64,000 bases of DNA, taken from NCBI GenBank assembly GCA_019637915.1, contig JAHBUV010000001.1:496001-560000 (forward strand), written 5' to 3'. The stretch is from Pseudobdellovibrionaceae bacterium. Lineage in GTDB: Bacteria; Bdellovibrionota; Bdellovibrionia; Bdellovibrionales; Bdellovibrionaceae. Under the pieces are notes generated by a model that was not told the origin of the DNA, did not search any database, and saw only the letters and a list, made by a program, of their open reading frames with translations. The position numbers and the translations under genes are program-made. This document shows positions 1 through 64,000 of the stretch, one piece after another. The number at the start of each line of letters is the position of its first letter. The first letter of the stretch is position 1.

Positions 1-44
1 GAGCTTACCTGTCATCATCAGAATTTGGATGAATTCACGCACTA
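1..44. repeat. Left arm of a 44-base inverted repeat
   Basis: This sequence matches the reverse complement of 16987-17030 with four mismatches over 44 bases. It contains short inverted arms (TCATC at 15-19 and GATGA at 28-32) around an 8-base spacer, the geometry of a tyrosine-recombinase core site, although no function is shown. The repeat may extend left of the window. Confidence 0.8.
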
Positions 45-280
45 GCAATTATTAAAAGAAAAAGTCACTCTTTCCATTTAATGAAAGTCTCGCAAGATTG
101 GCGACATCGGACGTTTTAGATCAGCGGGAGGCACTGAGCGTACTATTAAGAAAGAGCTTTTTTGCACAACAGGTATGATGCCAATAACGATGGCTAGAAA
201 CCTATAAGTGATTTAAGTTTCTGCTCACTAGAAAAAGGAGCCACCGAGATTGATGACAATTCCTAGACTGATCCAGATAG
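45..280. other. Non-coding stretch before the first gene
   Basis: No convincing reading frame is present. The stretch ends in a strong terminator at 281-306, so it may hold a small RNA transcribed rightward or the untranslated end of a transcript that starts outside the window. No known RNA family was recognised. Confidence 0.4.
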
Positions 281-306
281 CCCTGGTGGAAACACTGGGG
301 TTTTTT
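281..306 (+). terminator. Rho-independent terminator
   Basis: CCCTGGTG and CACTGGGG pair (two wobble pairs) around a GAAA tetraloop and are followed by six T residues. Confidence 0.75.
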
Positions 307-333
307 ATTGCCTAAAAATCTCTTATTAAAATT

Positions 334-342
334 CCGGTATCT
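334..342 (+). promoter_or_regulatory. Element promoter motif, leaderless spacing
   Basis: CCGGTATCT whose first base is 15 bases before the ATG at 349. No Shine-Dalgarno sequence fits between them. Confidence 0.6.
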
Positions 343-348
343 ATATGT

Positions 349-630
349 ATGATTAAATCCACTCTACAATTTCTATCCGGTGTCTTTGTTGGTCTTTTGA
401 TTCTTTGGACAATTAATTTCTTCGCTCCAGTAGAAACCCAATACTCTTACTTCAAACCCCAATTTACTTTTACAAATGGTTGGCAAATTAAAATAAATCG
501 CCAAGTAGATAGCGAACAAGAACTCTACGAAGGGGCTTGTAATTCGCGCTGGCTCAATTGCTACTACATTATGACCCCCAAGTTAGATTCTCTTGAGGGC
601 GATCTAACTATTAACTACGACCATCAATAA
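349..630 (+). CDS. Small membrane-anchored protein
   Basis: The product has 93 residues with one hydrophobic segment at about 8-26, probably an inner-membrane anchor or uncleaved signal, followed by a soluble domain of about 65 residues facing the periplasm. Two cysteines (CNSRWLNC) could form a disulfide. I recognise no family. The start has no ribosome site and sits at the leaderless distance from the CCGGTATCT motif, which supports this ATG. It stands alone, with about 130 bases to the next gene set. Confidence 0.6.
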   Translation: MIKSTLQFLSGVFVGLLILWTINFFAPVETQYSYFKPQFTFTNGWQIKINRQVDSEQELYEGACNSRWLNCYYIMTPKLDSLEGDLTINYDHQ

Positions 631-712
631 TCCCCTCATTTTAATAATGAGATTGCGGTTTCAAATATAATGTAACGCCAATAGAGAAGTAATCGCCTCA
701 TTATCCCTTCAT

Positions 713-749
713 TTTAATATTCTAAGTTTTCCCTTCAAAACCGGTATCT
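713..749 (+). promoter_or_regulatory. Bipartite element promoter
   Basis: TTTAATATTCTAAG (713-726) and CCGGTATCT (741-749), with 14 bases between CTAAG and CCGG. Serves the 766-1518 gene group. Confidence 0.65.
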
Positions 750-765
750 AAATATGAGGGAACAT

Positions 766-1014
766 ATGATGACTAAAAAGCAATTGCGCCGTCTTCGTAA
801 GATGAAAGAAATTGAAAAGGAAAATGCAGAAGTAAAACCCGATTACGATAAAGAAGATAACTTCTGGGATTTCACCAAAAAAATTGACATCAAAAAATAC
901 AAGCAATCCATAAAAGACGATGGCTTGGCGGATAACACCGAAGCCCGAAATAAAATCATGAGTGAAATGAGAACTATCTGGGCCAATCAACCTAAGGAGA
1001 AGAAATCATGGTAA
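766..1014 (+). CDS. Small charged protein, first of a three-gene operon
   Basis: About 82 residues, highly charged, with a Lys/Arg/Glu-rich N-terminal helix. An upstream in-frame ATG at 754 is less likely, because GAGGG at 756-760 is a ribosome site for the ATG at 766 (or 769). The stop overlaps the start of the next gene, so translation is probably coupled. No family recognised; its role cannot be told from the sequence. Confidence 0.6.
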   Translation: MMTKKQLRRLRKMKEIEKENAEVKPDYDKEDNFWDFTKKIDIKKYKQSIKDDGLADNTEARNKIMSEMRTIWANQPKEKKSW

Positions 1015-1337
1015 ATATATTCTTTATCTCCACCAGTATTCTACTTTTAGGTTTGAAGCTAATCTATCCCGGAGATTTTCCGGCGTATGTGATTGCTATT
1101 CCACTGATGATAATGGCTCTAATGCAAGGACTGATATACACGGCTTATCGTCTTCACTTTATTTTTAATGTTCACAAGTTCCAAAGACTTTCACTTGCCA
1201 CAAGGCCACGATCTCAAGACCTTTACGGTCGCTTAATTCAAAGACGGAACCAGGATGGTGGGGAAATTATAGATATCACCAAATTGTTAGAGCAACGAAG
1301 AAAACAGAATCAAGGGGACGATAATGAACCGGCCTAA
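1008..1337 (+). CDS. Small two-helix membrane protein
   Basis: 109 residues with two hydrophobic stretches near residues 3-17 and 25-46, then a basic cytoplasmic tail of about 60 residues rich in Arg, Gln and Asp. It overlaps both neighbours (start inside the end of the previous gene, stop inside the start of the next), typical of a tightly coupled operon. Family not recognised. A membrane anchor for the soluble partners on each side would fit the layout, but that is inference. Confidence 0.6.
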   Translation: MVNIFFISTSILLLGLKLIYPGDFPAYVIAIPLMIMALMQGLIYTAYRLHFIFNVHKFQRLSLATRPRSQDLYGRLIQRRNQDGGEIIDITKLLEQRRKQNQGDDNEPA

Positions 1338-1518
1338 AGATATTCGTAAAGTTAAACCTGAGGATTTAACTGAAGACGAAGTTCTTGGTCTTTTGGGTCT
1401 ATTCAATGATGAAGGTTCTTTAGTCATTATTCGTGGTGAAGAGCTATTGGAAGTGCAAAAGAGTGAGTTGCGAGAATGGTTTGAAATTACTGAATGGTTT
1501 AAGAAACCTCCAATGTGA
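1324..1518 (+). CDS. Small acidic protein
   Basis: 64 residues, acidic, no membrane segment. It starts inside the end of the membrane-protein gene and is the last gene of the 766-1518 operon. No recognised domain. Confidence 0.5.
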   Translation: MNRPKDIRKVKPEDLTEDEVLGLLGLFNDEGSLVIIRGEELLEVQKSELREWFEITEWFKKPPM

Positions 1519-1526
1519 CTATCATT

Positions 1527-1548
1527 TTCCATTTAGTGAAATAGGAGA
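1527..1548 (+). promoter_or_regulatory. TTTTCCATTTAG leader box with RBS-pairing hairpin
   Basis: TCCATTT and AAATAGGA can pair around AGTG, covering the ribosome site of the gene at 1554. A closely similar leader (ATTTAGTGAAATAGGAGAA) precedes the minus-strand gene that starts at 18648. Confidence 0.45.
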
Positions 1549-1553
1549 ACCTT

Positions 1554-2834
1554 ATGGGCAATAACTTTAAAGAAACCAAAACTGGACACGGCTACCACAC
1601 TTGTGGAGCTGAAGATTGTAAAGGCAAAAAATGTGGCGGTGATGGTAACGCTAACGCAATCGGGAAGAAGCAACGCAAATCCAAACCGTTTCCACTAACA
1701 CCAGATGGCCTAACTATCTTAAATGAACTTAAACCTGTAGTTTTACAGCTTCAAGGCAACGAAACTGTTAACGAACCAGATGCGGATAATTCAAAGAACC
1801 AAGTTCTTATCTATCTTAAACTGAACGATGAACTTAACTCAGCTATCCAATCTAAAAACGTAGATGGTATTAAAGAAGTTTTCCGAAAAGACCACTTAAT
1901 GGCCGCTCAAGTGGCAAGTTCCGATTTACTAACCGAAAAGGACATCAATCAATTACGCAATGAGGGAATGCGTATGTCAGAAGCTCTGTTAAATCCAAAT
2001 CTTAGTTTAGACACCTTCACCAATTGGGACTTAGAAGCGCAAAAAGAAGCGATGGGTGATAAGAAGATGTTAGTTCAAATTAGGAAACAATGCACCTTAG
2101 CTTTGCGTCTTAACCCTAAAACTCCCAACGCAATCATTTTCAAAGAAGCCAGTGAAGATATTGAACTGTATAATGATGCAATTAGAATGCTTGGATCTAA
2201 TCTTGGTCAAGGTTCTGAGGCTTTCCAATTACAAAGAGATCACGCATTTGAACGATTACGTTTATCTCTAAAACATCCATCCATCAAAGGACTTGGAGTT
2301 GATAAACTTATGCGTAGAGGAGTAACTTCCGCAACCGCTAGAGTTTTATTAGAGAACCCAAACTGTGAAGGTCATTGGATTAACTCCAAAGTTAAAGAAT
2401 ATAAAGGTGCAGTAAAAGAAGTCTTCTTACAGCATCCGAAATTAAGTCAGGATAACATCACTAAATATGCTGATAGCGAGGAGGTTACGGAAAGACTTAG
2501 TATCTCTATTAACCCATCAGCCTCAAGAGATGTCATTGCTAAACTTTGTAACGATACGGATTCTAAAGTAAGTAAGTCAGCCAGAAATCACGCCAATGCA
2601 CCAAAACACTATTTGGATGAACAAATTAACACTCTAAAAAACCTTCGGGCTACCGCCGAACAAAATTTAAGAAATACTCTTCTTAACGGAAACCCATTGT
2701 TTGATTTCCATGTTATCAGACAAGCCAAAGAAGATATCTCTGGGTTTGATAAAGAGTTAACCCGTAGAACCGAAGCTCTTGCCTCACAAGTTAGTAGCCA
2801 AGCCGAATTAGACCTATCTAAATTATTAGGTTAA
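1554..2834 (+). CDS. Cys-motif plus LRV/HEAT-like repeat protein
   Basis: 426 residues. The N terminus has C-x4-C-x4-C (CGAEDCKGKKC, near residue 18), nearly the same as in the protein starting at 9437 (CGHEDCHGNKC). The second half contains helical repeats of the leucine-rich-repeat-variant type, for example around NPSASRDVIAKLCND and SKVSKSARNHANAPKHYLDE. Known LRV proteins from Azotobacter have a cysteine-rich metal-cluster domain before the repeats, and this arrangement is similar, but homology was not tested. It probably is a binding scaffold. Ribosome site AGGAG precedes the start. Confidence 0.6.
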   Translation: MGNNFKETKTGHGYHTCGAEDCKGKKCGGDGNANAIGKKQRKSKPFPLTPDGLTILNELKPVVLQLQGNETVNEPDADNSKNQVLIYLKLNDELNSAIQSKNVDGIKEVFRKDHLMAAQVASSDLLTEKDINQLRNEGMRMSEALLNPNLSLDTFTNWDLEAQKEAMGDKKMLVQIRKQCTLALRLNPKTPNAIIFKEASEDIELYNDAIRMLGSNLGQGSEAFQLQRDHAFERLRLSLKHPSIKGLGVDKLMRRGVTSATARVLLENPNCEGHWINSKVKEYKGAVKEVFLQHPKLSQDNITKYADSEEVTERLSISINPSASRDVIAKLCNDTDSKVSKSARNHANAPKHYLDEQINTLKNLRATAEQNLRNTLLNGNPLFDFHVIRQAKEDISGFDKELTRRTEALASQVSSQAELDLSKLLG

Positions 2835-2931
2835 TCCCATTCACTAAAACGACTCAAAATTGGTGAGAATAGACGAAAGAAATCGCTCTATTCTTACCAA
2901 AATTCGTCTTAAAAAGTGACTATTCCCTCCG

Positions 2932-2951
2932 TAAGACCCTGTTTTTACCTG
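2932..2951 (+). repeat. TAAGACCCTGTTTTT word, copy 1
   Basis: TAAGACCCTGTTTTTACCTG; the same 20 bases recur at 28299-28318. Lies in the gap before the lipoprotein cluster. Confidence 0.75.
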
Positions 2952-2953
2952 AA

Positions 2954-2990
2954 TTTAATATTCTAAGACCGTCACCTGAAACCGGTATTA
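2954..2990 (+). promoter_or_regulatory. Bipartite element promoter
   Basis: TTTAATATTCTAAG (2954-2967), 14 bases, CCGGTATTA (2982-2990). The next gene begins about 100 bases downstream, so this promoter gives a leader that also contains a TATAAT (3044-3049) and the second motif at 3064. Confidence 0.6.
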
Positions 2991-3063
2991 GTAAGTAGGG
3001 TGGAATAATCCATTCTGGCTTATTAGTTAGTTCTATGATATATTATAATGGAGCAACTGCAAA

Positions 3064-3072
3064 GCGGTATCT
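3064..3072 (+). promoter_or_regulatory. Second element promoter motif before the lipoprotein operon
   Basis: GCGGTATCT followed by AGGAGG and the ATG at 3094. Two such motifs in tandem before one operon is unusual in this element. Confidence 0.45.
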
Positions 3073-3093
3073 TAAGATTAATAGGAGGATTTT

Positions 3094-3321
3094 ATGTATA
3101 GTCTATCAATTAAACCGATGAAAGGTCTCATTACTTTGATGACCTTGATTTTAGGTGTGGGGTTTTTAAGTGGCTGTGGAACCACTCAATATAGTCGCGG
3201 GGAGTTTGGTGATACTAATAAAGTAAATCTCCTGAACGACAAGTTTACCGAAAGCACGGCTGAATTGTTGGCTAAGTCAGTAGTAGAACAATTTAAAACC
3301 TGTCCTACATTAACCCAATGA
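3094..3321 (+). CDS. LpoB-like lipoprotein, N-terminal half (split gene)
   Basis: 75 residues: a lipoprotein signal with lipobox LSGC near residues 25-28, then a short helix (FTESTAELLAKSVVEQF). LpoB family proteins have this order, with the helix directly followed by the globular domain. Here the frame stops at that junction and the globular domain continues in the -1 frame from the overlapping ATGA at 3318. Either the halves are translated separately by coupling, a ribosomal frameshift joins them, or a one-base change split a normal gene. Without joining, this half is a lipidated peptide only. Ribosome site AGGAGG. Confidence 0.65.
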   Translation: MYSLSIKPMKGLITLMTLILGVGFLSGCGTTQYSRGEFGDTNKVNLLNDKFTESTAELLAKSVVEQFKTCPTLTQ

Positions 3322-3719
3322 AACCTCTTCCGTTTGTGGCGATTGACCCTGATAAAGGGATTTCAAATCGCTCTGAAGAGCTTATTGACCTCGTTATGGT
3401 CTCTAATAAAATTAGAACCTCGCTGATTCGTTCAGGAAAATTCCGTTTCGTAGATGCAAGTTCCCGCAAATCTTTAGAGAGCGAATATCAATATAACGAA
3501 AGTGGTTCAGTAAGTGTGGGGAGCCGTAAATCAAGAGGTAATCAAATTGGTGCGGATTTACTTTTGAATGGTGAACTAACCTCAATCGTTCAACAAGCTG
3601 GGAAAGATAAAACCATCTATTATCAACTTGATGTTCAACTAATCAATGTAGAAACGGGAGCTATTGAGTGCACCGCTACTGAAAGTGCTCGTCCTGTATA
3701 TAAACTTCACCGGGAGTAA
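3318..3719 (+). CDS. LpoB-like globular domain (split gene, second half)
   Basis: 133 residues matching the penicillin-binding-protein activator LpoB domain: IRTSLIRSGKFRFVDAS, then GADLLLNGELTSI and a final strand with VETGAIECTA. LpoB in Enterobacteria is an outer-membrane lipoprotein that activates PBP1b in the periplasm. This frame has no signal peptide of its own and no clear ribosome site; it overlaps the preceding frame by four bases. Unless joined to the upstream half it would stay in the cytoplasm. The next gene starts two bases after its stop. Confidence 0.65.
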   Translation: MKPLPFVAIDPDKGISNRSEELIDLVMVSNKIRTSLIRSGKFRFVDASSRKSLESEYQYNESGSVSVGSRKSRGNQIGADLLLNGELTSIVQQAGKDKTIYYQLDVQLINVETGAIECTATESARPVYKLHRE

Positions 3720-3721
3720 CT

Positions 3722-4165
3722 ATGAGAGTAGTCGTAATAGTTAGTCTCATCATTACGGTATTATCGTTAACTTCCTGTGCTTCTCAACAAGCCAAGACGG
3801 TTGATGACGTTTATAAGCAGTATGGTTCTAAAGCCGTATATGAAAATCCTTATACCGCCGATCAAATCCAGTCCCAAGAAATTGAACGTCAACGCAAAGA
3901 GAATGAAAATATCAAAAGGGCCTTTAAAAAAGAACAAGAGCAAAACAGAATCTTACGCGAGAGTTTAAAACAACAAGAGACTAAACCAATTAAAGTTGCG
4001 CCTAAGGTTATTCCGAAAGAGGGAACAGAAACCCCGGAAGTTGTTTCAGTTGAGCAACCACAAGTTTCTCAAGCTCCAGAATCAACACCGACCCAGGCTC
4101 CAGTTAAAGCAAATTCTCCAGCATCTTTGGACTTGAACTTTTCTCAACCGATAATGGACAAGTAA
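3722..4165 (+). CDS. Coiled-coil lipoprotein
   Basis: 147 residues with a lipoprotein signal (lipobox LTSC, about residues 16-19), a charged coiled-coil from about residue 50 to 90 (QSQEIERQRKENENIKRAFK) and a Pro/Val/Thr-rich tail that could span the periplasm. It lies between the LpoB-like and COG3014-like genes and is almost certainly cotranscribed. LpoB-type operons elsewhere often include a small third lipoprotein; I cannot place this one in a named family. Confidence 0.65.
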   Translation: MRVVVIVSLIITVLSLTSCASQQAKTVDDVYKQYGSKAVYENPYTADQIQSQEIERQRKENENIKRAFKKEQEQNRILRESLKQQETKPIKVAPKVIPKEGTETPEVVSVEQPQVSQAPESTPTQAPVKANSPASLDLNFSQPIMDK

Positions 4166-4166
4166 A

Positions 4167-5321
4167 ATGAGATATCTTCTTTTAACCCTATTCTTAGTTG
4201 GTTGTGCGTCCGTTCCTAAAGGAATGAATGACTATCAACGGGATATGGCGATTAAAAGCGGTAGCTACGATGAAGTCTTGGAAGATATGGTGGCTAAAAA
4301 GCCTTTCGTAAAAGAAAAGGATTATCTTCTCCACCAACTAAACTACGCAATGGTTTTATATTATGACGGGAAGTATAAAGAAAGTAATGCCGTTTTCAGT
4401 GAGTGCCAACAATACATTGATTACGGTTCCGACTCAACTTCGGTGCAGCAAGCTACGGGTGTGGTTATAGACCCGTCAGCGAAAAAGTATCCCATTGATG
4501 AATATGAAATTTTAAGTATTTCTCTTTTTAAAATGTTGAATGCTCTTAATAGTGGAAACATTCAAAACGCCCAAGCTGAGAGTAGACGCTTAGAACGGGT
4601 AGGAAATCTTTTATCAGACACCCGAAAGTATAACCTCTTAGAAGAGACCGCATTTCATACTTACTTCTCAGGTATTATCTGGGAGAGTCAAAAGAGCGGG
4701 GATTGGTCCGCGTTAGACACGAGCTATGTTAATTACAAAAAGGCTTACAACTTTAAGAACAGGAAAATCCCATATCTCCCATTTGATTTAACTCGGTTAG
4801 CCGTTCAATTGAACCGACCAAACGATGTGGATTACTGGCAAAAACAATTTCCCTATGTCCCCAAAGAATATCCAGAACACATCAAACGTAAAGTTCCGTC
4901 TGGGGAGTTAATCATTATTTTCACCTACGGACTTGGTCCCCGTAAGACTGATGACCCCACAGGACCATTTGCGACCAAACTTTCTACGCGTTTTTCTACT
5001 GTTAATAACATTAAAATTACGGTGGACGATAAAGACTACGGCGAAACTTTTGAGGTCATGAGTTTTGATGACCTTGCTGAGGCTAATTATAAAAATAGAT
5101 ATTCAGGGGTAGTGGGAACTATCGGCAACGCCTTTGGAATGGGTTTTCACGACTATCGGACTTGGGAACTGTTACCTAAAGCTATCCAAATCGGGAGAGT
5201 TACTTTATCTCCAGGAACTCACGAAGTAATTTTAGAAGTTAGTCCCACCAGAATTGAAACCTACAAAGTTACCATTGAAAACGGTAAGAAATCCGTAATT
5301 CACATCAATCACCCCAACTAA
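4167..5321 (+). CDS. COG3014-like TPR-type lipoprotein
   Basis: 384 residues with a short signal and lipobox LVGC (about residues 10-13). The helical N-terminal half (YYDGKYKESNAVF, then LNSGNIQNAQAESRRLERV) and the C-terminal segment with GELIIIFTYGLGPRK fit the COG3014 family of uncharacterised lipoproteins, which is known to sit beside LpoB genes. Its start is one base after the previous stop, so the operon is 3094-5321. The likely place of action is the outer membrane or periplasm, with peptidoglycan synthesis as the likely context; both are inferred from the neighbours. Confidence 0.6.
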   Translation: MRYLLLTLFLVGCASVPKGMNDYQRDMAIKSGSYDEVLEDMVAKKPFVKEKDYLLHQLNYAMVLYYDGKYKESNAVFSECQQYIDYGSDSTSVQQATGVVIDPSAKKYPIDEYEILSISLFKMLNALNSGNIQNAQAESRRLERVGNLLSDTRKYNLLEETAFHTYFSGIIWESQKSGDWSALDTSYVNYKKAYNFKNRKIPYLPFDLTRLAVQLNRPNDVDYWQKQFPYVPKEYPEHIKRKVPSGELIIIFTYGLGPRKTDDPTGPFATKLSTRFSTVNNIKITVDDKDYGETFEVMSFDDLAEANYKNRYSGVVGTIGNAFGMGFHDYRTWELLPKAIQIGRVTLSPGTHEVILEVSPTRIETYKVTIENGKKSVIHINHPN

Positions 5322-5339
5322 AATCGCCCACTTACAAAA

Positions 5340-5348
5340 CCAGTATCT
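5340..5348 (+). promoter_or_regulatory. Element promoter motif, leaderless spacing
   Basis: CCAGTATCT whose first base is 15 bases before the ATG of the fliG gene. Confidence 0.55.
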
Positions 5349-5354
5349 ATAGGT

Positions 5355-6371
5355 ATGGGTGATAAAAGTTTTAACGATTTAACGGCATTAGAAAAATCAG
5401 CTATTTTGCTCCACACACTTGGACCGAAAGCTATGAAGATTATCTTTAAAGGTTTACCCGATAAAGAGATTAGGCAAATCCTCAACCAAATGGGAAAGAT
5501 TAATAAGGTTCCCGTGGGGATTGTGAATCAGGTTTTAAATGAATACTACACCAACATAAGTGAGATTGAGAACTATCTATTCTCCAACGATATTCTTAGC
5601 AGAGATAATCTAAAAGACGTTCTCGGAGAAGACCGTGCCCGAAATGTTTTAAGTGGATTGAGTCTCTCTGGGGATAACGGACCTAATTTGGAATCGTTAG
5701 AGATGGTGGACGCTAAAACCTTAGCTCACTATCTTTATAATGAACACCCACAAACCATAACCTTAATTGTAGCCCATCTTGGAAAAGATAAAAGAGCGAC
5801 TGTTCTTCAATTTCTCCCGAAAGCACTCCAGGGGGAAGTCATTCAACGCTTATCAAAATTAGAATCAGTAGATCCAGCCATCATAAAAAACTTAGATGAA
5901 ACTCTTAAAACCCAATTCGCTAATATCGCGGAAAACCCATCCAACAAATTAGGTGGTGTTCAATCTCTCATTGATATGTTCACGGGAATGGACCAAGAGC
6001 AAGCTAACCGAATGATTGAAGAGCTGGAACAACGCGACCCCATCTTAGCCGATAAGATTAAAAAGGAAATGTTCACTTACGAAGACCTCTTACGAATTCC
6101 AGACCGTTACTTCCAAACTCTATTGAGTAAGGTTGATGTCAAGGTCTTAGTGTTGAGTTTAAAAACCGCCAGTGAGGCCATTAAAAATAAGGTCTTTAGC
6201 AATATGTCAAAACGGGCGGTAGAAAACTTAAAAGATGAACTGTCGGGAGCTAAGCCAGTTCCCCGTAAAGATGTTGAAGAAGCCAAACAACAAATCGTGG
6301 CCTTAGCGTTAAAGTTAGAGGCTGATAAAGAAATTCAAATTAATCGCGGTGGGGAAGACGACCTGGTTTAA
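5355..6371 (+). CDS. fliG: Full-length flagellar motor switch protein FliG
   Basis: 338 residues, normal for FliG (about 330). All three domains are present: N domain (LTALEKSAILLHTLG onward, residues 8-100), middle domain with the FliM-binding EHPQT motif at 130-134 and a GG pair near 203, and C domain from about residue 230. The torque helix reads NMSKRAVENLKDEL; compared with E. coli it keeps the arginine and first aspartate, and has Glu for the second aspartate. FliG links the MS ring (FliF) to FliM and meets the stator. It is transcribed alone from its own leaderless-type promoter. A chromosomal fliG presumably exists elsewhere; its presence on this element is the oddity. Confidence 0.93.
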   Translation: MGDKSFNDLTALEKSAILLHTLGPKAMKIIFKGLPDKEIRQILNQMGKINKVPVGIVNQVLNEYYTNISEIENYLFSNDILSRDNLKDVLGEDRARNVLSGLSLSGDNGPNLESLEMVDAKTLAHYLYNEHPQTITLIVAHLGKDKRATVLQFLPKALQGEVIQRLSKLESVDPAIIKNLDETLKTQFANIAENPSNKLGGVQSLIDMFTGMDQEQANRMIEELEQRDPILADKIKKEMFTYEDLLRIPDRYFQTLLSKVDVKVLVLSLKTASEAIKNKVFSNMSKRAVENLKDELSGAKPVPRKDVEEAKQQIVALALKLEADKEIQINRGGEDDLV

Positions 6372-6438
6372 TAACTTGGTTATACCTCACTTATCCCTGA
6401 TTTCGGACTTTCTGTTCCTACTTTAATAAAGTTGTACC

Positions 6439-6447
6439 TAATTTTTA
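6439..6447. repeat. Left 9-base target duplication of the IS1-like unit
   Basis: TAATTTTTA directly before the terminal repeat; the same nine bases follow the right terminal repeat at 9371-9379. Nine bases is typical of IS1-family insertion. Confidence 0.65.
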
Positions 6448-6472
6448 TTAAGTGGTGTAAAAAACGGGGCTT
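6448..6472. repeat. Left terminal inverted repeat
   Basis: 25 bases, beginning TTAAGTGGTGTAAAAAACGG, perfectly inverted at 9346-9370. Confidence 0.8.
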
Positions 6473-6583
6473 TTTTGCGACTTAATTTGAGACGGAAAAT
6501 AAGCTAAGTGTTGATAGGAACTAAATAAACCGACTATTAAAAATCTTCCTACCTTGGGACAACCGAAGGTCTCCTACTTTGGC

Positions 6584-6589
6584 TATAAT
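6584..6589 (+). promoter_or_regulatory. TATAAT -10 box, probable leaderless transposase mRNA
   Basis: TATAAT ends eight bases before the ATG of the transposase gene, so transcription would begin at or next to the start codon. No good -35 at the usual distance was seen. Confidence 0.45.
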
Positions 6590-6597
6590 GGAAAGAT

Positions 6598-7692
6598 ATG
6601 TATATCCTCCCTAAATGCCAAAACCCTGTTTGTTTGTATCACGAAAAACACGAACCTTCAATGCTTATCAAGAAGGGTAAAGATAGCCGTAAAAACGGTA
6701 AGTCCGTTCAACGATACCAATGTAAAGCCTGCGGTCAGCAATTCACTTCTGCCTCACTCACCGATAACCATTTCCATAAACCCGAATTACTCCAAGAGAT
6801 TTTTCTCCGCTACACTTCTGGTTATTCTGTAAGCCGTTTAAGTCAAGAGCTTGGAATCTGTAAGAATACGGCTTTGAGTATGATTGAATATCTGGCGGAC
6901 AAATGCCGAACTTATCACTTTGATTTATTGGATTCAGGTTTTTTAACCACCGATAAAATTCATTTTGATGAAATGGAAACTTTTGAACACTCTAAAGTCT
7001 ATCCCGTGAGTGTGGGAATTGCCTACGATGCCCGCTATAAAAGAATCATTGATATAAGAGTGGCGGAAATAAAAATTAAAGGTGCCTTGAAGAAAAAAGT
7101 AATTGCCGACTGTAATGGTGTGTTGCCCGTGAAGATTGCGAGTCGTCCCAATAATTCCCCTACGATGTTGGTGGAACTAATGAAGTCTGTAAAGAAGAGT
7201 TTAATTCCATCAGGGCTTTTATTTAGTGATGATAAACCCGCCTACATTACAGTGGTTGCGACTTGTTTGCCTCCTACTGTGCGATTTGTTCAGGAATTAT
7301 CTAAAATAAACTTGAAGGACTCCAAAGACCGTCAAGGCTTGGGGCGATTCCGCTCGGTGTGTGCTTACTTGCGAACTTATACTGGAACAATGGGGCGGCG
7401 AAAGCTCAACACTGCTAAAACTATGAAAAGTTTGAGTGAGCATTTTTACTTAATGATTGCCCGCTACAATAAATATGACCTCAACGAAGTTTTGAAACAT
7501 GGGATTGTTCAAGGCGATTTTTATGAAGATGAATGGACTAAACGAAAACAACTTAAACAGTTAAAGCAACTTTTAGCGGTGATTACTTATCCGCAATTTT
7601 TAAAGAAGCAACAGAGAATCCAAAAATTGAAAGCGACTTGGCAAAAGAAGAAGGCTCTACTGGCGGTATCTAAGACTAAGAAGGTTGCTTAA
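6598..7692 (+). CDS. IS1-family-like transposase
   Basis: 364 residues in one frame. The N-terminal zinc ribbon (CQNPVC near residue 7, then CKACGQQF near 43-50) and the helix-turn-helix segment SVSRLSQELGICKNTAL resemble InsA. The rest resembles the InsB catalytic domain, with acidic residues in HFDEME and LFSDDK as candidate DDE members. Most IS1 elements split these functions over a frameshift; a single frame occurs in some relatives. The terminal repeats and 9-base duplication around it support an IS1-like mechanism. It appears intact. Confidence 0.75.
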   Translation: MYILPKCQNPVCLYHEKHEPSMLIKKGKDSRKNGKSVQRYQCKACGQQFTSASLTDNHFHKPELLQEIFLRYTSGYSVSRLSQELGICKNTALSMIEYLADKCRTYHFDLLDSGFLTTDKIHFDEMETFEHSKVYPVSVGIAYDARYKRIIDIRVAEIKIKGALKKKVIADCNGVLPVKIASRPNNSPTMLVELMKSVKKSLIPSGLLFSDDKPAYITVVATCLPPTVRFVQELSKINLKDSKDRQGLGRFRSVCAYLRTYTGTMGRRKLNTAKTMKSLSEHFYLMIARYNKYDLNEVLKHGIVQGDFYEDEWTKRKQLKQLKQLLAVITYPQFLKKQQRIQKLKATWQKKKALLAVSKTKKVA

Positions 7693-7749
7693 ACTAATTT
7701 AACACTATCTGGCGGTAAAAATTATTAAATAACTTTTTTAGGAAAAAAA

Positions 7750-7758
7750 ACGGTATTT
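7750..7758 (+). promoter_or_regulatory. Element promoter motif inside the transposon
   Basis: ACGGTATTT, 26 bases before the start of the passenger gene at 7776, which also has a GGGAGG ribosome site. Confidence 0.45.
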
Positions 7759-7775
7759 TATAGATGGGAGGCAAT

Positions 7776-8153
7776 ATGTTAAACCTTAAAGAGATGGGGC
7801 GAGAAATAGATGAAATACTTTCCAGTACTGATTTATCAGATGAACAAAAAATCAAAGTCTCCGTTATTTTATTGAACCAAGAGACTAAAAATCCCAAAGA
7901 GATGGTTCCAGAAGAACTTTTCCGCCGTGCCTACTATAAAACCAAAAATACAGACAGGAATCTTATTAAAATTAGGGGATATATTTCTCTAACTTATTCC
8001 TTGTTCTATAATGAGTTCTCTAAATTTAGTGCGATAAGAATCTTCCGCCATATCAGCCGATTTACTGATGAGAGTAATTTAAATACATTTTCTGTAGCCG
8101 AAAGAAAACAAATGAGAGAGTATATAAAACGAAAGTTTTTTATCAATTTTTAA
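7776..8153 (+). CDS. Passenger protein of the transposon, unknown
   Basis: 125 residues, helical, with no signal or membrane segment. The start at 7776 follows GGGAGG; an in-frame ATG at 7764 overlaps that ribosome site and is less likely. Its 3' end overlaps the opposite-strand gene at 8150 by four bases. No family recognised. Being between the transposase and the other cargo genes, it may be an accessory transposition protein or simple cargo. Confidence 0.6.
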   Translation: MLNLKEMGREIDEILSSTDLSDEQKIKVSVILLNQETKNPKEMVPEELFRRAYYKTKNTDRNLIKIRGYISLTYSLFYNEFSKFSAIRIFRHISRFTDESNLNTFSVAERKQMREYIKRKFFINF

Positions 8154-8722
8154 AAAGAGTCTCTGTTGTTTCTGTGAATAATAGTGAATTGCTCTACATC
8201 AAACTTATAAGAACTCATCAACTGCTCATATTCTTTATCTAATGCTTGTAATGGAGTATCAACTGTAGATGAAAACAATTTTCCAAACGATAAATCAAAA
8301 CTATCATCAACCCGCTCAAACCCTTCTTCAATATCATTTTCACTAAATCCACGGCTAATTAGTTCATTTTTTAAGTCCTGCCGTTCTTCTTCAAATAACT
8401 TCATTTTATTTTCAATTGCTTCACGAAGTTCCTCATCTTCATAACTTTTGAGTGATTTAAACATCACTGTAAGAAAATCATGTTCAATTCCAAAAGGAGG
8501 ATCTGTCCATACAGTGGTCCTTTTGTTTTCCCAGATTGCTTGAATTTCAAGATAGGTTTTAAATCTAATTCCAGAAAGATTAGAAATTGCCACCTTAATA
8601 TCATTGGACCTCATACGAAAAGAGGCTTGGCTTTGGTCAAAAATTGGATAGACCTCAACTAAGTGTCCTCTCAATAGACCTAAAAACTGTCTTTTTCTTT
8701 CATCTACATTTGATGTTCCCAT
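8150..8722 (-). CDS. Passenger protein of the transposon, unknown
   Basis: 190 residues, charged and largely helical in its second half (about residues 95-140, rich in Glu and Lys). No signal peptide. The start codon lies in one arm of a perfect 8-base inverted repeat (8715-8722 and 8732-8739), so initiation may be blocked by a hairpin until released. No recognised family. It converges with the 7776 gene. Confidence 0.6.
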   Translation of the reverse strand: MGTSNVDERKRQFLGLLRGHLVEVYPIFDQSQASFRMRSNDIKVAISNLSGIRFKTYLEIQAIWENKRTTVWTDPPFGIEHDFLTVMFKSLKSYEDEELREAIENKMKLFEEERQDLKNELISRGFSENDIEEGFERVDDSFDLSFGKLFSSTVDTPLQALDKEYEQLMSSYKFDVEQFTIIHRNNRDSF

Positions 8723-8739
8723 AAGAATTAAATGGGAAC
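8715..8739 (-). promoter_or_regulatory. Hairpin covering the start codon of the 8150-8722 gene
   Basis: GTTCCCAT pairs with ATGGGAAC; the ATG start is in the second arm on the minus strand. It could be an RNA switch or an operator. Confidence 0.45.
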
Positions 8740-8754
8740 GAGATTGTTTTTTAC

Positions 8755-8780
8755 GAAAAAGCCCGCCAATGAGCGGGCTT
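8755..8780 (-). terminator. Terminator of the secreted passenger gene
   Basis: GCCCGC and GCGGGC stems with a six-base loop; on the minus strand a T run follows (A run at 8755-8760). Confidence 0.75.
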
Positions 8781-8806
8781 AGTCAGTCATTCAATCTTTA
8801 AAAAAA

Positions 8807-9199
8807 TTAAAGAGATTTTCTATTGGCGACAACAGATAAGGAAACTTCATCACCGTTCTTTTCACCGACTGTGATTTGTGCTGGCTCATTTTCTTTAGCC
8901 AATACTTGTGGCTTTGCCTTGATAGTCCGTTCTCCATTTTTACCAATTACACCGACAACAAAGTTCATCAAAATACCTTTGTGATTTTGAATAGAACCTT
9001 CAGTAGCAACTACTTCAATAAAACTTTCTTCTGTATCAGTTTTTTGAGTGATGGTAGCCGTCTCGCCAGCTTTAACAATTACTCTGGGTGATGAGATATG
9101 TTTTCCGTTCAAAGACAAATCCATTTTCAAGTCATAACCATTGGTGGAAGCAAAAGCCGAACTACCAATAAAAGCCAAAACGATGGCGACTAATTTCAT
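8807..9199 (-). CDS. Small secreted protein of the transposon
   Basis: 130 residues starting at 9199, where a GGAGAG ribosome site precedes ATG; an in-frame start 13 codons earlier lacks one. Residues 1-17 form a signal peptide with an AFA cleavage site, so the product is periplasmic or secreted. The rest is predicted all-beta with no cysteines (VIVKAGETATITQ and QVLAKENEPAQITVG are strand-like). The family was not recognised. A terminator follows directly. Confidence 0.65.
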   Translation of the reverse strand: MKLVAIVLAFIGSSAFASTNGYDLKMDLSLNGKHISSPRVIVKAGETATITQKTDTEESFIEVVATEGSIQNHKGILMNFVVGVIGKNGERTIKAKPQVLAKENEPAQITVGEKNGDEVSLSVVANRKSL

Positions 9200-9345
9200 A
9201 AAAACTCTCCGTGTGTTTTTGTTTATGAATAGGCTCAATGATTATTGGACTTTAGTCAATATGATGGTGAGTTAAGGGGCAATATATTGGTTTTTAAATC
9301 TATTCTATTAGTGATTATTAAACCCTTGAAATCTCTATAGAACTC

Positions 9346-9370
9346 AAGCCCCGTTTTTTACACCACTTAA
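9346..9370. repeat. Right terminal inverted repeat
   Basis: Exact reverse complement of 6448-6472. Confidence 0.8.
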
Positions 9371-9379
9371 TAATTTTTA
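9371..9379. repeat. Right 9-base target duplication
   Basis: TAATTTTTA, identical to 6439-6447. It is AT-only, which weakens it slightly as evidence. Confidence 0.65.
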
Positions 9380-9405
9380 TATCACCAATAAGACCATGTT
9401 TTTTC

Positions 9406-9414
9406 CCGGTATCT
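9406..9414 (+). promoter_or_regulatory. Element promoter motif
   Basis: CCGGTATCT, followed by AGGGAG and the ATG at 9437. The transposon ends 35 bases upstream, so upstream promoter sequence may have been displaced by the insertion. Confidence 0.55.
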
Positions 9415-9436
9415 ATCTGTAAGGGAGAAAACGTCT

Positions 9437-10189
9437 ATGGCTAAAAAACTTGGGTATAAAAAATCAAAGGCTTCAAAGCACGGATTTAAAAAATGTGGTC
9501 ATGAGGATTGTCATGGTAACAAGTGTAGAGGTGGATCTAATTCTAAATTTAAACATCCTGGTTTCTCATTTCTAAAGAACGCCGAAGCCGAAGGACAATT
9601 GCTCAAAGTCTATATTCACTCCAAACGTGAAGACAGTGGTCTTGATGTCACCGTAGAAGTCGCCACTAAAAAGGGTGAGATTAGAATTGTTTCTTTTGAA
9701 GGTATTCCCGAAATCCCGAAGAGCGCACAAAAGCGAATTGTTCCCGTTTACAATAGCCAAGAAAAAACTATTAATGGTCGTCATTCTATTTTGAAGGATA
9801 ACGATATGACTTTGGCCGGTGACGGTCAGGGGATTATCAAAGTTAAATTAGATAACCTCCACAAGATGAATAAAGATGCCTCGGACCATCATCCGCATCA
9901 ATTCTTCCGCAATAAAGCTATTGATGAAGTTAAAGGTGGAATTCGTAAACGCGACGATGCCGACAGTCGTCATTTACGCGACCAAATGGAAGAGTACATT
10001 AACAAGGGAGATAAACGCGGAGCCGATAGTATTTGGTTTCAGATAATTCCGCCTCTTTATAACCACAAACAAGATATTGGTAAAATTCTCTACGCCATCA
10101 AAGATGCTCCCGAATTGGATAAGGAACGGGACATTCAATATAGCCTGAAAGCTTATCTTGAAAAGTTTAAGCCGGAGGGAAATGTATAA
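9437..10189 (+). CDS. Cys-motif protein of unknown function
   Basis: 250 residues. The N-terminal 36 residues are basic and hold C-x4-C-x4-C (CGHEDCHGNKC), the same motif as the protein at 1554. The remainder has no recognised domain; residues 55-130 look like beta strands and the last 100 are helical. The next gene, an LRV-repeat protein, overlaps it by TAATG. Together the two genes match the two ends of the single 1554 protein, which suggests a shared function and possibly a shared complex. Confidence 0.6.
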   Translation: MAKKLGYKKSKASKHGFKKCGHEDCHGNKCRGGSNSKFKHPGFSFLKNAEAEGQLLKVYIHSKREDSGLDVTVEVATKKGEIRIVSFEGIPEIPKSAQKRIVPVYNSQEKTINGRHSILKDNDMTLAGDGQGIIKVKLDNLHKMNKDASDHHPHQFFRNKAIDEVKGGIRKRDDADSRHLRDQMEEYINKGDKRGADSIWFQIIPPLYNHKQDIGKILYAIKDAPELDKERDIQYSLKAYLEKFKPEGNV

Positions 10190-10530
10190 TGTGTGAGGAT
10201 TTAAAAACCAAAGCCAACGACCCAGATAGAATCATTCGTAGACAAGTGGCCGATGACCCCAATTGTCCGTTAGAGATTTTGGAGCAATTAGCTAATGACC
10301 CACATCCTAAGGTTCGGTGTTCGGTAGCTCTACATCCTAAAACCTCAGCGGCTCTTTTAATTAAACTAAGTGATGACTCCTACGACAGTGTTCGTAGGAA
10401 CGTAGCCGATAATGAGAACACCCCTGGTTTCGTCATTCAAAAATTATTATTGGATAAAGTTGAGACAGTTCGCCAATACGCGGAGAAGACTTATAAAGAA
10501 CGAATTATGGACATTTGCACAAGGGAGTGA
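10189..10530 (+). CDS. LRV/HEAT-type repeat protein
   Basis: 113 residues formed by about three and a half repeats of 24-26 residues: VADDPNCPLEILEQLANDP, VALHPKTSAALLIKLSDDS, VADNENTPGFVIQKLLLD. This is the leucine-rich-repeat-variant pattern, a right-handed helical scaffold for protein binding. The start overlaps the stop of the Cys-motif gene, so the two are made together. Confidence 0.75.
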   Translation: MCEDLKTKANDPDRIIRRQVADDPNCPLEILEQLANDPHPKVRCSVALHPKTSAALLIKLSDDSYDSVRRNVADNENTPGFVIQKLLLDKVETVRQYAEKTYKERIMDICTRE

Positions 10531-10534
10531 TATA

Positions 10535-11116
10535 ATGAAAGATATCATGAAAGTAATATTAGTATTTTTAACCATGTCTTTAGTAGCCCCGAATGTGGTC
10601 TCGGCTTATGAGTATAAGGCTGACTACAATCAGAAATTTAATGCTCCTAAAACAACCCAAGTCACTGTCCCAAATACGGCTCCAGTTCAGACTCAAGTTA
10701 TTGTGATTCAAACTCCCTCTACCAGTGCCACAAGCCAGTCCTTGCCAGCGGAATGTTCGTATGCGAACGCCGTTATAGTCCTTGAATTGAGTGATTGGAG
10801 TGTGACCCCGTCTTCTTCATATGTAAAAGAAGGTGATAAGGTTTGTTTGATTGTAGAAGCTAAAGGAACTGTTGGCTCTTCTTTCAGCTTACAAAATCAC
10901 GCAGTAGGTGGCTCAATTCAACCGGGGAAATCTCGCGTTTGGTCTTTCTATGCCCGTAAAAAGGGGACTTGGGATATCACCTGTAATGGAACCTGTAGGG
11001 ACTCTAAAGCTACTTTCAATGTTTTGCCTAAAGAGCAGTTCCAAAGAATGGAAGATAAACGAAATCTGGAAAACTCCATCAATACTCGTCCCCGTAATAT
11101 TAACGGCGGTCTTTAA
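10535..11116 (+). CDS. Secreted cupredoxin-like protein
   Basis: 193 residues starting at 10535; an earlier in-frame ATG overlaps the LRV gene in another frame and is rejected. Residues 1-23 form a signal peptide (VSA cleavage). After a Thr/Val/Pro linker, a beta domain of about 85 residues (WSVTPSSSYVKEGDKVCLIV to GTWDITCNGTCRDSKATFNV) resembles the cupredoxin fold. Classical copper ligands are not complete, so metal binding is doubtful and the cysteines may be disulfides. It may belong to the 9437-11116 operon. Confidence 0.55.
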   Translation: MKDIMKVILVFLTMSLVAPNVVSAYEYKADYNQKFNAPKTTQVTVPNTAPVQTQVIVIQTPSTSATSQSLPAECSYANAVIVLELSDWSVTPSSSYVKEGDKVCLIVEAKGTVGSSFSLQNHAVGGSIQPGKSRVWSFYARKKGTWDITCNGTCRDSKATFNVLPKEQFQRMEDKRNLENSINTRPRNINGGL

Positions 11117-11126
11117 TATTCTTAAG

Positions 11127-11142
11127 TAAGACCCTGTTTTTA
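11127..11142 (+). repeat. TAAGACCCTGTTTTT word, copy 2
   Basis: TAAGACCCTGTTTTTA in the intergenic gap. Confidence 0.75.
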
Positions 11143-11148
11143 ATAATT

Positions 11149-11176
11149 CTAAGATATATGAATAAAACCGGTATAT
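11149..11176 (+). promoter_or_regulatory. Bipartite element promoter, leaderless spacing
   Basis: CTAAG (11149-11153), 14 bases, CCGGTATAT (11168-11176); the ATG is 15 bases from the first C. This site has both hallmarks. Confidence 0.65.
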
Positions 11177-11182
11177 GTAAGT

Positions 11183-11749
11183 ATGAAGTGGATTTCGGTT
11201 TTATTTCTATTTTTATTGGGGATAGTGATTGGTCATCAATTACTACCACCTAAAGTAGTTACTGTGCGAATTAGAGAGCCTGTAAATGAATCTAAACCTG
11301 AAATCCCAGTTAAGGCTCCAGTCCCTCCGCAAATCGTCTATAAGACCGTTATAGAGCGTTGTGATTACAGACCATACGAAGAGACCATCTATCAATTACA
11401 AGAGCAATTAGCGACCACCAAGACTCAATACCGCGATGTAGTGGTTAGTGTGTATGAGCCAGTGGAGGTAAAAGCAAAACCTAAGGATGAATTAACCTTA
11501 TTGTTCAACTTCGGGAGAGGTATTAAATCCGTTGATATTAAATCCTCCGCTGATGGAAACACAGTCTATGGTGACCCTAAAAAAGGAGCTATTGGCGGAA
11601 TTGGGATCGTTTATAAATTTAAACCTTTTCAGGTGCCACTTCCATTGGTTGGGCCAGTGGAAGTTAAAGGTCTTAATGTCGGTGGCGGTATTATCGGAGC
11701 CGAAAGCCAATATCTCTCGGTCGGGAAGACTTGGGAACTACCTTGGTAA
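11183..11749 (+). CDS. Membrane-anchored coiled-coil protein
   Basis: 188 residues: one N-terminal membrane segment (about 4-18), a Pro/Val-rich spacer, a short coiled coil (YQLQEQLATTKTQYRD) and a Gly-rich beta-like C-terminal region of about 80 residues. The spacer could cross part of the periplasm. No family was recognised. It precedes the large surface lipoprotein and has its own promoter. Confidence 0.6.
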   Translation: MKWISVLFLFLLGIVIGHQLLPPKVVTVRIREPVNESKPEIPVKAPVPPQIVYKTVIERCDYRPYEETIYQLQEQLATTKTQYRDVVVSVYEPVEVKAKPKDELTLLFNFGRGIKSVDIKSSADGNTVYGDPKKGAIGGIGIVYKFKPFQVPLPLVGPVEVKGLNVGGGIIGAESQYLSVGKTWELPW

Positions 11750-11812
11750 TTAATAAAAACAGTAAAAAAGTATCCCATCACAATTGCTAATTTAAAACGA
11801 CTTATCATTTTC

Positions 11813-11821
11813 CCGGTATCT
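11813..11821 (+). promoter_or_regulatory. Element promoter motif
   Basis: CCGGTATCT, 22 bases before the ATG at 11843, with AGAGG as ribosome site. Confidence 0.6.
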
Positions 11822-11842
11822 ATTCATAAGAGGAAACCTTTT

Positions 11843-14800
11843 ATGAAACAGATTTTATCCTTACTCATCTTTACTATCTTTTTAAGCGGTTGTGACCTTT
11901 ACAACTTTGATAAGAGTCCTAAAGATAATCCAGGTGGTGGGGGAACGGGAACAGTCGGGGACGCGAAAGACTTATCACTCTTAAGTGGAGCTAACCAAGT
12001 TGGTCTTTTAAATATCGCTCTTGGTAGTGCTTATGAAGTAAAAGTTCTTGATTCTAAATCACGACCAATTGTTGGTGAAACCATCACTTTTACTGTGTTG
12101 GATCAAAACTCAGTTCAAGTTTTAACCCAAACAGCAACTACCGATAGCAATGGTATTGCTTCACTAAATATTACTCCTACCGTATTTGGTAGATTATCAG
12201 TAAAAATTGAACCATCAACTTCGTCTAATGTGGTTTCTCCTCTTTTGGTTCCCGTAAAAGTTATTGGTCCGGCGGATTCTATTTCAATCGTTTCTGGAAA
12301 CAATCAAACAATTGATGCTGGGTCAGCTCTTAATCCAGTTAAATTTTTAATTAAAGATGCGAACGGGGAGTTAGTCCCTAATGCGACGGCTACGATTAAT
12401 GGCTCCGCTGTTTCCGCAAATACTCACGGGGAAGTTAACTTCACTCTTTCAAATCCTAATACTTTAACTGGTTCTTATAACTTCAACGCGACTTTAGCTA
12501 ATAGTGCTTCGTTGGTGGTTTCATATTCAGTTATTCCGTCAAGCCCAGCATCATTAACTATTACTGGTGGTAACAACCAATCTCTTGTTGCGGGAACTTC
12601 CGCTGGAGTTATGAGTGCCTCTCTTAAAGATAGCTCTGGCAACACTATTCCTAACTATGTTTGCGGAACAGTAATCTCTGATTTTAACGGCGATTTAACT
12701 TTAACCCCCACTACGACTCCAACTTTAGTTGGTTCCTATTCAGAAGTTCTATCTTGCGGACCATTAAGCGCAACTTTCAATTACGCGGTAACGGTAGGAC
12801 CTTTAGCTTCTTTAGAAATCGTAAGTGGTGATAATCAAACTATCACCGCTGGAACGGCTTTAGCGACCATGTCTGTCGTGGCAAAAGATGCCTTTACCAA
12901 CGCACGGGGAAATGACTCCGTAGATTTCAGCGGAACCACTACTTCAACTAATGCGTCCGGCGTAGCTTCCTATAATGGTGGAGTTAAAAATACTTCTGGC
13001 TCTTTTACCGTCACGGCTAGTTCAGGTGGATTGTCTAAGACCTTCTCTTACACTGTTAATCCGTCAGCTCCCGCGACTTTGACAATCATCAGCGGTAACA
13101 ATCAGAATTTAATTTCTGGTGATACGGCTTCAAGTATGGTGGTAGAGCTTAAGGATGCCCAAAATAACTTAATTCCTAATGCGACAATTTCGTTTAGTGG
13201 AAATAGCGTAACTACCAATGGTTCGGGCCTCGCTACATATAATCCAGGAACTAAAACAGTAGCCGGTTCCTTTACTGTAACCGCAACCATCAATTCATTA
13301 TCTCAGACGTTCAGCTACACAGTAGTTGCGGGACCCTTGGCCTCTTTGGTCATTGATAGTGGAAACAACCAAGTATTGCCACGCTCGGTTAGTTCTAACT
13401 CACTGGTGTTGAAAGGTTACGATGCCGCATTAAACGCGAAGTCCGGCCCTACTGTAAGTTGGAGCGATGGTGTCTCTTGGAGCACAACTTCTGTTTTAAC
13501 ATCAGGGTCTACTTATGTGGTCTATCCGACACCATTATTGACGGGAAATAAAACTATTACGGCTTCAAGTGGATCTGTTTCAGTTTCCTTCACTTTAACT
13601 GTGAATAACTACGCGCCACTAACAGCTACGATTTCGTCTAGCGATGATTTAACTTACTCAGCGATTACTTCCAGAACTATCGTCAATGCCGACCGAACTT
13701 ATTTGGGCCCTGTTACGGTAGCTCCGGGCTCAGCTCCTCCTTCAAACAGAGGTTGGGCAAAATCTGGTTCAGGAACTCAAACTCCAGTAGATAGCACTCC
13801 AGGTTCAGAAACTAACTTGAGCCTAACTATTACCAACGTCTCCTCACCAAGTGACATTCTTAGTATCACATCTACGGCAACTTTCCCATCAGGCGTAACG
13901 GCTAATTCTTGTTCCTTGGTAAATCCAGCGGTGGACGGACTAACTTGTTCAGTGAATAGCACCATGAGTTTTACCAGAGACAAAATTCTTGGGGGAGCAT
14001 TTCAAATCAAAGTTCAAAGCTCTAACTTGGGTGGCCCGGAAGACTATCGTCTTTCAAATACTCTTCCTACCGCTAAGAAAGTTATTTTAGAACAATATGT
14101 ATTTACTAGTCCTATCGCCGTCGCTGGCGGAACAGGTAAAAACTTATATATGCTTGATGATGCGTATTACCCTTCGGTTTGGAATATTGATAATAAAACC
14201 ATCACTCGCTTAGCTAGTAACATCTCTTCAGGCTCTAACTATATGTCAAGATTATTCACGCATTTTTATAGCGGGAGATTTATCTTCTTAGGTACAGATC
14301 CGAGCGATTCAGCTCTTAGAGTCATATCATACGACCCTCAAACAGATTCGTTTGCAGTCGTAGTAACTGTCGGCGTAAACGATGGGGCTGTTCTTGGTAT
14401 GGGGTACATCGATACTAATGGTGTCCTAAACCTTTGTTCAACGAATAAAAGAAATATTCTGATTGCATCAGATTTCTCTGTCACTTACGGAACCTCAGCC
14501 GGTAGTACAGGTTGTTGGAACACAGTATTTTCGTCGGGTGGTTCTGATTACGGGGTCTTCACAGTTGTGGGTACTGGTATTTATCGTCGGACAGGCACCG
14601 CCATGACAAGATTAGGTCTGACCTTCTACTCTGGTTCACCAATCACATTCCCTCCAGTCACAACTACATCTAACGGTTACATCATCGACCCGGATAACGG
14701 AGTATTTTCAATGAACGCTACTACGATGAAGAAACTCTCTTCTACTGGTGCTGTTCAAGGGAAGGCTCTTACGAATAAGGTAGTAATTGCAACTAAAGAC

Positions 14801-15124
14801 AGTGCTGGTAAAAACAAAATCTTCGTCTACAACGAGGCTGATTCCTCTTACAAAAAACTCAGAGACTTCAATGGTTCTGGAGATGATTTCATTACGGGCA
14901 ATTTACCTCTCCTTGGGATTTATAACGGTAATGCCTATATGTGCGTAACGGTGGGCTCTACTCCAACCATCTTCCAATATGACGGGACTACTTTAAAACA
15001 GTTAGCTCAGGTGGGAAGTTGTACTCGGATAAGAGAAACTTCAGCGGTAGTTGATAATGCCCTCTGGTTTAACCTAAACAACTCTCTGACTCGTATTTGC
15101 GATACTTCCGCTGGATGTCAGTAA
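11843..15124 (+). CDS. Large surface lipoprotein with six Ig-like repeats and a propeller-like C terminus
   Basis: 1093 residues, the longest gene in the element. Lipobox LSGC (about residues 14-17) and a Gly-rich linker lead into six tandem domains of about 85-95 residues, each opening with a form of LxIxSGxNQ (SGANQ, SGNNQ, GGNNQ, SGDNQ) and resembling invasin-type Ig folds. From about residue 650 a domain of some 440 residues has repeated strand motifs such as YDPQTDSF, YNEADSSY and QYDGTTLK, suggesting a beta-propeller. The architecture fits a cell-surface adhesin or binding protein. A terminator follows. Confidence 0.7.
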   Translation: MKQILSLLIFTIFLSGCDLYNFDKSPKDNPGGGGTGTVGDAKDLSLLSGANQVGLLNIALGSAYEVKVLDSKSRPIVGETITFTVLDQNSVQVLTQTATTDSNGIASLNITPTVFGRLSVKIEPSTSSNVVSPLLVPVKVIGPADSISIVSGNNQTIDAGSALNPVKFLIKDANGELVPNATATINGSAVSANTHGEVNFTLSNPNTLTGSYNFNATLANSASLVVSYSVIPSSPASLTITGGNNQSLVAGTSAGVMSASLKDSSGNTIPNYVCGTVISDFNGDLTLTPTTTPTLVGSYSEVLSCGPLSATFNYAVTVGPLASLEIVSGDNQTITAGTALATMSVVAKDAFTNARGNDSVDFSGTTTSTNASGVASYNGGVKNTSGSFTVTASSGGLSKTFSYTVNPSAPATLTIISGNNQNLISGDTASSMVVELKDAQNNLIPNATISFSGNSVTTNGSGLATYNPGTKTVAGSFTVTATINSLSQTFSYTVVAGPLASLVIDSGNNQVLPRSVSSNSLVLKGYDAALNAKSGPTVSWSDGVSWSTTSVLTSGSTYVVYPTPLLTGNKTITASSGSVSVSFTLTVNNYAPLTATISSSDDLTYSAITSRTIVNADRTYLGPVTVAPGSAPPSNRGWAKSGSGTQTPVDSTPGSETNLSLTITNVSSPSDILSITSTATFPSGVTANSCSLVNPAVDGLTCSVNSTMSFTRDKILGGAFQIKVQSSNLGGPEDYRLSNTLPTAKKVILEQYVFTSPIAVAGGTGKNLYMLDDAYYPSVWNIDNKTITRLASNISSGSNYMSRLFTHFYSGRFIFLGTDPSDSALRVISYDPQTDSFAVVVTVGVNDGAVLGMGYIDTNGVLNLCSTNKRNILIASDFSVTYGTSAGSTGCWNTVFSSGGSDYGVFTVVGTGIYRRTGTAMTRLGLTFYSGSPITFPPVTTTSNGYIIDPDNGVFSMNATTMKKLSSTGAVQGKALTNKVVIATKDSAGKNKIFVYNEADSSYKKLRDFNGSGDDFITGNLPLLGIYNGNAYMCVTVGSTPTIFQYDGTTLKQLAQVGSCTRIRETSAVVDNALWFNLNNSLTRICDTSAGCQ

Positions 15125-15136
15125 CCTCCTAAAGAA

Positions 15137-15175
15137 ATCCCCGGTAAACTTAATTGTTTCCGGGGAGCTTTATTT
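15137..15175 (+). terminator. Terminator after the surface lipoprotein gene
   Basis: TCCCCGGTAAAC pairs with GTTTCCGGGGA (one bulge), followed by CTTTATTT. Confidence 0.7.
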
Positions 15176-15196
15176 CATCGTTTTTAAAATGGGGTC

Positions 15197-15511
15197 TTAT
15201 TTTCGCTTCTTAGATGTTTTACGTTTTTTTGGTTTTTTAACTGGAATTGGCTCAATCAGTTGATCCCAAGATAATCCTAACGCCCGTTTAATTCTGGTTA
15301 TCGTAGCCCAACTCGGATTAAGTCTGTTTTTCTTTTTGGATTTTAAATGAAACAAAAATCCAGAGGGTAAGCCAGTTTCTTTTTGAATGCGATAGAGAGA
15401 TTTCCCAGAGGCCTTAATTAAGGGTGCCAAGTCTGCAATTTGAAAATCCACCGGACCATTGCGGGAATACGTTCTCGTTTTTGTTTTTGTTTTATTAACT
15501 TTCTTCTTCAT
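15197..15511 (-). CDS. Cro/CI-type helix-turn-helix protein
   Basis: 104 residues with very basic ends. The middle (SLYRIQKETGLPSGFLFHLK, then SWATITRIKRALGLSWDQLI) is a HTH_3/XRE domain, so this is a DNA-binding regulator. Its C terminus is a Lys/Arg tail. It is downstream of the sigma-like gene on the same strand but has its own leader box, and so may be separately controlled. Confidence 0.7.
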   Translation of the reverse strand: MKKKVNKTKTKTRTYSRNGPVDFQIADLAPLIKASGKSLYRIQKETGLPSGFLFHLKSKKKNRLNPSWATITRIKRALGLSWDQLIEPIPVKKPKKRKTSKKRK

Positions 15512-15522
15512 ACATCACCTCT

Positions 15523-15541
15523 TGAGTATCTAAATGGAAAA
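15523..15541 (-). promoter_or_regulatory. TTTTCCATTTAGATACTCA box before the HTH gene
   Basis: These 19 bases recur exactly before the minus-strand gene starting at 33703 (33720-33738). Confidence 0.55.
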
Positions 15542-15561
15542 GAGGTAGTTTGTGTGTTTTA

Positions 15562-15849
15562 TTACTGAACCTTTTGTTGCTCATATCTACGAACCACTAA
15601 AAGAAGCTCTTTAAAGTTCTCTTGAGCCACTAAAAACAGAATATCCTTAGGGATAGTAGGGTGCTGTTTTTGGAGGGCCTCTTGTAGAATATCAATTTTA
15701 TCTTCATATGACCTTCCTAAGAACCGGAAAAGTCTATCGCACTTATCCTCATCAAAGATTGCGTTTGTGTAAACACCAAAAGCCCATTTGCTATAAGGGT
15801 AGTTGGCTAAAAACTTAAGATGGCGAACATTAAATACTTGAGCCTTCAT
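15562..15849 (-). CDS. Small protein coupled to the sigma-like gene
   Basis: 95 residues, helical, no signal. The start directly abuts the stop of the upstream sigma-like gene, so the two form one operon. An anti-sigma or partner function would fit that arrangement, but the sequence gives no family match and the idea is only positional. Confidence 0.55.
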   Translation of the reverse strand: MKAQVFNVRHLKFLANYPYSKWAFGVYTNAIFDEDKCDRLFRFLGRSYEDKIDILQEALQKQHPTIPKDILFLVAQENFKELLLVVRRYEQQKVQ

Positions 15850-16701
15850 TTACGCCACCTTCTTATCGCCTTTAACTAAAGCGGCGAAGGTTCTATCTTC
15901 TAATGCCTCTAACCAATCACTAGCCCAGTTGGAATGGGGGAGACTGGTGATGAAGTTAGTTCGTTCCCAAAGGACATCATTGTATCTCTCAATAATTTCT
16001 AAGGCCTGGATTTGAGTAGCTCTATCCCACCCGAAAGTGCGCATTGCTAAAGTTATGGTGCCGGAAACTGACCCCTCATCTTTCATATCCACAATATATT
16101 GAAGACAGTTTCTTTTATCGTTTGTTTTGGGCTTATACTTTTTAGAAGTGATAGACGGAGTAGCTGGAAGTTGACTCCAAAGTTCCCTACGAATACGAAT
16201 AAACTCTTCTTTAAGAAGGTTGCCTGAAGTGATGCTATGTAAATCATCCAGATAATTCTGATTTACTATCACTTCATGATTTTCACCCCGAATATATTTG
16301 GTATCCTCAGCTTCCGCAGCCGAGTCGAAAGTTTTCTTGCTATAAAACTGACTATGGATTTTTAAGAATCCACGGAACTTCTTAATAAGTTCATGCATAT
16401 CTTTTTTAACTAATCGTTGCTCAGACTTAGTGAGATACGCTTTATCGTATTTCTTTAAAAAGATAGGTAAACGAATCCAGGCCTCTTGGATTAGGTCATC
16501 TTTAGTTTCCCCGGGCTCTAAGAGAGATTCAAAAGCTTTAGCGTAAATGCCCGCAAGAGTTGGAAAGTCCAACTCCACAATCATTTTCTTTTCCCGTTCC
16601 GTTAAAGGGATTTCAGGTTCCTCTACGACCTGCGGAATATAGCGTAAAACGTGATAATCCGTGTGGACCGTTACTGAGGGCGATGTTTGGTTATTAGACA
16701 T
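15850..16701 (-). CDS. Divergent sigma-factor-like protein
   Basis: 283 residues. Residues around 55-85 (LAGIYAKAFESLL then KDDLIQEAWIRLPIFLKKYD) resemble sigma region 2, including the DLIQEAWIRL motif, and are followed by a basic helix (KKFRGFLKIHSQF). The C-terminal third (TFGWDRATQIQALEIIERYN) could replace region 4 but does not match it clearly. If real, it is the natural reader of the CCGGTATCT promoters. It could instead be an unrelated helical DNA-binding protein. Confidence 0.4.
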   Translation of the reverse strand: MSNNQTSPSVTVHTDYHVLRYIPQVVEEPEIPLTEREKKMIVELDFPTLAGIYAKAFESLLEPGETKDDLIQEAWIRLPIFLKKYDKAYLTKSEQRLVKKDMHELIKKFRGFLKIHSQFYSKKTFDSAAEAEDTKYIRGENHEVIVNQNYLDDLHSITSGNLLKEEFIRIRRELWSQLPATPSITSKKYKPKTNDKRNCLQYIVDMKDEGSVSGTITLAMRTFGWDRATQIQALEIIERYNDVLWERTNFITSLPHSNWASDWLEALEDRTFAALVKGDKKVA

Positions 16702-16986
16702 AAGACTCCTTTATTTGTGATTAACCGCTGAGTGCGATTTGCCTCATTGGAGTCCGGTCTTTTCAGGACTACTAAATCACATATAAAGTGGTTGTCTTGT
16801 TTCTTTTAACCACCGAGAGATACACCGAAATGTATCAACTCATACCATTAGTATAGCTCATTGAAATATTACTTTCAAGTGAACCACAGTTATAATGGAA
16901 GTTTTCTGAATGTATTTACAATTTATTTTTGTTTTTAATATTAAAGGCGATGCTTTTAATATTAGGCGAGTGGATTGAAATCCTAT
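16702..16986. other. Regulatory or origin-like gap before ssb
   Basis: With 16987-17121 this 420-base gap lies between divergent genes. It holds an AGTCC/GGACT hairpin near 16751-16770, several AT-rich tracts and no plausible gene. It is the largest non-coding gap inside the element and a candidate for an origin or a bidirectional control region; no iterons were seen. Confidence 0.35.
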
Positions 16987-17030
16987 TAGTGCGTGAATTC
17001 ATCAAAATTCGGGTGATGACAGGTTAGCTC
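16987..17030. repeat. Right arm of the 44-base inverted repeat
   Basis: Reverse complement matches 1-44 with four mismatches. Internal arms TCATCA and TGATGA surround a 9-base spacer. Confidence 0.8.
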
Positions 17031-17121
17031 CCAACTTCTTTCAAACGCCGTTTTATACTGATTGAAGTGAAGGTTTCTAAGTTGTTTTAGAAATCAAAGT
17101 TAACTAAACCAAGGAGTAATT

Positions 17122-17499
17122 ATGAGCACTAAAAATCAGTTCACCCTAATAGGCAATGTAGGACAAACCCCAGAGCTTAAAAAAACCAAAGACGGTAAGA
17201 GCTATCTCAATATGTCTATGGCCGTGAATAAGCGATACAAAGATAGTGAGGGTGAAAGTAAAACTCTCACCAATTGGTTCAATCTAACGGTTTGGGAAAA
17301 ACAAGCCGAAGCCCTTGCTAAGATGATTAAAAAGGGAACCTTGATTGCGGTAGGTGGTGAGTTAACTACCCGTAAGCGAAAAGTTGGTGATGAAGAAATA
17401 TCCGTCACCGAATTAAAAGTGGATAACTTGGAAGTTCTTAGTGGAGGGAAGTCTAATAATGATTCTTCAGAGGCCCCAGAAGAGCCTACGGAAGAATAA
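17122..17499 (+). CDS. ssb: Single-stranded DNA-binding protein
   Basis: 125 residues. The OB-fold opens NQFTLIGNVGQTPELK and continues with NWFNLTVWEKQAEAL and KGTLIAVGGELTTRK, all typical of SSB. The C-terminal tail is acidic and short but does not end in the usual DDDIPF-type peptide, so interaction with host replication proteins may differ. It sits just right of the inverted repeat arm, with AAGGAG before the start. An element-encoded SSB points to replication or transfer as single strands. Confidence 0.88.
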   Translation: MSTKNQFTLIGNVGQTPELKKTKDGKSYLNMSMAVNKRYKDSEGESKTLTNWFNLTVWEKQAEALAKMIKKGTLIAVGGELTTRKRKVGDEEISVTELKVDNLEVLSGGKSNNDSSEAPEEPTEE

Positions 17500-17544
17500 G
17501 AGGGGTAATCAAGGATTGGTGTCAGGGCTCAAAGGATGAGCCTA

Positions 17545-18648
17545 TTACGCGTATTTTTCTCTTAACTTATTCATATTGATTTTTCGAATTACTAAATCAC
17601 CGCTCAAAAGTCGTTCAATAAGACCCTGTTTTACATCAACCGAATTATACTTTGGAGACTTGGGACTATATCTTTCTACCTTATTCAATTGTTTAGCTCT
17701 TTTGTCGCAAAGACTAAGTAGCGCCATATACCTAACCGATGGAAAACGTCTTTTAAATCGCTCACGACCCAATCTTTTATATTCGTATTTTACTTTATCT
17801 TTGATGAACAAGTAGAACTCACGAAGACTCATATCAGAGTTATCTCCAGTTGGAGACCAAGAGATAAAAGTAGCCTTATGTTTTCTGGTGTAGCCATTAG
17901 CCATTTCAAATTCTAATAAGTCTTTATACTCACTGACTTGTTGCTGAACTTCCTTTTCTCTATAAGTCGCTTCTGTAGATTTTGTTTCAATATACAAACC
18001 AAGACTAACGATAGAACAGTCAATACTTTTTCTCTCTCTTAAAGAATCAGGCTTTATTAGAGAATGCTCATTTCTGATAAATAATCCTACCTTTTCAAAA
18101 TCCATCATTACAAACTGGCGACTTTGTTGATCACAGAAAGTATCAAAATTAAAATTGCGGTCTAGAGTTTTCATTACCATAAAGTTACGGAACCATTTTA
18201 CAGCCCAGAGTAAATCAGTGGCTAATTTAAAGTCTTCCTTGTTGTTCTTACGATACTCATTTTGTCTAAGCAAAATACTGTCTCTATTTTCTTGGTGATA
18301 TTCCTTTGAGTATTGAAGTTTTTCTTCTCTGTTTTCTTCATACCAATGAGAGTGTTGTTCCGTGCGAGTTTCTTTCGCTTCTTCAATGTGGCAAAGACAT
18401 CTATCAACTTCACGATATCGTCCAGCCGTTGGCTCTCCACATTTAGTCCCGTCATCCAAAATAACATTGCATACAGGTGATATCGGCTTCGCTAAGCGTA
18501 TCTTTCTCGCGTCTTTCTTTTGTTGTAGTGCCGTTTCTCGTGCAATTGGACAGTACCAAATATTGGCGTCACTTCTATAGCGAGTAGTTTCTGTTGAACC
18601 ACCGCAAGGACATCCTTTTCTTGAGCATTTGTGTTGGGGCATAATCAC
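17545..18648 (-). CDS. Cysteine-rich protein, possibly nucleic-acid binding or nuclease
   Basis: 367 residues. The N-terminal 95 residues contain many Cys/His (CSRKGCPCGG, then CNVILDDGTKCGEP and CLCHIEE), which suggests one or two zinc sites. A long charged helix follows (about residues 95-150), and the remainder is unrecognised; SLGLYIETKSTEATYREKE could be part of a nuclease-like core but this is weak. It is transcribed toward ssb. Confidence 0.55.
   Translation of the reverse strand: MIMPQHKCSRKGCPCGGSTETTRYRSDANIWYCPIARETALQQKKDARKIRLAKPISPVCNVILDDGTKCGEPTAGRYREVDRCLCHIEEAKETRTEQHSHWYEENREEKLQYSKEYHQENRDSILLRQNEYRKNNKEDFKLATDLLWAVKWFRNFMVMKTLDRNFNFDTFCDQQSRQFVMMDFEKVGLFIRNEHSLIKPDSLRERKSIDCSIVSLGLYIETKSTEATYREKEVQQQVSEYKDLLEFEMANGYTRKHKATFISWSPTGDNSDMSLREFYLFIKDKVKYEYKRLGRERFKRRFPSVRYMALLSLCDKRAKQLNKVERYSPKSPKYNSVDVKQGLIERLLSGDLVIRKINMNKLREKYA
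17619..17633 (+). repeat. TAAGACCCTGTTTT word, copy 3 (inside a gene)
   Basis: TAAGACCCTGTTTTA within the minus-strand gene, where it encodes K-Q-G-L-I. Confidence 0.65.
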
Positions 18649-18776
18649 TTTCTCCTATTTCACTAAATAGAAAAAGAGAGTGAAAACGCCGAGAATTCCT
18701 ATTTTGGAAAGGTTAGCGGTTTTTTCATAACGATATATTAAAATGTACTGTTTGCAGGGGCTTATTTTTTAATATT

Positions 18777-18804
18777 CTAAGATTTATTCGGAAAACCGGT
18801 ATTA
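18777..18804 (+). promoter_or_regulatory. Bipartite element promoter
   Basis: TAATATTCTAAG ending at 18781, 14 bases, CCGGTATTA (18796-18804); a GGAGG ribosome site follows. Confidence 0.65.
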
Positions 18805-18823
18805 GCCATTGGAGGAAATATCA

Positions 18824-20239
18824 ATGGCAAAGAAATACTTAGTGGTCTCAACCGTAGCGAAAGGGATGGACCTCAATAAACCGTTTAAGAAAGCTCTTGA
18901 TGTGTTCTGTAAGGATAAGAACGCGCAACTAAAACTTTTAGAGGTAAAGGCAAACTATAAGGAAGATAAGTTTGACCCACAGATTGATCAAAATCTTATC
19001 ATTAAAGATGATATTAATTTTTCCCGTCACATTCGGGTAGTTCACTTAGAGGGATTGAGAGCCGAAACCGGTTCGGCGGTAAATCGTCTTGAGGGGTTCT
19101 GTGGAATTGAACAAACTCTCGTCTCAGCCGGAACATCAGTTAGTTTAAAGTCTTTAGCTTCTTACCCTGATGCCGATGGAAACCGTGCCTTACGATTCGT
19201 AACCTCTACTGGTGCTATCGTTAAACCTAAATACAAAAACAATATCGCTGGTCGTATTGCTAAACAAAACCACAACTGTGGTGCGGTAGTATTAATTCGT
19301 GATGACCAAGGACACAGTGAATTTATTCACATTGTCGCCGCTAAAGATGGTTCGTTCGTGTATGTAGATAAGAGATATCACCCGAACGGGAAGATTACGA
19401 AAGAGAAGACAGTTCATACGGTCTTAGGAGACCTCCATCCAATTTCAGTGGACAAGAAAGCGTTGGCCGCAAGTCTTAGTATGATGAAACTTGTTGGAAC
19501 TCAAGATGCCTTTATTCACGATGCGGACGATTTCCGTAATGGTCAATCCCACCACTTAGAGGGTTTGAATATTACCCGTGCTAAATTAGCAATGGACGGG
19601 AAGTTGGATATTAAACAGGAACAAAGCGAAAATGGTCGTGTTCTTAAGTTAATCCAGGACACTATTAAAGGTAAATCCCACATCGTAGCCTCTAACCACA
19701 ACGAACACCGTGACCAAGCATTGGAGCGTGGAGAATTTATTTTTGACCCTTATTCTTGTGAGGCTCTATTAATTCAAGCCTTGATTAAGGTTCACGGCGG
19801 TAATGCATTCCAAGCGTCACTGGTTGCTGAAGATGCCATCCGTAAAGCCGTTAAAGAAGTCGTGAAGAAAATGAACAAGCACGATTATAGCGGTAAAGTA
19901 GAAATTGAATTGATGAAGGACTTAGACCGAACGGTTTTCTTAGACCGTAGTTCAAATCTTTCTATTAATAAAACAATGGTCGCTAAACACGGTGATGATG
20001 GTTTAGGTGGAGCAAGAGGTTCTACTGAAACTTTCACCAAATTAGCTCAACCAGGTATTTACGGTCACGGACACTTTGAAGAGTGGAAGAAGAACGTAAT
20101 CCGAGTTGCTACTTTAAGCCGTCTTAATATGGATTATAACGAAGGACAAGCTACTAACTGGGGACATTCATTAGTGAATGTGTTCGCGGATGGTTTAGCC
20201 CAAGTTATCCGTATTCGTAACGGTAGAATGATCTACTAA
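18824..20239 (+). CDS. Phage T5 A1-like metallophosphoesterase-type protein
   Basis: 471 residues starting at the ATG after GGAGG. The C-terminal two thirds carries a metal-site pattern like calcineurin-type phosphoesterases: HDADDFRNGQSHH near 225, SNHNEHRDQ near 290 and YGHGHFE near 434. The layout recalls the A1 protein of phage T5, which takes part in host-DNA degradation and DNA transfer; this is from memory of the family, not a search. A nuclease or phosphodiesterase role in taking over the host nucleic acid pool is possible. It has its own strong promoter. Confidence 0.5.
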   Translation: MAKKYLVVSTVAKGMDLNKPFKKALDVFCKDKNAQLKLLEVKANYKEDKFDPQIDQNLIIKDDINFSRHIRVVHLEGLRAETGSAVNRLEGFCGIEQTLVSAGTSVSLKSLASYPDADGNRALRFVTSTGAIVKPKYKNNIAGRIAKQNHNCGAVVLIRDDQGHSEFIHIVAAKDGSFVYVDKRYHPNGKITKEKTVHTVLGDLHPISVDKKALAASLSMMKLVGTQDAFIHDADDFRNGQSHHLEGLNITRAKLAMDGKLDIKQEQSENGRVLKLIQDTIKGKSHIVASNHNEHRDQALERGEFIFDPYSCEALLIQALIKVHGGNAFQASLVAEDAIRKAVKEVVKKMNKHDYSGKVEIELMKDLDRTVFLDRSSNLSINKTMVAKHGDDGLGGARGSTETFTKLAQPGIYGHGHFEEWKKNVIRVATLSRLNMDYNEGQATNWGHSLVNVFADGLAQVIRIRNGRMIY

Positions 20240-20249
20240 TACCTTATTT

Positions 20250-20258
20250 CCGGTATCT
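20250..20258 (+). promoter_or_regulatory. Element promoter motif
   Basis: CCGGTATCT, 34 bases before the ATG at 20284, with an AGAGGA ribosome site. Confidence 0.55.
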
Positions 20259-20283
20259 CTTAAAGAGGACGGAAGAGGAATAT

Positions 20284-20571
20284 ATGATGACATTCACCGA
20301 AGCTGAAGTGGCAGAAAGAATCAAAGAATTAAACAACATTGAAGACACTGAACTTCGGGAATGTGCTTTCAATTTCTGGTGTGAAGCTCAAGCCTTTATG
20401 AAAATAACTAACTCCCGAGTATTAATTTTTGAAATTATTAGGGGAGTAAATGACGGTCCTTATGGTGCCGTTATTCAAATGTCTAATCGCTACGGCTTAA
20501 CAAGCGTAACTTACTTAAGTGATTTTGCGCCCGAGACTATTGAGTGCATTCGTTTTGCTGAAATGGTTTAA
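20284..20571 (+). CDS. Small acidic protein
   Basis: 95 residues, acidic, one mixed alpha/beta domain by appearance, no signal peptide. It could start at either of two adjacent ATG codons (20284 or 20287). No family recognised. A hairpin follows at once, so it is probably monocistronic. Confidence 0.55.
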   Translation: MMTFTEAEVAERIKELNNIEDTELRECAFNFWCEAQAFMKITNSRVLIFEIIRGVNDGPYGAVIQMSNRYGLTSVTYLSDFAPETIECIRFAEMV

Positions 20572-20579
20572 AAATAAAA

Positions 20580-20600
20580 GAGGAGCTTTTTAGGCTCCTC
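20580..20600. terminator. Hairpin after the 20284 gene
   Basis: GAGGAGC and GCTCCTC pair around a 7-base loop. The T-rich tract is on the minus-strand side, so as a rightward terminator it is imperfect. Confidence 0.4.
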
Positions 20601-20719
20601 TACACCCCAATGGAATCAAAAGGTGGTTGTTCCCATAACAACTCCCTTTAAATGGATTATTAATTTTATTAGAAATTTGCGATCTACTTTTCCCATTTGA
20701 TATACTGAAATGTGGAGGA

Positions 20720-21247
20720 ATGATGACTCGCAATAAAAAGAAATCAAAAAACAAATCTCAAACCGTAGCAACTTTTGGTCCGATGAATATGAATTACAAC
20801 GATAATTCTTCACCTACCAATTGGAGCCATAAAGTTATCATCTACGACGATAGTTGGAATGCGGTGAATCATTGGGTTGGTAATGCTCCAGGAACGGTTC
20901 GGTATTTCATTGAGCAAACGAATAGCAATTTTTTACCTGAACTAATATTCCTAAGTTTTAAACAAGGTTGTGGTGTCGCCGGAGGACAACATGGTGACAG
21001 TGCGGATAATAAAAGAAGTTCAGAAGTAAATCTTAAAAAAGACTCTGACCAAAAGCTCTTCAGGCTAATTGATATTTTAAAAGGGGATCTGATTGCGCTG
21101 AATCAATGCCCACCAGACATTCTGAAAACCAAAGAAGATGTAGTGCTACTTCAATCCCAAATTGAACTCGTAGAAGGTGCGATGGAGATTGTCCAAAAAC
21201 ATCTTAAAGCCCCATACGCCAACGAAATATCAAAGATACTTGAGTAA
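20720..21247 (+). CDS. Unknown protein, first of a tandem paralogous pair
   Basis: 175 residues. The C-terminal half (LFRLIDILKGDLIALNQCP, ending LKAPYANEISKILE) is clearly related to the next protein, as is the segment FLPELIFLSFKQG. No known family. A TATACT -10 box at about 20701 and a GGAGGA ribosome site precede it, so this gene uses an ordinary promoter rather than the CCGGTATCT type. Confidence 0.6.
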   Translation: MMTRNKKKSKNKSQTVATFGPMNMNYNDNSSPTNWSHKVIIYDDSWNAVNHWVGNAPGTVRYFIEQTNSNFLPELIFLSFKQGCGVAGGQHGDSADNKRSSEVNLKKDSDQKLFRLIDILKGDLIALNQCPPDILKTKEDVVLLQSQIELVEGAMEIVQKHLKAPYANEISKILE

Positions 21248-21260
21248 AAAGGAGATATTT

Positions 21261-21662
21261 GTGAGAACGAAGAAAAAACCAACCGTAACTATAATCAGTG
21301 GGGACGACCATTATACCGAAAATAGCATTAGAGATTTTGATCTCTTTGATATGTTCGTAATCCGTAATATTGGATTCCTTCCACAACTCATTATCCAGGC
21401 TCATGAAAACAGAGCTGGTATTCCAGTTATCCAGCAAAATCTCAATTTCAATGATTATGATGATAAAGAGCTATTTGAATTAATTGATAGATTAAAAACA
21501 GTATTAATTGCGATCAATAGTTGTCCCGAAACTTTAGCCTCAACGAAGCGAAATAGAGAATGTCTGAAGACAGAGAGAATAAAAGCCAAAAAAGCGATAG
21601 GTATTTTACAAAGTTATCTCAAAGCCCCATGCGCCAACGAAATATCAAAGATATTGGAATAA
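21261..21662 (+). CDS. Unknown protein, second of the paralogous pair
   Basis: 133 residues with a GTG start at 21261 after AAAAAGGAG; longer in-frame starts lie inside the first gene. It repeats the helical module of its neighbour (LFELIDRLKTVLIAINSCP, ending LKAPCANEISKILE), so the two arose by duplication. The pair may form a heterodimer; nothing else about function can be seen. Confidence 0.6.
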   Translation: MRTKKKPTVTIISGDDHYTENSIRDFDLFDMFVIRNIGFLPQLIIQAHENRAGIPVIQQNLNFNDYDDKELFELIDRLKTVLIAINSCPETLASTKRNRECLKTERIKAKKAIGILQSYLKAPCANEISKILE

Positions 21663-21663
21663 T

Positions 21664-21858
21664 ATGAATGAAAAGAATACCGCTAAAATAAGACAAGGAT
21701 TTTTAGGTGGGCCATCAAGAGTGGTCTATACACCTAATTCAGAGAACGAATCTGAGAAGTTAGGAAAACGACTAACTGAGGTAGTAAAACAAGCCGGAGG
21801 ATTTTCTAAGTTTCTTGTTGAAACAGAGAAGGGTCCTACGAAATCAAAAGACTCGTAA
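21664..21858 (+). CDS. Small basic protein
   Basis: 64 residues, starting one base after the previous stop, so it is the third gene of the 20720-21858 operon. It has no recognised domain. The end overlaps a partial TAAGACCCT word. Confidence 0.5.
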   Translation: MNEKNTAKIRQGFLGGPSRVVYTPNSENESEKLGKRLTEVVKQAGGFSKFLVETEKGPTKSKDS

Positions 21859-21870
21859 GACCCTAATTAA

Positions 21871-22041
21871 TCAGCTCTGAAATGGGCGACCCTTTTTCTT
21901 CGGTGGTGTAAACTTAATCTCCGCCCGCATTCCACCTAAAGTCTCCTCAACGACTTTCCTTAAAATAGCCTCTATTTTTTTGTAATCTATCATTTCCTTG
22001 GGAAGGTTCTTACTTCCTTTTGGTCTACCTTTTTTAGCCAT
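21871..22041 (-). CDS. Small AT-hook-like DNA-binding protein
   Basis: 56 residues from the ATG at 22041, which has AAGGAG before it; an earlier in-frame ATG at 22089 adds 16 residues without a ribosome site. KKGRPKGSKN near the start is an AT-hook type motif and KKKGRPF repeats the GRP core at the C terminus. Two GRP cores at opposite ends suggest minor-groove binding of AT-rich DNA, which this element is. Confidence 0.55.
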   Translation of the reverse strand: MAKKGRPKGSKNLPKEMIDYKKIEAILRKVVEETLGGMRAEIKFTPPKKKGRPFQS

Positions 22042-22194
22042 AACTACTCCTTCATTGTTGGTTACTGGTTCATTTTCCATATGGTTCACACACTTACTTG
22101 AACTGTCTCATTACCGCCCAATAGGAACTTAAAATGGTTGCGTATTATTAAAATCAATGCTATCTTAGAATATATCAAGAGATGGAGGCTTTAA

Positions 22195-22806
22195 ATGAAC
22201 AATAGAATCTTTAAACAAATCCGCGACCGATACGAACACTTCTTCCGCGTCTCTCCTAAGGTTAATTCCTCTCTAGGTAAGTATTCAAAAATTATTAAAG
22301 AAGACTTTTACGCTGAATATTTCCAGACTGTTTTAGCAGATCCACAGATTGATTTGGAAACAAAAAAATTGGTGGCATTACTTACAACTGGTTTGCGTAT
22401 TACTGAGGTTATGCATCTTAAAGTAAACCAACTAAATCTGGAAGCAATAAGAGTTGAGAGAGTTTTAATCTTGAAGAAGAGAAAGCATGACCTCCGTTTG
22501 ACTAAACCTCTTCACCCAGTAGTTATTGAATTTCTTCGTTCCGCAATTGCGAATAAAGGCAATGATGACTTTATTTTAGAGTTCCCTAATCGCCATCAAC
22601 CATTCCGTAGACTTAATCGTTATTTCGGGACCGGTTGCCACGATTACCGCCACTCGTTTATCTCGTATTTTTTGAAGAAGAACAAAAACCAGGGGCTTGA
22701 GAAAATCACCGCCATCCAGGGTTGGTCTAATGTGTCTATGGCTTATACCTACAGTAACGTGGATACGACCACTGAAGTGGATAACTTCTTCAAGGAGGCC
22801 GCGTAA
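22195..22806 (+). CDS. Small tyrosine recombinase
   Basis: 203 residues, essentially just a catalytic domain. Catalytic residues are visible: R68 (TTGLRITEV), a beta-hairpin Lys in LKKRKHD, H149-x2-R152 (HDYRHS), W177 (GWSN) and Y186. The arm- and core-binding N-terminal domains of phage integrases are missing, so it probably is a resolvase or invertase rather than the main integrase. The inverted repeat arms at 1-44 and 16987-17030 are candidate targets. The next gene starts at its stop (TAATG). Confidence 0.8.
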   Translation: MNNRIFKQIRDRYEHFFRVSPKVNSSLGKYSKIIKEDFYAEYFQTVLADPQIDLETKKLVALLTTGLRITEVMHLKVNQLNLEAIRVERVLILKKRKHDLRLTKPLHPVVIEFLRSAIANKGNDDFILEFPNRHQPFRRLNRYFGTGCHDYRHSFISYFLKKNKNQGLEKITAIQGWSNVSMAYTYSNVDTTTEVDNFFKEAA

Positions 22807-23168
22807 TGTTTAAGGTGGGGAGAAAGGGAACTTTCCAGTGCGACATTATATACAAAAGTGAAAAAGTGCAAATCGTTAGAACTAAATATCAACCCGATGA
22901 CGACCAAGCATTTTTTAAGCTGGAAGTAAAAGATGACCGCTACTTTAAACCTTTCATCTACGACTTTACCGAAGCCCAGGCGGTGCGAATACGTCAAAAG
23001 TGGGAACAAGACGAGGATAAAGCACTGGCGATTGAAGTTTTAAACTCTCTGGGCAGTCAAGATATTGGTGGGGGCTTCATGGTGATGGTGAAGTCCGGGG
23101 ACGAAAATACCGATAGAGAGATTAGGGAAGATATAAAGGCGAAATTAGGCAAAAAACCAAGCCAATAA
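22806..23168 (+). CDS. Unknown protein coupled to the recombinase
   Basis: 120 residues, beta-rich N-terminal half and acidic helical C-terminal half. Its start overlaps the recombinase stop, so it is co-translated and may assist recombination. No recognised motifs. Confidence 0.55.
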   Translation: MFKVGRKGTFQCDIIYKSEKVQIVRTKYQPDDDQAFFKLEVKDDRYFKPFIYDFTEAQAVRIRQKWEQDEDKALAIEVLNSLGSQDIGGGFMVMVKSGDENTDREIREDIKAKLGKKPSQ

Positions 23169-23184
23169 AAGAAAGGACTGGATT

Positions 23185-24663
23185 GTGAGATACATTACTA
23201 AATCAAGATTAATCCAGTTTCTTCAATGCGGAAAATTGGGTTTTATCTCCCATCACCAACCTAAAGAACTTCCTACTCCTGATCTAGCCACGCAACGGGT
23301 GTTTAAACAAGGTCATGTGGTTGGGTTTGAAGCCCAGAAGCAATATCCCGATGGGATTATGATTAAGGCTCCCGCTTTCAAGATGGAAGAGGCCCTTAAA
23401 GAAACCCAAACATTGTTATCCGAGAATAAGACCCTGTTTGAAGCGACTTTTGCTTTTGAGGGCGTTTTGGTACGGGTAGATATTCTTAATCCAGTAGAAG
23501 GTGGATGGGAAATTATAGAGGTTAAATCCTCTACTGAAGTTAAAGACGAACACATTAATGATGTGGCTATTCAAAACTGGGTGCTTTCTAATTGCGGTCT
23601 TACAATTAAAAAATGCTCGGTGATGACCATTAATTCTAAAGTTACTAAGGGTGAGAATATTTTTAATCTATTCTCCGTCGGCGAAGTTACTCACACCATG
23701 TTCTCGCAAGTAGAGATTTTAGTTAACCGCTACAAGACTATCTTGAGTAAAGAGAAAGCTCCGCAAGTTGATATTGGTAAACATTGTTCTAATCCTTACG
23801 ATTGTCCTTTGTGGGAAAAATGTAAGGCGGAAAAGAAGCTTCCTAAAGTTAGTGTTCTGGATATTCCTAATCACAAGAAAAAATGGTTCCACTACGAAAC
23901 GGGGAAAGTAGCTCTAACGGATTTGATAAATGAAAAGTGGTCGCCAACTCAATTCCGAATGATTGTTTCTCATTTGGAGGGGAAGTTAATTAGTGATTTA
24001 GATGTCGTCAGTAACTTCCTATCCCAACTTCAATACCCACTTTACTACCTGGACTTTGAGACAGAACAAAAGGCCGTGCCCCGTTTGATGAAGACCAGAC
24101 CTTATCAACAAGTGGTCTTTCAGTATTCGCTCCATATTGAGCAAGAAGACGGGGCTATTGAGTGGGTAGACTATCTGGCCAATGATGAGTCAGACCCTCG
24201 GGAAACGGTCATTAAGGGCCTTTTAGCGAACCTTGGCACTGAAGGGAGTATTATCAGCTATAACGCTCCCTTTGAGGTCTCCCGCATTCGTGAAATGGCT
24301 AAGGACTTCCCCCAGTATCGTGATGGATTATTGGCGCTCTTAGACCGTTTCATTGACCCTTTAACTTGTTTTCGGGAAGGGGTTTATCATCCGGCCTTTC
24401 AAGGTTCCTTTAGTATCAAGTCCGTGGCCCCAGCTCTTTTAGGTGAAAAGGCCAGTTACTTAAACTTGGAAGTTCAAGACGGGATTATGGCACAGGAGTA
24501 TTTTGACCAAATTTTATCTGAAAAAGATGAAGTGAAAAAACAGGGTCTTATTTCGGCTCTTAGAAAGTATTGTCGTCAGGATACTTATTTGATGGTTCTT
24601 CTAATGGATTGGCTCCGTGCGGTTATTAAAACTAAATCTGGGATGTTCTCCGCGATTTCATAA
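23185..24663 (+). CDS. DUF2779-type dual nuclease
   Basis: 492 residues with a GTG start. The N-terminal third has a PD-(D/E)xK core (LVRVDILNP...WEIIEVKSS) and a Cys cluster (CSNPYDCPLWEKC) as in Cas4/AddB-like nucleases. The C-terminal half has RNase-H-like exonuclease motifs: YYLDFET near 290 and YCRQDTYLM near 468. This pairing is typical of proteins with the DUF2779 domain. It may process DNA ends or degrade foreign DNA. Two copies of the TAAGACCCTG word lie inside it. Confidence 0.65.
   Translation: MRYITKSRLIQFLQCGKLGFISHHQPKELPTPDLATQRVFKQGHVVGFEAQKQYPDGIMIKAPAFKMEEALKETQTLLSENKTLFEATFAFEGVLVRVDILNPVEGGWEIIEVKSSTEVKDEHINDVAIQNWVLSNCGLTIKKCSVMTINSKVTKGENIFNLFSVGEVTHTMFSQVEILVNRYKTILSKEKAPQVDIGKHCSNPYDCPLWEKCKAEKKLPKVSVLDIPNHKKKWFHYETGKVALTDLINEKWSPTQFRMIVSHLEGKLISDLDVVSNFLSQLQYPLYYLDFETEQKAVPRLMKTRPYQQVVFQYSLHIEQEDGAIEWVDYLANDESDPRETVIKGLLANLGTEGSIISYNAPFEVSRIREMAKDFPQYRDGLLALLDRFIDPLTCFREGVYHPAFQGSFSIKSVAPALLGEKASYLNLEVQDGIMAQEYFDQILSEKDEVKKQGLISALRKYCRQDTYLMVLLMDWLRAVIKTKSGMFSAIS
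23427..23440 (+). repeat. TAAGACCCTGTTT word, copy 4 (inside a gene)
   Basis: TAAGACCCTGTTTG inside the DUF2779-type gene. Confidence 0.6.
24535..24550 (-). repeat. TAAGACCCTGTTTTTT word, copy 5 (inside a gene)
   Basis: AAAAAACAGGGTCTTA on the plus strand; encodes K-K-Q-G-L. Confidence 0.7.
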
Positions 24664-24665
24664 AA

Positions 24666-24674
24666 GGGGTATCT
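24666..24674 (+). promoter_or_regulatory. Possible element promoter motif, leaderless spacing
   Basis: GGGGTATCT, first base 15 bases before the ATG at 24681. The AAAAGGGG could also act as a distant ribosome site. Confidence 0.4.
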
Positions 24675-24680
24675 TTAGAT

Positions 24681-25094
24681 ATGAATAAGAAGCCAAATTA
24701 TCACTATAGACCACTCCGCCCCCTAAAGTTTTACGAAGACTTTCTAAAAATTGATACGAAACAATTCGCTGGGAAAAGTGGAGTTTTCGGAATAGGTCTG
24801 GAGAATATCACTTTAATGCAAAAAGTTGTCGTTCAGCACATTAAAGACACTCTTCCTGAGTGGGAGAGTTATTCACCAGAACTACTTAGAGTAATAGAGC
24901 TTAACTTTAGAACAGCACTTCTTGTAGAGGCTTGGGGAAAAACAAAACACACGGTCGTATTAACTTTTATAAATGATACGATTGGTTCTTTCTCAACTAA
25001 AGCTGTAATTAAAGAACCGAATATTTTTGATTTAGAGTTCTTAAGGGAGATGGCGATTCTTCAGCACGAAGCTTGGCCGAAATTAGCCAGCTAA
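24681..25094 (+). CDS. Unknown protein
   Basis: 137 residues with a basic N terminus and a mixed alpha/beta body; no signal or membrane segment. It overlaps the 3' end of the opposite gene by 12 bases. No family recognised. Confidence 0.55.
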   Translation: MNKKPNYHYRPLRPLKFYEDFLKIDTKQFAGKSGVFGIGLENITLMQKVVVQHIKDTLPEWESYSPELLRVIELNFRTALLVEAWGKTKHTVVLTFINDTIGSFSTKAVIKEPNIFDLEFLREMAILQHEAWPKLAS

Positions 25095-25673
25095 CATTTC
25101 TTCGTATCGTTCGTGAAAACGATTAATTACTCCAACTTTATACTTCTTGTAAGCCCCTGATGAAATACTTGTTGCCACGAGTTTACGGAAATACGCCTTC
25201 AAGTATGTCACAGTGAATTTTTCTTTATTGGCATCAGTTTCCTGGAGTCCTTGTTCTTTCAAGCTATTGAAGGTCATTTTCATATTCAAAAAGTCTTGTT
25301 TATGATTTTGAGTGTAACAATCGTAAATACTTTTAAATTGAGCTTGTATCACAGACTCTAACAGATTTGGTAAGTTGGAAATCTTGTAATTCAAATCACC
25401 TATGGTGAGAGATATAACACTTCTCATTGCCATAATCTGATTGTGTTGATCCTTAAACTCAGGGTCCATTGCTTCAATATCACCCTGGTGCGCTAAAATG
25501 TAACTATCCAAAGATGTTTTTAAAGCCTCTACTTGAGTGCAAGTAAATTCATCTTCAAATATTCGGTTTAGTTCTTGAAAGTTACGACCACCATTTCTTA
25601 GATAAACACCCAAGCTATTTCCTGCCATCAACTCAATCTCGTTAAAAATTTCTTTTATTCTTTTGGTATCCAT
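25083..25673 (-). CDS. Unknown helical protein next to the fliMN operon
   Basis: 196 residues, predicted almost entirely helical (for example DLNYKISNLPNLLESVIQAQF). It reads away from the fliM operon, with GGAGAC ribosome site and a CCATTTA box 25-30 bases upstream. No family recognised. Its position could make it a regulator or partner of the switch proteins, but that is only positional. Confidence 0.55.
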   Translation of the reverse strand: MDTKRIKEIFNEIELMAGNSLGVYLRNGGRNFQELNRIFEDEFTCTQVEALKTSLDSYILAHQGDIEAMDPEFKDQHNQIMAMRSVISLTIGDLNYKISNLPNLLESVIQAQFKSIYDCYTQNHKQDFLNMKMTFNSLKEQGLQETDANKEKFTVTYLKAYFRKLVATSISSGAYKKYKVGVINRFHERYEEMLAG

Positions 25674-25791
25674 AAAGTCTCCTTAGGGGAGTAAATGGAT
25701 TTCAAATATTAAATTTAGTATATTTTAATGTATCAGACGAAATGCCGACCTATTAGATTTGGCTCTCATTCCATTTAGTTACTGATGAATT

Positions 25792-25819
25792 CTAAGAATC
25801 CATCAAAAAACCGGTATCA
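25792..25819 (+). promoter_or_regulatory. Bipartite element promoter of the switch operon
   Basis: CTAAG (25792-25796), 14 bases, CCGGTATCA (25811-25819); AGAGG ribosome site before the fliM start. Confidence 0.65.
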
Positions 25820-25835
25820 ATATATAGAGGATTTT

Positions 25836-26819
25836 ATGAATCAAGTTTTATCACAAAGTGAAGTGGATGCCTTATTGGCCGCCGTGGCTGAAGGGGAGCT
25901 TAAACAAGGAAAGCCTATGAAAAGAGAAAAAGACAATATCGTTCCCTACGACCTAACCAGTCAGGACAGACTCATTCGCGGACGACTACCGCAATTAGAC
26001 GTTATCTATGAAAGGTTAATGCGTTTATTTCGGGTCAGCTTAAGTAATCGCCTTCGTTCCATAGCCTCTGTTTGTATGACTTCAACAGAGTTTCTTAAGT
26101 TCGGTGAGTTCATCAACACATTACCAATTCCAACGATAATGACGGTAATTAGAGTTGAAGGTCTTCGCGGACCTTTTCTTTTGGTGACTCAAAGTAAACT
26201 GGCCTACGGGATTATTGATAAAATATTTGGTGGTGGTGGACGACCTTTTACGAAAATTGAAGGTAAGGAATTTACCAAGATTGAATTGTCCACGGTCAGA
26301 GAAATTGAAGATATCTTTATCAAAGATTTGAATCAGGCTTGGGAGAGTGTTTTTGATATTAAAGGCCAAACCTTCAGAACAGAAGTTAATCCCCAGTTCG
26401 TTGGTATTTGCCCACCAACTGATATTGTAATAGCGACCACCTTTGAGGTGGAATTAGAGAACCAAAGCGGCGTTATCACCCTCGTAGTCCCATATGGAAC
26501 TATTGAACCCATCAAAGAAAAATTATCCAATTGGTTTCAAATTTCCGACGCTGATAGCTCTTCGGCTGAAAAAGTTAAAGACGTTGCCCAATCAAATCTA
26601 CTGGCAACCAAAGCAGACTTAACAGTGATGTTAGGTCAAGTAGAAGTCCCTATCTCTACCTTGAGAAATCTAAAAGTAGGGGACGAATTGGTATTAAGCC
26701 AAAACGCTAATGACCCAATCGGTGGTTTTATTGATGGGAAAAAAGTTTTGGGCCTGAAGTATGAAATTTCGCCGAATAAAAGCCAAACAATCAAATTAAC
26801 CGTAATGGGAGGAAAATAG
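25836..26819 (+). CDS. fliM: Flagellar motor switch protein FliM
   Basis: 327 residues from the ATG at 25836; an in-frame ATG 17 codons earlier overlaps the promoter. The N-terminal peptide MNQVLSQSEVDALLAAV is the CheY-binding segment. The middle domain includes the conserved GGGGRPF (132-138) region of the FliG-binding face, and the last 75 residues form the FliN-like (SpoA) domain. Length is normal. In the motor it bridges FliG and FliN in the C ring and receives phospho-CheY. First gene of a four-gene operon; fliN starts one base after its stop. Confidence 0.93.
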   Translation: MNQVLSQSEVDALLAAVAEGELKQGKPMKREKDNIVPYDLTSQDRLIRGRLPQLDVIYERLMRLFRVSLSNRLRSIASVCMTSTEFLKFGEFINTLPIPTIMTVIRVEGLRGPFLLVTQSKLAYGIIDKIFGGGGRPFTKIEGKEFTKIELSTVREIEDIFIKDLNQAWESVFDIKGQTFRTEVNPQFVGICPPTDIVIATTFEVELENQSGVITLVVPYGTIEPIKEKLSNWFQISDADSSSAEKVKDVAQSNLLATKADLTVMLGQVEVPISTLRNLKVGDELVLSQNANDPIGGFIDGKKVLGLKYEISPNKSQTIKLTVMGGK

Positions 26820-26820
26820 T

Positions 26821-27078
26821 ATGAGTGAGAAAAATAAGGTTATCGCCAAAGAAGAGTTAGATAAGGTCCGAGTGTTAGCATCAGTAGAAGTTGGTCGTAG
26901 AAAAATCTCTGTTGGAGAACTGGCTGATTTATCTAAAGGTTCAGTTTTAGAACTAGACCGTTTAGCCGGGGAACCTTTGGATCTCTTTATCGGTGAGACA
27001 CTATTTGCCAAAGGTGAAGTAGTAGTTATCAACGAGAAGTTCGGAATTCGTATCACAGACATTATTAAAGGCGGGTAA
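26821..27078 (+). CDS. fliN: Flagellar motor switch protein FliN
   Basis: 85 residues comprising only the SpoA domain: VLASVEVGRRKISVGELADL, then GSVLELDRLAGEPLDLFIG and a final GEVVVINEKFGIRITDI. This is a compact FliN without a long N-terminal extension. FliN forms the base of the C ring with FliM and also helps dock export substrates. The next gene starts two bases after the stop. Confidence 0.92.
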   Translation: MSEKNKVIAKEELDKVRVLASVEVGRRKISVGELADLSKGSVLELDRLAGEPLDLFIGETLFAKGEVVVINEKFGIRITDIIKGG

Positions 27079-27079
27079 A

Positions 27080-28273
27080 GTGAACTCTAAACTATCTCCT
27101 CCATTGCTTAGGAATATTCCTGAAAGAGACTTGGCTAATTTTTTAGTCAACGAACACCCTCAGGTTATTGCCGTTATTCTTGCTCTATTAGAAGTAGAAA
27201 AACGCGGTCAGGTCTTAAAAAGACTTCCTGAAGAACTTCAAGCTGAAGCTATGATGCGTTTTGCTAACTTAGAATCCGTTGAGAAACCTTTGTTAGAAAA
27301 GGTTTGTTCTATATTAGAAAATGAACTCTATCAAAATCCCCATAATCTAGTTGATCTTGGTGGGGTCGTTAAGGTCGCTGAAACTCTTAACGGGCTAGAT
27401 AAGATGACCGAAAAAAGTATTATCTCCCGTATTGAAAGTCGTGATGTTCCTTTAGCTGACGAAATCAAAATGCTAATGTTCGTTTATGAAGACTTAATTC
27501 GTATTGATGTGCGCGGATTAAAGGTAATTTTCAATGAAGTCAGTAGGGAGACACTAATTGTTGCTCTTAAGACTACCCCAGAGATTCTAAAAACCAAAAT
27601 CCTAAGCTGTTTCTCTAATAGAGATAAGCAATGTATTGAGTCTGATTACAATGTTTTGGGTGTGGTTCGTTTGTGTGATGTTGAAACGGCTCAACAGACT
27701 ATTCTGAATACCGCTAAGCGATTAGAGGCGGAGGGTAAGATTTATTACGGTAGAGGTGGAGTAGAAGACCTTATCGTGGGCGGAGAACCGCTCCTAAGTC
27801 CTGACCTTGAGTCTTTATCAGAATTAGTTTTAGATGAAAAAATTAAAGAAGAAAGAAGTCGTCTAGCTGAATATGAAATTGTTCAGAACGACCTTCAAGA
27901 TTTGATGAAATACAAGAATGGTGTAGCGAAACTAATTCGTGAACATCCGCATTGCTTATCAAGCTTAACTGAAGCGGAAAGAAAACAGTATTCGGTAGCC
28001 CAATCCGATTCCGCAAGAGACATTAAATTCGTTCCCACAATTGACTCAGTAGAGGTTAAAACTAAAGCCGATAAAATTGAATATCTTAAAGCTCTACAAA
28101 AACAACTTGGTTTTTATGAGTTCGCTGAGGATGATATTGCGGACTTGAATTCTTATCGTGATTTATGGGTGAAACTGAATTCTCTAATTCAGACAGAGAC
28201 TCCCTCAGAAGAGAAAAGTCTTCTCCGCGAATTTGAAGAGTTTGTTAGAAGAAGTGGACATAAGAAATCATAG
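27080..28273 (+). CDS. FliG-like protein without N domain, with repeat extension
   Basis: 397 residues with a GTG start. Residues 10-235 match the FliG middle and C domains (EHPQV at 25-29 for FliM, GG near 95). The FliF-binding N domain of about 100 residues is absent. The torque helix reads CFSNRDKQCIESDYN, keeping the arginine and one of two acidic residues. From about 240 to 397 an extension holds two related helical repeats (EYEIVQNDLQDL and FYEFAEDDIADL), which recur in the next gene. It could be an altered rotor subunit that binds FliM but reaches a different partner through the extension. Confidence 0.85.
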   Translation: MNSKLSPPLLRNIPERDLANFLVNEHPQVIAVILALLEVEKRGQVLKRLPEELQAEAMMRFANLESVEKPLLEKVCSILENELYQNPHNLVDLGGVVKVAETLNGLDKMTEKSIISRIESRDVPLADEIKMLMFVYEDLIRIDVRGLKVIFNEVSRETLIVALKTTPEILKTKILSCFSNRDKQCIESDYNVLGVVRLCDVETAQQTILNTAKRLEAEGKIYYGRGGVEDLIVGGEPLLSPDLESLSELVLDEKIKEERSRLAEYEIVQNDLQDLMKYKNGVAKLIREHPHCLSSLTEAERKQYSVAQSDSARDIKFVPTIDSVEVKTKADKIEYLKALQKQLGFYEFAEDDIADLNSYRDLWVKLNSLIQTETPSEEKSLLREFEEFVRRSGHKKS

Positions 28274-28298
28274 TAGGCCACCCTTTATAAATTAGTCC

Positions 28299-28318
28299 TA
28301 AGACCCTGTTTTTACCTG
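28299..28318 (+). repeat. TAAGACCCTGTTTTT word, copy 6
   Basis: TAAGACCCTGTTTTTACCTG, identical over 20 bases to copy 1. Confidence 0.75.
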
Positions 28319-28321
28319 TGC

Positions 28322-28338
28322 TATAATTTGAGGTATCA
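28322..28338 (+). promoter_or_regulatory. TATAAT box overlapping a GGTATCA motif
   Basis: TATAAT at 28322-28327 and GAGGTATCA at 28330-28338, before the gene at 28359. It may combine a standard -10 with a weak element motif. Confidence 0.35.
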
Positions 28339-28358
28339 TTAGGTATAGGAAAAAGGGT

Positions 28359-28730
28359 ATGAGTTCTAATCTTGATAAAAATATTATTCTCTTAAAAGGA
28401 ACCTTAGAGGAATACGCTATCTTTGATAGTGACTTAATTTCCTTAGCCCGAAAGAAACAAGAAATATTAGGCTATGTGACCAGTCTTGGAAAAGACTTAG
28501 CAAGGGTTCTAACTCCCGATGAATTAGTCACCGTTCTCAAAATCAAACCGACTCAGGTTCCCGTAAAAGAGCCATTGATTATTCCATCGAATGAAGAAGA
28601 AAAGATTCAGCTCTTTGTTCAATTAAAAGCGCGGGTAGAGGCTTATCAAGAGTTTTCCGACGATTTAGCCGAACTTTCAGTCATCTCTAAAATTCACACG
28701 AAGCTAAAGCAAGTTTGTATCGCCAACTAA
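28359..28730 (+). CDS. Helical repeat protein related to the FliG-like extension
   Basis: 123 residues with two copies of the helical repeat seen in the C-terminal extension of the preceding FliG-like protein (EEYAIFDSDLISLA and EAYQEFSDDLAELS). It therefore is probably a binding partner or competitor for the same site. It has its own promoter candidate 85 bases after the FliG-like gene. The family is otherwise unknown. Confidence 0.6.
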   Translation: MSSNLDKNIILLKGTLEEYAIFDSDLISLARKKQEILGYVTSLGKDLARVLTPDELVTVLKIKPTQVPVKEPLIIPSNEEEKIQLFVQLKARVEAYQEFSDDLAELSVISKIHTKLKQVCIAN

Positions 28731-28774
28731 CCACCCATTATAAATTAACTCTCAAGAATTATTAATATTCGTGC

Positions 28775-28780
28775 TATACT
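28775..28780 (+). promoter_or_regulatory. TATACT -10 box, near-leaderless
   Basis: TATACT ends 10 bases before the ATG at 28791, which has no ribosome site. Confidence 0.4.
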
Positions 28781-28790
28781 TCTATGTATC

Positions 28791-29210
28791 ATGCCGAATT
28801 ATCAACGACTCCTATTCGTATATGGTTCGTTAAAGCGAGGACACTCTAATCACGACCGCATGACGCGTTATGGTGGGGTTTTCTTAGGCTCCGTAGAGAC
28901 CGTAGAAGGCTATGAGTTGCGTTTTCTACACCGAGGCATGGCTGGTGTAGCCACGATGACCAGAGCCCATTCTGGGACGGTTATAGGCGAACTTTATAGG
29001 GTTCCTGACATTAGACCCCTGAATGTCTTTGAAGGGCATCCTCATTATTACCGACTGGAACCAATAATTATTAAAAATGAGAATAATCAGACCAAAAAGG
29101 TGTGGGCCTATATCTTCCAAGAACTGACAAGTCTCAACGCTCGGGACTCTTCCTTGATTGTTGATGGATATTATCGGGAGCGGGATTGGATTTTTACTCG
29201 GAAAGGTTAG
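28791..29210 (+). CDS. Gamma-glutamylcyclotransferase-like (AIG2/GGCT) protein
   Basis: 139 residues opening LFVYGSLKRGHSNHDRM, the substrate-binding signature of the AIG2/GGCT fold, then VIGELYRVPDIRPLNVFEGH, also typical (the Glu of FEGH is the likely catalytic acid). Members cyclise gamma-glutamyl amines or peptides; the substrate here is unknown. It lies between the switch operon and the MoxR operon. No signal peptide, so cytoplasmic. Confidence 0.8.
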   Translation: MPNYQRLLFVYGSLKRGHSNHDRMTRYGGVFLGSVETVEGYELRFLHRGMAGVATMTRAHSGTVIGELYRVPDIRPLNVFEGHPHYYRLEPIIIKNENNQTKKVWAYIFQELTSLNARDSSLIVDGYYRERDWIFTRKG

Positions 29211-29236
29211 TGGTTTTTCAATAATGATCTATTTTC

Positions 29237-29245
29237 CCGGTATCA
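29237..29245 (+). promoter_or_regulatory. Element promoter motif, leaderless spacing
   Basis: CCGGTATCA, first base 15 bases before the ATG of the MoxR-type gene. Confidence 0.6.
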
Positions 29246-29251
29246 GGATGT

Positions 29252-30391
29252 ATGGCAAAGACAAACAACACCGCAATCAAACTTCCAATTGACCAACTTA
29301 AAGAACTTATTATGGTCAAATTTAAACAAATGATCGCTAACCCCGAGATTAAAGTTCGTCCTATCTACATCGAAGGACACGCGGGGATTGGTAAGACACA
29401 AATCGTTCAGCAAGCCGCAAAGGAATTAACGGAAGAATTAAAGGTCCAACTCGGTGGAAAACCAGTTGAATGTCGCACAGTAAATCTTCAGTTTTGTGAG
29501 CGTCCCGATTTCATGGGTCTCGCCTTTGTTAATCCCAAGAATGAAACACAATTCGCGTCACCAATGCTTTTACCAAAAGAGGGTTTTGGTCTTTATTTCT
29601 TGGATGAAGCTAACCGCGTAGAATCAGAAATCCGTTCAGGTCTATTAACTCTTTTAGAAGACCGAAACGTGAACGGTCACAACATGGGTAAATATTGGTT
29701 ACCTATTTTAGCGGGCAACCCGTCTGAAACAGAAGCAGGAGAAGGAACGTATGAAGTTGGAGAGTTTGACTCCGCTTTAAAAGACCGTGTCGCTAAAGTG
29801 GTGATGGTCGGGGACATTATGAAAACCTTGGCTCACTTAGAACAAAAATATCCATCACATTTTTTAATTAATTATTTAAAATCTAATGTGGATTTTATTT
29901 CCTTCAAGGGTAACGGAATTAGTCCCCGGACATTTGAATACGCTATCAGGGCAACTTTGAACTACGACAAAATGGCTCCAGATTTAATTCAACGCATTTT
30001 GGGTTCAGAGCTTGGGGTGGAGGCGTCTCATAATATCATGCAAATGTTCAACTTGAGAGGAACGGCATCTTATCAACAAATCCGCACAGGAAACGTGGAC
30101 GCCTTTAAGTTCATTAAAGAGAACGCTAATCGTCACGACGTTATCACCGCTATCAATAGAGGATTTACGGCGGATGTATTCTCTCGTCACCAGAACAAGC
30201 AAAACTTCACGGTGGATGAGATTAAGTTCTTACGCATCTACATGAAGATGATTAAAGACGAATTCAAAGTTTCATTATTTAACGGGATTAACTCAAAAGA
30301 CACTGAGATTTGGTTTACTGAAACCTTCATCAAAGGAACTGAACTATACGACTTCGTGTTACGGGTCTTTAGCACTAAAAAGGTGGCCTAA
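29252..30391 (+). CDS. MoxR-type AAA+ ATPase
   Basis: 379 residues with Walker A GHAGIGKT (42-49) and Walker B YFLDEA (115-120), followed by a sensor segment LPILAGNPSE, as in MoxR/CbbQ/CobS-type ATPases. These act as chaperones that remodel or insert metals into partner complexes, usually together with a VWA protein. The VWA partner gene overlaps its stop by TAATG. Transcript probably leaderless. Such pairs are also known from large phages and plasmids. Confidence 0.85.
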   Translation: MAKTNNTAIKLPIDQLKELIMVKFKQMIANPEIKVRPIYIEGHAGIGKTQIVQQAAKELTEELKVQLGGKPVECRTVNLQFCERPDFMGLAFVNPKNETQFASPMLLPKEGFGLYFLDEANRVESEIRSGLLTLLEDRNVNGHNMGKYWLPILAGNPSETEAGEGTYEVGEFDSALKDRVAKVVMVGDIMKTLAHLEQKYPSHFLINYLKSNVDFISFKGNGISPRTFEYAIRATLNYDKMAPDLIQRILGSELGVEASHNIMQMFNLRGTASYQQIRTGNVDAFKFIKENANRHDVITAINRGFTADVFSRHQNKQNFTVDEIKFLRIYMKMIKDEFKVSLFNGINSKDTEIWFTETFIKGTELYDFVLRVFSTKKVA

Positions 30392-31746
30392 TGAGTACGC
30401 CTAGCTATCAAGAGCAATATGAGTTCTTATTTGCCAGAGCTATGAATGCTTTGATGGCTGAGGCCCCGTTTTACTATGCGGTCTTTCAACGGATTGATAG
30501 GTTCCATAGTGAGTATTTGGATTGTGCGGCCTGTGTAGGTTTTAACTCTCGTCAAAACCGAATTGAGATGTGGTTTAATCCTAAAATTCTTCACAAACTA
30601 CCTGAAGATGATTTTATTGCCGTGATTGAACATGAACTGCTTCACGTTTGTTTTAATCACTTGAACATTCAAAGAGAACAGAAGTTTGACCGCCATATTT
30701 ATAATATCGCCTGTGATTACATCATCAACGACAATATTCCCCGGATTGTAAAACAGTACCCGAAGTTAGAGCGGAAAGAGTATGCGGAGAAAAGTTTCTT
30801 TGGGAATACTTGCTTGGCTCCTCAATTAAGATGGATTCCCGAATTAAAGAACCGTCGTATTGCCGATATGACCTCTATTGAACTTTACAAAATTCTTTCT
30901 AAATTTACTAAAATTGTTCAACTCATTAAAACCACTGATGGTCACGTTTCTGGATTAGGCGAAGGTAAAGGTTTTGGTGAAGTAGAAGTGAATGTTAATT
31001 TACCGAATTTAGGTAAAGGGGAAAATGGGGAACCTATTCAAGGTAAAGGCGAAGGCGAAAAGTTCCCGTTGGAATCTCTTAACGAAGAGTCCCAGCAAAT
31101 TATTGATGAGATTTTAAAAGAAACCGCCCAAGAGTTTGAGCGCACAAAACAAAGTCTGGGGAGAATGTCTAACAGCTTGGAGATGAGAATTAAAGAACTC
31201 TCTAAGCCAGTGATTAACTATAAACTTCTCATTCAACGGTTTGCTACCGCTTCCGCTCGGGAGATTAAGAAGAATAAAACCTGGAGTCGTAGAAACCGTA
31301 AGTATCCTAACCAATCCAAAGGTAAGAAGAGAAAGATTAAACCTAAATTCTTAATCTGGGTTGATACGTCTGGCTCTATGTGGAGTCCCGAACTAATGGA
31401 CTGTATTAACTCAGAGATTAAGGGCTTGTGGGATATGAGCCGTAATATCTTCGTCGTTCTAGGGGACACCAAAGAGACTGGAAGAATTGATTTAAGCAAG
31501 GTGCAGAACTTTACCGCCGAAACTATTACCTTTATTGGTGGTGGTGGGACGAATTGTGATTGGATTTGGGCCGTAGCTAAAGAACTACGTGTGGATGGAA
31601 TCATTTGCCACACTGACGGCTACATCGGTCGGGTTACGCCACCTAATGAACACGGTATTAAAACTTTATTCGTTATCCACAATAACGGAGACGATGTTCC
31701 CGGATACGAGAACATTAGAATCCACAAAGGTGCGGTGATTGGATAA
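30391..31746 (+). CDS. VWA protein with metallopeptidase-like domain (COG3864 type)
   Basis: 451 residues. The N-terminal domain contains HELLH (81-85) followed by H90, a zinc-site pattern of the DUF2201-type putative metallopeptidase. The C-terminal domain is VWA-like with the MIDAS sequence DTSGSM near 324 and a Gly-rich loop (FIGGGGTNCDW). This is the expected partner of the upstream MoxR ATPase. Peptidase activity has not been shown for the family in general. The next gene starts at its stop. Confidence 0.8.
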   Translation: MSTPSYQEQYEFLFARAMNALMAEAPFYYAVFQRIDRFHSEYLDCAACVGFNSRQNRIEMWFNPKILHKLPEDDFIAVIEHELLHVCFNHLNIQREQKFDRHIYNIACDYIINDNIPRIVKQYPKLERKEYAEKSFFGNTCLAPQLRWIPELKNRRIADMTSIELYKILSKFTKIVQLIKTTDGHVSGLGEGKGFGEVEVNVNLPNLGKGENGEPIQGKGEGEKFPLESLNEESQQIIDEILKETAQEFERTKQSLGRMSNSLEMRIKELSKPVINYKLLIQRFATASAREIKKNKTWSRRNRKYPNQSKGKKRKIKPKFLIWVDTSGSMWSPELMDCINSEIKGLWDMSRNIFVVLGDTKETGRIDLSKVQNFTAETITFIGGGGTNCDWIWAVAKELRVDGIICHTDGYIGRVTPPNEHGIKTLFVIHNNGDDVPGYENIRIHKGAVIG

Positions 31747-32597
31747 TGGAAGTCAGTTATCGGGAGATTATGCAAGATGCGATGTCAGCACTACAACGGA
31801 GAAGAACCGTTGATCCTATTATTGATTTACCACAATTAGAAAAAGTCATTACTTTACGCCAAGTTTTACTTAGAGGTTACCCAACCGATATTATTGAGGC
31901 CCGTAAGGTTTTTAAATCCACATATTTCACCATCGGTGACGAAGAGATGGTAGGGCACTTTAAAAGTCTCTACGCTAACCCCGATTTCTTCCGCCACTTA
32001 GATAGACTCTACTTGGACTACTTTCGGGGAAATACAATTGGTCGCCAACTTACTAAAGATTTTAATGAAGATGATGGGCCACCAACTCAAGCTATATTAA
32101 CTGAACTAAAACGAGTTCGGTCGGACTTACATCATCACTTGGATATGACATTAATGGATTTACGAAACCGAAATATGCGAGTTTTGTTCCTCCAAGTTAA
32201 CTACTATATTCAGCTTTGCCAATATCTCCACAACCGCTTTAAATCAAAGTTTGGTGTCTATGAAGATTATGAGGGAAATAAGTTCTTTTACACGAACGGA
32301 GTTCTTCATAGAAACAGCGGACCATCTATTGTCTACGGGGACGGGTTGAGTGCGGAGTATTGGTGGGACGGGACAAAGTATTCTAACGGGGTTCATTTCT
32401 CCTGTTTAATTGCCAGTGAAGTAGAACCTAAAATTGAATGGCCTCGTTATTTCAAATATATTCCCGAAGAGGAAGAAATCCGGGAACAAGAAATCAAAGA
32501 GAAGCAAAGACGCGAAAAGGCGAAGCAAGATAAGATATTTGATTTAGCCGGTCTCAATCCCATTTCCGCCGCTTTTAAAAGAGCTTGTGGTGTTTAA
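31746..32597 (+). CDS. Unknown protein, third gene of the MoxR operon
   Basis: 283 residues, coupled to the VWA gene by TAATG. The N-terminal half is helical; FFYTNGVLHRNSGPSIVYGDG in the middle resembles a MORN-like strand repeat; the end is a charged helix rich in Glu, Lys and Arg. It may be the substrate or adaptor of the MoxR-VWA pair, because third genes in such operons often are, but no family was recognised. Confidence 0.55.
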   Translation: MEVSYREIMQDAMSALQRRRTVDPIIDLPQLEKVITLRQVLLRGYPTDIIEARKVFKSTYFTIGDEEMVGHFKSLYANPDFFRHLDRLYLDYFRGNTIGRQLTKDFNEDDGPPTQAILTELKRVRSDLHHHLDMTLMDLRNRNMRVLFLQVNYYIQLCQYLHNRFKSKFGVYEDYEGNKFFYTNGVLHRNSGPSIVYGDGLSAEYWWDGTKYSNGVHFSCLIASEVEPKIEWPRYFKYIPEEEEIREQEIKEKQRREKAKQDKIFDLAGLNPISAAFKRACGV

Positions 32598-32673
32598 TCT
32601 AATCTCTACCGCCCATTAGAACGATACATTTGAGTATAGCTACAATCTAAGGTATTCTATCGGTGGAGGTTTT

Positions 32674-33072
32674 ATGATTTTTCAAGACCTACTAACTCTG
32701 GAACCAATGATTGAAGATTCTCTTTACTCCCGTTGCCTAACTACTGTTTTAGAATCTGTAGAACTTATCACCAGTGAAGTAGTGATGATTAAGCTGGAAC
32801 TACAAAAACAGGGTCTTATGAAAGTTTCATCTATTGAAGAAGCGACTGTAGAAGAGATGAGAGAAAGGGACCGAGAATTTTATTATCTTATTTTTTATAA
32901 AAAAGAAGAATTATTGAGAGTTCACTTTAACGGGCCAACTTATGTTGAGTGGCTGAAATACAAACCGTGGCCCGGGAAAGAACTTAAAGATTTAACGGCA
33001 CCTACCAGAGGCCGGATTACTAAAACGCGAATTACCGTCCAAAAACCATCTCAAGCAGAACGTGTTGATTAA
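32674..33072 (+). CDS. Unknown protein
   Basis: 132 residues, acidic helical N-terminal half and basic C-terminal tail. GGAGG ribosome site. The 3' end overlaps the converging gene by 41 bases. It contains copy 7 of the dispersed word. Family not recognised. Confidence 0.55.
   Translation: MIFQDLLTLEPMIEDSLYSRCLTTVLESVELITSEVVMIKLELQKQGLMKVSSIEEATVEEMRERDREFYYLIFYKKEELLRVHFNGPTYVEWLKYKPWPGKELKDLTAPTRGRITKTRITVQKPSQAERVD
32804..32818 (-). repeat. TAAGACCCTGTTTTT word, copy 7 (inside a gene)
   Basis: AAAAACAGGGTCTTA on the plus strand; encodes K-Q-G-L-M. Confidence 0.7.
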
Positions 33073-33703
33073 TATCGGGAGAGAAGAAGAAGTAAAAGTT
33101 TTTAACAGTTTGCTCTTCCGGCTCACCAATTTTATTCAAGCCAACTTTGATGAATTCGGCGTGTAATTCAGTTTTTAGACGCTCCAAAGAAGTCTTACCA
33201 ATCATAAAGTCATACATATACTTCTTTTGATCTCTTTCATCCGTAATGGTTGGATTTAGAAACGCCCAAATAGTTAGTCTTTGAGATTCAGCTTTAAATA
33301 CTTTATCTAAATTTTTACTTAAATCATTCTTGAAGAGATTGTAGTCGTTGTAGAAGGTGGTGATAATGGACTCGATAAACTCCATACGCTCAACCCAATG
33401 GGAAACAATAGTTCCTCTATTCATATGCCCATAATCAAGTAACCATTCGCTGGGTTTTCTAAAACTTATATTTTCAATAGTTTTAACCTTCGCAAAGTTA
33501 TCTTGGAGTGTGAGTAGTTCCTTAACCCCTAATCCCATAATGTGGTTACGGATTTTTGGTTGGTCAAAGTCATTGAAAATCAGCTCAACCAAACGCTCAG
33601 GATAAGAGCAAACCTTAAGTAATGGACGAACTAAATTAGGTCCACCAAGAACTGGGTTACTGTTTTCAAAAACGTCTTCTAAATCGCCAAGTGATATACT
33701 CAT
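33032..33703 (-). CDS. Unknown protein
   Basis: 223 residues, predicted helical, no signal peptide and no recognised motif. It is preceded by AAGGAGACC and the 19-base TTTTCCATTTAGATACTCA box shared with the HTH gene at 15511. It overlaps the converging gene at the 3' end. Confidence 0.55.
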   Translation of the reverse strand: MSISLGDLEDVFENSNPVLGGPNLVRPLLKVCSYPERLVELIFNDFDQPKIRNHIMGLGVKELLTLQDNFAKVKTIENISFRKPSEWLLDYGHMNRGTIVSHWVERMEFIESIITTFYNDYNLFKNDLSKNLDKVFKAESQRLTIWAFLNPTITDERDQKKYMYDFMIGKTSLERLKTELHAEFIKVGLNKIGEPEEQTVKNFYFFFSPDINQHVLLEMVFGR

Positions 33704-33719
33704 AGGAAGGTCTCCTTTA

Positions 33720-33738
33720 TGAGTATCTAAATGGAAAA
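33720..33738 (-). promoter_or_regulatory. TTTTCCATTTAGATACTCA box, second copy
   Basis: Identical to 15523-15541, at a similar distance from the start codon. Confidence 0.55.
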
Positions 33739-33807
33739 TGGGGTGGAATTGAGGTCATTATGAAAAAACCGCCAACCTTTCCAAAATAGATTTCGGCGAG
33801 TAAGACC

Positions 33808-34314
33808 TTATTTTTCAAACTTCTTCTTTAATCTCTCAAATTCTTTCTTCTCACGGGCTAAGGCTAATTGTTCTTCGTTAGCTTGTTGTTTTTGTAGTTG
33901 TTGTTCTTTTTGGATGGTCTTGATAGCCAGAGCAATCATTCGGGATTTAGCGTCTTCCGGGGATTCGTATTGGGTGTAAGTAATCTCAATATCAGTTGAG
34001 TAAGAGTCATCGCTTTTATGAACGTAATAGCTGAGAAATTTGTCCCTGTTTTTACTTCGGAGTTTTAGTAGCTCTCTCAGCATTTCTTCAAACCCACCAA
34101 AACTGTTAATGTCTTGTTTCAGTAGGGTTACTTCTTTAGACATACACTTAGGACTTAATTCTTGGGGAACTGAATAATATCCGGGCCACTTAACCTTACT
34201 TCTCTTGTTGTAAGGTAGGTTGTCGTAGTTTCTAATCTCCTCAGCCTTATCCTCGGCCCATTTACTAAGTTCTTTAACCTTAGCCTCAATCATCTCTTGA
34301 GTGATTTCTTTCAT
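33808..34314 (-). CDS. Unknown coiled-coil-ended protein
   Basis: 168 residues. The C-terminal 50 residues are a strong coiled coil (QKEQQLQKQQANEEQLALAR), the rest mixed. It follows the 34321 gene with only a few bases between, so they form one operon. No family recognised. Confidence 0.55.
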   Translation of the reverse strand: MKEITQEMIEAKVKELSKWAEDKAEEIRNYDNLPYNKRSKVKWPGYYSVPQELSPKCMSKEVTLLKQDINSFGGFEEMLRELLKLRSKNRDKFLSYYVHKSDDSYSTDIEITYTQYESPEDAKSRMIALAIKTIQKEQQLQKQQANEEQLALAREKKEFERLKKKFEK

Positions 34315-34320
34315 AGAGTC

Positions 34321-34989
34321 TTACTCCAAGATGGCCGCTAATTTTGCTTCATTAGAATTGATATCTTCTAAAATCTTCTTCAGTAAGGCTAATTCAAGGA
34401 TTTCTTCGTGATACTTCCTTTGTTCATATTCTAATTTCTCCCAAGTCTCCCGACGGTCACTACTACAATTTCTATCACTGTCTTTGGTGGGAGGTAGGAC
34501 ATCTTTCAAGAAGGGGGAAGAGACTAAAAGACTATAGAGCTTATCTAAATCAGCTACGTTCGGGGCGTGTTCGCGGACTTCTTTCTTTTGGTCTTTGTAT
34601 TGTTTGATAAGTTCCTTAACTACGTTTTCATCATCACAATAAAACCAACCTTTAAGGCATTCATTATCGGATGAGACAAAACCGTTAAACTTCCATCCAA
34701 CTTTAGCTAACTCTACACTTACTTCTCCGGTGGTCAGTGAATCATAGAGTTCTTGGGATTTAGTTTTCTTCTTATAAGTTCGGGACATTGAAAAACGGGA
34801 GAAGTTGTATTCAATCCATCCGTGCCAATGGTCGCTCGGATCACAGTAGTCTTTTATCTTTTTAATTCGCTCACCAAAAACTTCAAAGTGGAAGTTATCA
34901 AATCTAACTTTACCGAACTTACTCAAGGCTTTGTAAAGGTCGTATAGTTTTAATAATGTGACTTCTTTTTTATTCAATTCTCTCGTCAT
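34321..34989 (-). CDS. Unknown protein
   Basis: 222 residues from the ATG at 34989, after a GGGGGA ribosome site; an in-frame start at 35031 lies upstream of the promoter motif and is rejected. Charged and helical, with YDLYKALSKFGKVRFDNFHF near the N terminus. No family recognised. Confidence 0.55.
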   Translation of the reverse strand: MTRELNKKEVTLLKLYDLYKALSKFGKVRFDNFHFEVFGERIKKIKDYCDPSDHWHGWIEYNFSRFSMSRTYKKKTKSQELYDSLTTGEVSVELAKVGWKFNGFVSSDNECLKGWFYCDDENVVKELIKQYKDQKKEVREHAPNVADLDKLYSLLVSSPFLKDVLPPTKDSDRNCSSDRRETWEKLEYEQRKYHEEILELALLKKILEDINSNEAKLAAILE

Positions 34990-35006
34990 AGGTCCCCCTA
35001 TAAATG

Positions 35007-35015
35007 GAATACCGG
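35007..35015 (-). promoter_or_regulatory. Element promoter motif on the minus strand
   Basis: CCGGTATTC read on the minus strand, with CCATTTA between it and the ribosome site of the 34989 gene. Confidence 0.5.
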
Positions 35016-35098
35016 TTTTTCGGGAGAGCATTAGAATATTAAAAATGGGCGGGTATAAAATACTACAGCAATCTGGACTTTAATAACTGGTCGAGTTA

Positions 35099-35113
35099 GT
35101 ATAGATTCTATAC
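35099..35113. promoter_or_regulatory. Palindrome GTATAGATTCTATAC, copy 1
   Basis: A 15-base near-perfect palindrome 30 bases before the start of the winged-helix gene. Operator for that protein or another repressor. Confidence 0.6.
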
Positions 35114-35143
35114 CAGTGCACGACAATTTAGTGAGGGTGAGAA

Positions 35144-35488
35144 ATGTTTGAAAAGAAAAAAAGAACTCCAAAGAAGCCCACAGAACCTTTGATGTTTTAT
35201 TCCAATAACGACCTGTTTTATAACTCCTATTTAACAGAGGCGTTAGATGAACAGGCCATTCGGGCACTTCATTTTATATTGAAAAGAACTAACAACACCA
35301 AAACGAAGTTCAATATTACCTATCAGGAAATTAGAGAAGGGGCGGAGCTTAGCTGTAACAATCATGTGAAAAGAAGTTTAGATACTTTGAAGCTACTTGG
35401 ATTGATTTCAGTTGAGGTTGTTAAAAAGGTCCAAACTATTCAGGTTCTAAAAACCGCCAAAAAATTGAACACGAAACGCGTAGGGTAG
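35144..35488 (+). CDS. Winged-helix DNA-binding protein, replication-initiator or regulator type
   Basis: 114 residues with a helix-turn-helix/wing pattern (DEQAIRALHFILKRTNN, YQEIREGAELSCNNHVKRSL, LLGLISVEVV). This resembles winged-helix domains of plasmid Rep proteins and of MarR-type regulators. The palindrome just upstream suggests self-regulation. It heads a four-gene operon with very short spacing. Confidence 0.6.
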   Translation: MFEKKKRTPKKPTEPLMFYSNNDLFYNSYLTEALDEQAIRALHFILKRTNNTKTKFNITYQEIREGAELSCNNHVKRSLDTLKLLGLISVEVVKKVQTIQVLKTAKKLNTKRVG

Positions 35489-35490
35489 TA

Positions 35491-35712
35491 ATGACTGAAG
35501 AAGAGAAACTCGCATTTTTTAAGGAAGCAGTTACGGTTTGGTCGCAAGATAACCAATATCGGCTCAGCAAAAAAGATAGGGAAGAGCTAATAGATGGGCT
35601 GTGGAATAGTAAGTTGCGCAGTCAAGCTGAACCGTCGGCGGACACTGTTTATGAAAGACTGGATGAAATGTATTCGTTAATTTTAAGAGACAAAAAGAAG
35701 GGGAAGAAATGA
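35491..35712 (+). CDS. Small unknown protein
   Basis: 73 residues, charged, helical; starts two bases after the previous stop and overlaps the next start. No family recognised. Confidence 0.55.
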   Translation: MTEEEKLAFFKEAVTVWSQDNQYRLSKKDREELIDGLWNSKLRSQAEPSADTVYERLDEMYSLILRDKKKGKK

Positions 35713-36596
35713 ATAACAGATACGATATGGATTCCAAGGAGTTTTCGAATATCTACGATGATTTTGTGAATCACCGAAGCTACACAGACCCGGATATTAA
35801 TAAGGTCTTGAATGAGGACTATAACGAGATATTTTTCGACATCAAAGAAGTGGCCGTTTACAAAGACTATGGATCTTTCCACGACCCTTCGTTGATTTGC
35901 GTTACACTTACGCACCATACGGTTCAAAGTGTCGAATATGTCTTTAAAAGAAAAAATACCGCTAGCTATGCTCTTACGTCCATCACGGTTTATTACACCA
36001 ATGCCTACAATGCGAATCTAATTCTTGTGAATATCGCACGGGCAAAAGAGGCTTTAGAGTCCATCAATAACGGGTCTGACTTTAAAATTCTCGGAGCCGA
36101 TGCTCCGGAAGACGCTATGGGTTTCGGATTAAAAGAGAATAGCAAATTAAATGATTATCGCTATATCGGGGATAATATCTGTTTCAAAATGCCGTTGGAA
36201 AAAGAGTGGCGACGGCACCTTTTTGAAGAAATAAAGGTCGATTTTAAAGATTGGGAACTGGAAAAGTATTTTAACAATGTTGAAAAAGCACACTTAGCCA
36301 ATACTCCGTTATCTGAAGAAGATAGATTGTATGCTCTTAGAGTGGGAGAAAAGCCGACTAGGGAACAAGCCAAAAAATGGATGTTTCATTTAATGAAAAT
36401 TTTCCGACTAGGTTATCACCCTGATGAGAAACCAGAGGATTATATTAACACTACAACAAAGAAACCGACCTTCAGCAAGGAAGAGTGCGAAGCCTTAAAA
36501 GAGTCTAATGGAGTTCTTTTTGAGAAGTTTCAAAGGGAAATCTATGCAATTGGGGTTGAAGCTCAGGAGTTGTACGACGCTTGGAGGAAAGAGTGA
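35709..36596 (+). CDS. Unknown protein with a duplicated C-terminal module
   Basis: 295 residues. The last 80 residues (WMFHLMKIFRLGYHPDEKPEDY onward) are related to most of the next protein. The N-terminal 200 residues are unrecognised; they contain few Cys and no signal. It overlaps both neighbours, so translation is coupled. Confidence 0.6.
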   Translation: MNNRYDMDSKEFSNIYDDFVNHRSYTDPDINKVLNEDYNEIFFDIKEVAVYKDYGSFHDPSLICVTLTHHTVQSVEYVFKRKNTASYALTSITVYYTNAYNANLILVNIARAKEALESINNGSDFKILGADAPEDAMGFGLKENSKLNDYRYIGDNICFKMPLEKEWRRHLFEEIKVDFKDWELEKYFNNVEKAHLANTPLSEEDRLYALRVGEKPTREQAKKWMFHLMKIFRLGYHPDEKPEDYINTTTKKPTFSKEECEALKESNGVLFEKFQREIYAIGVEAQELYDAWRKE

Positions 36597-36976
36597 AACC
36601 TCTACTGACCGACAAACAATTGACCTTGGTAATTAAAGAAGACCCTTCAGAGTCAGAGGTTTTAACTTGGATTGAAAACCTGATGACGACTTGGTCTTTT
36701 CTTTATCACCCAGATGACGACCCTATGAGATATGTTAATCGGGAAACGGGGAAATCTCTCTTTACTCACGAAGAAAGGGACTTATTGGAAAACTCCACCA
36801 ATAGACTCTTTGAACTCTACGGTAACGACCTCTATAAAATCGGCGTTAAGGCCTACCACAATGTGGACGGCAAACTTAAAGCCAAGAATGCCTCTTCAAT
36901 GAGTATTGCGGTGATGGAAGAGCATCAAGATAAGCTAAAAAAGACGGACGAAGCTAAGAAGAAACCAAATCATTAA
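36593..36976 (+). CDS. Unknown protein, paralogous module
   Basis: 127 residues with a GTG start at 36593 inside the end of the previous gene, after GGAGG. SFLYHPDDDPMRYVNRETGK repeats the module LGYHPDEKPEDYINTTTKK of the upstream protein. Function unknown. Confidence 0.6.
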   Translation: MKPLLTDKQLTLVIKEDPSESEVLTWIENLMTTWSFLYHPDDDPMRYVNRETGKSLFTHEERDLLENSTNRLFELYGNDLYKIGVKAYHNVDGKLKAKNASSMSIAVMEEHQDKLKKTDEAKKKPNH

Positions 36977-36989
36977 AAACAGGGTCTTA
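36973..36989 (-). repeat. TAAGACCCTGTTTTT word, copy 8
   Basis: TTAAAAACAGGGTCTTA between two converging genes, overlapping both stops. Confidence 0.7.
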
Positions 36990-37646
36990 CTTACTATTTA
37001 AAATCCGCCATTCGGTTTTCAAAATTTCATCATTAGATAATCCCACGGCATATCGTAATTCTTCCCCGTGTGGGTGAGTTAGAATGTTTCCCCGGGTAAC
37101 TACCAACTTAGTTCGGTGCATAGAATCTAAGTGAATCATCAAAAGAGTAATTTGAATGAACGCGGCAATCGTGCAGACCTCATCCAGGTCATTGAGAAAA
37201 AGCTCAATGTGTAAATCAGGGTTGTTATTCATAAGGTCTCTATAGACGGGAATAACCATCGCCCCCGAACCACAACAAGGTTCTTCAAACTTAAAGGGGT
37301 TATCAAAAGAATTGTATCTATCCAATTTCAAATAATCACTTCGGTCCATCATCATCTTACTAATAAGTTCGCAAACGTCCTTAGGAGTGAAGAACTGACC
37401 ATTCTCAGCCTTCCCATAGTTATTAACTACCCACATCCATAGTTCGCCCAAGTTATCGCGGTAAGGATTTTTATTTGCGGTCTCAAGAAAGGATTTAATT
37501 AACGGTAGAGCGGATTCTTCATAGGGCTGGAACTCTTTAGGTAATTTCCCAACCAAGCCCCCAGCACATAGTTTTAAAAATATACGGTAAGCCTCTTTGT
37601 AATTTAATTGGTGTTGTCTTCGGAAACTCTCAAACTCTTTTTCCAT
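36987..37646 (-). CDS. N6-adenine DNA methylase-like protein, catalytic motif not seen
   Basis: 219 residues. FTPKDVCELISKMM and EEPCCGSGAM match the AdoMet-binding region of HsdM-type methylases, and LFLNDLDEVCTIAAFIQ matches the following motif. The catalytic (N/D)PP(Y/F) motif expected after that is not present; the protein ends 65 residues later. It is either a truncated or non-catalytic form, or an unusual variant. No specificity or restriction subunit is nearby. It has a minus-strand CCGGTATTA promoter. Confidence 0.65.
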   Translation of the reverse strand: MEKEFESFRRQHQLNYKEAYRIFLKLCAGGLVGKLPKEFQPYEESALPLIKSFLETANKNPYRDNLGELWMWVVNNYGKAENGQFFTPKDVCELISKMMMDRSDYLKLDRYNSFDNPFKFEEPCCGSGAMVIPVYRDLMNNNPDLHIELFLNDLDEVCTIAAFIQITLLMIHLDSMHRTKLVVTRGNILTHPHGEELRYAVGLSNDEILKTEWRILNSK

Positions 37647-37662
37647 CCATCCCCCTATAGAC

Positions 37663-37671
37663 TAATACCGG
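37663..37671 (-). promoter_or_regulatory. Element promoter motif on the minus strand
   Basis: CCGGTATTA on the minus strand, followed by GGGGGATGG before the methylase start. Confidence 0.55.
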
Positions 37672-37705
37672 TTTCGGGGGAGAATCTTTGACTGGAAAAA
37701 GTCGA

Positions 37706-38038
37706 TTAAATTTGGATACTTACTAAATCTCTAATGAGGATGAAGTGGAGGTCATTCGCAAAATCTACTGACAAAGTAAGAACTGGTGTGGACCAAATAT
37801 TAAGAATTTTATTGGTAAGTGAAAGGTCGCCTTGAACTTGGACTCTATCGCCCTTAATTAAATCTCTCTTTAAAGTCCCAGGAGTTTTAATAACTACTTC
37901 CGCAACTTCAGAGCGAAGTTCCATGTCCCCGGACTCAGTAATACATCTACGCTTAAAGCTTAGTAAAAAACTAACTGATCCATCAGCCTTGGTGGGTTCT
38001 GAAACAATCTTTCCTACGAACTTAATATTTTTAAGCAT
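37706..38038 (-). CDS. OB-fold, SSB-like small protein
   Basis: 110 residues: NIKFVGKIVSEPTKADGSVSFLLSFKRR then KRDLIKGDRVQVQGDLSL. This strand pattern is that of an SSB-like OB-fold without the acidic tail. It could bind single-stranded DNA alongside the ssb product at 17122. A CCCATTTA box and GAGG precede it. Confidence 0.5.
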   Translation of the reverse strand: MLKNIKFVGKIVSEPTKADGSVSFLLSFKRRCITESGDMELRSEVAEVVIKTPGTLKRDLIKGDRVQVQGDLSLTNKILNIWSTPVLTLSVDFANDLHFILIRDLVSIQI

Positions 38039-38067
38039 AATAACCTCTAACTTTTAAATGGGTAAGG

Positions 38068-38439
38068 TTACTGTTTCTTAGGTAATGGAATCACATTGTT
38101 ACGGGGAGATTGAGGGGCTATGGACCCGTCAGGCATAAAAAGAGTGAACGCCTCGTGGACCATTTTCCCTTTACGATAATAACCTTTAATCCAAATTTTC
38201 CCGCCGGGGTAGAAGGCCAGTAGGTCACCGTGGGGAACCCCATCTTGAATGTCCGCAATAGCCCTTAGGCGACCTTCTTGAAGATAGCGAAGTGAATGTT
38301 TCCGGCGTTCAGTCTTGGAGTTTAAGAAGATTTCAGCTAAACCAACCGCACATAATGCTAAGCCGACATTTCCTTCTTTAGAAATCGTATCATTGATATC
38401 GTTTAGCTTTTTCTTAAGCTTCCAATCCTCTCCAAACAT
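38068..38439 (-). CDS. MORN-like repeat protein
   Basis: 123 residues. IADIQDGVPHGDLLAFYPGGKIWIKGYYRKGK contains MORN-type strands (Y-x-G-G repeats). The N terminus is helical. MORN proteins are usually binding scaffolds; no partner can be inferred. Confidence 0.45.
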   Translation of the reverse strand: MFGEDWKLKKKLNDINDTISKEGNVGLALCAVGLAEIFLNSKTERRKHSLRYLQEGRLRAIADIQDGVPHGDLLAFYPGGKIWIKGYYRKGKMVHEAFTLFMPDGSIAPQSPRNNVIPLPKKQ

Positions 38440-38506
38440 TAACTGAGCTTAACATATACTACGACAAATAGATAGTCCCCGTTGTTTGGGGGCTCTGTCT
38501 AAAAAA

Positions 38507-38515
38507 CCGGTATCT
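38507..38515 (+). promoter_or_regulatory. Element promoter motif
   Basis: CCGGTATCT, 30 bases before the ATG at 38537, with AGGAGAT ribosome site. Confidence 0.6.
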
Positions 38516-38536
38516 GGATTCATAGGAGATAAGACT

Positions 38537-38989
38537 ATGACAGAAAAAGAAGTTAAACCGGACGCACAGGTAGTAGAGAACGAAACCCCAGAGAATCCAT
38601 TCGAGAAACTATCAATTCAAGAATTGGAAGTAAAATTGGTAGATGCTGAACAGATTGTGAAAAACACCAAAGCCGAACTCAAGGCCAATACTAGAATTGC
38701 AGAGCTAACCGCTGAAATTAAAAACCATCGTGACGACGAACAGTGGGATGAACACAAGACTAAAATCGCCGGACTCAAAGAACAGGTCGATGAACTGAAG
38801 GAAGAACAAAAAGAGCTTCAAAGGGAAATTGATGAAGAAATTGAGGAGCAAATTGGTGAGAAGTTGCAATTAGAGTCGCCATATAAGGACGTTATTAAAG
38901 CTCACAACGAAACTATCAAACAACTTTTAACCACTTTAGAATCAAAAGGTCGCGTAGTTGAAATGCCGGACTTAGAAGAAGCTGAATAG
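38537..38989 (+). CDS. Coiled-coil protein
   Basis: 150 residues starting at 38537 after AGGAGA; a longer in-frame ATG at 38486 spans the promoter and is rejected. Residues 30-125 are one long charged coiled coil (EQVDELKEEQKELQREIDEE). It may be a scaffold or a structural partner; no family was recognised. Confidence 0.6.
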   Translation: MTEKEVKPDAQVVENETPENPFEKLSIQELEVKLVDAEQIVKNTKAELKANTRIAELTAEIKNHRDDEQWDEHKTKIAGLKEQVDELKEEQKELQREIDEEIEEQIGEKLQLESPYKDVIKAHNETIKQLLTTLESKGRVVEMPDLEEAE

Positions 38990-39036
38990 TTGTTTTTAAA
39001 AGCAACTTTTAGTGGTTAAAAAAAACCAATTAGGTT

Positions 39037-39051
39037 GTATAGATTTTATAC
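39037..39051. promoter_or_regulatory. Palindrome GTATAGATTTTATAC, copy 2
   Basis: One base differs from the other two copies. It lies within a direct repeat with a 40-base period, beginning TAGGTTGTATAGATT. Confidence 0.55.
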
Positions 39052-39076
39052 CGATCAAAAACTTATACCATAGGTT

Positions 39077-39091
39077 GTATAGATTCTATAC
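39077..39091. promoter_or_regulatory. Palindrome GTATAGATTCTATAC, copy 3
   Basis: Same 15 bases as copy 1, exactly 40 bases after copy 2. The pair lies downstream of the integrase gene and of the coiled-coil gene, not in front of a gene, which favours a recombination-accessory or replication role over simple repression. Confidence 0.55.
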
Positions 39092-39132
39092 CAACCAAAA
39101 ATCGCCACGGGAGTTAGTGGAGTAGGATTGGG

Positions 39133-40200
39133 TTATTGCCCTATTATTTTCTGAACCACACTAACTTCGTCAGTAGTCATATCATAGCCAGCGTAATATT
39201 CTTCGGTGGTCTTAATGCTATCACCAATAAGCTTGGCGACACGGTCAAGGGGAACGCCCTTACCAAGAAGATGAATACAATATGAGTGCCTGAGAGAGTG
39301 TGGGCTGATTTGTTTCTTAGCTAGTTTAAAACTCTTGCGGGCGGCATTGATTAGAGGATGTTGGCAACACTTCCGCCATTCTTCTTTATCTTCAACGGCG
39401 GCCCATTCTTCAAAACCCTTTTTACAGATGTCTAACAGAACAGTGTGATGGTTCTTTGAGTTTTTCAGGCCTCGGATTTTTAGGTTCTTATCCATTTGTT
39501 GGGAAACGTAGATACTACCGTTCTTTTTCAAACTATCCGAATCAATCATGAAGGCTTCGCCCAAACGCATCCCGGTGCCAAAGAGAGTGATATACAGAGC
39601 TTTGAGTTCTGGGGATTCTACATGATTTAAAATTTTCTGGAGTTCTTCAAAGGTAACGAACTTAACTTCTTTGTGAGGTCTTTTCTTGCGATGGAGGATG
39701 AATGGTCTTCCCAAGAACTTAAGCAAAGAATTAACTCTGGTCGTATAGCGTTTGTGACCGGTGCTATCCCAGGCGGCATCGACTTTTTTCTGAAGTTCCA
39801 ATTTAGAGGCTGACGCCAGCGGTAGTGGGTCAATACCTTTCATAGCGACCAGAAACTCACGCTCAGCGGTTTCGGGAGAGACAATATCACGGCCAATGTA
39901 ATCACGTTCCCAGAGCTTTTCAAAAGTCTTATAATTGGCTTTTAATATTTGGTCGCGGATGTGGGCTTTTTCTTGAGAGAGACCGGCCTCTCTTCGGAGA
40001 GTATCAACGAGTAGCTTAACTTGGATGAGGGCTTGTTCTTCGGTGAGTAGACCAGCGAGGAAATTAGAATTGATAGAGTTTAAACGCTCGTCTTTGATTT
40101 GCGGCTGAAGTGGTTTGCCGACTTTCTGATAAATCTTTTTGTGTATGGCAAAGGTTCTCCGACCGTGGGTCGGTTTCTTTACCGTGAAGCCGTAGTTCAT
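39133..40200 (-). CDS. int: Tyrosine-type integrase
   Basis: 355 residues from the ATG at 40200 (GGAG ribosome site); a start at 40221 is possible. Catalytic motifs: FGTGMRLGEAF (Arg I), HSLRHSYCIHLLGKG (H-x-x-R) and TTEEYYAGY with the Tyr nucleophile. An N-terminal basic segment and SAM-like core-binding region are present, so this is a full-length integrase. It lies 116 bases from the 3' end of the tRNA-Leu, the normal place for the integrase of an element inserted at a tRNA gene. Confidence 0.85.
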   Translation of the reverse strand: MNYGFTVKKPTHGRRTFAIHKKIYQKVGKPLQPQIKDERLNSINSNFLAGLLTEEQALIQVKLLVDTLRREAGLSQEKAHIRDQILKANYKTFEKLWERDYIGRDIVSPETAEREFLVAMKGIDPLPLASASKLELQKKVDAAWDSTGHKRYTTRVNSLLKFLGRPFILHRKKRPHKEVKFVTFEELQKILNHVESPELKALYITLFGTGMRLGEAFMIDSDSLKKNGSIYVSQQMDKNLKIRGLKNSKNHHTVLLDICKKGFEEWAAVEDKEEWRKCCQHPLINAARKSFKLAKKQISPHSLRHSYCIHLLGKGVPLDRVAKLIGDSIKTTEEYYAGYDMTTDEVSVVQKIIGQ

Positions 40201-40303
40201 TTGCCATCTCCAAAGTGCCAACCTTTCGTCGGTTCACCATATAAATAAGATCGGCAAATTCTCTCGCTTCCTTTAATTCGTCAATACTCAAAACACTAGC
40301 CAT
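40064..40303 (-). CDS. Small overlapping ORF before the integrase
   Basis: 79 residues from an ATG preceded by AAGGA. Only the first 30 or so residues (MASVLSIDELKEAREFADLI) lie outside the integrase gene; the rest overlaps it in another frame. It could be a short leader peptide coupling integrase translation, an excisionase-type protein, or the original integrase N terminus cut off by a frameshift. Confidence 0.3.
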   Translation of the reverse strand: MASVLSIDELKEAREFADLIYMVNRRKVGTLEMANELRLHGKETDPRSENLCHTQKDLSESRQTTSAANQRRAFKLYQF

Positions 40304-40315
40304 AAGTCCTTAAAG

Positions 40316-40400
40316 TGGTGCGCAAGAGGGGACTCGAACCCCTAATCCTTTCGGAACACGCCCCTCAAACGTGCGCGTATACCAATTCCGCCACTTGCGC
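40316..40400 (-). tRNA. tRNA-Leu (anticodon GAG), complete
   Basis: 85 bases with acceptor GCGCAAG/CTTGCGC, a D arm (GGCGGAATTGGTATACGC), anticodon loop TTTGAGG, a variable arm (TTCCGAAAGGA), T arm AGGGGTTCGAGTCCCCT and an encoded CCA. It resembles bacterial tRNA-Leu and appears functional. Its 3' end faces the integrase. Confidence 0.9.
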
Positions 40401-40406
40401 CCTGAG

Positions 40407-40431
40407 AAAAACTTGGTAGCTAATCTACCAA
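40407..40431 (-). terminator. Hairpin upstream of the complete tRNA
   Basis: TTGGTAG pairs with CTACCAA around five bases, with a T run on the minus strand. It could end transcripts coming from the broken tRNA-Leu before they enter the complete one. TGGTAGA/TCTACCA words recur three times in this 60-base stretch and may be integrase arm sites. Confidence 0.4.
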
Positions 40432-40506
40432 AGAGGGTTAAATTTTATCTACCAAAAATCAATAACTACTTAAAACCTTTCCGCTTTTTCGAAAGCGTCA
40501 TAAATA

Positions 40507-40544
40507 CCTCAAACATGCGTGTCTACCAGTTCCACCACCCGCGC
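40507..40544 (-). pseudogene. tRNA-Leu(GAG) 5' half, broken in the anticodon loop
   Basis: Reads GCGCGGGTGGTGGAACTGGT then AGACACGCATGTTTGAGG on the minus strand, matching tRNA-Leu acceptor, D arm and anticodon up to GAGG. The next bases do not rebuild the anticodon stem and no T arm follows. It differs from the complete tRNA-Leu, so it is a separate gene, and it marks the change from AT-rich to GC-rich DNA. Confidence 0.75.
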
Positions 40545-40551
40545 GCTCAAT

Positions 40552-40873
40552 CCTCTTTGTGAAAAGAGGACCTCACTTAAACCACGTCCGCGCGTTCCCC
40601 GTCAAGCCACTTGAAGTTCCCCGAAAAACGCTCTTGAAGGCCGAACCAGACCTTTTTGTTTCACCCCCAAGACCTCAGGAACACATGCTTTTTCGCCTTG
40701 CCCTTCAGCAAATCGCACTTTTCTTCAGCAACTCCTTAACCGTCCCCCACCGCCCTTCTGTCTTCAGAATGGGAGCAGGATGCGACCCAGGGGAGGGGGA
40801 AAAGGCCGGACCAGGATGGTGTGGCCCACGCCCCGGTTGGGACGACAACTTTCACCGGCAAGGAGCCAGGGAC
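40552..40873. other. Junction-side intergenic region
   Basis: First GC-rich sequence of the window. It begins with an inverted repeat (CCTCTTT/AAAAGAGG, 40552-40569). The promoter of the broken tRNA-Leu should lie here on the minus strand. I see no convincing gene. Confidence 0.4.
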
Positions 40874-40990
40874 ATGGCGGAACTGAAAGACGTGATCATC
40901 TTCGGCGCATTGTACAGCGGGGTCGTGCTTTCCACGCTGATGGCCCTTCGGCCGCGGAGGATCCCCGAGCGGAATCAAAGATCAGAATGA
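40874..40990 (+). CDS. Tiny membrane protein
   Basis: 38 residues, with one membrane segment (VIIFGALYSGVVLSTLMAL) and a basic C-terminal tail. AAGGAG precedes the ATG, and a strong terminator follows within 40 bases, which supports expression. No family recognised; longer in-frame starts give an implausible Pro-rich leader. Confidence 0.45.
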   Translation: MAELKDVIIFGALYSGVVLSTLMALRPRRIPERNQRSE

Positions 40991-41028
40991 CCGAAATTTG
41001 GGTTTGGTGGTTCCCCAAGTGAGGTCCG

Positions 41029-41057
41029 GCGGGGTTGCAAAACCCCGCTGTTTTTTT
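41029..41057 (+). terminator. Terminator between converging genes
   Basis: GCGGGGTT and AACCCCGC around GCAA, followed by TGTTTTTTT. It overlaps the pirin stop codon. Confidence 0.8.
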
Positions 41058-41943
41058 ATGGCAGGGGCGGGCTCGTCGGCAGGGGCGTGAAATCGCTCTC
41101 CCCGTCGATGCGGCCGAACCTCTGCGCCTGCCAGTCGGCGGCGGCCTGATGGATCCTCTCCTTGCGGGAGGAGACGAAGTTCCACCAGATGTGGCGCGGT
41201 TCCGGGAAAGGCTCCCCCCCGATCACCACCATGCGGGCGCCCGCCGTGAATTCAATCTTCGCCTTCGACGGATCGCCCGCCACCAGCAGATCATCCTCCG
41301 CCAGGGTTTGGCCGTTCACCCGGAGAGTGCCCGCGGCCAGGAAAAAACCGATCTCCTTTTCCCCGAAGGACAGCTCCGCCAGGCCGTCTTTTTTCGCCTG
41401 CAGATCCAGGAACAGGATCGGCGACAGCACCTCCACCGGGGAGCGCCGGCCGGCGAACTCCCCGAGCAGGATTTTGATGTCCAGCGCTTCGGAGAAATTC
41501 ATCAGCGGCAATTCGCTCTTGGGCCAATGGGCGAAGCTCGGCTCGCGCTCCTCTTCCGCCGCAGGCAGGCCCACCCAGATCTGCACGCCGTGCATGGTCA
41601 CGTGGCGATCGGCGTGGCGGTCCTCTTCGGGGGTGCGCTCGGAGTGCGCGATGCCCCGGCCCGCCGTCATCCAGTTGAGATCCCCGGCGGTGATCATCTG
41701 CGCCGACCCCAGCGTGTCGCGGTGAAAGCCGCGGCCCTCGAACAAGTAGGTCACCGTCGCCAAGCCGATGTGGGGATGGGGGCGCACGTCCATGGCATGG
41801 GTCTCATCGAGCCGCACCGGGCCCATGTGATCCAGGAACACGAAGGGCCCGAGCTGGCGTTTCTTGGCGCTGGGGAGCGAGCGGTGCACGGCAAAGCCCC
41901 CGATATCCCGCAAACGTCCTTGAATCAAAAGGTCTTCAGCCAT
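41056..41943 (-). CDS. Pirin family protein
   Basis: 295 residues of the cupin-type pirin family. The metal-binding core is seen in HPHIGLATVTYLFEG and HSERTP, with FLDHMGP before it. Bacterial pirins act as quercetinase-like dioxygenases or as regulators of metabolic enzymes; which applies here is unknown. It is a lone gene transcribed toward the tRNA. Length and domain order are normal. Confidence 0.9.
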   Translation of the reverse strand: MAEDLLIQGRLRDIGGFAVHRSLPSAKKRQLGPFVFLDHMGPVRLDETHAMDVRPHPHIGLATVTYLFEGRGFHRDTLGSAQMITAGDLNWMTAGRGIAHSERTPEEDRHADRHVTMHGVQIWVGLPAAEEEREPSFAHWPKSELPLMNFSEALDIKILLGEFAGRRSPVEVLSPILFLDLQAKKDGLAELSFGEKEIGFFLAAGTLRVNGQTLAEDDLLVAGDPSKAKIEFTAGARMVVIGGEPFPEPRHIWWNFVSSRKERIHQAAADWQAQRFGRIDGESDFTPLPTSPPLP

Positions 41944-42155
41944 CGGTCCTCCCTGGAAAGGGCCTCAGTGTGAGCAAAAATCGCGGCTTCGGCCAGCCTT
42001 TTCTGGCTCCGCCTTTGCTTTGCTGTCTGAGCATGGTCGTCGAGTGGACGATGATCTACGACCTCGCCGGCTGGAAATTCCAGCCGTGAAGGGAAAATCC
42101 GACGGCAGGCGCCCTCTTCCCGAGGGCCTGGCGAAAATCCCCCGTCCTTTTTTCC

Positions 42156-42186
42156 ATAAAAAAAGCCCGGAGGTTCTCCGGGCTTT
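42156..42186 (-). terminator. Terminator of the small secreted gene
   Basis: AAAGCCCGGAG and CTCCGGGCTTT around GTT; a T run follows on the minus strand. Confidence 0.85.
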
Positions 42187-42234
42187 CGATCTGACGCCTT
42201 GACGGCGTCAGCCGTTCATTCAACTGACTTTCTT

Positions 42235-42555
42235 TTAGCGGCAGTCGGCGTAACCGCGGTCGTGACCGACGCTGCCGGTGGCTTCGAAGAACCAGCCGGA
42301 GCGGGTTTTCGTCAGGGTCGCCTTGCCGAACTCGGCGTACAGGTTGATCTTCTGGCTTTTCACTTCCTGGGCGGTCAGGGCGCGCTCGAACCAGCGGCCG
42401 TAGTTGGTCAGTTCGCGCAGCACGTAGGCGCCGCCGTTTTCAACGACGACCACCTGCTGCAGGTCGCCCTGGATCAGGTTGCAATCGAGGATCGTGGTGG
42501 CGGCCGAGGCCTGGGCGCCGGCGAACATCATCAAGGCCAACAAAGTTTTTTTCAC
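42235..42555 (-). CDS. Small secreted protein
   Basis: 106 residues with a GTG start at 42555 preceded by GGGAGAG; longer in-frame starts lack a signal at the right place. Residues 1-18 are a signal peptide (ASA cleavage). The mature protein has two cysteines (DCNLIQ and the last CR), which could form a disulfide. No family recognised. Confidence 0.65.
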   Translation of the reverse strand: MKKTLLALMMFAGAQASAATTILDCNLIQGDLQQVVVVENGGAYVLRELTNYGRWFERALTAQEVKSQKINLYAEFGKATLTKTRSGWFFEATGSVGHDRGYADCR

Positions 42556-42756
42556 GGGTCTCTCCCAAAAATTAGAGTGATGGAACAATTGAACAAAACT
42601 TATAGCGCTCCGGGGAGGGACCGTAAAGAGGCGTCCGCGCTTCCGTCGCCAGATGCAATCCCGTCGATCCCGACTGAAAAAAATCTCTGTCCTATTTCTC
42701 GACAATGATTCAGCGCGAATTGATCCGAGCCCCGGTCATCTGAGAATCTTTTCCCA

Positions 42757-45000
42757 ATGCTGCATCTCCCTGACTTAATTTATGATCTCGGTTTCATCCT
42801 CGTCGCCGGAGCCATCGTCACCCTGCTGTTCCGCCGGTTCCGCCAACCCGTCGTCCTCGGCTACCTGATCGCCGGCTTCCTGGTCAGCCCCCACGTGCCC
42901 TTCCTGCCCACCGTCAAGGACGAGGCCAGCGTGAAAGTGTGGGCCGAGATCGGGGTCATCTTCCTGCTCTTCGGCCTGGGGCTCGAGTTCAGTTTCAAGA
43001 AACTCGCGAAGGTCGGCAAAAGCGCTTCGGTCACCGCCCTCGTCGAGATCCTCTTCATGCTGGGCGTGGGTTTCTTCACCGGCCAGCTGCTGGGCTGGTC
43101 CAACATGGACAGCATCTTCCTCGGCGGCATCCTCTCCATCTCCTCCACCACTATCATCGTGCGCGCCTTCGAGGAGCTGGGCCTGAAGGGACGGCGTTTC
43201 GTCTCCCTCGTCTTCGGCGTCCTCATCGTCGAGGACCTGGTCGCCATCCTGCTGCTCGTGCTGCTCTCCACGGTGGCCGTCACGCAGGCCGTCTCGGGCT
43301 CGGAGCTGATGCAGTCCGCGGCCCGGCTGATCTTCTTCCTGATGCTGTGGTTCCTGATCGGCATCTACCTTCTGCCGATGTTCCTGAACAAGATCCGCGA
43401 CCTGCTCTCCGACGAGACGACCCTGATCGTTTCCCTGGCGCTGTGCCTGATGATGGTGATGCTCGCCACCGAGGTCGGCTTTTCGCCGGCCCTGGGCGCC
43501 TTCGTCATGGGCTCCATCCTGGCCGAGACCCGCGAGGGCCGGCGCGTCGAGCACCTGCTCATCCCGGTGCGCGATCTGTTCGCGGCGGTGTTTTTCGTCT
43601 CCGTGGGCATGCTCATCGATCCCAAGATCCTCGTCGATTACGCCGGCATCATCCTCCTGATCACCCTGGTGACGATCCTCGGAAAATTCCTGAGCAGCGG
43701 CCTGGGCGCCCTGATCTCCGGCCAGACCCTGCGCCATTCCGTTCAGAGCGGCATGAGCCTCGCGCAGATCGGCGAGTTCTCCTTCATCATCGCCACTCTC
43801 GGGGTCACCCTGAAGGTGACCAGCGACTTCCTTTATCCCGTGGCGGTGGCGGTGTCGGCGGTCACGACCTTCACCACGCCCTACATGATCAAGTACACCG
43901 ACCCCTTCTATGCCTGGCTGGAGAAACGCCTGCCGCAGACGGTGGTGGAGCGCCTGAACAAGTACCAGCACGCCGTCGCCTCCCGCACCTCGGAGAGCAT
44001 GACCTCGCTGCTGTGGCGCGCTTACGGCCTGAAGATCCTGTTCAACGCCATCATCGTGCTGGCCCTCTACCTGGGCATGGAAAAACTCGTGCTGCCCCGG
44101 CTGCTGGAAGGGGCCGACCCGGAGAGCTGGATGCCGGTCATCGCCGCCGTGGTCTCTTTCCTCCTGTCCATCCCTTTCCTGTGGGCCATCGCCCTCGGGG
44201 GACCGGACCGCTCGGTGACCTCCGACGTGCACAACATCGACCGCCTGCGCGAACTGCAGTTCGGGATCTCCTTCGGCCGGATCTTCATCGTCCTGCTGCT
44301 GCTGAGTCCCCTGGTGGCGCAGATGTCCTCGGCCAAGGCGGCGTCCGGCCTGATCCTTCTCGTGCTCGCCGTGCCGGCGCTGTACCTCAGCCGTTTCGCC
44401 GAGCCCCTCTACCGCACCGTCGAGAACCGCTTCATCGAGAATCTCAACGACAAAGAGCGCGAGGCCCTGTCAGTGCAGAAAAACCGGCCGCGCCTCGCCC
44501 CCTGGAACGCCACCCTGGAAGAGATCGTGCTGTCGCCCCACTCGGAGCTGATCGCCAAGTCCCTGGAGGACTCGCGGGTGAAAGAGCGCTTCGGCGTGAC
44601 CGTGGCCCTGATCGAACGCGGCGATCAGCGCATTCTGTCACCGGGCCGCCACGACCTGCTCCTGCCGGGCGATCGTTTGTACCTGATCGGCACCGACGAG
44701 CAGCTGGCCCAGGCCCGGCAAGTGATCGAGGCCGCCGACCACCGTCCGCCGCCGCCGGCGGACGAGTCCTACGGGCTCGAGTCCCTGATCATCAAAGACA
44801 ACTCGGTCTACGCCGGCAAGGCCATCCGTGATTGCGGATTGCGCGAGGCCATCCGCGGTCTGATCGTCGGAATCGAGAGAAACGGCCAGCGCCTGCTCAA
44901 CCCGGATTCGGGCCTGGAGCTTCACTCCCAGGACGTGGTGTGGGTTGTGGGAGATCGTCAGCGCATCCGCAAACTGGATCAGGAAGCGGCCGGCCGGTAG
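42757..45000 (+). CDS. KefB/CPA2-type cation:proton antiporter with TrkA-C domains
   Basis: 747 residues. About 12 membrane segments in the first 400 residues match the sodium/hydrogen exchanger fold (VWAEIGVIFLLFGLGLEFS, then ALGAFVMGSILAET). Further hydrophobic segments follow at about 430-560, then two TrkA-C type ligand domains (GVTVALIERGDQRILSPGRH and GLIVGIERNGQRLLNPDSG). The usual NAD-binding TrkA-N domain is missing. It probably exchanges K+ or Na+ for protons. Its 3' end overlaps the protease gene on the other strand by 22 bases. Confidence 0.85.
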   Translation: MLHLPDLIYDLGFILVAGAIVTLLFRRFRQPVVLGYLIAGFLVSPHVPFLPTVKDEASVKVWAEIGVIFLLFGLGLEFSFKKLAKVGKSASVTALVEILFMLGVGFFTGQLLGWSNMDSIFLGGILSISSTTIIVRAFEELGLKGRRFVSLVFGVLIVEDLVAILLLVLLSTVAVTQAVSGSELMQSAARLIFFLMLWFLIGIYLLPMFLNKIRDLLSDETTLIVSLALCLMMVMLATEVGFSPALGAFVMGSILAETREGRRVEHLLIPVRDLFAAVFFVSVGMLIDPKILVDYAGIILLITLVTILGKFLSSGLGALISGQTLRHSVQSGMSLAQIGEFSFIIATLGVTLKVTSDFLYPVAVAVSAVTTFTTPYMIKYTDPFYAWLEKRLPQTVVERLNKYQHAVASRTSESMTSLLWRAYGLKILFNAIIVLALYLGMEKLVLPRLLEGADPESWMPVIAAVVSFLLSIPFLWAIALGGPDRSVTSDVHNIDRLRELQFGISFGRIFIVLLLLSPLVAQMSSAKAASGLILLVLAVPALYLSRFAEPLYRTVENRFIENLNDKEREALSVQKNRPRLAPWNATLEEIVLSPHSELIAKSLEDSRVKERFGVTVALIERGDQRILSPGRHDLLLPGDRLYLIGTDEQLAQARQVIEAADHRPPPPADESYGLESLIIKDNSVYAGKAIRDCGLREAIRGLIVGIERNGQRLLNPDSGLELHSQDVVWVVGDRQRIRKLDQEAAGR

Positions 45001-45791
45001 AGCGGCATCACTTTCGGCAGCAGGGCTTCGATGCGTTTCAGGCGCGTCTGGTCCGAGGGGTGGGTGCTGAGGAACTCCGGCGGCTTGCCCTGGCTGACCG
45101 CGCCCATTTTTTTCCACAAGCTCAAAGCGTCCTGGGGGTTGTAACCGGCCCGCGCCATCAGTTCGAGGCCCACTTGATCCGCCTCGGACTCCTGGCCGCG
45201 GCTGTGGGGCAAAGAGATCGCCACCGCCAAGGCCGCGTCCATGGCGCCGGCGTATTTCGGATCGACCTTGCCGGAGCTGATCAGGATGTTCACGCCCAGT
45301 TGCTTGACCATCTCCTCGGACATGCGCTCGCGACCGTGTTCGCGCAGGGCATGGGCGATCTCGTGCCCCATGATGGCGGCGATCTCGCCGTCGGTGAGCT
45401 TCAGCTTTTCAATGATGCCCGAGTAAAACATGATCTTGCCGTTCGGCAGGCAGAACGCGTTGAGCTCGGGGCTGGTGATCACGTGGACCTCCCAGGGCCA
45501 GGACACGGCATCGCGGCGGAAGGAGCCCACGCCCGGGATCAGGCGCCGCATGATCTCGTTCACGCGCCGGACCTGATCGGCGTTTTGATCGAGAGCTTTT
45601 TTGCCGGCCGCTTCGTTCTTGGTTTTGTCGTAGGCGGCCTTGGAGGCTTCGGCCACCTGCTCGGGCGAAACCAGCAGCAATTGCCGGCGCTCGACCCCCA
45701 CGGAGCCTTTTTCCGTCGTGCTGGAGCAGGAAACCAGGAGGGCCGGCAGGCACAGTCCCAGAATCCGCGTCCTCGTTTTTTTCATCGTCAT
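44979..45791 (-). CDS. M48 family metalloprotease, lipoprotein
   Basis: 270 residues with a lipoprotein signal (lipobox LVSC near 18-21) and the HEIAHALREH zinc motif, followed by the third ligand region ESEADQVGLELMARAGY. This is the Loi/BepA-like M48 group, which handles outer-membrane proteins in the periplasm. The TPR part of BepA is absent. It may start at residue 3. It overlaps the permease gene by four bases, suggesting an operon. Confidence 0.85.
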   Translation of the reverse strand: MTMKKTRTRILGLCLPALLVSCSSTTEKGSVGVERRQLLLVSPEQVAEASKAAYDKTKNEAAGKKALDQNADQVRRVNEIMRRLIPGVGSFRRDAVSWPWEVHVITSPELNAFCLPNGKIMFYSGIIEKLKLTDGEIAAIMGHEIAHALREHGRERMSEEMVKQLGVNILISSGKVDPKYAGAMDAALAVAISLPHSRGQESEADQVGLELMARAGYNPQDALSLWKKMGAVSQGKPPEFLSTHPSDQTRLKRIEALLPKVMPLYRPAAS

Positions 45792-47104
45792 GACTCCTCC
45801 ATTTCCATCATTTTCCGGATGGTCTCGCCATCGGGGCGCATCACGAAGTACAGAACGACGATCACCGCCAAGAGGCCACCCGCCACAAGATAATCCTTCA
45901 TTTGTCCGAACATCAAGAGCCCGAAGCAGATCGCCGCGCCCAAAACCGGGATGATCAAGGGAACGTCAAATGGCGGCGGCGCTCCGACCGGGCGCATCTT
46001 CAGGCGGATCAGCGACAGGTTCATCAGCACGAAGACCAGCAGCAGCAACAGGCTGGTGGCGCGGGCCAGGGTGCTGATGTCGCCGCTCAAGGCCAGGATC
46101 ACGGCGATGACGTAGACCGTGAGGACGGCGCGCACCGGCGTTTTGCGCGTGGCGTGCACCTGATCCAGAAACTTCGGCATGATCCGCAACCGCGACAGAC
46201 CGTACAGCAAGCGCGAGCCCATCACGAAATTCAGCAGCGCCGTGTTCATGACGGCGAAGAGCGCGATCAGGGAAAACAACCACGGCGGAAAGCCGGGGCT
46301 CGCCACCGACACGACGTCCACCAGTGGCTGCGGGGACTGCGCCAGCTCCGCGGCCGGCAGCACGGACACGGCGGACACGCTCACGGCGAGGTAAATCAGG
46401 GAAGCGATGCTCAGGGCCAGCAAAAAGGCCTTCGGCAGATCGCGGGTCGGATCCTTCGCCTCTTCCCCCAGATTGATGAGGTCCTCAAAGCCGACAAAGG
46501 AATAAAACACCAGCACCACCGCCGACAGCAGCAAGGGCACGGAGAAATCACCGGCGGGATTGCCGGCCGTCTTCATGTCGAGGTAATCGACGTTTCCCCA
46601 GAAGGGAAGGCACACGGCGATCACGATCAGCAGGCCCGACACCTCGATGGTGGTGCAGACGATGTTCAGCCAGCTCGTCTCGCGCAAGCCCCGCCACACG
46701 ATGAAACCCAAAAAGCTCAGGAACAAAATCGCGCCGGGGATCAGCGGCAGCCCGGTGAAACCGCCCAGGTAGCCGGAGAAAACCCGGCTGGCCGCGGCCA
46801 TCGAGGTGAGGCCCGAGGCCATGGCGGCCAGGCCGATGACGTAAGCGCCGAAGCTCGAGCCGAAGGCCTTCAAGACGACGAAGGAACTGCCGGCCGCTTT
46901 CGGAAAACGCGACGACAAGGAGGCGTAGGACAAACCCGTCAGCGCCGCCGCCACGAGTCCGGCCAAAAACGCCATCCACACGGCGTTGCCCAGAACCCCG
47001 ACCGCTTTGCCCACGAGTCCGTAGATCCCGGCCCCCAGAATGTCGCCGACCCCGTAGATGGTCAATGCCACCCATCCCAACCGTCGATCCAAAGCCGCCT
47101 TCAT
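45788..47104 (-). CDS. APC family amino-acid permease
   Basis: 438 residues with about 12 membrane segments. The opening segment GVGDILGAGIYGLVGK is the APC signature that binds the substrate backbone, and FYSFVGFEDLINLGEE is the conserved segment after helix 5-6. It imports or exchanges amino acids at the inner membrane. First gene of a possible operon with the M48 protease. Confidence 0.88.
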   Translation of the reverse strand: MKAALDRRLGWVALTIYGVGDILGAGIYGLVGKAVGVLGNAVWMAFLAGLVAAALTGLSYASLSSRFPKAAGSSFVVLKAFGSSFGAYVIGLAAMASGLTSMAAASRVFSGYLGGFTGLPLIPGAILFLSFLGFIVWRGLRETSWLNIVCTTIEVSGLLIVIAVCLPFWGNVDYLDMKTAGNPAGDFSVPLLLSAVVLVFYSFVGFEDLINLGEEAKDPTRDLPKAFLLALSIASLIYLAVSVSAVSVLPAAELAQSPQPLVDVVSVASPGFPPWLFSLIALFAVMNTALLNFVMGSRLLYGLSRLRIMPKFLDQVHATRKTPVRAVLTVYVIAVILALSGDISTLARATSLLLLLVFVLMNLSLIRLKMRPVGAPPPFDVPLIIPVLGAAICFGLLMFGQMKDYLVAGGLLAVIVVLYFVMRPDGETIRKMMEMEES

Positions 47105-47255
47105 CCGTCCTCCTCATCTAAAAAATGACAACCCTCCCATTGTTCGATTTTTCAGCCATTCGTCAAAATGTTTCTCCCGAATCGCCCAATCTTCAGGCAC
47201 AAAACCCCGAATAATAAATTGAATATGTTTTTAAGCGCGGCCGATCCTGGCCCGC

Positions 47256-47921
47256 TCAGTCGTCGACGCGTTCGTGGGGGCGGTACACAAAGCCTTCGCC
47301 GCGGACGCAGATCAGGCGTTTTTTCAGGAGGGGGATTTTGGCGCGCAGGCGCGACAGATGGGTGTCGAGATTGTTTTTGGCGACTTGCACATTGGGCCAG
47401 ATTTTGGCTTCGATTTGTTGGCGCGTGAAGAAGATGCCCGGGCTTTCACGGAACAGACTCAGCATCGACAGCTCGGTGCGGGTCAAAGCGACGACCTTGC
47501 CCCGGTACTCCACCGCCCGGCGCGCAGTGTCGACGTTCATCTCGTCGGGAAGGTGGCGCGACTGGAGCAACTGCTCGAGAAGATGGGCCAGGCTGGTCAG
47601 GGAGAAGGGCTTTTCCAGGAAGCCGTCCAAACGGCGGTTGACGGACTGAATGGCCAGTTCTTTGTCCGCGAAAGCGGTCATCAGAAGGAAATGACCCTGC
47701 ATCGGGCGTCGGCGACGCATTTCCTCAATTAAATCATGTCCGTTTTGATCTTCCTGAAGGCGGTAATCGACCAGGGCGAAATCCATGGAGTGCTTGGAAA
47801 ACAGATTCAATGCTTCCCCGACGCTTTTCGCTGTGTGCACGGCGTAGGTGGTTTCCATGCCCAGACGCAGGGACTGCAGGAAATCCTCGTCATCGTCAAC
47901 GATCAGAAGATGCGCTTTCAT
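47256..47921 (-). CDS. OmpR-type response regulator
   Basis: 221 residues. Receiver domain 1-120 with the acidic pair in VDDDEDF, phospho-acceptor in LVDYRLQ and the K of EKPFS. The C-terminal winged helix (ALTRTELSMLSLF to HLSRLRAKI, then VRGEGFVYR) binds DNA. No histidine kinase gene adjoins, so it is an orphan. A fairly long leader precedes the start. Confidence 0.88.
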   Translation of the reverse strand: MKAHLLIVDDDEDFLQSLRLGMETTYAVHTAKSVGEALNLFSKHSMDFALVDYRLQEDQNGHDLIEEMRRRRPMQGHFLLMTAFADKELAIQSVNRRLDGFLEKPFSLTSLAHLLEQLLQSRHLPDEMNVDTARRAVEYRGKVVALTRTELSMLSLFRESPGIFFTRQQIEAKIWPNVQVAKNNLDTHLSRLRAKIPLLKKRLICVRGEGFVYRPHERVDD

Positions 47922-48124
47922 CGGAACACCGGGGGCGGGCGAGAAGTTTGGTTGATGTGATCACACATGGGAGAAGAGGAGTCCTTTGTCTTCATTGCCG
48001 GGTGTCATCTCATTTCCTCGTCAACATTCAAGCGTGTTTCAAGAATCCACGAGAGGTCCTCAGATCACCACTCAAGATTTACTCAAAATTCAATTTTTTT
48101 TAAATGAAATACGAAATCTTCATC

Positions 48125-49291
48125 TCAATCAGGCAGGTTGTCTTGGAAAAAGCGGAGGGCGTTTTCCCCCATCACCTGGCGGATCTCCGAGGAAGTCCAC
48201 CCCAATTGAACCAATTTGGCCGTCAACCAACCCAGACGGGCGGCATCGATCGGTGTCGAGACAAAACCATCCCAGTCGGACCCCAGGGCGACATGATCGA
48301 TGCCGGCCACGTCCACCGCGTGGCGCAGGCTGCGCGCCACGGAATCCAGGTCGCGGCCGCAGACCACTTCCTCCCAAAAACCGATGCCGATCAAACCGCC
48401 ACGTTCGGCCACGGCCTTCAACTGCGCGTCCGAAAGATTGCGGTTGTTGTCGCACACCGCCTTCACCCCCGTGTGGGACACCATCGAGGGGCGGCTCGAC
48501 AGGGCCAGAATCTCGTTGATGGCCGGGGACGACACGTGCGCCAGATCGATGATCAACTTTTTTTCGTTCATGGCGCCGACCCACTGGCGTCCCTTCTCCG
48601 TGAGCCCGCCCTTCGCGACCCCCTGCTGGGATCCCGACCACTCGCTGTCGAAAAGGTGCGCCGGCGCCACCACCCTCACCCCTTCCGCGGCCAGCGTGTC
48701 GAGCCGGGACAGATCCCCCTCCAAGGCGTGCGCCCCTTCGATGGCGAGCAGGGCCGCGACCAAACGCGGGTTCTGACGGCGGTCCTCCAGAAAGACCCGC
48801 AAATCATGGCGGCTGCGGATCAGGCGCAAGGCCCCGCGCGAATCGCGCTCGGCCTGCTGCAAACGCCGGATCTGGTAGAGGGCCCGCTCGGTCAGACTGC
48901 CCCACGTGGAGGGCGGCCAGCGCTGCGCCAACGCCAGCAGGGTGATGTCATCCGCCGCGTCGGCCGCGTTCGCCGTGTAGTTGAGGCCGCGCGGGCTTTT
49001 CGTGACGATGGAAAAAACCTGCAGGGTGACCGGCCCCTCTTGCAGGCGCGGCAGATCCACGTGGCCGCGACGGGCGCGCACCAGAAGATCGCGGTCCCAG
49101 AGCAAGGTGTCGGCGTGAAGGTCCACGATGCGCAGCTCGTGATGCCATTCCGGAACGGACGCCGGCGGCGATTCGTCGATACCGGCGCCCAGATGATTGT
49201 AGCGCCGGTCCACTTCATGGGGAATGAACCAAAAAAAAGCCCCGGCTCCGAGAATCACGACACACGAAAGAGCCAGGGCGATTTTTCTCAT
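48125..49291 (-). CDS. Membrane dipeptidase (peptidase M19)
   Basis: 388 residues. An N-terminal membrane anchor (about 5-23) is followed by the M19 metal site: VDLHADTLLWDRDLL, then LAIEGAHALEGDLSRL, LIIDLAHVS and SRPSMVSHTGVKAV. Renal-dipeptidase type enzymes cleave dipeptides, including D-residue forms. Outward-facing location is expected from the anchor. The next gene (S8 protease) is directly upstream on the same strand. Confidence 0.9.
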   Translation of the reverse strand: MRKIALALSCVVILGAGAFFWFIPHEVDRRYNHLGAGIDESPPASVPEWHHELRIVDLHADTLLWDRDLLVRARRGHVDLPRLQEGPVTLQVFSIVTKSPRGLNYTANAADAADDITLLALAQRWPPSTWGSLTERALYQIRRLQQAERDSRGALRLIRSRHDLRVFLEDRRQNPRLVAALLAIEGAHALEGDLSRLDTLAAEGVRVVAPAHLFDSEWSGSQQGVAKGGLTEKGRQWVGAMNEKKLIIDLAHVSSPAINEILALSSRPSMVSHTGVKAVCDNNRNLSDAQLKAVAERGGLIGIGFWEEVVCGRDLDSVARSLRHAVDVAGIDHVALGSDWDGFVSTPIDAARLGWLTAKLVQLGWTSSEIRQVMGENALRFFQDNLPD

Positions 49292-49300
49292 GACTGATTT

Positions 49301-51025
49301 TTAGCGCGAACCCACCGCCATTTTCAACGGTGCTGAGCGCATCTCAAGCGCCGCGTCCACGGCGGCCCCGGCATTCACCAGTCCCGCGCCGAATTCATTG
49401 CCGGCATTCGGAGCCAGGGGCGTGGCCGTGCGTTGCAGGATGTCCTTCACCTGAGCCGGCGTCAGATCGCGGCGCACGGCTTTGATCAACGCGGCCACCC
49501 CGGAAACGTGGGGTGTTGCCATGGAGGTGCCATCCAAGGCCGAGTAATCCGTGGCCAGCACCGCCAGGCGCGCGCTCACCACCTGATTGCGCAGCAGCGC
49601 ATCGCGGACGGCTTCGCCCGCGGCCTGCTCGATGCCGAAGACCGGGATCGGCAGGGACGGACTGCCGTTCTCCACCAAGGTCCCCTGCACCAAACCGGGG
49701 GCGTTGTTGAAGATGATCAGGCCGGCGGCGCCCGCGTCGACGGCGAACTGCGCCTTCTCAACAAATTTGATTTCTCCGCGCGCGGCCAGCACGAACTTGC
49801 CCCGCACGTCCAGACCCGCGTAGTCCTCGGCGCGGCCCAGGCCGGCGTAGACCAGGACGTTCTCCACGGGCACCGGCACGTCGGCCGCCCCCTTGAAGGT
49901 GTTGCTGTTCAAAGACGCGCCCTCTTCGCCGTTCATGGTCATGCGCACGTCCGCCACGCGGCCGCTGCCCAGGGGCACGCAGGAGCTGATGTTCACTCCC
50001 GGCGCCACCACGGCGAGCTCCGGCCCGTACTGCGAGAAGGCGGCGCGCTCCAGCTGGCTGTTGACGGCGCCCACGGCGATCACCTCGGGCAGGGCCGCGG
50101 GGTAACTGACCCGCGACGTGCCGTCGTTGCCGGAAGCCGCGATGATGGTGACCCCCGCGGCTTCCGCGGCGCGAATGGCGTCGCGTTCCGCCGGCGTCGC
50201 CCAAGCCCCGCCCAGGGACATCGAAATGATGTCGACTTTTTGCTCCACGCCCCAGTTCACGCCTTGGGCGATGGCGATGTTCGAGCAGCCGGACGCCGAG
50301 CACACCCGTCCCGCCAGCAAACGGGCCTTCGGCGCGACACCGGTGAAACCCGCGTTGTCCATCACGCCGGCGATGGTGCCGGCCACATGGGTGCCGTGGC
50401 TGTGACGGTCGAAATAGGGATAAGGTTCCGCCTCGTCCCCGACGAAGTCCTCTCCGGCCTCGAAGTTCTCCGCGATGGAGGGATGGTTTTTATCGATGCC
50501 CGTGTCCAGCACCAGCACGCGGACGCCTTCGCCGCCCGCCGCCTTGAACCAGCCGTCCATGGCTTTGACGGCGCCGATGCCCCAGGGGGTTTTTTCCCCG
50601 GGATGGAAATCGCCCATGGGAACGGATTGCGCGGGACGCGCGGCCACGGCGCGGGGCAAATTGATTTTCAACGGCCCGACGGCGCCCACCGGCTGCGGCG
50701 CCGGGTGAAAGACCTCTTCTTCGACGAAGGCCACTTCGGGCATGCGGCGCAGGCGCTCGATGTCGGCCTTGTCCCCCACTTTCACGACCAGGGATTTCAC
50801 GTGCTTCAAACTATCCTGCAGCTCGGCGTTCACGGCGAACCAGTGACGGGCGACGAGGCTCGCCTGGGTGTCCAGCACCCCGCCCGACTCGCGGCTGTTC
50901 ATCACTTGCTGGGCGGTCTGATAAGCGCGACCGGACTTCATCACCACCAGCACTCTGCGGCCCTCGGCGTGGGCGAACAGAGCACTCAACACAATCACCG
51001 CGGAAACGAAGAATCTCGAACCCAT
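49301..51025 (-). CDS. Secreted subtilisin-like (S8) serine protease with PA domain
   Basis: 574 residues from the ATG at 51025, which follows a GGGGG ribosome site; the earlier in-frame start is without one. Signal peptide 1-20 (AHA), an inhibitor-like propeptide (about 25-100), then the catalytic triad: VLVLDTGIDKNH (Asp), HSHGTHVAGT (His) and LDGTSMATPHVSG (Ser). A PA domain is inserted before the serine (about 355-470). It is a degradative extracellular or periplasmic protease, as many predatory or saprophytic bacteria have. Confidence 0.9.
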   Translation of the reverse strand: MGSRFFVSAVIVLSALFAHAEGRRVLVVMKSGRAYQTAQQVMNSRESGGVLDTQASLVARHWFAVNAELQDSLKHVKSLVVKVGDKADIERLRRMPEVAFVEEEVFHPAPQPVGAVGPLKINLPRAVAARPAQSVPMGDFHPGEKTPWGIGAVKAMDGWFKAAGGEGVRVLVLDTGIDKNHPSIAENFEAGEDFVGDEAEPYPYFDRHSHGTHVAGTIAGVMDNAGFTGVAPKARLLAGRVCSASGCSNIAIAQGVNWGVEQKVDIISMSLGGAWATPAERDAIRAAEAAGVTIIAASGNDGTSRVSYPAALPEVIAVGAVNSQLERAAFSQYGPELAVVAPGVNISSCVPLGSGRVADVRMTMNGEEGASLNSNTFKGAADVPVPVENVLVYAGLGRAEDYAGLDVRGKFVLAARGEIKFVEKAQFAVDAGAAGLIIFNNAPGLVQGTLVENGSPSLPIPVFGIEQAAGEAVRDALLRNQVVSARLAVLATDYSALDGTSMATPHVSGVAALIKAVRRDLTPAQVKDILQRTATPLAPNAGNEFGAGLVNAGAAVDAALEMRSAPLKMAVGSR

Positions 51026-51338
51026 TTTTCCCCCTTCGTGAGCAACCTCGGACTTCGTTCTTGAAGCTCCGGGGAAAATTGCATCGCGGTGTTTTTGCGC
51101 ACGCAAGGAAGATTTCCGAAAAAAATCACGAGATATCAGTGGCTTGAAAAATGAAATCTTCTGTCAGGCAGGGGCATGGTTCCGAAATGGCACCTGTACT
51201 CAAAATCAGGGGCATTTGAGGCCGTTCTATAAGCAACACTTATGATGAATATGAATGGGAATGCCCTGATTTGCAGAAGAATAAAAAACGGAGCGATGAC
51301 GCTCCGCCCATGTATCAGCAAATGTTTGGGAACAAAAC
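51026..51338. other. Intergenic region between protease and che operon
   Basis: Contains the che operon terminator at 51283-51306 and the promoter region of the protease on the minus strand. No gene seen. Confidence 0.5.
51283..51306 (-). terminator. Terminator of the chemotaxis operon
   Basis: CGGAGCG and CGCTCCG around ATGA; T run on the minus strand. Confidence 0.85.
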
Positions 51339-51854
51339 TCAGGCGCTTTGCGCCTGTTTCACGAGCTTTTTCACCACCAGAACCAGGGACAATTCCTTGT
51401 CGCTGTCGAAACGGAAAGGCAGTTCAAGGCACTTGGAGGCTTCGAATTCCTTGTTCACCTGGCGCAGGACCTGCGGCAGGCCCATGGGGAAACGATAACC
51501 CTGATCGACCAGCGGGGCTTTGGCGAGACCGTAAATCGTGTTGGTCAGTTCGCCCACGCAGTCTTCCACCTCCGGCGTGATGTCGGTGGCGCTCTCGCCC
51601 AGCATGTGGGCGTAGATCTTCAGGATGAATTCGCGGCGGAAGGCGATGACCATAGAGCCCTCGACGTCGAGGGACGTGAAGTTGATCACGCCGGCCACGT
51701 CGTAGCCGACCTGCAGGTCCTTGGTGATCACCGGGCGGGTCATGATCGGCCGCTCGCCGAAATACATTTCCACCGTCTGGCGGACCGCTTGAATGAAGGC
51801 CAGGCCGACCGGCTCGTCAAAAAACGAACGAAGGCGATTGTCGACTTCCGACAC
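51339..51854 (-). CDS. cheX: CheX-type CheY phosphatase
   Basis: 171 residues of the CheC/CheX fold. The E-x2-N phosphatase motif is seen as GELTN within EVEDCVGELTNTIYGLA, near residue 100. CheX removes phosphate from CheY and resets the switch. Last gene of the che operon, just after cheY. Confidence 0.8.
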   Translation of the reverse strand: MSEVDNRLRSFFDEPVGLAFIQAVRQTVEMYFGERPIMTRPVITKDLQVGYDVAGVINFTSLDVEGSMVIAFRREFILKIYAHMLGESATDITPEVEDCVGELTNTIYGLAKAPLVDQGYRFPMGLPQVLRQVNKEFEASKCLELPFRFDSDKELSLVLVVKKLVKQAQSA

Positions 51855-51866
51855 GGGGTCCCCCTC

Positions 51867-52283
51867 TTAGGCGGCCTGGGCTTTGAAGTGCTTGGCCCAA
51901 GCCACTTCGAGTTTTTTCTGGAAGTCGGCGGGCGTGAAGGGCTTCACCAGGTAATTCGAAACGCCGGCTTTCACGGCCTCGATGACCTGGCTCTGCTCGT
52001 TCTCGGCGGTGACCAGGATGAAGGGCAGACCCTTCGTCGGATCGCTGGCGCGCACGAGCTTCAGGAACTCCAGGCCCGTGGTGTTCGGCATGTTCCAATC
52101 GGACACGACGCAACCGTAGGGTTTGCCGTCCGAGAGGGCTTTCTGAACCATCGCGTGCGCGACTTTGCCGTCTTCCGCCTCGTCGATCTGGGTGTAGCCC
52201 AGACCGGACAGGGTCTTCTTCACGATGGTGCGCATCGTTTTGAAATCGTCGACGACCAGAAAGCGCGTATTGGGATCAAACAT
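51867..52283 (-). CDS. cheY: Chemotaxis response regulator CheY
   Basis: 138 residues, a single receiver domain: acidic pair in VVDDFKT, phospho-acceptor in VVSDWNMP, Thr in VTAENE and Lys in VKPFTP. This is the CheY pattern. Phospho-CheY binds FliM and FliN to change rotor direction. The N-terminal peptide of the element-encoded FliM (25836) is the type that binds it. Confidence 0.88.
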   Translation of the reverse strand: MFDPNTRFLVVDDFKTMRTIVKKTLSGLGYTQIDEAEDGKVAHAMVQKALSDGKPYGCVVSDWNMPNTTGLEFLKLVRASDPTKGLPFILVTAENEQSQVIEAVKAGVSNYLVKPFTPADFQKKLEVAWAKHFKAQAA

Positions 52284-52294
52284 GTCGGTACTCC

Positions 52295-54775
52295 TTATGA
52301 GGCTTTTCGGCCGGCGGCCGGCTTGACTGTAGAGAGACGGATGATTTCCTCGCCGATTTGCTCGAGGGGAAGAACGGCTTCCGCGGCGCCGCGCTCGATG
52401 GCCTCGCGGGGCATGCCGAAGACGACGCTGGTCTGCTCGTCCTGGGCGATGGTCCGGGCGCCGCGATCCCGCAGCGTTTTCAGACCGCGGGCGCCGTCGG
52501 CGCCCATGCCGGTCAGCAAAGCCGCCACGACATGACCGATTTTCTCCTGCGCCACGGTGTCGAACAGGTAATCCACGGACGGAGCGTGGCGGTTCACCGG
52601 CGGATCATCCGTGACTTTGACGCGGACGGAGCCGCCGGAACCGCGGACGAATCCCATTTGTTTTCCGCCGGGCGCGATCAGCACGAGGTTCTTTCTCACC
52701 TCGTCGCCGTCTTTCGCCTCGCGCACCTCGAAGGGGCAGATCTGGTTCAAACGCTCGGCGAAGGCGGCGGAGAAAAAAGCCGGGATGTGCTGCACGATCA
52801 GCGTCGGCGGGATCTCCGCCGGGAAACTCTCGAGCACCACGCGCAGGGCTTCCGTTCCGCCCGTCGAGGCGCCGAGCACGATCAACGTGCCCTCGACGGC
52901 TTTCGCCGTCGTCGTGGCCTTGCGGCCGCGCAAGCGCGCCCTCACCACCGAGGACGCCGCCGCTTTGACGCGGTCGCGGATTTCCGCTCCCACGGACGAG
53001 ATCTCGGCCTGCGTCGGTTTCTGAATGTAGTCCATGGCGCCGCTGGCCAGGGCTTCGAGCACGGCGGGCCCCTCGTCACGGCTGATCGAGCTGATCATCA
53101 CCGTCGGGAGGCGATGGGTGGGCATGATTTTCTTCAGCAAGGTCACGCCATCCATCTCGGGCATGTTGATGTCCAGGGTCATCACGTCGGGCTTGTGCTG
53201 GCGGATGAGGGCTTCGACCTGCGACGGGCGCTCCGCCTCGGCCACCACCTGCAGCTCCGGGTCCTGCGACAGGATCTTCTTCAGCAGCTGGCGGATCACG
53301 GCCGAGTCGTCGACGATCAGGACTTTCTTCGGGCCTTTTTTCGCCGCGGAGGGTCCCGTTCTCGCGCCCGCCGGTTTCACCGCCGGGCCCGGGGTCGGAG
53401 CGGACGCCGGTTTCGCCGCCGGGCTTTCGCTGAAAGCGGGTTTGGCGGGACCTTGCGGGTGCGCCGGGACGACCCCCTTCACCGCCACCAGGGATTTCAA
53501 TTTCGTGCGGATCTGATCCGCGGCCTGCGCCAGGTTCTGCAGGGAGGGTTTTTCCATGTAATCGGCGGCGCCACGGCGCAAAGCCTCGCGGCCCAGGTCC
53601 GGGCGGTCCCGGTCGATGGAGGACAGGATCATCACCGGCGGGCGCTTCATGCCCGAGGTGGCGGCCAGGAACTCGAGACCCGTCATCACCGGCATCTCGA
53701 GATCCAGGGTGATGGCGTCGAACTCCTGCTTCTTCAGCAGCTCCACGGCCTCCTGGCCGTTTTTCGCCGTGCCCGCGATGCGGAAGCCTTTTTCCGCCAC
53801 GAAGATCTTCTGCAGGATCTGGTGGATCGTCGGCGAATCGTCGACGCACAACATGCGCAAGGGCTCGCTCTTCGCCGGCGCGGCGGATTTCGCCGCCGGG
53901 GCTTTGCCCTCCGCCACCGCGGCGGCCGGCGTGTAAACGGAAGCCGCCACCGTGTGGATATTGCTCATCTTCAGCCCGTGCAGGCTCTCCGAGATCCCGA
54001 TGACCAGGTGGCCCTGGGGATCCAGGCGGCCCAGCAGATCGTTCACGCACTGGCGGATCTGGGCCTCTTCGAAATAAATGAAAACGTTGCGGCAGAAAAT
54101 CACGTCGAAGGTGACTCCGGACGGATAGGTCTTCGGATCCAGCAGGTTCGCCGTCTGGAAGCGGCACAGGCGGCGGATGGCGTCCTTCACCTTGCCGTAA
54201 CCTTCGACGGCGCCTTTGCCCGGGATCCAATGATCGTTGCCGTACACGGCCGGCACCTGGCGCAGCTCCTCCAGGCGGTAGACGCCGTTTTTGGCGTAGT
54301 CGACGGATTCATGGTCGATGTCCGTGCCCCACAATTCCAGCTCGATGGAGGGATCCGCCGCTTTCAGCAGGGTCGTGAAGAACATGCCGAGGGAGTAGAG
54401 CTCCTGACCGCGGCTGCTCGCCGCGGACCAGATGCGGAACTTGCGGTCGCCGCGGCTTTTGATGCGGCTGAGGATCTGCGGGAGTTTTTGCTGCAGCACT
54501 TCGAATTGCGAGAATTCGCGGAAGAAATACGTGTGGTGGGTCGTCAGCAGCGACAGCAAGGCGCGGGTCTCGTCCTCGTTGTGGCTTTTCAGGTACTTCT
54601 CGTACTCGCCGAAACCGTTCAGCCCCAGGCGGATGATGCGGCTGCGCAGGCGGTTCTCCACCATGGAGGATTGCCGGGACCCCAGCTGCACTCCCGTCAT
54701 CCCTGAAATCACGCGCGAAACTTCCGCGACGACGGAGGCGACGAGCTCCGGCGATTCGACCTGTTGGTTCGGCAT
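52295..54775 (-). CDS. CheR-receiver-receiver-CheB fusion protein
   Basis: 826 residues. Residues 1-290 are a CheR methyltransferase (RLRSRIIRLGLNGFGEYEKYL, then IWSAASSRGQELYSLG). A receiver follows (about 305-425, VDDSPTIHQIL, TLDLEMPVMTGLEF), then a second receiver after a Pro/Ala linker (about 480-600, VDDSAVIRQLL, TLDINMPEMDGV) and a CheB methylesterase domain (about 630-820, VLGASTGGTEALR, VQHIP, LTGMGADGA). One chain thus adds and removes receptor methyl groups under double phospho-control. CheR-CheB fusions exist, but two receivers between them are uncommon. Confidence 0.9.
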   Translation of the reverse strand: MPNQQVESPELVASVVAEVSRVISGMTGVQLGSRQSSMVENRLRSRIIRLGLNGFGEYEKYLKSHNEDETRALLSLLTTHHTYFFREFSQFEVLQQKLPQILSRIKSRGDRKFRIWSAASSRGQELYSLGMFFTTLLKAADPSIELELWGTDIDHESVDYAKNGVYRLEELRQVPAVYGNDHWIPGKGAVEGYGKVKDAIRRLCRFQTANLLDPKTYPSGVTFDVIFCRNVFIYFEEAQIRQCVNDLLGRLDPQGHLVIGISESLHGLKMSNIHTVAASVYTPAAAVAEGKAPAAKSAAPAKSEPLRMLCVDDSPTIHQILQKIFVAEKGFRIAGTAKNGQEAVELLKKQEFDAITLDLEMPVMTGLEFLAATSGMKRPPVMILSSIDRDRPDLGREALRRGAADYMEKPSLQNLAQAADQIRTKLKSLVAVKGVVPAHPQGPAKPAFSESPAAKPASAPTPGPAVKPAGARTGPSAAKKGPKKVLIVDDSAVIRQLLKKILSQDPELQVVAEAERPSQVEALIRQHKPDVMTLDINMPEMDGVTLLKKIMPTHRLPTVMISSISRDEGPAVLEALASGAMDYIQKPTQAEISSVGAEIRDRVKAAASSVVRARLRGRKATTTAKAVEGTLIVLGASTGGTEALRVVLESFPAEIPPTLIVQHIPAFFSAAFAERLNQICPFEVREAKDGDEVRKNLVLIAPGGKQMGFVRGSGGSVRVKVTDDPPVNRHAPSVDYLFDTVAQEKIGHVVAALLTGMGADGARGLKTLRDRGARTIAQDEQTSVVFGMPREAIERGAAEAVLPLEQIGEEIIRLSTVKPAAGRKAS

Positions 54776-54796
54776 CGGATCCTACCTCGCGGCGGC

Positions 54797-55264
54797 TTAA
54801 GCCGCCTTTTTGGCCTGTTGTTGGGTGACCGTGGCGCGCTCCTCGCCGGATAACGCCTTCCACACGTCCAACAGGAGGATCAGCTTTTCATCGTGGCGGA
54901 AAACGCCCGTGATGTGCTGGGTCTTGCCGGTGGCGTGCTCCATGGGGTTCGCCGAGATCTCCTCGGGGTTCATCGGCAGAACGGAGTTCACGCGATCCAC
55001 CAGGACGCCCATGCGGTAACCCTCGAGATCGAGGATGATGACGGCGCTCTCTTCACTGTCTTTCGGTTTGATGGAAAGCTTCAAGCGCAGGTCGAGGACC
55101 GACAGGACCTGGCCGCGCAGGTTGATGATGCCCAGGAAAGCCGAAGGCATCTGCGGCACGGGCGTCGTGTCGGGACGGGCGATGACCTCTCTCACCGACA
55201 AGAGGGGGATGGCGAAGGATTCGCCACCGAGTTCCAGGCAGAGATACCGGTTGAGGTCGTTCAT
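54797..55264 (-). CDS. cheW: Chemotaxis coupling protein CheW
   Basis: 155 residues with the SH3-like CheW fold: YLCLELGGESFAIPLLSVREV, LGIINLRGQVLSVLDLRLKL and GVLVDRVNSVLPM. It links receptors to CheA. Starts four bases inside the end of cheA, so the two are co-translated. Confidence 0.92.
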   Translation of the reverse strand: MNDLNRYLCLELGGESFAIPLLSVREVIARPDTTPVPQMPSAFLGIINLRGQVLSVLDLRLKLSIKPKDSEESAVIILDLEGYRMGVLVDRVNSVLPMNPEEISANPMEHATGKTQHITGVFRHDEKLILLLDVWKALSGEERATVTQQQAKKAA

Positions 55265-57012
55265 GCGGCACTTTCTCCTTTCGCCGTCGCCGGCGGGCGG
55301 GTCTTCAAACGACCCTTCTTGAATAAATCCACAGGTTCGATGATCAAGGAAGGCTTCCCATCCCCCAGGATGGTCGAACCGCTCACGCCCGGCAGGTTCG
55401 AGAGTTCGGAGCCCAGGGCTTTGACGACGATCTGGTTCTGACCGAGGATGTCGTCGACCACGAGACCGAAGGCGTTGCCGTTCGAGCGCACCACCAGAAC
55501 GATGGAGGTGGCGTCCTGGTTGCGGCTGGGAATGCTGAAGTAATCGCCCAGGCGGAACAACGGCAGGTTCTCGTCCCGCAGCAGGAACACGTCGCCCAGG
55601 CCCGAGCGGTGGTGCACCTGGCTCGGCTTCAGGCTCAGCGTCTCGGCCACCGTGGACAGGGGGATCACGAAGCGGTGGTTTTCCACCGTCGTCACCAGGC
55701 CCTCAATGATGGCGAGCGTGAGGGGCAGGATGATCCGGAAGGTCGTCCCCTGCCCGAGCGCGGATTCAATCTCCACCTCGCCGCCGAGCTCCTGGATATT
55801 GGTCTTCACCACGTCCATGCCGACGCCGCGGCCGGAGACTTCCGTCACCTGCTCTTTGGTGGAAAAGCCGGGCAGGAAAATCAGGCCCCAGGCCTCGCGG
55901 TCGGACAGCTGCGCGTGGGGCTGGATCAGGCCTTTCTGCACGGCTTTGTGCTTGAGTTTTTCAGGATTCAACCCGCCGCCGTCGTCCGCCACCTCGATGA
56001 CCAGACGGCCCGAACGGTGGTAAGCCGACAGGCGCACGCGGCCGCGGGTGTTTTTCCCGGCCGCCGCGCGGACGTCGGCGGTTTCAATGCCGTGGTCGAC
56101 GGAGTTGCGGACCAGGTGCACCAGCGGATCGCCGATGCGCTCGAGAACCGTCTTGTCGAGCTCGGTCTCCTCGCCCTCGAGGACGAGGTCGATGTCCTTG
56201 TTGATGGCGCGGGCCGTGTCGCGCACGATCCGCTGCATCTTCTGGAAGGTGGGTTTGATCGGCAGCATGCGCAGGCTCATGGACAGGTCCTGGATCTCCT
56301 TGCCGATCTTCTCGAGCTGATGCAGGGATTTGCGCAGCTCGAGGTTGTTGCTTTTCAAGGACTGCTCGCGCAGCACCGAGTGCAGGATCACCATCTCGCC
56401 CACGACGTTCAGGAGGTTCTCGAGTTTCGTCGTCGAGACGCGGATGGTCTCTTCACCGGCTTTGTTTTTCGCCGCCTCGCCGTGGCCCGGAGCCTCGGCC
56501 GCCGGGACGGCCGACGTCGCCGCCGGAGCCGGCGGCGAAGGCATCGCGAAAGACAGCTCGATGGCGGGTTCGTCCGCCTTCGCCGCAACTTCGGCGACGG
56601 GGGGATCGTCGGCGGGGGCGGACGCCTGGCCGGACGAGAGCTGCTCCATCTCCTGGATGAGGGGATGGATGTCGAATTGTTTTTTCAGATCCTGTTTGAG
56701 GCCGTCGATCATCTGCGTGAGGAAGTCGTTGCAACGCAGGAGGAAGCTCACGACCGGGGGGCTCGCGGCCAATTCGTTGTTCTTGATTTTCAGGATGAAG
56801 GTTTCGAAGTGGTGGGTGAACTCGCCCAGCTGGTCGAAACCGACGGCTTTCGAGCTGCCCTTCAGGTTGTGCGCCAGGCGGAAAATCTTCCCGAGGTTCT
56901 CCGCGTCGGAAGGATCCTGTTCCAGCCGCAGGAAACACTGCTCGGTGTCCGCCAGCGAGCTCTGCGCCTCTTCCAGAAAAATCGTCTGCAACTCGACATC
57001 GAAATCCGACAT
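55261..57012 (-). CDS. cheA: Chemotaxis histidine kinase CheA
   Basis: 583 residues from the ATG at 57012 (AGGGAC before it); a longer start at 57042 is possible. The HPt domain has the phospho-His in AHNLKGSSKA. A Pro/Ala-rich linker replaces a clear P2 domain. Then dimerisation and ATPase domains (HLVRNSVDHGIE, then VADDGGGLN and GRGVGMDVV) and a CheW-like P5 domain. First gene of cheA-cheW-cheRB-cheY-cheX. The missing P2 may mean direct CheY access to HPt. Confidence 0.92.
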   Translation of the reverse strand: MSDFDVELQTIFLEEAQSSLADTEQCFLRLEQDPSDAENLGKIFRLAHNLKGSSKAVGFDQLGEFTHHFETFILKIKNNELAASPPVVSFLLRCNDFLTQMIDGLKQDLKKQFDIHPLIQEMEQLSSGQASAPADDPPVAEVAAKADEPAIELSFAMPSPPAPAATSAVPAAEAPGHGEAAKNKAGEETIRVSTTKLENLLNVVGEMVILHSVLREQSLKSNNLELRKSLHQLEKIGKEIQDLSMSLRMLPIKPTFQKMQRIVRDTARAINKDIDLVLEGEETELDKTVLERIGDPLVHLVRNSVDHGIETADVRAAAGKNTRGRVRLSAYHRSGRLVIEVADDGGGLNPEKLKHKAVQKGLIQPHAQLSDREAWGLIFLPGFSTKEQVTEVSGRGVGMDVVKTNIQELGGEVEIESALGQGTTFRIILPLTLAIIEGLVTTVENHRFVIPLSTVAETLSLKPSQVHHRSGLGDVFLLRDENLPLFRLGDYFSIPSRNQDATSIVLVVRSNGNAFGLVVDDILGQNQIVVKALGSELSNLPGVSGSTILGDGKPSLIIEPVDLFKKGRLKTRPPATAKGESAA

Positions 57013-57039
57013 ACGTCCCTTAACCTCAGGTTTCATAAC

Positions 57040-57066
57040 CAATCGGTTTTTAGAGCGGAATCCTAA
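57040..57066 (-). promoter_or_regulatory. Possible sigma-28-like promoter of the che operon
   Basis: On the minus strand TTAGGATT, 11 bases, ACCGATTG, close to the flagellar sigma-28 consensus TAAAGTTT-N11-GCCGATAA with the right spacing. Confidence 0.4.
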
Positions 57067-57204
57067 GGGCTTTTAAAAAGCGCGACGCATTTTCACATCT
57101 CAATCACAATTGGATCACAGGCGGGCGCGATGTCCAGGCAACTTCAAAAGCGCGGGCGGAAACGCGGTGGCTCAAAGGGAGACAAGGGATGGAATTGGAA
57201 AGAA

Positions 57205-58437
57205 TCAACGCGGCGAAGTCGGCACGTAATCGACGTGAATCTGCGCGCCTTGAGGCGGCACCGCGGAACCATGGAAGCTCAGGTAGAACTTGCCGTTCTC
57301 GGCGCCGTAGGTCCAGCCGTTCGTGGCGCTTTGGGGGATGCTGTTCCCGTTGATGACCACGGAGATGGTCGAAACCGACGGTTCGCGGGACAGGGGGAAG
57401 CGGGTCAGCAGGGTCACCACCTGGCGGGCGATCTCGGAGAGCTGGGCCGAGAAATTCGATTGGCAGATGTTGCCCACGACGCCGTTCATGGCGTGGGCGG
57501 CGGCCACGTAGCGATCCCCTTGTTTGGCTTCGGGGTTCAGCACCGAGCAGTTGGCGATGTTGTCGACGACGATGCTGGACACACTGTACGGGGCGCCCGC
57601 CGTGTAACCGTCCATGAAGGTCTTGAAGTTCGTGACGTAGTCGTTCACGTCCGCGTAAGCGGCGCCGTTGGGACGGCGGCTCTGGTCGTCCTCGTCGGAG
57701 ACGATGATCACGGCGAGGAAGGCGTCCGGGCGGCGGAATTGGTTCAAGACGGTGTGGGTCTCGCCGTCGTAGGCCGGCAGGCCGTTTTCATCCCGGCGCA
57801 AGACGGCGCGCAGGCTCTGGAAAGCCGACTCGCGGGAGCCGTCGCCGCGCACCCCGACCTTGATGTTGGTCGAGAACAGGCTCAACACCGTCGCCAGGCC
57901 CATGCGGCCACTCAACAGGTATTCGCCGGTGCGCACGCCCGGCGTGGCGCCGGCGCCGCCGTAGATGTCGCCGTCGCGGAAGGCCGCGAGCTCACCGAAG
58001 GTCGCCGCGGTGGGCGTGCAGTCGGCGCTGCAGGTGTAAATGGTCGCGGGATTCTTGCTGGGGTTGCTGGGCTGCGCGCAGATCGTCGGATTGTAATCCA
58101 GCTCGCGCACCCAGGCGTCCGTCGAGGACACGGCCATCTGGTAATCGAAGCCCTTGGAAGCGAACTCCGAGATGAAAACGCCGAAATTGTTGGCCAGGTT
58201 GTTCTGGTGCACGGCCATGGTGCTGGAACCGTCCACCACCCACAGGATGTCGACCTTGGCGTTGTAATCGAACCCGACCTGGGAGAAAGACTCGGCCTGG
58301 GAGGCGATGTTGAAATCGAAGGGACGCGGCATGCAGCCCGACGACAACGCCCAGACCAGCGCGATCGTCGAAAAGTGTAAAAACTTTGAGCGAAGAGTTC
58401 GCTCGAAAGGAACCTGCTGCACGTACTCCTCCTGCAT
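57205..58437 (-). CDS. VWA-domain lipoprotein
   Basis: 410 residues. An N-terminal signal with lipobox-like SSGC near 32-35 is followed by a VWA-type domain with KVDILWVVDGSSTMAVH, a MIDAS-like motif (DGSST in place of DxSxS, close but not exact). Further on, ILIVSDEDDQS-like strand VIIVSDEDDQS fits the last MIDAS segment. It may be an outer-membrane or surface binding protein. It is next to a second VWA protein in the same orientation. Confidence 0.75.
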   Translation of the reverse strand: MQEEYVQQVPFERTLRSKFLHFSTIALVWALSSGCMPRPFDFNIASQAESFSQVGFDYNAKVDILWVVDGSSTMAVHQNNLANNFGVFISEFASKGFDYQMAVSSTDAWVRELDYNPTICAQPSNPSKNPATIYTCSADCTPTAATFGELAAFRDGDIYGGAGATPGVRTGEYLLSGRMGLATVLSLFSTNIKVGVRGDGSRESAFQSLRAVLRRDENGLPAYDGETHTVLNQFRRPDAFLAVIIVSDEDDQSRRPNGAAYADVNDYVTNFKTFMDGYTAGAPYSVSSIVVDNIANCSVLNPEAKQGDRYVAAAHAMNGVVGNICQSNFSAQLSEIARQVVTLLTRFPLSREPSVSTISVVINGNSIPQSATNGWTYGAENGKFYLSFHGSAVPPQGAQIHVDYVPTSPR

Positions 58438-58579
58438 CCTTTCCAGAGCTCAACAAAAGCATGAGTCTGCAAGCTCCCTGCCAAGCTCGCGGGGCGCGAA
58501 CTCGGCTCAGGCGGCAGGAAAGTCTTCGATTCTGTCGAAAAGGCGAAGGTGTCGGATTCCTGATCGGAATCCGTTGAAT

Positions 58580-60370
58580 TCACGGCGCGTCGTCCTCTTC
58601 CTCCGGACTCTGGAAGACGGTGAAGTCCTGGGGCAACAGGGTGATGTTCGAACCCGAGACGCCCTTGCGGTAAACGTAGTGCAGGCGGCCCACGCTCTGC
58701 GGCTGGTCGTAAGCCGTGCTGATGAAATAGAAGAGCATGACGTTCTCGCCTTTTTTGTAGCTCAACTGCGGCATGCCGTCGGCCGTGCCGTCGTAATCGC
58801 GGGTCGTGGCGATCTGCTCGACGCGGTTCACGCGGAAGCGGTAGCAGGGCTCATCGATGTTGTTGTAACCCGTGAACTCGAACTGCACGCGGTAGTCGTG
58901 GCTGGAATCGAGGGGGCGCAAGGGATGGCGGTGCAGGCTCAGCACGTCCTTCATCTCGATCTCGGCGGCGGGACGCTGGTAGATGTTCTGGAAATCCAGG
59001 GGTCCGCTCTCGGCGTTGGTGCTCGGGAGCAGCTGGAAGAACTCATGGAAATCGAGGAAGCCGTCGCCGTCGCTGTCGAAGTTCGTGGGCGACAGGTGCT
59101 TCTTGTAGACGCTCGACATCTTGTTCGTCCAGTCGGCGGTCGGTCCCGTCGGCGACGTGGACGCCAGCACCGCCTCTTCGCAGGAGTTCAGCAGATCGAA
59201 ATCCTCGTCCGGTTTCACCAGCGTGCAGGTCGGCAGCGCCGCGCGGTTCCCGAACAGGTCGAAGCGCCACACGAAGGCGTCGGAGTACGACGGGTTCAGC
59301 GAGTGCCGGCGGAAGGGATCGAAGCGCTTGCCTTGGTAGCGCGAATCCAGGGCGGATTTGTATTTTTCGTTGAAAGCGACCTCATCCTCGTCGCAGAGGC
59401 CGTCCATGTCGGAATCGAGGCCGATCTCGCCGTTCATGCAGAAAGCCGCGTTGAGGTTGTAAGCCTGCACGCGGTCGCCCTTCACCATGCGCGGCGTGGT
59501 GCGTTCCCCGGTGATCAGTTTCACCAGATCGAGGGTCTCCCCGGCGCTCACGTCCGTGAAGGTCCCCTCGCCGGCGCCCGCCATGTACTTCAAACCCTGG
59601 ATGGCTTCGGCGCGGCGGTAAAACGGCGGCGCCTGGTAGAAGGCCGAGTGCAGGGTGATCTGGCCGGGTTTACGCGAAGCCAGGTCCTTCACCAGCAGGA
59701 CGCGGGTGTCCTGGGCGCTGGTGATCAGCTTTTCGCCGCCCTCGCCCTCGGGGATCCCGTCGCTGATGAAAAAGATGTGGTAGATGTCCTTGTACTTCTT
59801 CGAATCGTTGACGGTCTTGCGCTCGTTCAGGTCGCGCAACAACAATTGTTGCAAAGTCGCCAGGGCCGAATCGTAGTCCGTCCCCAGGGGTCCCGACAAG
59901 TCCTGCGAGGACTGGAAGTCGGCCAGGGCCTGGGCGATCTCGCCCGTGTTCCCCTGCTGGGTCATGCGCGGGCCCTGCCCGTCGCTGATCAGGGATTTCA
60001 CCTCGACGCCGGAGAACGACACCAGACCCCAGCGGAAGTAAGGGTTGTCCTTGTTCAGCTCGTAGACGCTGTTCATGGCGCCGTAGCGGAAGGTTTTGCT
60101 CGGATCGCTGCCGGGGTTCTGCGCGCCGGAGCGGGTGTGCGGGACGTTGCTGCCGCTCTGGTCGATCACGAAGATGACGTTTTGCACGATGATCTCGCCC
60201 GTCGAGGACGAGACGCAGAACTCGGCTTTCGAAGCGAGGCTGTTGTCGACTTCGTTGGGGATTCTTTCGAGGTTCACTCTGGAACAGGCCTGGAAACCCG
60301 CCGTGACGGCGAAAAGAACAGCGCTCAGCAGTCCTGCGATACCCACCCAGCGACTCAATGGTCTGCGCAT
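58580..60370 (-). CDS. Large VWA-domain protein with calcium-binding-like repeats
   Basis: 596 residues from the ATG at 60370 (GGGGGG ribosome site). Signal with a lipobox-like FQAC near residues 21-24, then a VWA domain (VIFVIDQSGSN, MIDAS DQSGS). Two Asp-rich loops (DSDMDGLCDEDE and DSDGDGFLDFHE) look like dockerin/TSP3-type calcium sites. The C-terminal part is unrecognised. A surface or secreted binding protein is likely. About 140 bases separate it from the next VWA gene. Confidence 0.75.
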   Translation of the reverse strand: MRRPLSRWVGIAGLLSAVLFAVTAGFQACSRVNLERIPNEVDNSLASKAEFCVSSSTGEIIVQNVIFVIDQSGSNVPHTRSGAQNPGSDPSKTFRYGAMNSVYELNKDNPYFRWGLVSFSGVEVKSLISDGQGPRMTQQGNTGEIAQALADFQSSQDLSGPLGTDYDSALATLQQLLLRDLNERKTVNDSKKYKDIYHIFFISDGIPEGEGGEKLITSAQDTRVLLVKDLASRKPGQITLHSAFYQAPPFYRRAEAIQGLKYMAGAGEGTFTDVSAGETLDLVKLITGERTTPRMVKGDRVQAYNLNAAFCMNGEIGLDSDMDGLCDEDEVAFNEKYKSALDSRYQGKRFDPFRRHSLNPSYSDAFVWRFDLFGNRAALPTCTLVKPDEDFDLLNSCEEAVLASTSPTGPTADWTNKMSSVYKKHLSPTNFDSDGDGFLDFHEFFQLLPSTNAESGPLDFQNIYQRPAAEIEMKDVLSLHRHPLRPLDSSHDYRVQFEFTGYNNIDEPCYRFRVNRVEQIATTRDYDGTADGMPQLSYKKGENVMLFYFISTAYDQPQSVGRLHYVYRKGVSGSNITLLPQDFTVFQSPEEEDDAP

Positions 60371-60521
60371 GGTCTTTCCCCCCACCCTGTGCTCATCGGA
60401 CGCACAGCCTTAAGTATTGAACGGAAAGGCGGCGGCCGGGGGAAAAAACCCTTGAGCGTCTCAGAAACGGGCGAAGAAAATCCCGCCCAGGAAAGACCGT
60501 CCCGGAACGGGACGGAATCCC

Positions 60522-62759
60522 TCACTGCTTCAGGAGTTCCGTGAGTTTTTGCCAGCGGCGGCTGTTTTCATCGCTGGCGACGGCGATCCGCAAGGCGTCC
60601 GGGTCGGCGACCAGGAACACCTGCTCCTTGCCGCGGGTGACGGCGGTGTAGATCAGATGGCGTTGCGCCAGGGGCAGATGCTCGCGGTGGAGCAGCACGA
60701 TCACCGCCCGGTACTCGGAGCCCTGGGCCTTGTGCACCGAGATCGCGTAAGCCAGGGTCAGGTTCCCGAGCTCTTCGAAATGGAAAACGACGGAGCGGGC
60801 GTCGAAGTGGACTTCGACTTTCCGGGCGCGATGGTCAATGGCCTGGATGAAACCGATGTCGCCGTTGAAAACACCCTTGCCGTAATCGTTCCGGGTGACC
60901 ATCACCTTGTCGCCGCCGCGGAAGGACTGGCCGAACCCCGCGACGGTTTCGAGCCCGCCCCCGGCCGCCGGGGGCCGGGCCGTCGGTCCCAGGGCCTGCT
61001 GCAATTCTTCGTTCAGGCGCTGCGCCCCCAAGGCCCCTTTGTTCAAGGGCACGAGAATTTGAAATTGGCTGGGATCCCGGATGCCGTACTGCCCGGGGAT
61101 CACCCGGGTCACGAGGTCCAAAAGAACTTTTTTCGACTCCTCCACTCCGCGCACCGGCAGATAATGGAAGTCACCGTCGTCGTCCTCCAGGGGCATGAGG
61201 CCCTCGTTGATGCGGCGGGCGTTCAGGCGGATCCGGCTCTCATGGCTCTGACGGAAAATCTCGGTCAGGCGCACGGTGCTGAAAACGCCCGAGGCGATCA
61301 GGCTCTGCAAAACGCTGCCGGCGCCGATCGAGGGGATCTGGTCGGCGTCGCCGACCAGGACCAGGGCCGCGTGCGGGGGCAGGGCCTCCAGCAGGCGCGA
61401 CATCAATTCCAGATCGACCATGGACACCTCGTCGACCAGCACCAGATCCACGTTCAAAGGATTGCCGCGGCGAAAATGGAAGGCGCCGGTGAGGCCGTTG
61501 TAGCGCAACAAACGGTGGATGGTGGTGGCGGGAACGGCGGTCGCCTCCTCCAGCCTTTGCGCCGCCCGTCCCGTCGGCGTGCACAAGGCGAAGCGCGCGA
61601 ACTGCGCTTGCAGGATGGTCACGAGGGAGCGGATCAAGGTGGTCTTCCCCGTCCCCGGCCCGCCGGTGATCACCGTGAGCGGGGAGGACAAAGCGGTCTC
61701 GATGGCTTCTTTCTGCAAAGGCGCCAGCCGGATGTTCAAAAGATGCTGCGCCCATTGCAGGAATTTCGGCGAATCCACCCAGCCCCACGGGGCCGGGCGC
61801 TCACGGAAGGCGCGCAGTTGCGCGGCGACCTCGCGCTCGAGCTCCCAGATCCCGCGCGGGTAAACGCAAGGCACGCCGGCGATGTCCTCCAGCAAAAACG
61901 CCCCGGCGAGGATTTCCATCTCCAGGGCCTCATCCAAAAGATCCACGGGCGCGGACAGAGTCTCCGCGGCCTGGGACAGAAGTTTTTCCTCGGGACAGGC
62001 GCAGTGGCCTTGCTGGCAGAATTCATTCAGCAGATGATGAAGGCCGGTGCGCAAGCGCGGCAAAGAGTCCGCGGCGTGTCCTTGCCGGAGGGCGAAGGCG
62101 TCGATGATTTCAAAATCCAAGCCTTGTTCGCGCGCCAAATCGTAAGGACGCTCGCGCAAAGACTCGATCACCTCCGCGGCCGAGGACCGGCGGCTGAGAG
62201 TTCGCGCCCAGGACAGAGGCAAGCCTTCACGGAATAAAAAATCGGCCAGTTCATGGCGGTCGCGGAATTCCCTCCAGCCGCGGGAGATCCGCTGACGTTT
62301 TTGAGGGCCGATGCCGGGCACCTGCAGCAAGCGCGCGGGCGCGTGCTCCAGAATTTCCGGAAGCTCCCGGGAGGGGAAGGCCCGGGCCAACACCGTCGCC
62401 AGATGCCCTTCCACGCCGGGCAGGGCCCCGGAGCGCAAAAATTTCCTCAAGGCTTTTTCCGAGGACGGCCAGTCGGCTTTCAATCGCGAGGCCTGGCGCA
62501 CGCCCGCCCCCGGCACGGACGACTCCGACAGCTTGATCTCCACGCTCTGGCCGGGATGAACATCGGCCGCGTGACCGCCGACCAGGAGGCGCTCCTTGCC
62601 GTTGTTCAGCAGAACCTCCAGCACGCATTGCCCGCTGTCCTCCTGAAAATGAACGACGCGCTCGATGCTTCCACGCAAAAAGCCGGAGTCGCCCTGGTCG
62701 GGCGCTCCGGCGCTGGAGGAATCATCGGAAACGAGTTCCGTCAAACGCATCTGTCGCAT
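60522..62759 (-). CDS. recD2: RecD2-type DNA helicase
   Basis: 745 residues, normal for RecD2. An N-terminal OB and helix-hairpin-helix region (VPGIGPQKRQRIS) precedes the SF1 helicase core: Walker A GGPGTGKTTL, Walker B VLVDEVSMVD, and the motif-VI region YAISVHKAQGSEY. RecD2 unwinds DNA 5' to 3' without RecBC. It is directly downstream of the 62766 gene, so the two probably form a DNA-processing operon. Confidence 0.9.
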   Translation of the reverse strand: MRQMRLTELVSDDSSSAGAPDQGDSGFLRGSIERVVHFQEDSGQCVLEVLLNNGKERLLVGGHAADVHPGQSVEIKLSESSVPGAGVRQASRLKADWPSSEKALRKFLRSGALPGVEGHLATVLARAFPSRELPEILEHAPARLLQVPGIGPQKRQRISRGWREFRDRHELADFLFREGLPLSWARTLSRRSSAAEVIESLRERPYDLAREQGLDFEIIDAFALRQGHAADSLPRLRTGLHHLLNEFCQQGHCACPEEKLLSQAAETLSAPVDLLDEALEMEILAGAFLLEDIAGVPCVYPRGIWELEREVAAQLRAFRERPAPWGWVDSPKFLQWAQHLLNIRLAPLQKEAIETALSSPLTVITGGPGTGKTTLIRSLVTILQAQFARFALCTPTGRAAQRLEEATAVPATTIHRLLRYNGLTGAFHFRRGNPLNVDLVLVDEVSMVDLELMSRLLEALPPHAALVLVGDADQIPSIGAGSVLQSLIASGVFSTVRLTEIFRQSHESRIRLNARRINEGLMPLEDDDGDFHYLPVRGVEESKKVLLDLVTRVIPGQYGIRDPSQFQILVPLNKGALGAQRLNEELQQALGPTARPPAAGGGLETVAGFGQSFRGGDKVMVTRNDYGKGVFNGDIGFIQAIDHRARKVEVHFDARSVVFHFEELGNLTLAYAISVHKAQGSEYRAVIVLLHREHLPLAQRHLIYTAVTRGKEQVFLVADPDALRIAVASDENSRRWQKLTELLKQ

Positions 62760-62765
62760 GGGACC

Positions 62766-63521
62766 TTAGTGGGCCGCCGGCGGTGCGGGTTGTTGCTGCT
62801 CGGCGGGCGCGTAAAGCTTTTCGAAAGCGTCACGCAGGAACTTCACCTGATGGGCCAGGGGCGTGCCGGGACGCACGTCGCTGTTTTCCAGCCAGCGAAG
62901 ATAGCTTTGCAACTCGGACTTCGGGATCTCTTTCACCTTCCGGCCTTTGTATTTCCGGCCGAAGTTGATGAGATAGTCGCCGGGTTCGGACGCCGACGCC
63001 ATTTCCCCGGCTTCCGCTTCCGCCCCGGCGACGGCCGCGGAGGCGTCTTCGCTCCGCGAGGGGTCCTCGTTGTTCCTGTTGCCCGCCGTCATCGCGCCGC
63101 GATCGCGGGCCGCGGTCGGTCCCATGAAACGCTCGCCGCGCTGGCGGCTCGGCACGGGCGCGTCCACGATGCGACTGCCCTCGTCGAGTTCGTCCGCGCA
63201 GAACTGCGTGCCGTAACCAATCAGGGCCAAGGCCCGGCCGATGGCACCCGTTTCCGCTTTCTCGATGAAATCAGGGAAACCCTGGATGCTTTCGAATTTG
63301 TGGGAGGTCGCGATGATCCGTCCCGCCTCGTCCCGGATCGTCGCCCGCGCGTAGGCGGAAACGTCCGTCACGGAGATCAGCTCGGTCTCGATCGACCAGT
63401 CGGGATGGTCCTCGCGGAACCACACCAGGCGGTACTTCACCTCGAGATACTCTTTCCCGCGCAGATTCAAAAGCGGCAGCTCCGTCCCTTTCGCTGTTCG
63501 ATAACTTCTTGTCGTCGGCAT
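62766..63521 (-). CDS. Possible single-strand-annealing-type protein
   Basis: 251 residues. The first 130 residues (LEVKYRLVWFREDHPDWSIET, then VTDVSAYARATIRDEAGRII and IEKAETGAIGRALALIGYG) are a compact domain similar in style to phage/bacterial Rad52-like annealing proteins, in particular the ETGAIGRALALIGYG segment. The rest is a disordered acidic region and a C-terminal segment. The coupling to recD2 supports a recombination role. The assignment rests on memory of the family. Confidence 0.5.
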   Translation of the reverse strand: MPTTRSYRTAKGTELPLLNLRGKEYLEVKYRLVWFREDHPDWSIETELISVTDVSAYARATIRDEAGRIIATSHKFESIQGFPDFIEKAETGAIGRALALIGYGTQFCADELDEGSRIVDAPVPSRQRGERFMGPTAARDRGAMTAGNRNNEDPSRSEDASAAVAGAEAEAGEMASASEPGDYLINFGRKYKGRKVKEIPKSELQSYLRWLENSDVRPGTPLAHQVKFLRDAFEKLYAPAEQQQPAPPAAH

Positions 63522-63792
63522 GTCTTCATCCTTTGAAGTGGCGCGGGTTCCTTCCCGACCGGGCCCGATTGGAAAAGATCTTGGCGCCTTGTTAATTCCC
63601 CCTGGATCACCTCAAAAAATTCATCCAGGGCAGTACCTCAGAATATGTTAATGATATGTAATCTGTCAAGGCAAAATAAGAAATCAAACTTGATTATAAC
63701 GACGAAAAAAAGCGAGCTTCCCCCGAGGGAATTCGAAAGGATTTTTCACGAGTGTCAGAGGGCAAAAAGACGCGATTCCAACCGGCGCGCGC
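63522..63792. other. Intergenic region
   Basis: Includes an AT-rich patch near 63630-63720 that presumably holds the promoter of the 62766-recD2 operon. No gene seen. Confidence 0.45.
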
Positions 63793-63990
63793 TCAATGCG
63801 TCCAGGCCGGGGGATCGCTGGCCGGAAAGGATTCCCAGGAGGCCTCGTCGACCGGGTCGATCCTCTCCTGTCTCGACTCCGTCTCGCGTTCGGCTTGTGG
63901 CTCGACACGATTCTCCGGAGGAGCGATCACGAGCACCGAGGGCCGTGAGTCTTTCTTCCAGGCGGCATACAACAAAGCGCCGAGGGTCAT
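63793..63990 (-). CDS. Small protein with WESFPASDPPAW ending, possibly partial
   Basis: 65 residues visible; the frame may extend past the window edge. The C terminus DEASWESFPASDPPAWTH is a widespread short motif of unknown function in small proteobacterial proteins. The N terminus is hydrophobic, possibly the end of a signal or membrane segment. Confidence 0.55.
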   Translation of the reverse strand: MTLGALLYAAWKKDSRPSVLVIAPPENRVEPQAERETESRQERIDPVDEASWESFPASDPPAWTH

Positions 63991-64000
63991 GAAGAAAAGG

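Follow-up and report, generated by a model that had tools for sequence, protein, structure and literature searches.

A full-length FliG and further flagellar switch genes on an integrative element in a Pseudobdellovibrionaceae genome

Two FliG proteins in one cell, and additional proteins that act on FliG, have been described before. In Borrelia burgdorferi, according to the part of the source available to us, FliG1 and FliG2 divide the labour between assembly and torque (PMC7225975). The EpsE clutch (PMC3000366) and the YcgR brake (PMC12713396), again going by the available parts of the papers, are extra proteins that act on FliG and thereby change rotor output. With regard to the ring into which FliG fits, the accessible portion of a cryo-EM study describes a ring of 33 FliF to 34 FliG subunits in which D1 and D2 of neighbours intercalate, and states that the FliF:FliG ratio need not be 1:1 (PMC11087270).

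The locus described here lies in a 64,000-nucleotide stretch of DNA (the window; G000:C1:496001-560000, in a genome of 3.32 Mb) and encodes a full-length FliG (P0001) on an integrative element that also carries FliM, FliN and a FliG that lacks the N-terminal domain (P0002). As in B. burgdorferi there are two FliGs in one cell; however, the Borrelia pair is not described in the available part of PMC7225975 as lying on an integrative element, and an N-less FliG is additionally present here. EpsE and YcgR are not rotor subunits, whereas this element supplies rotor subunits themselves. Like tRNA-targeted integrative elements, it has a tyrosine integrase beside a tRNA gene, a core in the anticodon loop and precise ends, but it additionally brings a complete tRNA-Leu as a replacement and a set of flagellar switch genes. 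P0001 shares its three domains and its length with chromosomal FliGs of Bdellovibrionota (for example the host FliG, G000:C1:1427 kb), yet differs from them in its location, a mobile element and not the neighbourhood of fliF and fliM, in its element promoter motif and in its strong divergence. Extra FliG or C-ring parts are thus already known, and what is notable in this case is their carriage on a precisely bounded mobile element; no paper on switch genes carried by an integrative element was found in the literature searched.

The full-length FliG and the promoter-like motifs

The features at and upstream of the gene for P0001, in window coordinates, are as follows.

3318-3719, plus strand: LpoB-like gene upstream of P0001
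3722-4165, plus strand: small lipoprotein-like gene upstream of P0001
4167-5321, plus strand: lipoprotein-like gene directly upstream of P0001
5336-5354, plus strand: motif A, AAAACCAGTATCTATAGGT, of leaderless type, with GTAT 12 nt before the ATG
5355-6371, plus strand: full-length FliG (P0001; FliG_N, FliG_M and FliG_C; 338 aa), start codon ATG

A sequence-only reading of the window had proposed that the FliG at 5355 has all three domains, unlike the one at 27080, that some 20 kb separate the two genes, and that the charged torque residues of the former are mostly kept; the first two points were borne out, and the third is supported by alignment. In Pfam searches P0001 matched FliG_N (residues 9-106, E = 1e-27), FliG_M (residues 121-192, E = 7.8e-24) and FliG_C (residues 222-329, E = 9.7e-36), all three exceeding the Pfam cut-offs, whereas the protein at 27080 matched M and C. 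By alignment to the five torque charges of E. coli FliG, which we take to be K264, R281, D288, D289 and R297, P0001 retains four (K270, R287, D294 and E295, with D289 as E); the R297-equivalent charge is lost (P303). Also retained is the EHPQ segment, presumably the FliM contact segment of FliG.

Of the columns with at least 95% conservation among Bdellovibrionota FliGs, P0001 retains 16 of 23 in the N domain, 5 of 5 in the N-M linker, 26 of 34 in M, 6 of 14 in the M-C linker and 40 of 65 in C. No domain therefore appears to be decaying faster than the rest, and since the N domain is about as conserved as M and C, binding of FliF is plausible as judged from the residues kept. Binding of the host FliF in particular is not assured, because the FliF-binding part is the region least similar to the host FliG (39% identity in D1 and 38% in D2, against 50% in M and 47% in C). 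An AlphaFold model made with a 40-row alignment (mean pLDDT 73; pTM 0.36, so that the domain arrangement is unreliable) aligns over about 320 columns with FliG from solved C-rings; taken singly, each of its domains also finds a counterpart: MotAB-bound FliG_C (8ucs, target TM 0.85), FliM-bound FliG_M (4qrm, 0.82) and, least close, FliF-bound FliG_N (5tdy, 0.62). Each domain of the model thus has a FliG fold, with the N domain as the weakest match.

The claim that P0001 has its own leaderless-type promoter is supported at the level of sequence. GTAT lies exactly 12 nt before the start codon at 14 of the 36 upstream sites matched by the motif class CCGGTATCT (class A), and P0001, with the variant CCAGTATCT, belongs to this group; the spacing would be consistent with a leaderless transcript. 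The 36 class-A sites share a longer consensus, ATTCTAAG followed by AAAACCGGTAT. The gap of 33 nt to the upstream gene would also allow read-through, and the motif is defined from sequence only. (About 30% identical homologues of the lipoprotein-like protein encoded by that gene occur in 37 of the 39 class genomes searched, its own included.) Both this motif class and a second one (class B, CCATTTAG) occur element-wide, for example at window positions 349, 5355, 9437, 11183, 11843 and 29252, and many of the sites show a constant spacing of leaderless type. Of 46 GGTATC matches in the element, 26 precede an ORF on their own strand by no more than 60 nt, where 1.8 would be expected, and 7 of the 9 CCATTTAG matches are placed in this way (0.3 expected); the motifs were first spotted by eye and counted later, which makes these counts descriptive, though the excess is large. 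A generic sigma-70 scan gave nothing above shuffles, and the sigma-factor candidates on the element were all below Pfam cut-offs. The two FliG architectures do stand behind different promoter-like motifs, class A before P0001 and class B before the FliM operon.

The integrative element and its other switch genes

Further features of the window are the operon that encodes P0002 and the right end of the element.

25771-25784, plus strand: motif B, CCATTTAG, 14 nt before the FliM ORF start
25785-26819, plus strand: FliM with an N-terminal CheY-binding-type peptide, MNQVLSQSEVDALLAA; the true start is perhaps the ATG at 25836
26821-27078, plus strand: FliN, 85 aa
27080-28273, plus strand: FliG without an N domain (P0002; M and C by Pfam) and with a C-terminal extension of about 165 aa
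28359-28730, plus strand: 123-aa protein with weak resemblance to the P0002 extension (10.3 bits; best of 2000 extension shuffles, 6.6)
39133-40221, minus strand: tyrosine integrase of the element (Pfam)
40316-40400, minus strand: the element's complete tRNA-Leu(GAG), unlike in sequence the split host gene that it replaces
40507-40544, minus strand: 5' half of the host tRNA-Leu(GAG), with the attachment core TTTGAGG at 40507-40513; the right end of the element is at 40506

That the FliG genes sit on a real mobile element, as the sequence-only reading had it, is now supported by exact ends. GC content is about 39% between C1:424 kb and 536 kb, down from about 62% in the chromosome, and the host tRNA-Leu(GAG) gene is split at the anticodon, with its 3' half at C1:424278-424331 (L006:8278-8331). 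When the flanks are joined they give one intact tRNA-Leu(GAG), whereas no intact copy is obtained from the left end by itself; 112,175 bp of inserted DNA lie between the 7-base cores. The integrase together with a split tRNA gene that the joined flanks restore therefore identifies this DNA as an integrative element. A search by exact 12-mers found no attachment repeat. We had also considered, from an 11-bp match, that the intact tRNA gene is a host-element hybrid; this was rejected, as the intact tRNA belongs to the element and the split in the host gene lies further out. Of 5 relatives examined, 3 have tRNA-Leu(GAG) near queA, but in the cases compared its orientation is opposite to that in the host, and for that reason these sites were not taken as evidence of an empty site.

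Other genes of the element encode a family A DNA polymerase, an SSB, two FtsK-like proteins and a membrane protein with a diadenylate cyclase (DAC) domain (L008:17100-17771, minus strand). Neither a relaxase nor a conjugation pore was among the Pfam families listed (25 of 69 for A1 and 25 of 36 for A2), and no capsid, portal, terminase or tail gene was among the PHROG families listed (25 of 73 for A1 and all 15 for A2). By eye, a patch of higher GC content within the element (C1:453.8-460.7 kb; L007:17817-20000 to L008:4661) encodes proteins that we take to be ClpK/ClpG-, YfdX-, HdeD- and PsiE-like, and presumably resembles a transmissible heat-resistance locus. Element proteins at window positions 1554-2834 and 9437-10189 and at L009:5137-5544 share a cysteine/histidine start like GHGYHTCGAEDCKGKKCGG, a possible metal-binding tag.

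FliM and FliN directly precede the N-less FliG, and the CheY-binding-type peptide of the element FliM is as in the host FliM. The host carries its own FliG, FliM and FliN; FliF is present in a single copy, in the host part of the genome only, outside the element. Across the genome FliG_C occurs in five places, three of them inside the element, and FliMN_C has four matches, two host and two element. A FliM match was found in 124 of 143 class genomes, with two complete FliMs in this genome alone, other double FliM rows being pieces of one gene or lying at contig ends.

In P0002 the Pfam domains are FliG_M (16-87) and FliG_C (117-221); the FliG_N score is 23.8 bits, under the cut-off of 25, with a match that falls over the M domain, and the stop-to-stop frame of 415 aa leaves no room for an N domain. 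P0002 keeps 24 of 33 conserved FliG columns in M and 44 of 66 in C, and has serine at the position that we take to correspond to D288 of E. coli. Its single-sequence structure model is unreliable (mean pLDDT 37). The extension matches a chromosomal protein family of the class at 38.5 bits (best of 2000 shuffles, 6.6). This family, which has one likely membrane segment and is coiled-coil-like, shares with the extension a segment resembling LAEYEIxxxDIADLxxYK, present twice, and also, by eye, a tail that resembles EFENFV. The host copy lies at about C1:1002.8-1003.7 kb, and related chromosomal membrane proteins with a tail like LMDEFENFVNKK are encoded at L072:2267-3235 (minus strand), L073:1359-2342, L074:1397-2401 and L078:1414-2469. 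A Pfam scan of three members gave no family above its cut-off, and in one genome none of the neighbours of the gene looks flagellar. The relationship raises the possibility that the extension links the N-less FliG to a membrane partner other than FliF.

A third FliG_C protein of the element (292 aa; C1:465521-466399, L008:9521-10399, minus strand) lies outside the window. It consists of the C domain only, behind an unrelated N-terminus, and keeps 41 of 59 conserved C columns; at the 5' end of its gene a longer frame is interrupted by an IS21-type element, which is accompanied by a 5-bp target duplication. Four genes beyond it is the gene for a 265-aa protein (L008:7246-8043, minus strand) that ends in LTQEEVDDLLSGKPKKKY, like the CheY-binding N-terminus of FliM, and was the sole pattern match besides FliM proteins in the 856,702 residues of open frames examined; to judge from this peptide the protein is a possible CheY decoy. 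Short chromosomal proteins with FliG_C only (about 140-290 aa) are scattered in the class, for example at G040:C16:2917-3357 (L075), G052:C8 (L076) and G000:C1:2599485 (L005).

Origin of P0001 and search for relatives

Compared with the full-length chromosomal FliGs listed for 59 relatives (match in 55), P0001 shows 42-47% identity, and no second full-length FliG was listed among the genomes of these relatives outside G000. Its GC3 is 0.39, against an element median of 0.38 (72 ORFs) and 0.89 for the host FliG; the element FliG, FliM and FliN together span 0.30-0.39, against 0.87-0.89 for host FliM and FliG. Because of this identity and this composition P0001 is no recent copy of the host fliG. 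Phylogeny does not place P0001 because its branch is too long (4.97 changes per column; the P0002 branch is long also), and groupings with the host FliG and its nearest relative (AU p = 0.46), with the host family (0.55) and with P0002 (0.51) are all allowed. A recent capture of the host gene, the outcome that had been named as counting against the earlier interpretation, is thus excluded by 45% identity and by GC3, but the tree leaves room for descent from within the host clade. The host chromosomal FliG itself is 92% identical to the FliG of the Bdellovibrionaceae MAG ACE_BDE5, which points to a host of Bdellovibrio type.

Searches by peptide patterns found no relatives of P0001 in IMG/VR or in 85k GTDB genomes. 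An alignment query returned 288 FliG loci, the best 80 of which were all 42-47% identical to P0001. Between 2 and 5 FliG matches were listed for each of many genomes outside the class. Plasmid records gave 93 matches, all below 60% identity, and among the 15 rows listed the matching gene, wherever it is annotated, is a plain fliG. IMG/VR gave no match to P0002, to FliM or to the DNA polymerase of the element. For the polymerase, the 143 class genomes contain one clear homologue (38%, G119) outside its own genome; an FtsK homologue (32%) occurs in G265, where the surrounding 34 kb that were read contain no FliG. MT835480.1 (L166), labelled bacteriophage, was considered as a phage FliG and rejected; it carries a fliF-fliG-fliH-fliI-like flagellar operon without a phage feature among the ORFs read, and is probably bacterial. 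No relative that conserves the element switch set was found, and the set is in one genome only.

A putative element-encoded switch on host FliF

The simplest reading of these findings is that the element builds or seeds rings on the host FliF, because it encodes a whole cytoplasmic switch and no FliF, and the motor residues are kept. The element would thus encode its own flagellar switch (C-ring) of FliG, FliM and FliN, without a membrane ring. The N domain of P0001 would anchor this switch on the host's single FliF and its C domain would take torque from the host stators, while the element FliM and FliN would complete a ring that the host CheY could still read. The N-less FliG would join FliM and meet the stators, but not FliF, as a modulating or braking subunit, perhaps tied by its extension to another host protein. 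Because D1 and D2 of neighbouring subunits intercalate in the inner ring, as the available part of PMC11087270 describes it, a FliG without D1 and D2 would be expected to leave a gap or an end there. With separate promoters the element could adjust the subunit ratio and would thereby choose when to rebuild or brake the host motor; the P0001 and FliM operons, 20 kb apart, need not be expressed together. The sequence-only reading is supported in part, and the mixed ring or two stages of assembly that it suggested are conjectures. We give an even chance to the proposal that the element assembles a switch of its own on host FliF and in this way retunes or brakes the motility of the host, of which assembly on host FliF, subunit mixing and the effect on motility are the parts that we infer. 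More tentatively, and with somewhat less confidence, we suggest that the element takes over the host rotor, such that a substitute C-ring, FliG pieces and a CheY-binding decoy change the timing and mode of swimming of the predator, with separate promoter classes for ring-building and ring-braking subunits. Guesses at the benefit to the element are the sparing of energy, keeping the predator attached or roaming, and avoidance of flagellum-binding phages.

Close behind the ring-building reading, though in itself rather unlikely, comes the idea of a dominant-negative brake, in which no working ring is built, and the FliG variants (N-less or consisting of the C domain) and the extra FliM titrate host switch parts, CheY or stators and so stop or bias swimming. 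Two of the three element FliG proteins lack the FliF-binding domain, the element protein near the third FliG ends in the FliM-like CheY-binding peptide LTQEEVDDLLSG, and EpsE sets a precedent as a rotor clutch in the accessible text of PMC3000366; yet a pure poison needs neither a complete FliG with a conserved N domain nor a full FliM-FliN pair. We consider it improbable that the switch operon and the extra fliG genes are passengers that decay without function: the IS21-type insertion in the third FliG gene and the long branches of P0001 and P0002 would fit, but against decay stand four intact frames in which functional positions are conserved, complete adaptation to the element composition, and promoter motifs of element type. 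Least probable of all is that FliG, FliM and FliN serve the element as a ring or scaffold unrelated to the flagellum, for instance one placed at the cell pole or used in transfer of the element, an idea in keeping with the missing FliF, the two FtsK-like proteins and the kinship of the P0002 extension to a host membrane coiled-coil protein, but at odds with the retention of the torque residues and of the CheY-binding peptide, features for which the uses known are those in the motor.

If the ring-building reading is true, a mobile element would control the movement of its host by replacing motor parts, and not by regulating or inhibiting the motor. The natural FliG variants with and without a FliF-binding domain would then offer a means to test the parts of the ring for assembly, torque and switching, and would also suit testing whether the FliF:FliG ratio must be 1:1.

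Follow-up and report, generated by a model that had tools for sequence, protein, structure and literature searches.

In Bacillus subtilis, swimming is stopped by the EpsE clutch, which the cited passages describe as a soluble, glycosyltransferase-like protein that acts on the rotor, does not copy any motor part and is encoded in the eps operon of that same bacterium (PMC3000366). The prophage FRphi exemplifies a mobile element that changes the flagellum of its host; its target is flagellin, reached via an RNA-guided regulator, and no rotor or stator copies are named in the passages cited (PMC13418256). The diversified C-ring of Campylobacter jejuni, as portrayed in the cited part of its description, has an enlarged set of components, which are core parts of that bacterium's own motor (PMC6946799). 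The locus described here also enlarges the set of C-ring components, but does so from a mobile element that carries copies and derivatives of rotor and stator parts; EpsE, which is alike in principle, and FRphi may be regarded as precedents of kind only. At its center is a FliG homologue that lacks the FliF-binding domain and bears a C-terminal extension, apparently taken from a membrane protein whose gene tracks flagella.

An integrated element with motor genes

The window, the whole stretch of 64,000 nucleotides that was analyzed, comprises bases 496001-560000 of contig C1 in a genome of 3.32 Mb. Relatives that share a chromosomal marker motif with this genome belong to Bdellovibrionota, B. 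bacteriovorus among them, and we accordingly regard the host as a Bdellovibrionaceae-type bacterium. Over most of window positions 1-40300, and for a further ~72 kb leftward, GC content is 37-42%, against ~62% in the surrounding chromosome. The AT-rich stretch stops at a tRNA-Leu(GAG) gene (40316..40400, minus strand), the insertion site, which adjoins a tyrosine integrase gene at the element's end (39133..40221, minus strand; PHROG integrase 6e-22; Pfam 7e-14). An imperfect 27-bp copy of the 3′ end of the tRNA (40316-40342), 89% identical and in the same orientation, marks the far boundary at C1:424278-424304. Integrase, tRNA site and flanking repeat together identify this stretch of ~112 kb, with 39% GC, as an integrative mobile element. 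Its genes, called mechanically as open reading frames without a trained gene finder, include those for a DNA polymerase, a primase-like protein, FtsK-like ATPases, SSB-like proteins and an Mrr nuclease; the scan, which covered part of the element's proteins, recognized nothing of a capsid, terminase or conjugation apparatus. A search for sister elements via the primase returned none in 148 relatives except one partial 35% match, and none in viral contigs.

Several other features of the element are recorded here. A 14-bp motif, TAAGACCCTGTTTT, occurs in 31 copies with at most two mismatches (16 exact) across C1:424278-536342, where 0.3 are expected from shuffled sequence; copies lie, for instance, at window positions 2932, 24550 (minus strand), 28299 and 36989 (minus strand), some upstream of genes and others within them. 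A CdaA-like diadenylate cyclase is also present (L009:13100-13771, minus strand; TIGR00159, E=1e-40), so the element may make c-di-AMP. A MoxR-like ATPase and a metallopeptidase/VWA-like protein, a pair with phage-family matches, occupy window positions 29252-32597.

The sequence-only reading had seen in the extended FliG a rewired rotor component. Its gene is not the host's own rotor gene, however: the chromosome encodes FliF, FliG, FliM, FliN and the export apparatus away from the element, and the extended FliG is cargo of the element, alongside further derivatives of motor parts. Host FliG (C1:1427334) is 50% identical to the extended FliG and host FliM (C1:1376530), which FliN adjoins, 57% identical to the element's FliM. 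FliF exists as a single chromosomal copy, and a search of the genome found none on the element.

A FliG without its anchor

The element's FliM, FliN and FliG-like genes are consecutive and separated by 1-nt gaps, which bears out the rotor-related context that had been read from the sequence. FliM (25785..26819, plus strand; Pfam FliM, E=4.4e-55) passes its NCBIfam model (TIGR01397, 262.2 bits versus a cutoff of 219.6) and, aligned to host FliM, keeps both the CheY/FliN-binding N-terminal peptide LSQSEVDALL and the glycine-rich FliG-binding loop (FGGGG). FliN (26821..27078, plus strand) consists of 85 residues with the C-terminal domain only (Pfam FliMN_C, E=2e-23) and also passes its model (TIGR02480, 86.7 bits versus 84.05). 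The third gene (27080..28273, plus strand) encodes a 397-residue fusion of FliG_M and FliG_C with a C-terminal extension at residues ~240-397.

Canonical FliG is represented by TIGR00207 and by the Pfam domains PF14842, PF14841 and PF01706. The fusion resembles it in having the M and C domains (FliG_M, PF14841, E=2.8e-20; FliG_C, PF01706, E=9.1e-31), an EHPQ motif at residue 25 of FliG_M, the charges of the torque helix, and FliM and FliN next door. It differs in lacking FliG_N, in carrying a 158-residue extension of the YEIIS type described below, in its location on a mobile element, and in scoring under the NCBIfam equivalog cutoff (189.6 versus 226.7 bits). That the FliF-binding domain is missing, as the sequence-only reading had proposed, withstood each comparison. 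Pfam returned for FliG_N only a sub-cutoff match that overlaps the M domain (23.8 versus 25 bits). Alignments to FliG structures in the PDB span residue 10-11 to 232 of the fusion, which indicates that the domain is absent. With the FliN stop codon at 27078 and the FliG GTG at 27080, there is no room upstream for a hidden N-domain. Within FliG_C, comparison with host and T. maritima FliG shows four of the five charges kept (K164, R181, D189 and R197), with Ser replacing Asp at position 188. We take the four retained residues to be the equivalents of E. coli K264, R281, D289 and R297, and the changed position that of D288. Among these, the cited passage has FliG D289/R281 contacted by MotA R90/E98 (PMC7564593). 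The fusion is known from one genome; no other FliG fusion was found in 141 genomes of the order, nor by a peptide scan of genome contigs.

An extension drawn from a flagellum-linked membrane protein

In the genome search, the extension matched a chromosomal protein at C1:1003258 (L014:7767-9275, minus strand). We refer to it as the YEIIS protein, a working name for a single-TM coiled-coil protein of Bdellovibrionota. It has a single TM segment, a coiled coil containing LEARLAEYEIISEDIADLSFYKEENARL and a stretch of low complexity, its tail reads LMNQFENFVKKG, and no model in Pfam or NCBIfam matches the protein. Orthologues are found across the order in a conserved gene order of dihydroorotase-like gene, YEIIS and HEAT-repeat protein, and B. 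bacteriovorus has the protein (L189).

The 158-residue extension shares with this protein a 38-residue motif, YEIIxEDIADLxxYKEEN, and an LxxEFExFV tail; it differs in that the motif occurs twice, no TM segment is present (maximum hydropathy of the whole fusion 1.51), and FliG is fused to it. The first repeat occupies residues 252-289 (27833..27946, plus strand) and the second residues about 333-370 (28079..28189, plus strand). Behind them lies LLREFEEFVRR (28220..28252, plus strand), resembling the LMxEFENFVKK tail of YEIIS proteins; the pattern of the fusion's last residues, LLREFEEFVRRS, occurs once in the island proteome, where 0.017 are expected. A profile built from 12 chromosomal YEIIS proteins, devoid of island sequence and with E-values scaled to 3300 proteins, finds the extension at E=1.5e-12 as two domains, and each repeat individually at E=2.8e-7 and E=5.4e-5, respectively. 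The host YEIIS motif alone, searched against the whole genome, recovers both repeats (E=1.5e-6 and 0.025). Judged by these matches, the extension repeats are certainly YEIIS motifs, and, with profile match and tail taken together, the extension is the cytoplasmic portion of a YEIIS-type protein, relieved of its TM segment and joined to FliG_MC. The two-repeat architecture at residues 240-397 thus agrees with what had been read from the sequence, whereas the description of the repeat domain as new gives way: Bdellovibrionota already have it in a conserved membrane protein encoded on the chromosome. An AlphaFold2 model of FliG with the extension had a mean pLDDT of 57 and was poor for the extension.

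The distribution of the YEIIS gene points to flagella. Across 148 genomes, FliM was found in 125, FliG in 120 and YEIIS in 117. Taking as flagellated the 128 genomes in which FliM or FliG was found, and the other 20 as non-flagellated, YEIIS is present in 116 of the former and in a single one of the latter (G067), and most exceptions are incomplete genomes. As a control, a lipoprotein gene near YEIIS persists in 16 of these 20 non-flagellated genomes (two outgroups at E~2e-4 only). When only genomes with the control gene are counted, YEIIS accompanies 112/114 flagellated versus 1/16 non-flagellated genomes (Fisher p 1.3e-16, a value that ignores shared ancestry); most of the non-flagellated genomes belong to one family (f4, about ten genera) and one to another (f2). 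Reduction of genome size was considered as the reason for the loss of YEIIS and set aside, the nearby gene being mostly retained in those genomes. A flagellar role of the YEIIS protein is therefore a supported prediction, and because its gene tracks flagella, the FliG fusion would join two motor-linked modules.

The neighboring 123-residue protein and a shared upstream block

Downstream of the fusion, a gene at 28359..28730 (plus strand) encodes a 123-residue helical protein in which the sequence-only reading had recognized the same repeats, again twice. The island-free YEIIS profile does detect it, aligning both repeats at E=0.027 and ranking it second among 145 island proteins, the next following at E=18. 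Direct comparison with the extension agrees (BLASTP E=0.016, both repeats co-linear), and the Smith-Waterman score is 59, which 7 of 5000 shuffles attain, with the best Z among island proteins. AlphaFold2 predicts an all-helical protein (pLDDT 82), Foldseek returned nothing meaningful for it (best E-value 0.77), and no TM segment is present (maximum hydropathy 0.88). Similarity between extension and small protein is thus detectable by profile and both repeats are matched; the kinship itself is probable rather than proven, and the 123-residue protein is probably a diverged stand-alone copy of the extension.

In front of this gene lies a 69-nt intergenic block (28278..28346, plus strand) with an extended -10-like element, TGCTATAAT. 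A diverged copy (68%) follows at 28731..28792 (plus strand), upstream of 28791, and a copy 91% identical precedes the gene at C1:463246, which encodes the FliM-peptide protein discussed below. The close match before both genes is a sign of shared control of the C1:463246 gene and the 123-residue gene. The repeated blocks had prompted the idea that the small gene arose by tandem duplication of the 3′ end of FliG; this is weakened by the better copy 60 kb away, which favors interpreting the block as shared regulatory sequence.

Further motor-part derivatives

The element holds three FliG derivatives. Besides the fusion, there is a full-length paralogue (5355..6371, plus strand) with N, M and C domains, which passes TIGR00207 (258.5 versus 226.7 bits). 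Directly before it, at window positions 3318-5321, are genes for an LpoB-like protein and then for two lipoprotein-like products. The third derivative is a MotA-FliG_C chimera of 292 residues (C1:465521-466399; L009:5521-6399, minus strand), of which residues 1-67 resemble positions 81-147 of the MotA profile, residues ~83-124 resemble MotA 241-281, and residues 182-292 match FliG 228-338; MotA genes on plasmids confirm the MotA segments. The alignment includes none of MotA's four TM segments, and maximum hydropathy is 1.36. Read from its sequence, the chimera is a predicted soluble join of both sides of the stator–rotor contact. The start of the chimera is abutted by an IS21-type insertion (L009:6399-8912) that has inverted repeats of 54 bp and a GCAT duplication, and a short in-frame piece lies beyond the insertion; since the gene is interrupted, the chimera may be inactive. 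A phage family of unknown function in PHROGs, phrog_21194, matches the MotA loop at chimera residues 3-71 (E=3e-8), and some phage proteins may on this similarity be MotA-like.

A 265-residue protein (C1:463246-464043, minus strand) ends in LTQEEVDDLLSG, which is like the N-terminal peptide of FliM. The island proteome contains the FliM-peptide pattern two times, in this protein and in FliM itself, against an expectation of 0.006.

Identity of the three FliG derivatives to host FliG is 44-54%, versus 32-36% to each other, and this greater proximity to the host suggests separate capture; the FliG tree has long branches. A phage origin of the FliG and FliM genes was considered and dropped, there being no relatives in viral contigs, and no relatives of the FliG protein at a coverage of at least 80% occur in phage or plasmid records.

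Proposed motor-interface mimicry and its alternatives

Directly observed are domain content, conserved contact residues, loss of anchors, the origin of the extension, the co-occurrence of YEIIS with flagella and the location on an element; from these, we infer binding, recruitment and an effect on swimming. The element proteins would mimic the surfaces through which motor parts make contact on the cytoplasmic side, namely FliG_M, which binds FliM, FliG_C, which binds the stator, the cytoplasmic segments of MotA, FliM with its N-terminal peptide, which binds CheY-P and FliN, and FliN itself. Through its YEIIS motifs, the anchorless FliG is probably recruited at the base of the flagellum, either to the YEIIS membrane protein or to a partner of that protein; competing with the host's rotor subunits or capping them there, it would slow, stop or retune the motor. 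Several of the proteins retain contact surfaces and have lost what would hold them in place, the FliF-binding domain in the extended FliG and the membrane segments in the MotA chimera, and the FliM peptide occurs bare; this combination fits competition with host subunits. We prefer the reading that, through interface mimicry, the element interferes with the host motor or retunes it, with confidence evenly balanced between belief and doubt.

The main competitor, which we consider unlikely, is replacement: the element's FliG, FliM and FliN would assemble into a functional C-ring, or enter one, whose output is altered, with the anchorless FliG as an adaptor or outer-ring subunit that its extension keeps in place. 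The passing of NCBIfam cutoffs by full-length FliG, FliM and FliN and their retained contact residues speak for it, and the full-length FliG at 5355, which keeps its anchor domain, appears to fit replacement as well as it fits interference. A prophage that remodels the host flagellum to advantage is also known, as the cited passages relate (PMC13418256). Yet a soluble MotA-FliG_C chimera and a free FliM peptide fit no working ring, and the element brings no FliF of its own. Lower still we rate the view that these are captured genes decaying without present function, to which the IS21 copy at the start of the chimera gene and the want of sister copies of the FliG fusion would be congenial; against it, FliM, FliN, the extended FliG and the full FliG are intact reading frames with key motifs kept at ~50% divergence, and the 1-nt gene spacing and the shared 69-nt upstream block are hard to square with decay. 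Least probable, in our judgment, is a use outside the motor, with C-ring and YEIIS modules serving as a scaffold or polar tether for replication, partition or transfer of the element. YEIIS proteins do look like membrane-tethered coiled-coil landmarks, and the element encodes a polymerase, a primase and FtsK-like ATPases of its own, but the conserved stator- and CheY-contact residues would have no obvious role there. Interference accordingly stays ahead of replacement, relics and non-motor use.

A wider form of the interference reading is offered tentatively, and with somewhat less confidence than interference itself: the element would be an arsenal of anchor-stripped interface copies (FliM-FliG, FliG-MotA, FliM peptide-CheY/FliN and YEIIS) controlling the host motor, and the YEIIS protein would be an undescribed component of the motor or flagellar pole in Bdellovibrionota. 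If true, a mobile element steers the swimming motor of its host through copies of that motor's contact surfaces, for which we know of no precedent. The FliG fusion would moreover act as a Rosetta stone which, together with the phyletic pattern, points to a so far unannotated membrane protein as a probable part of the flagellum.

Proteins consisting of FliG_C only, 142-148 residues long and chromosomally encoded, occur in seven other Bdellovibrionales genomes (L143-L149), where their genes, in the stretches inspected, lie at a distance from flagellar genes.
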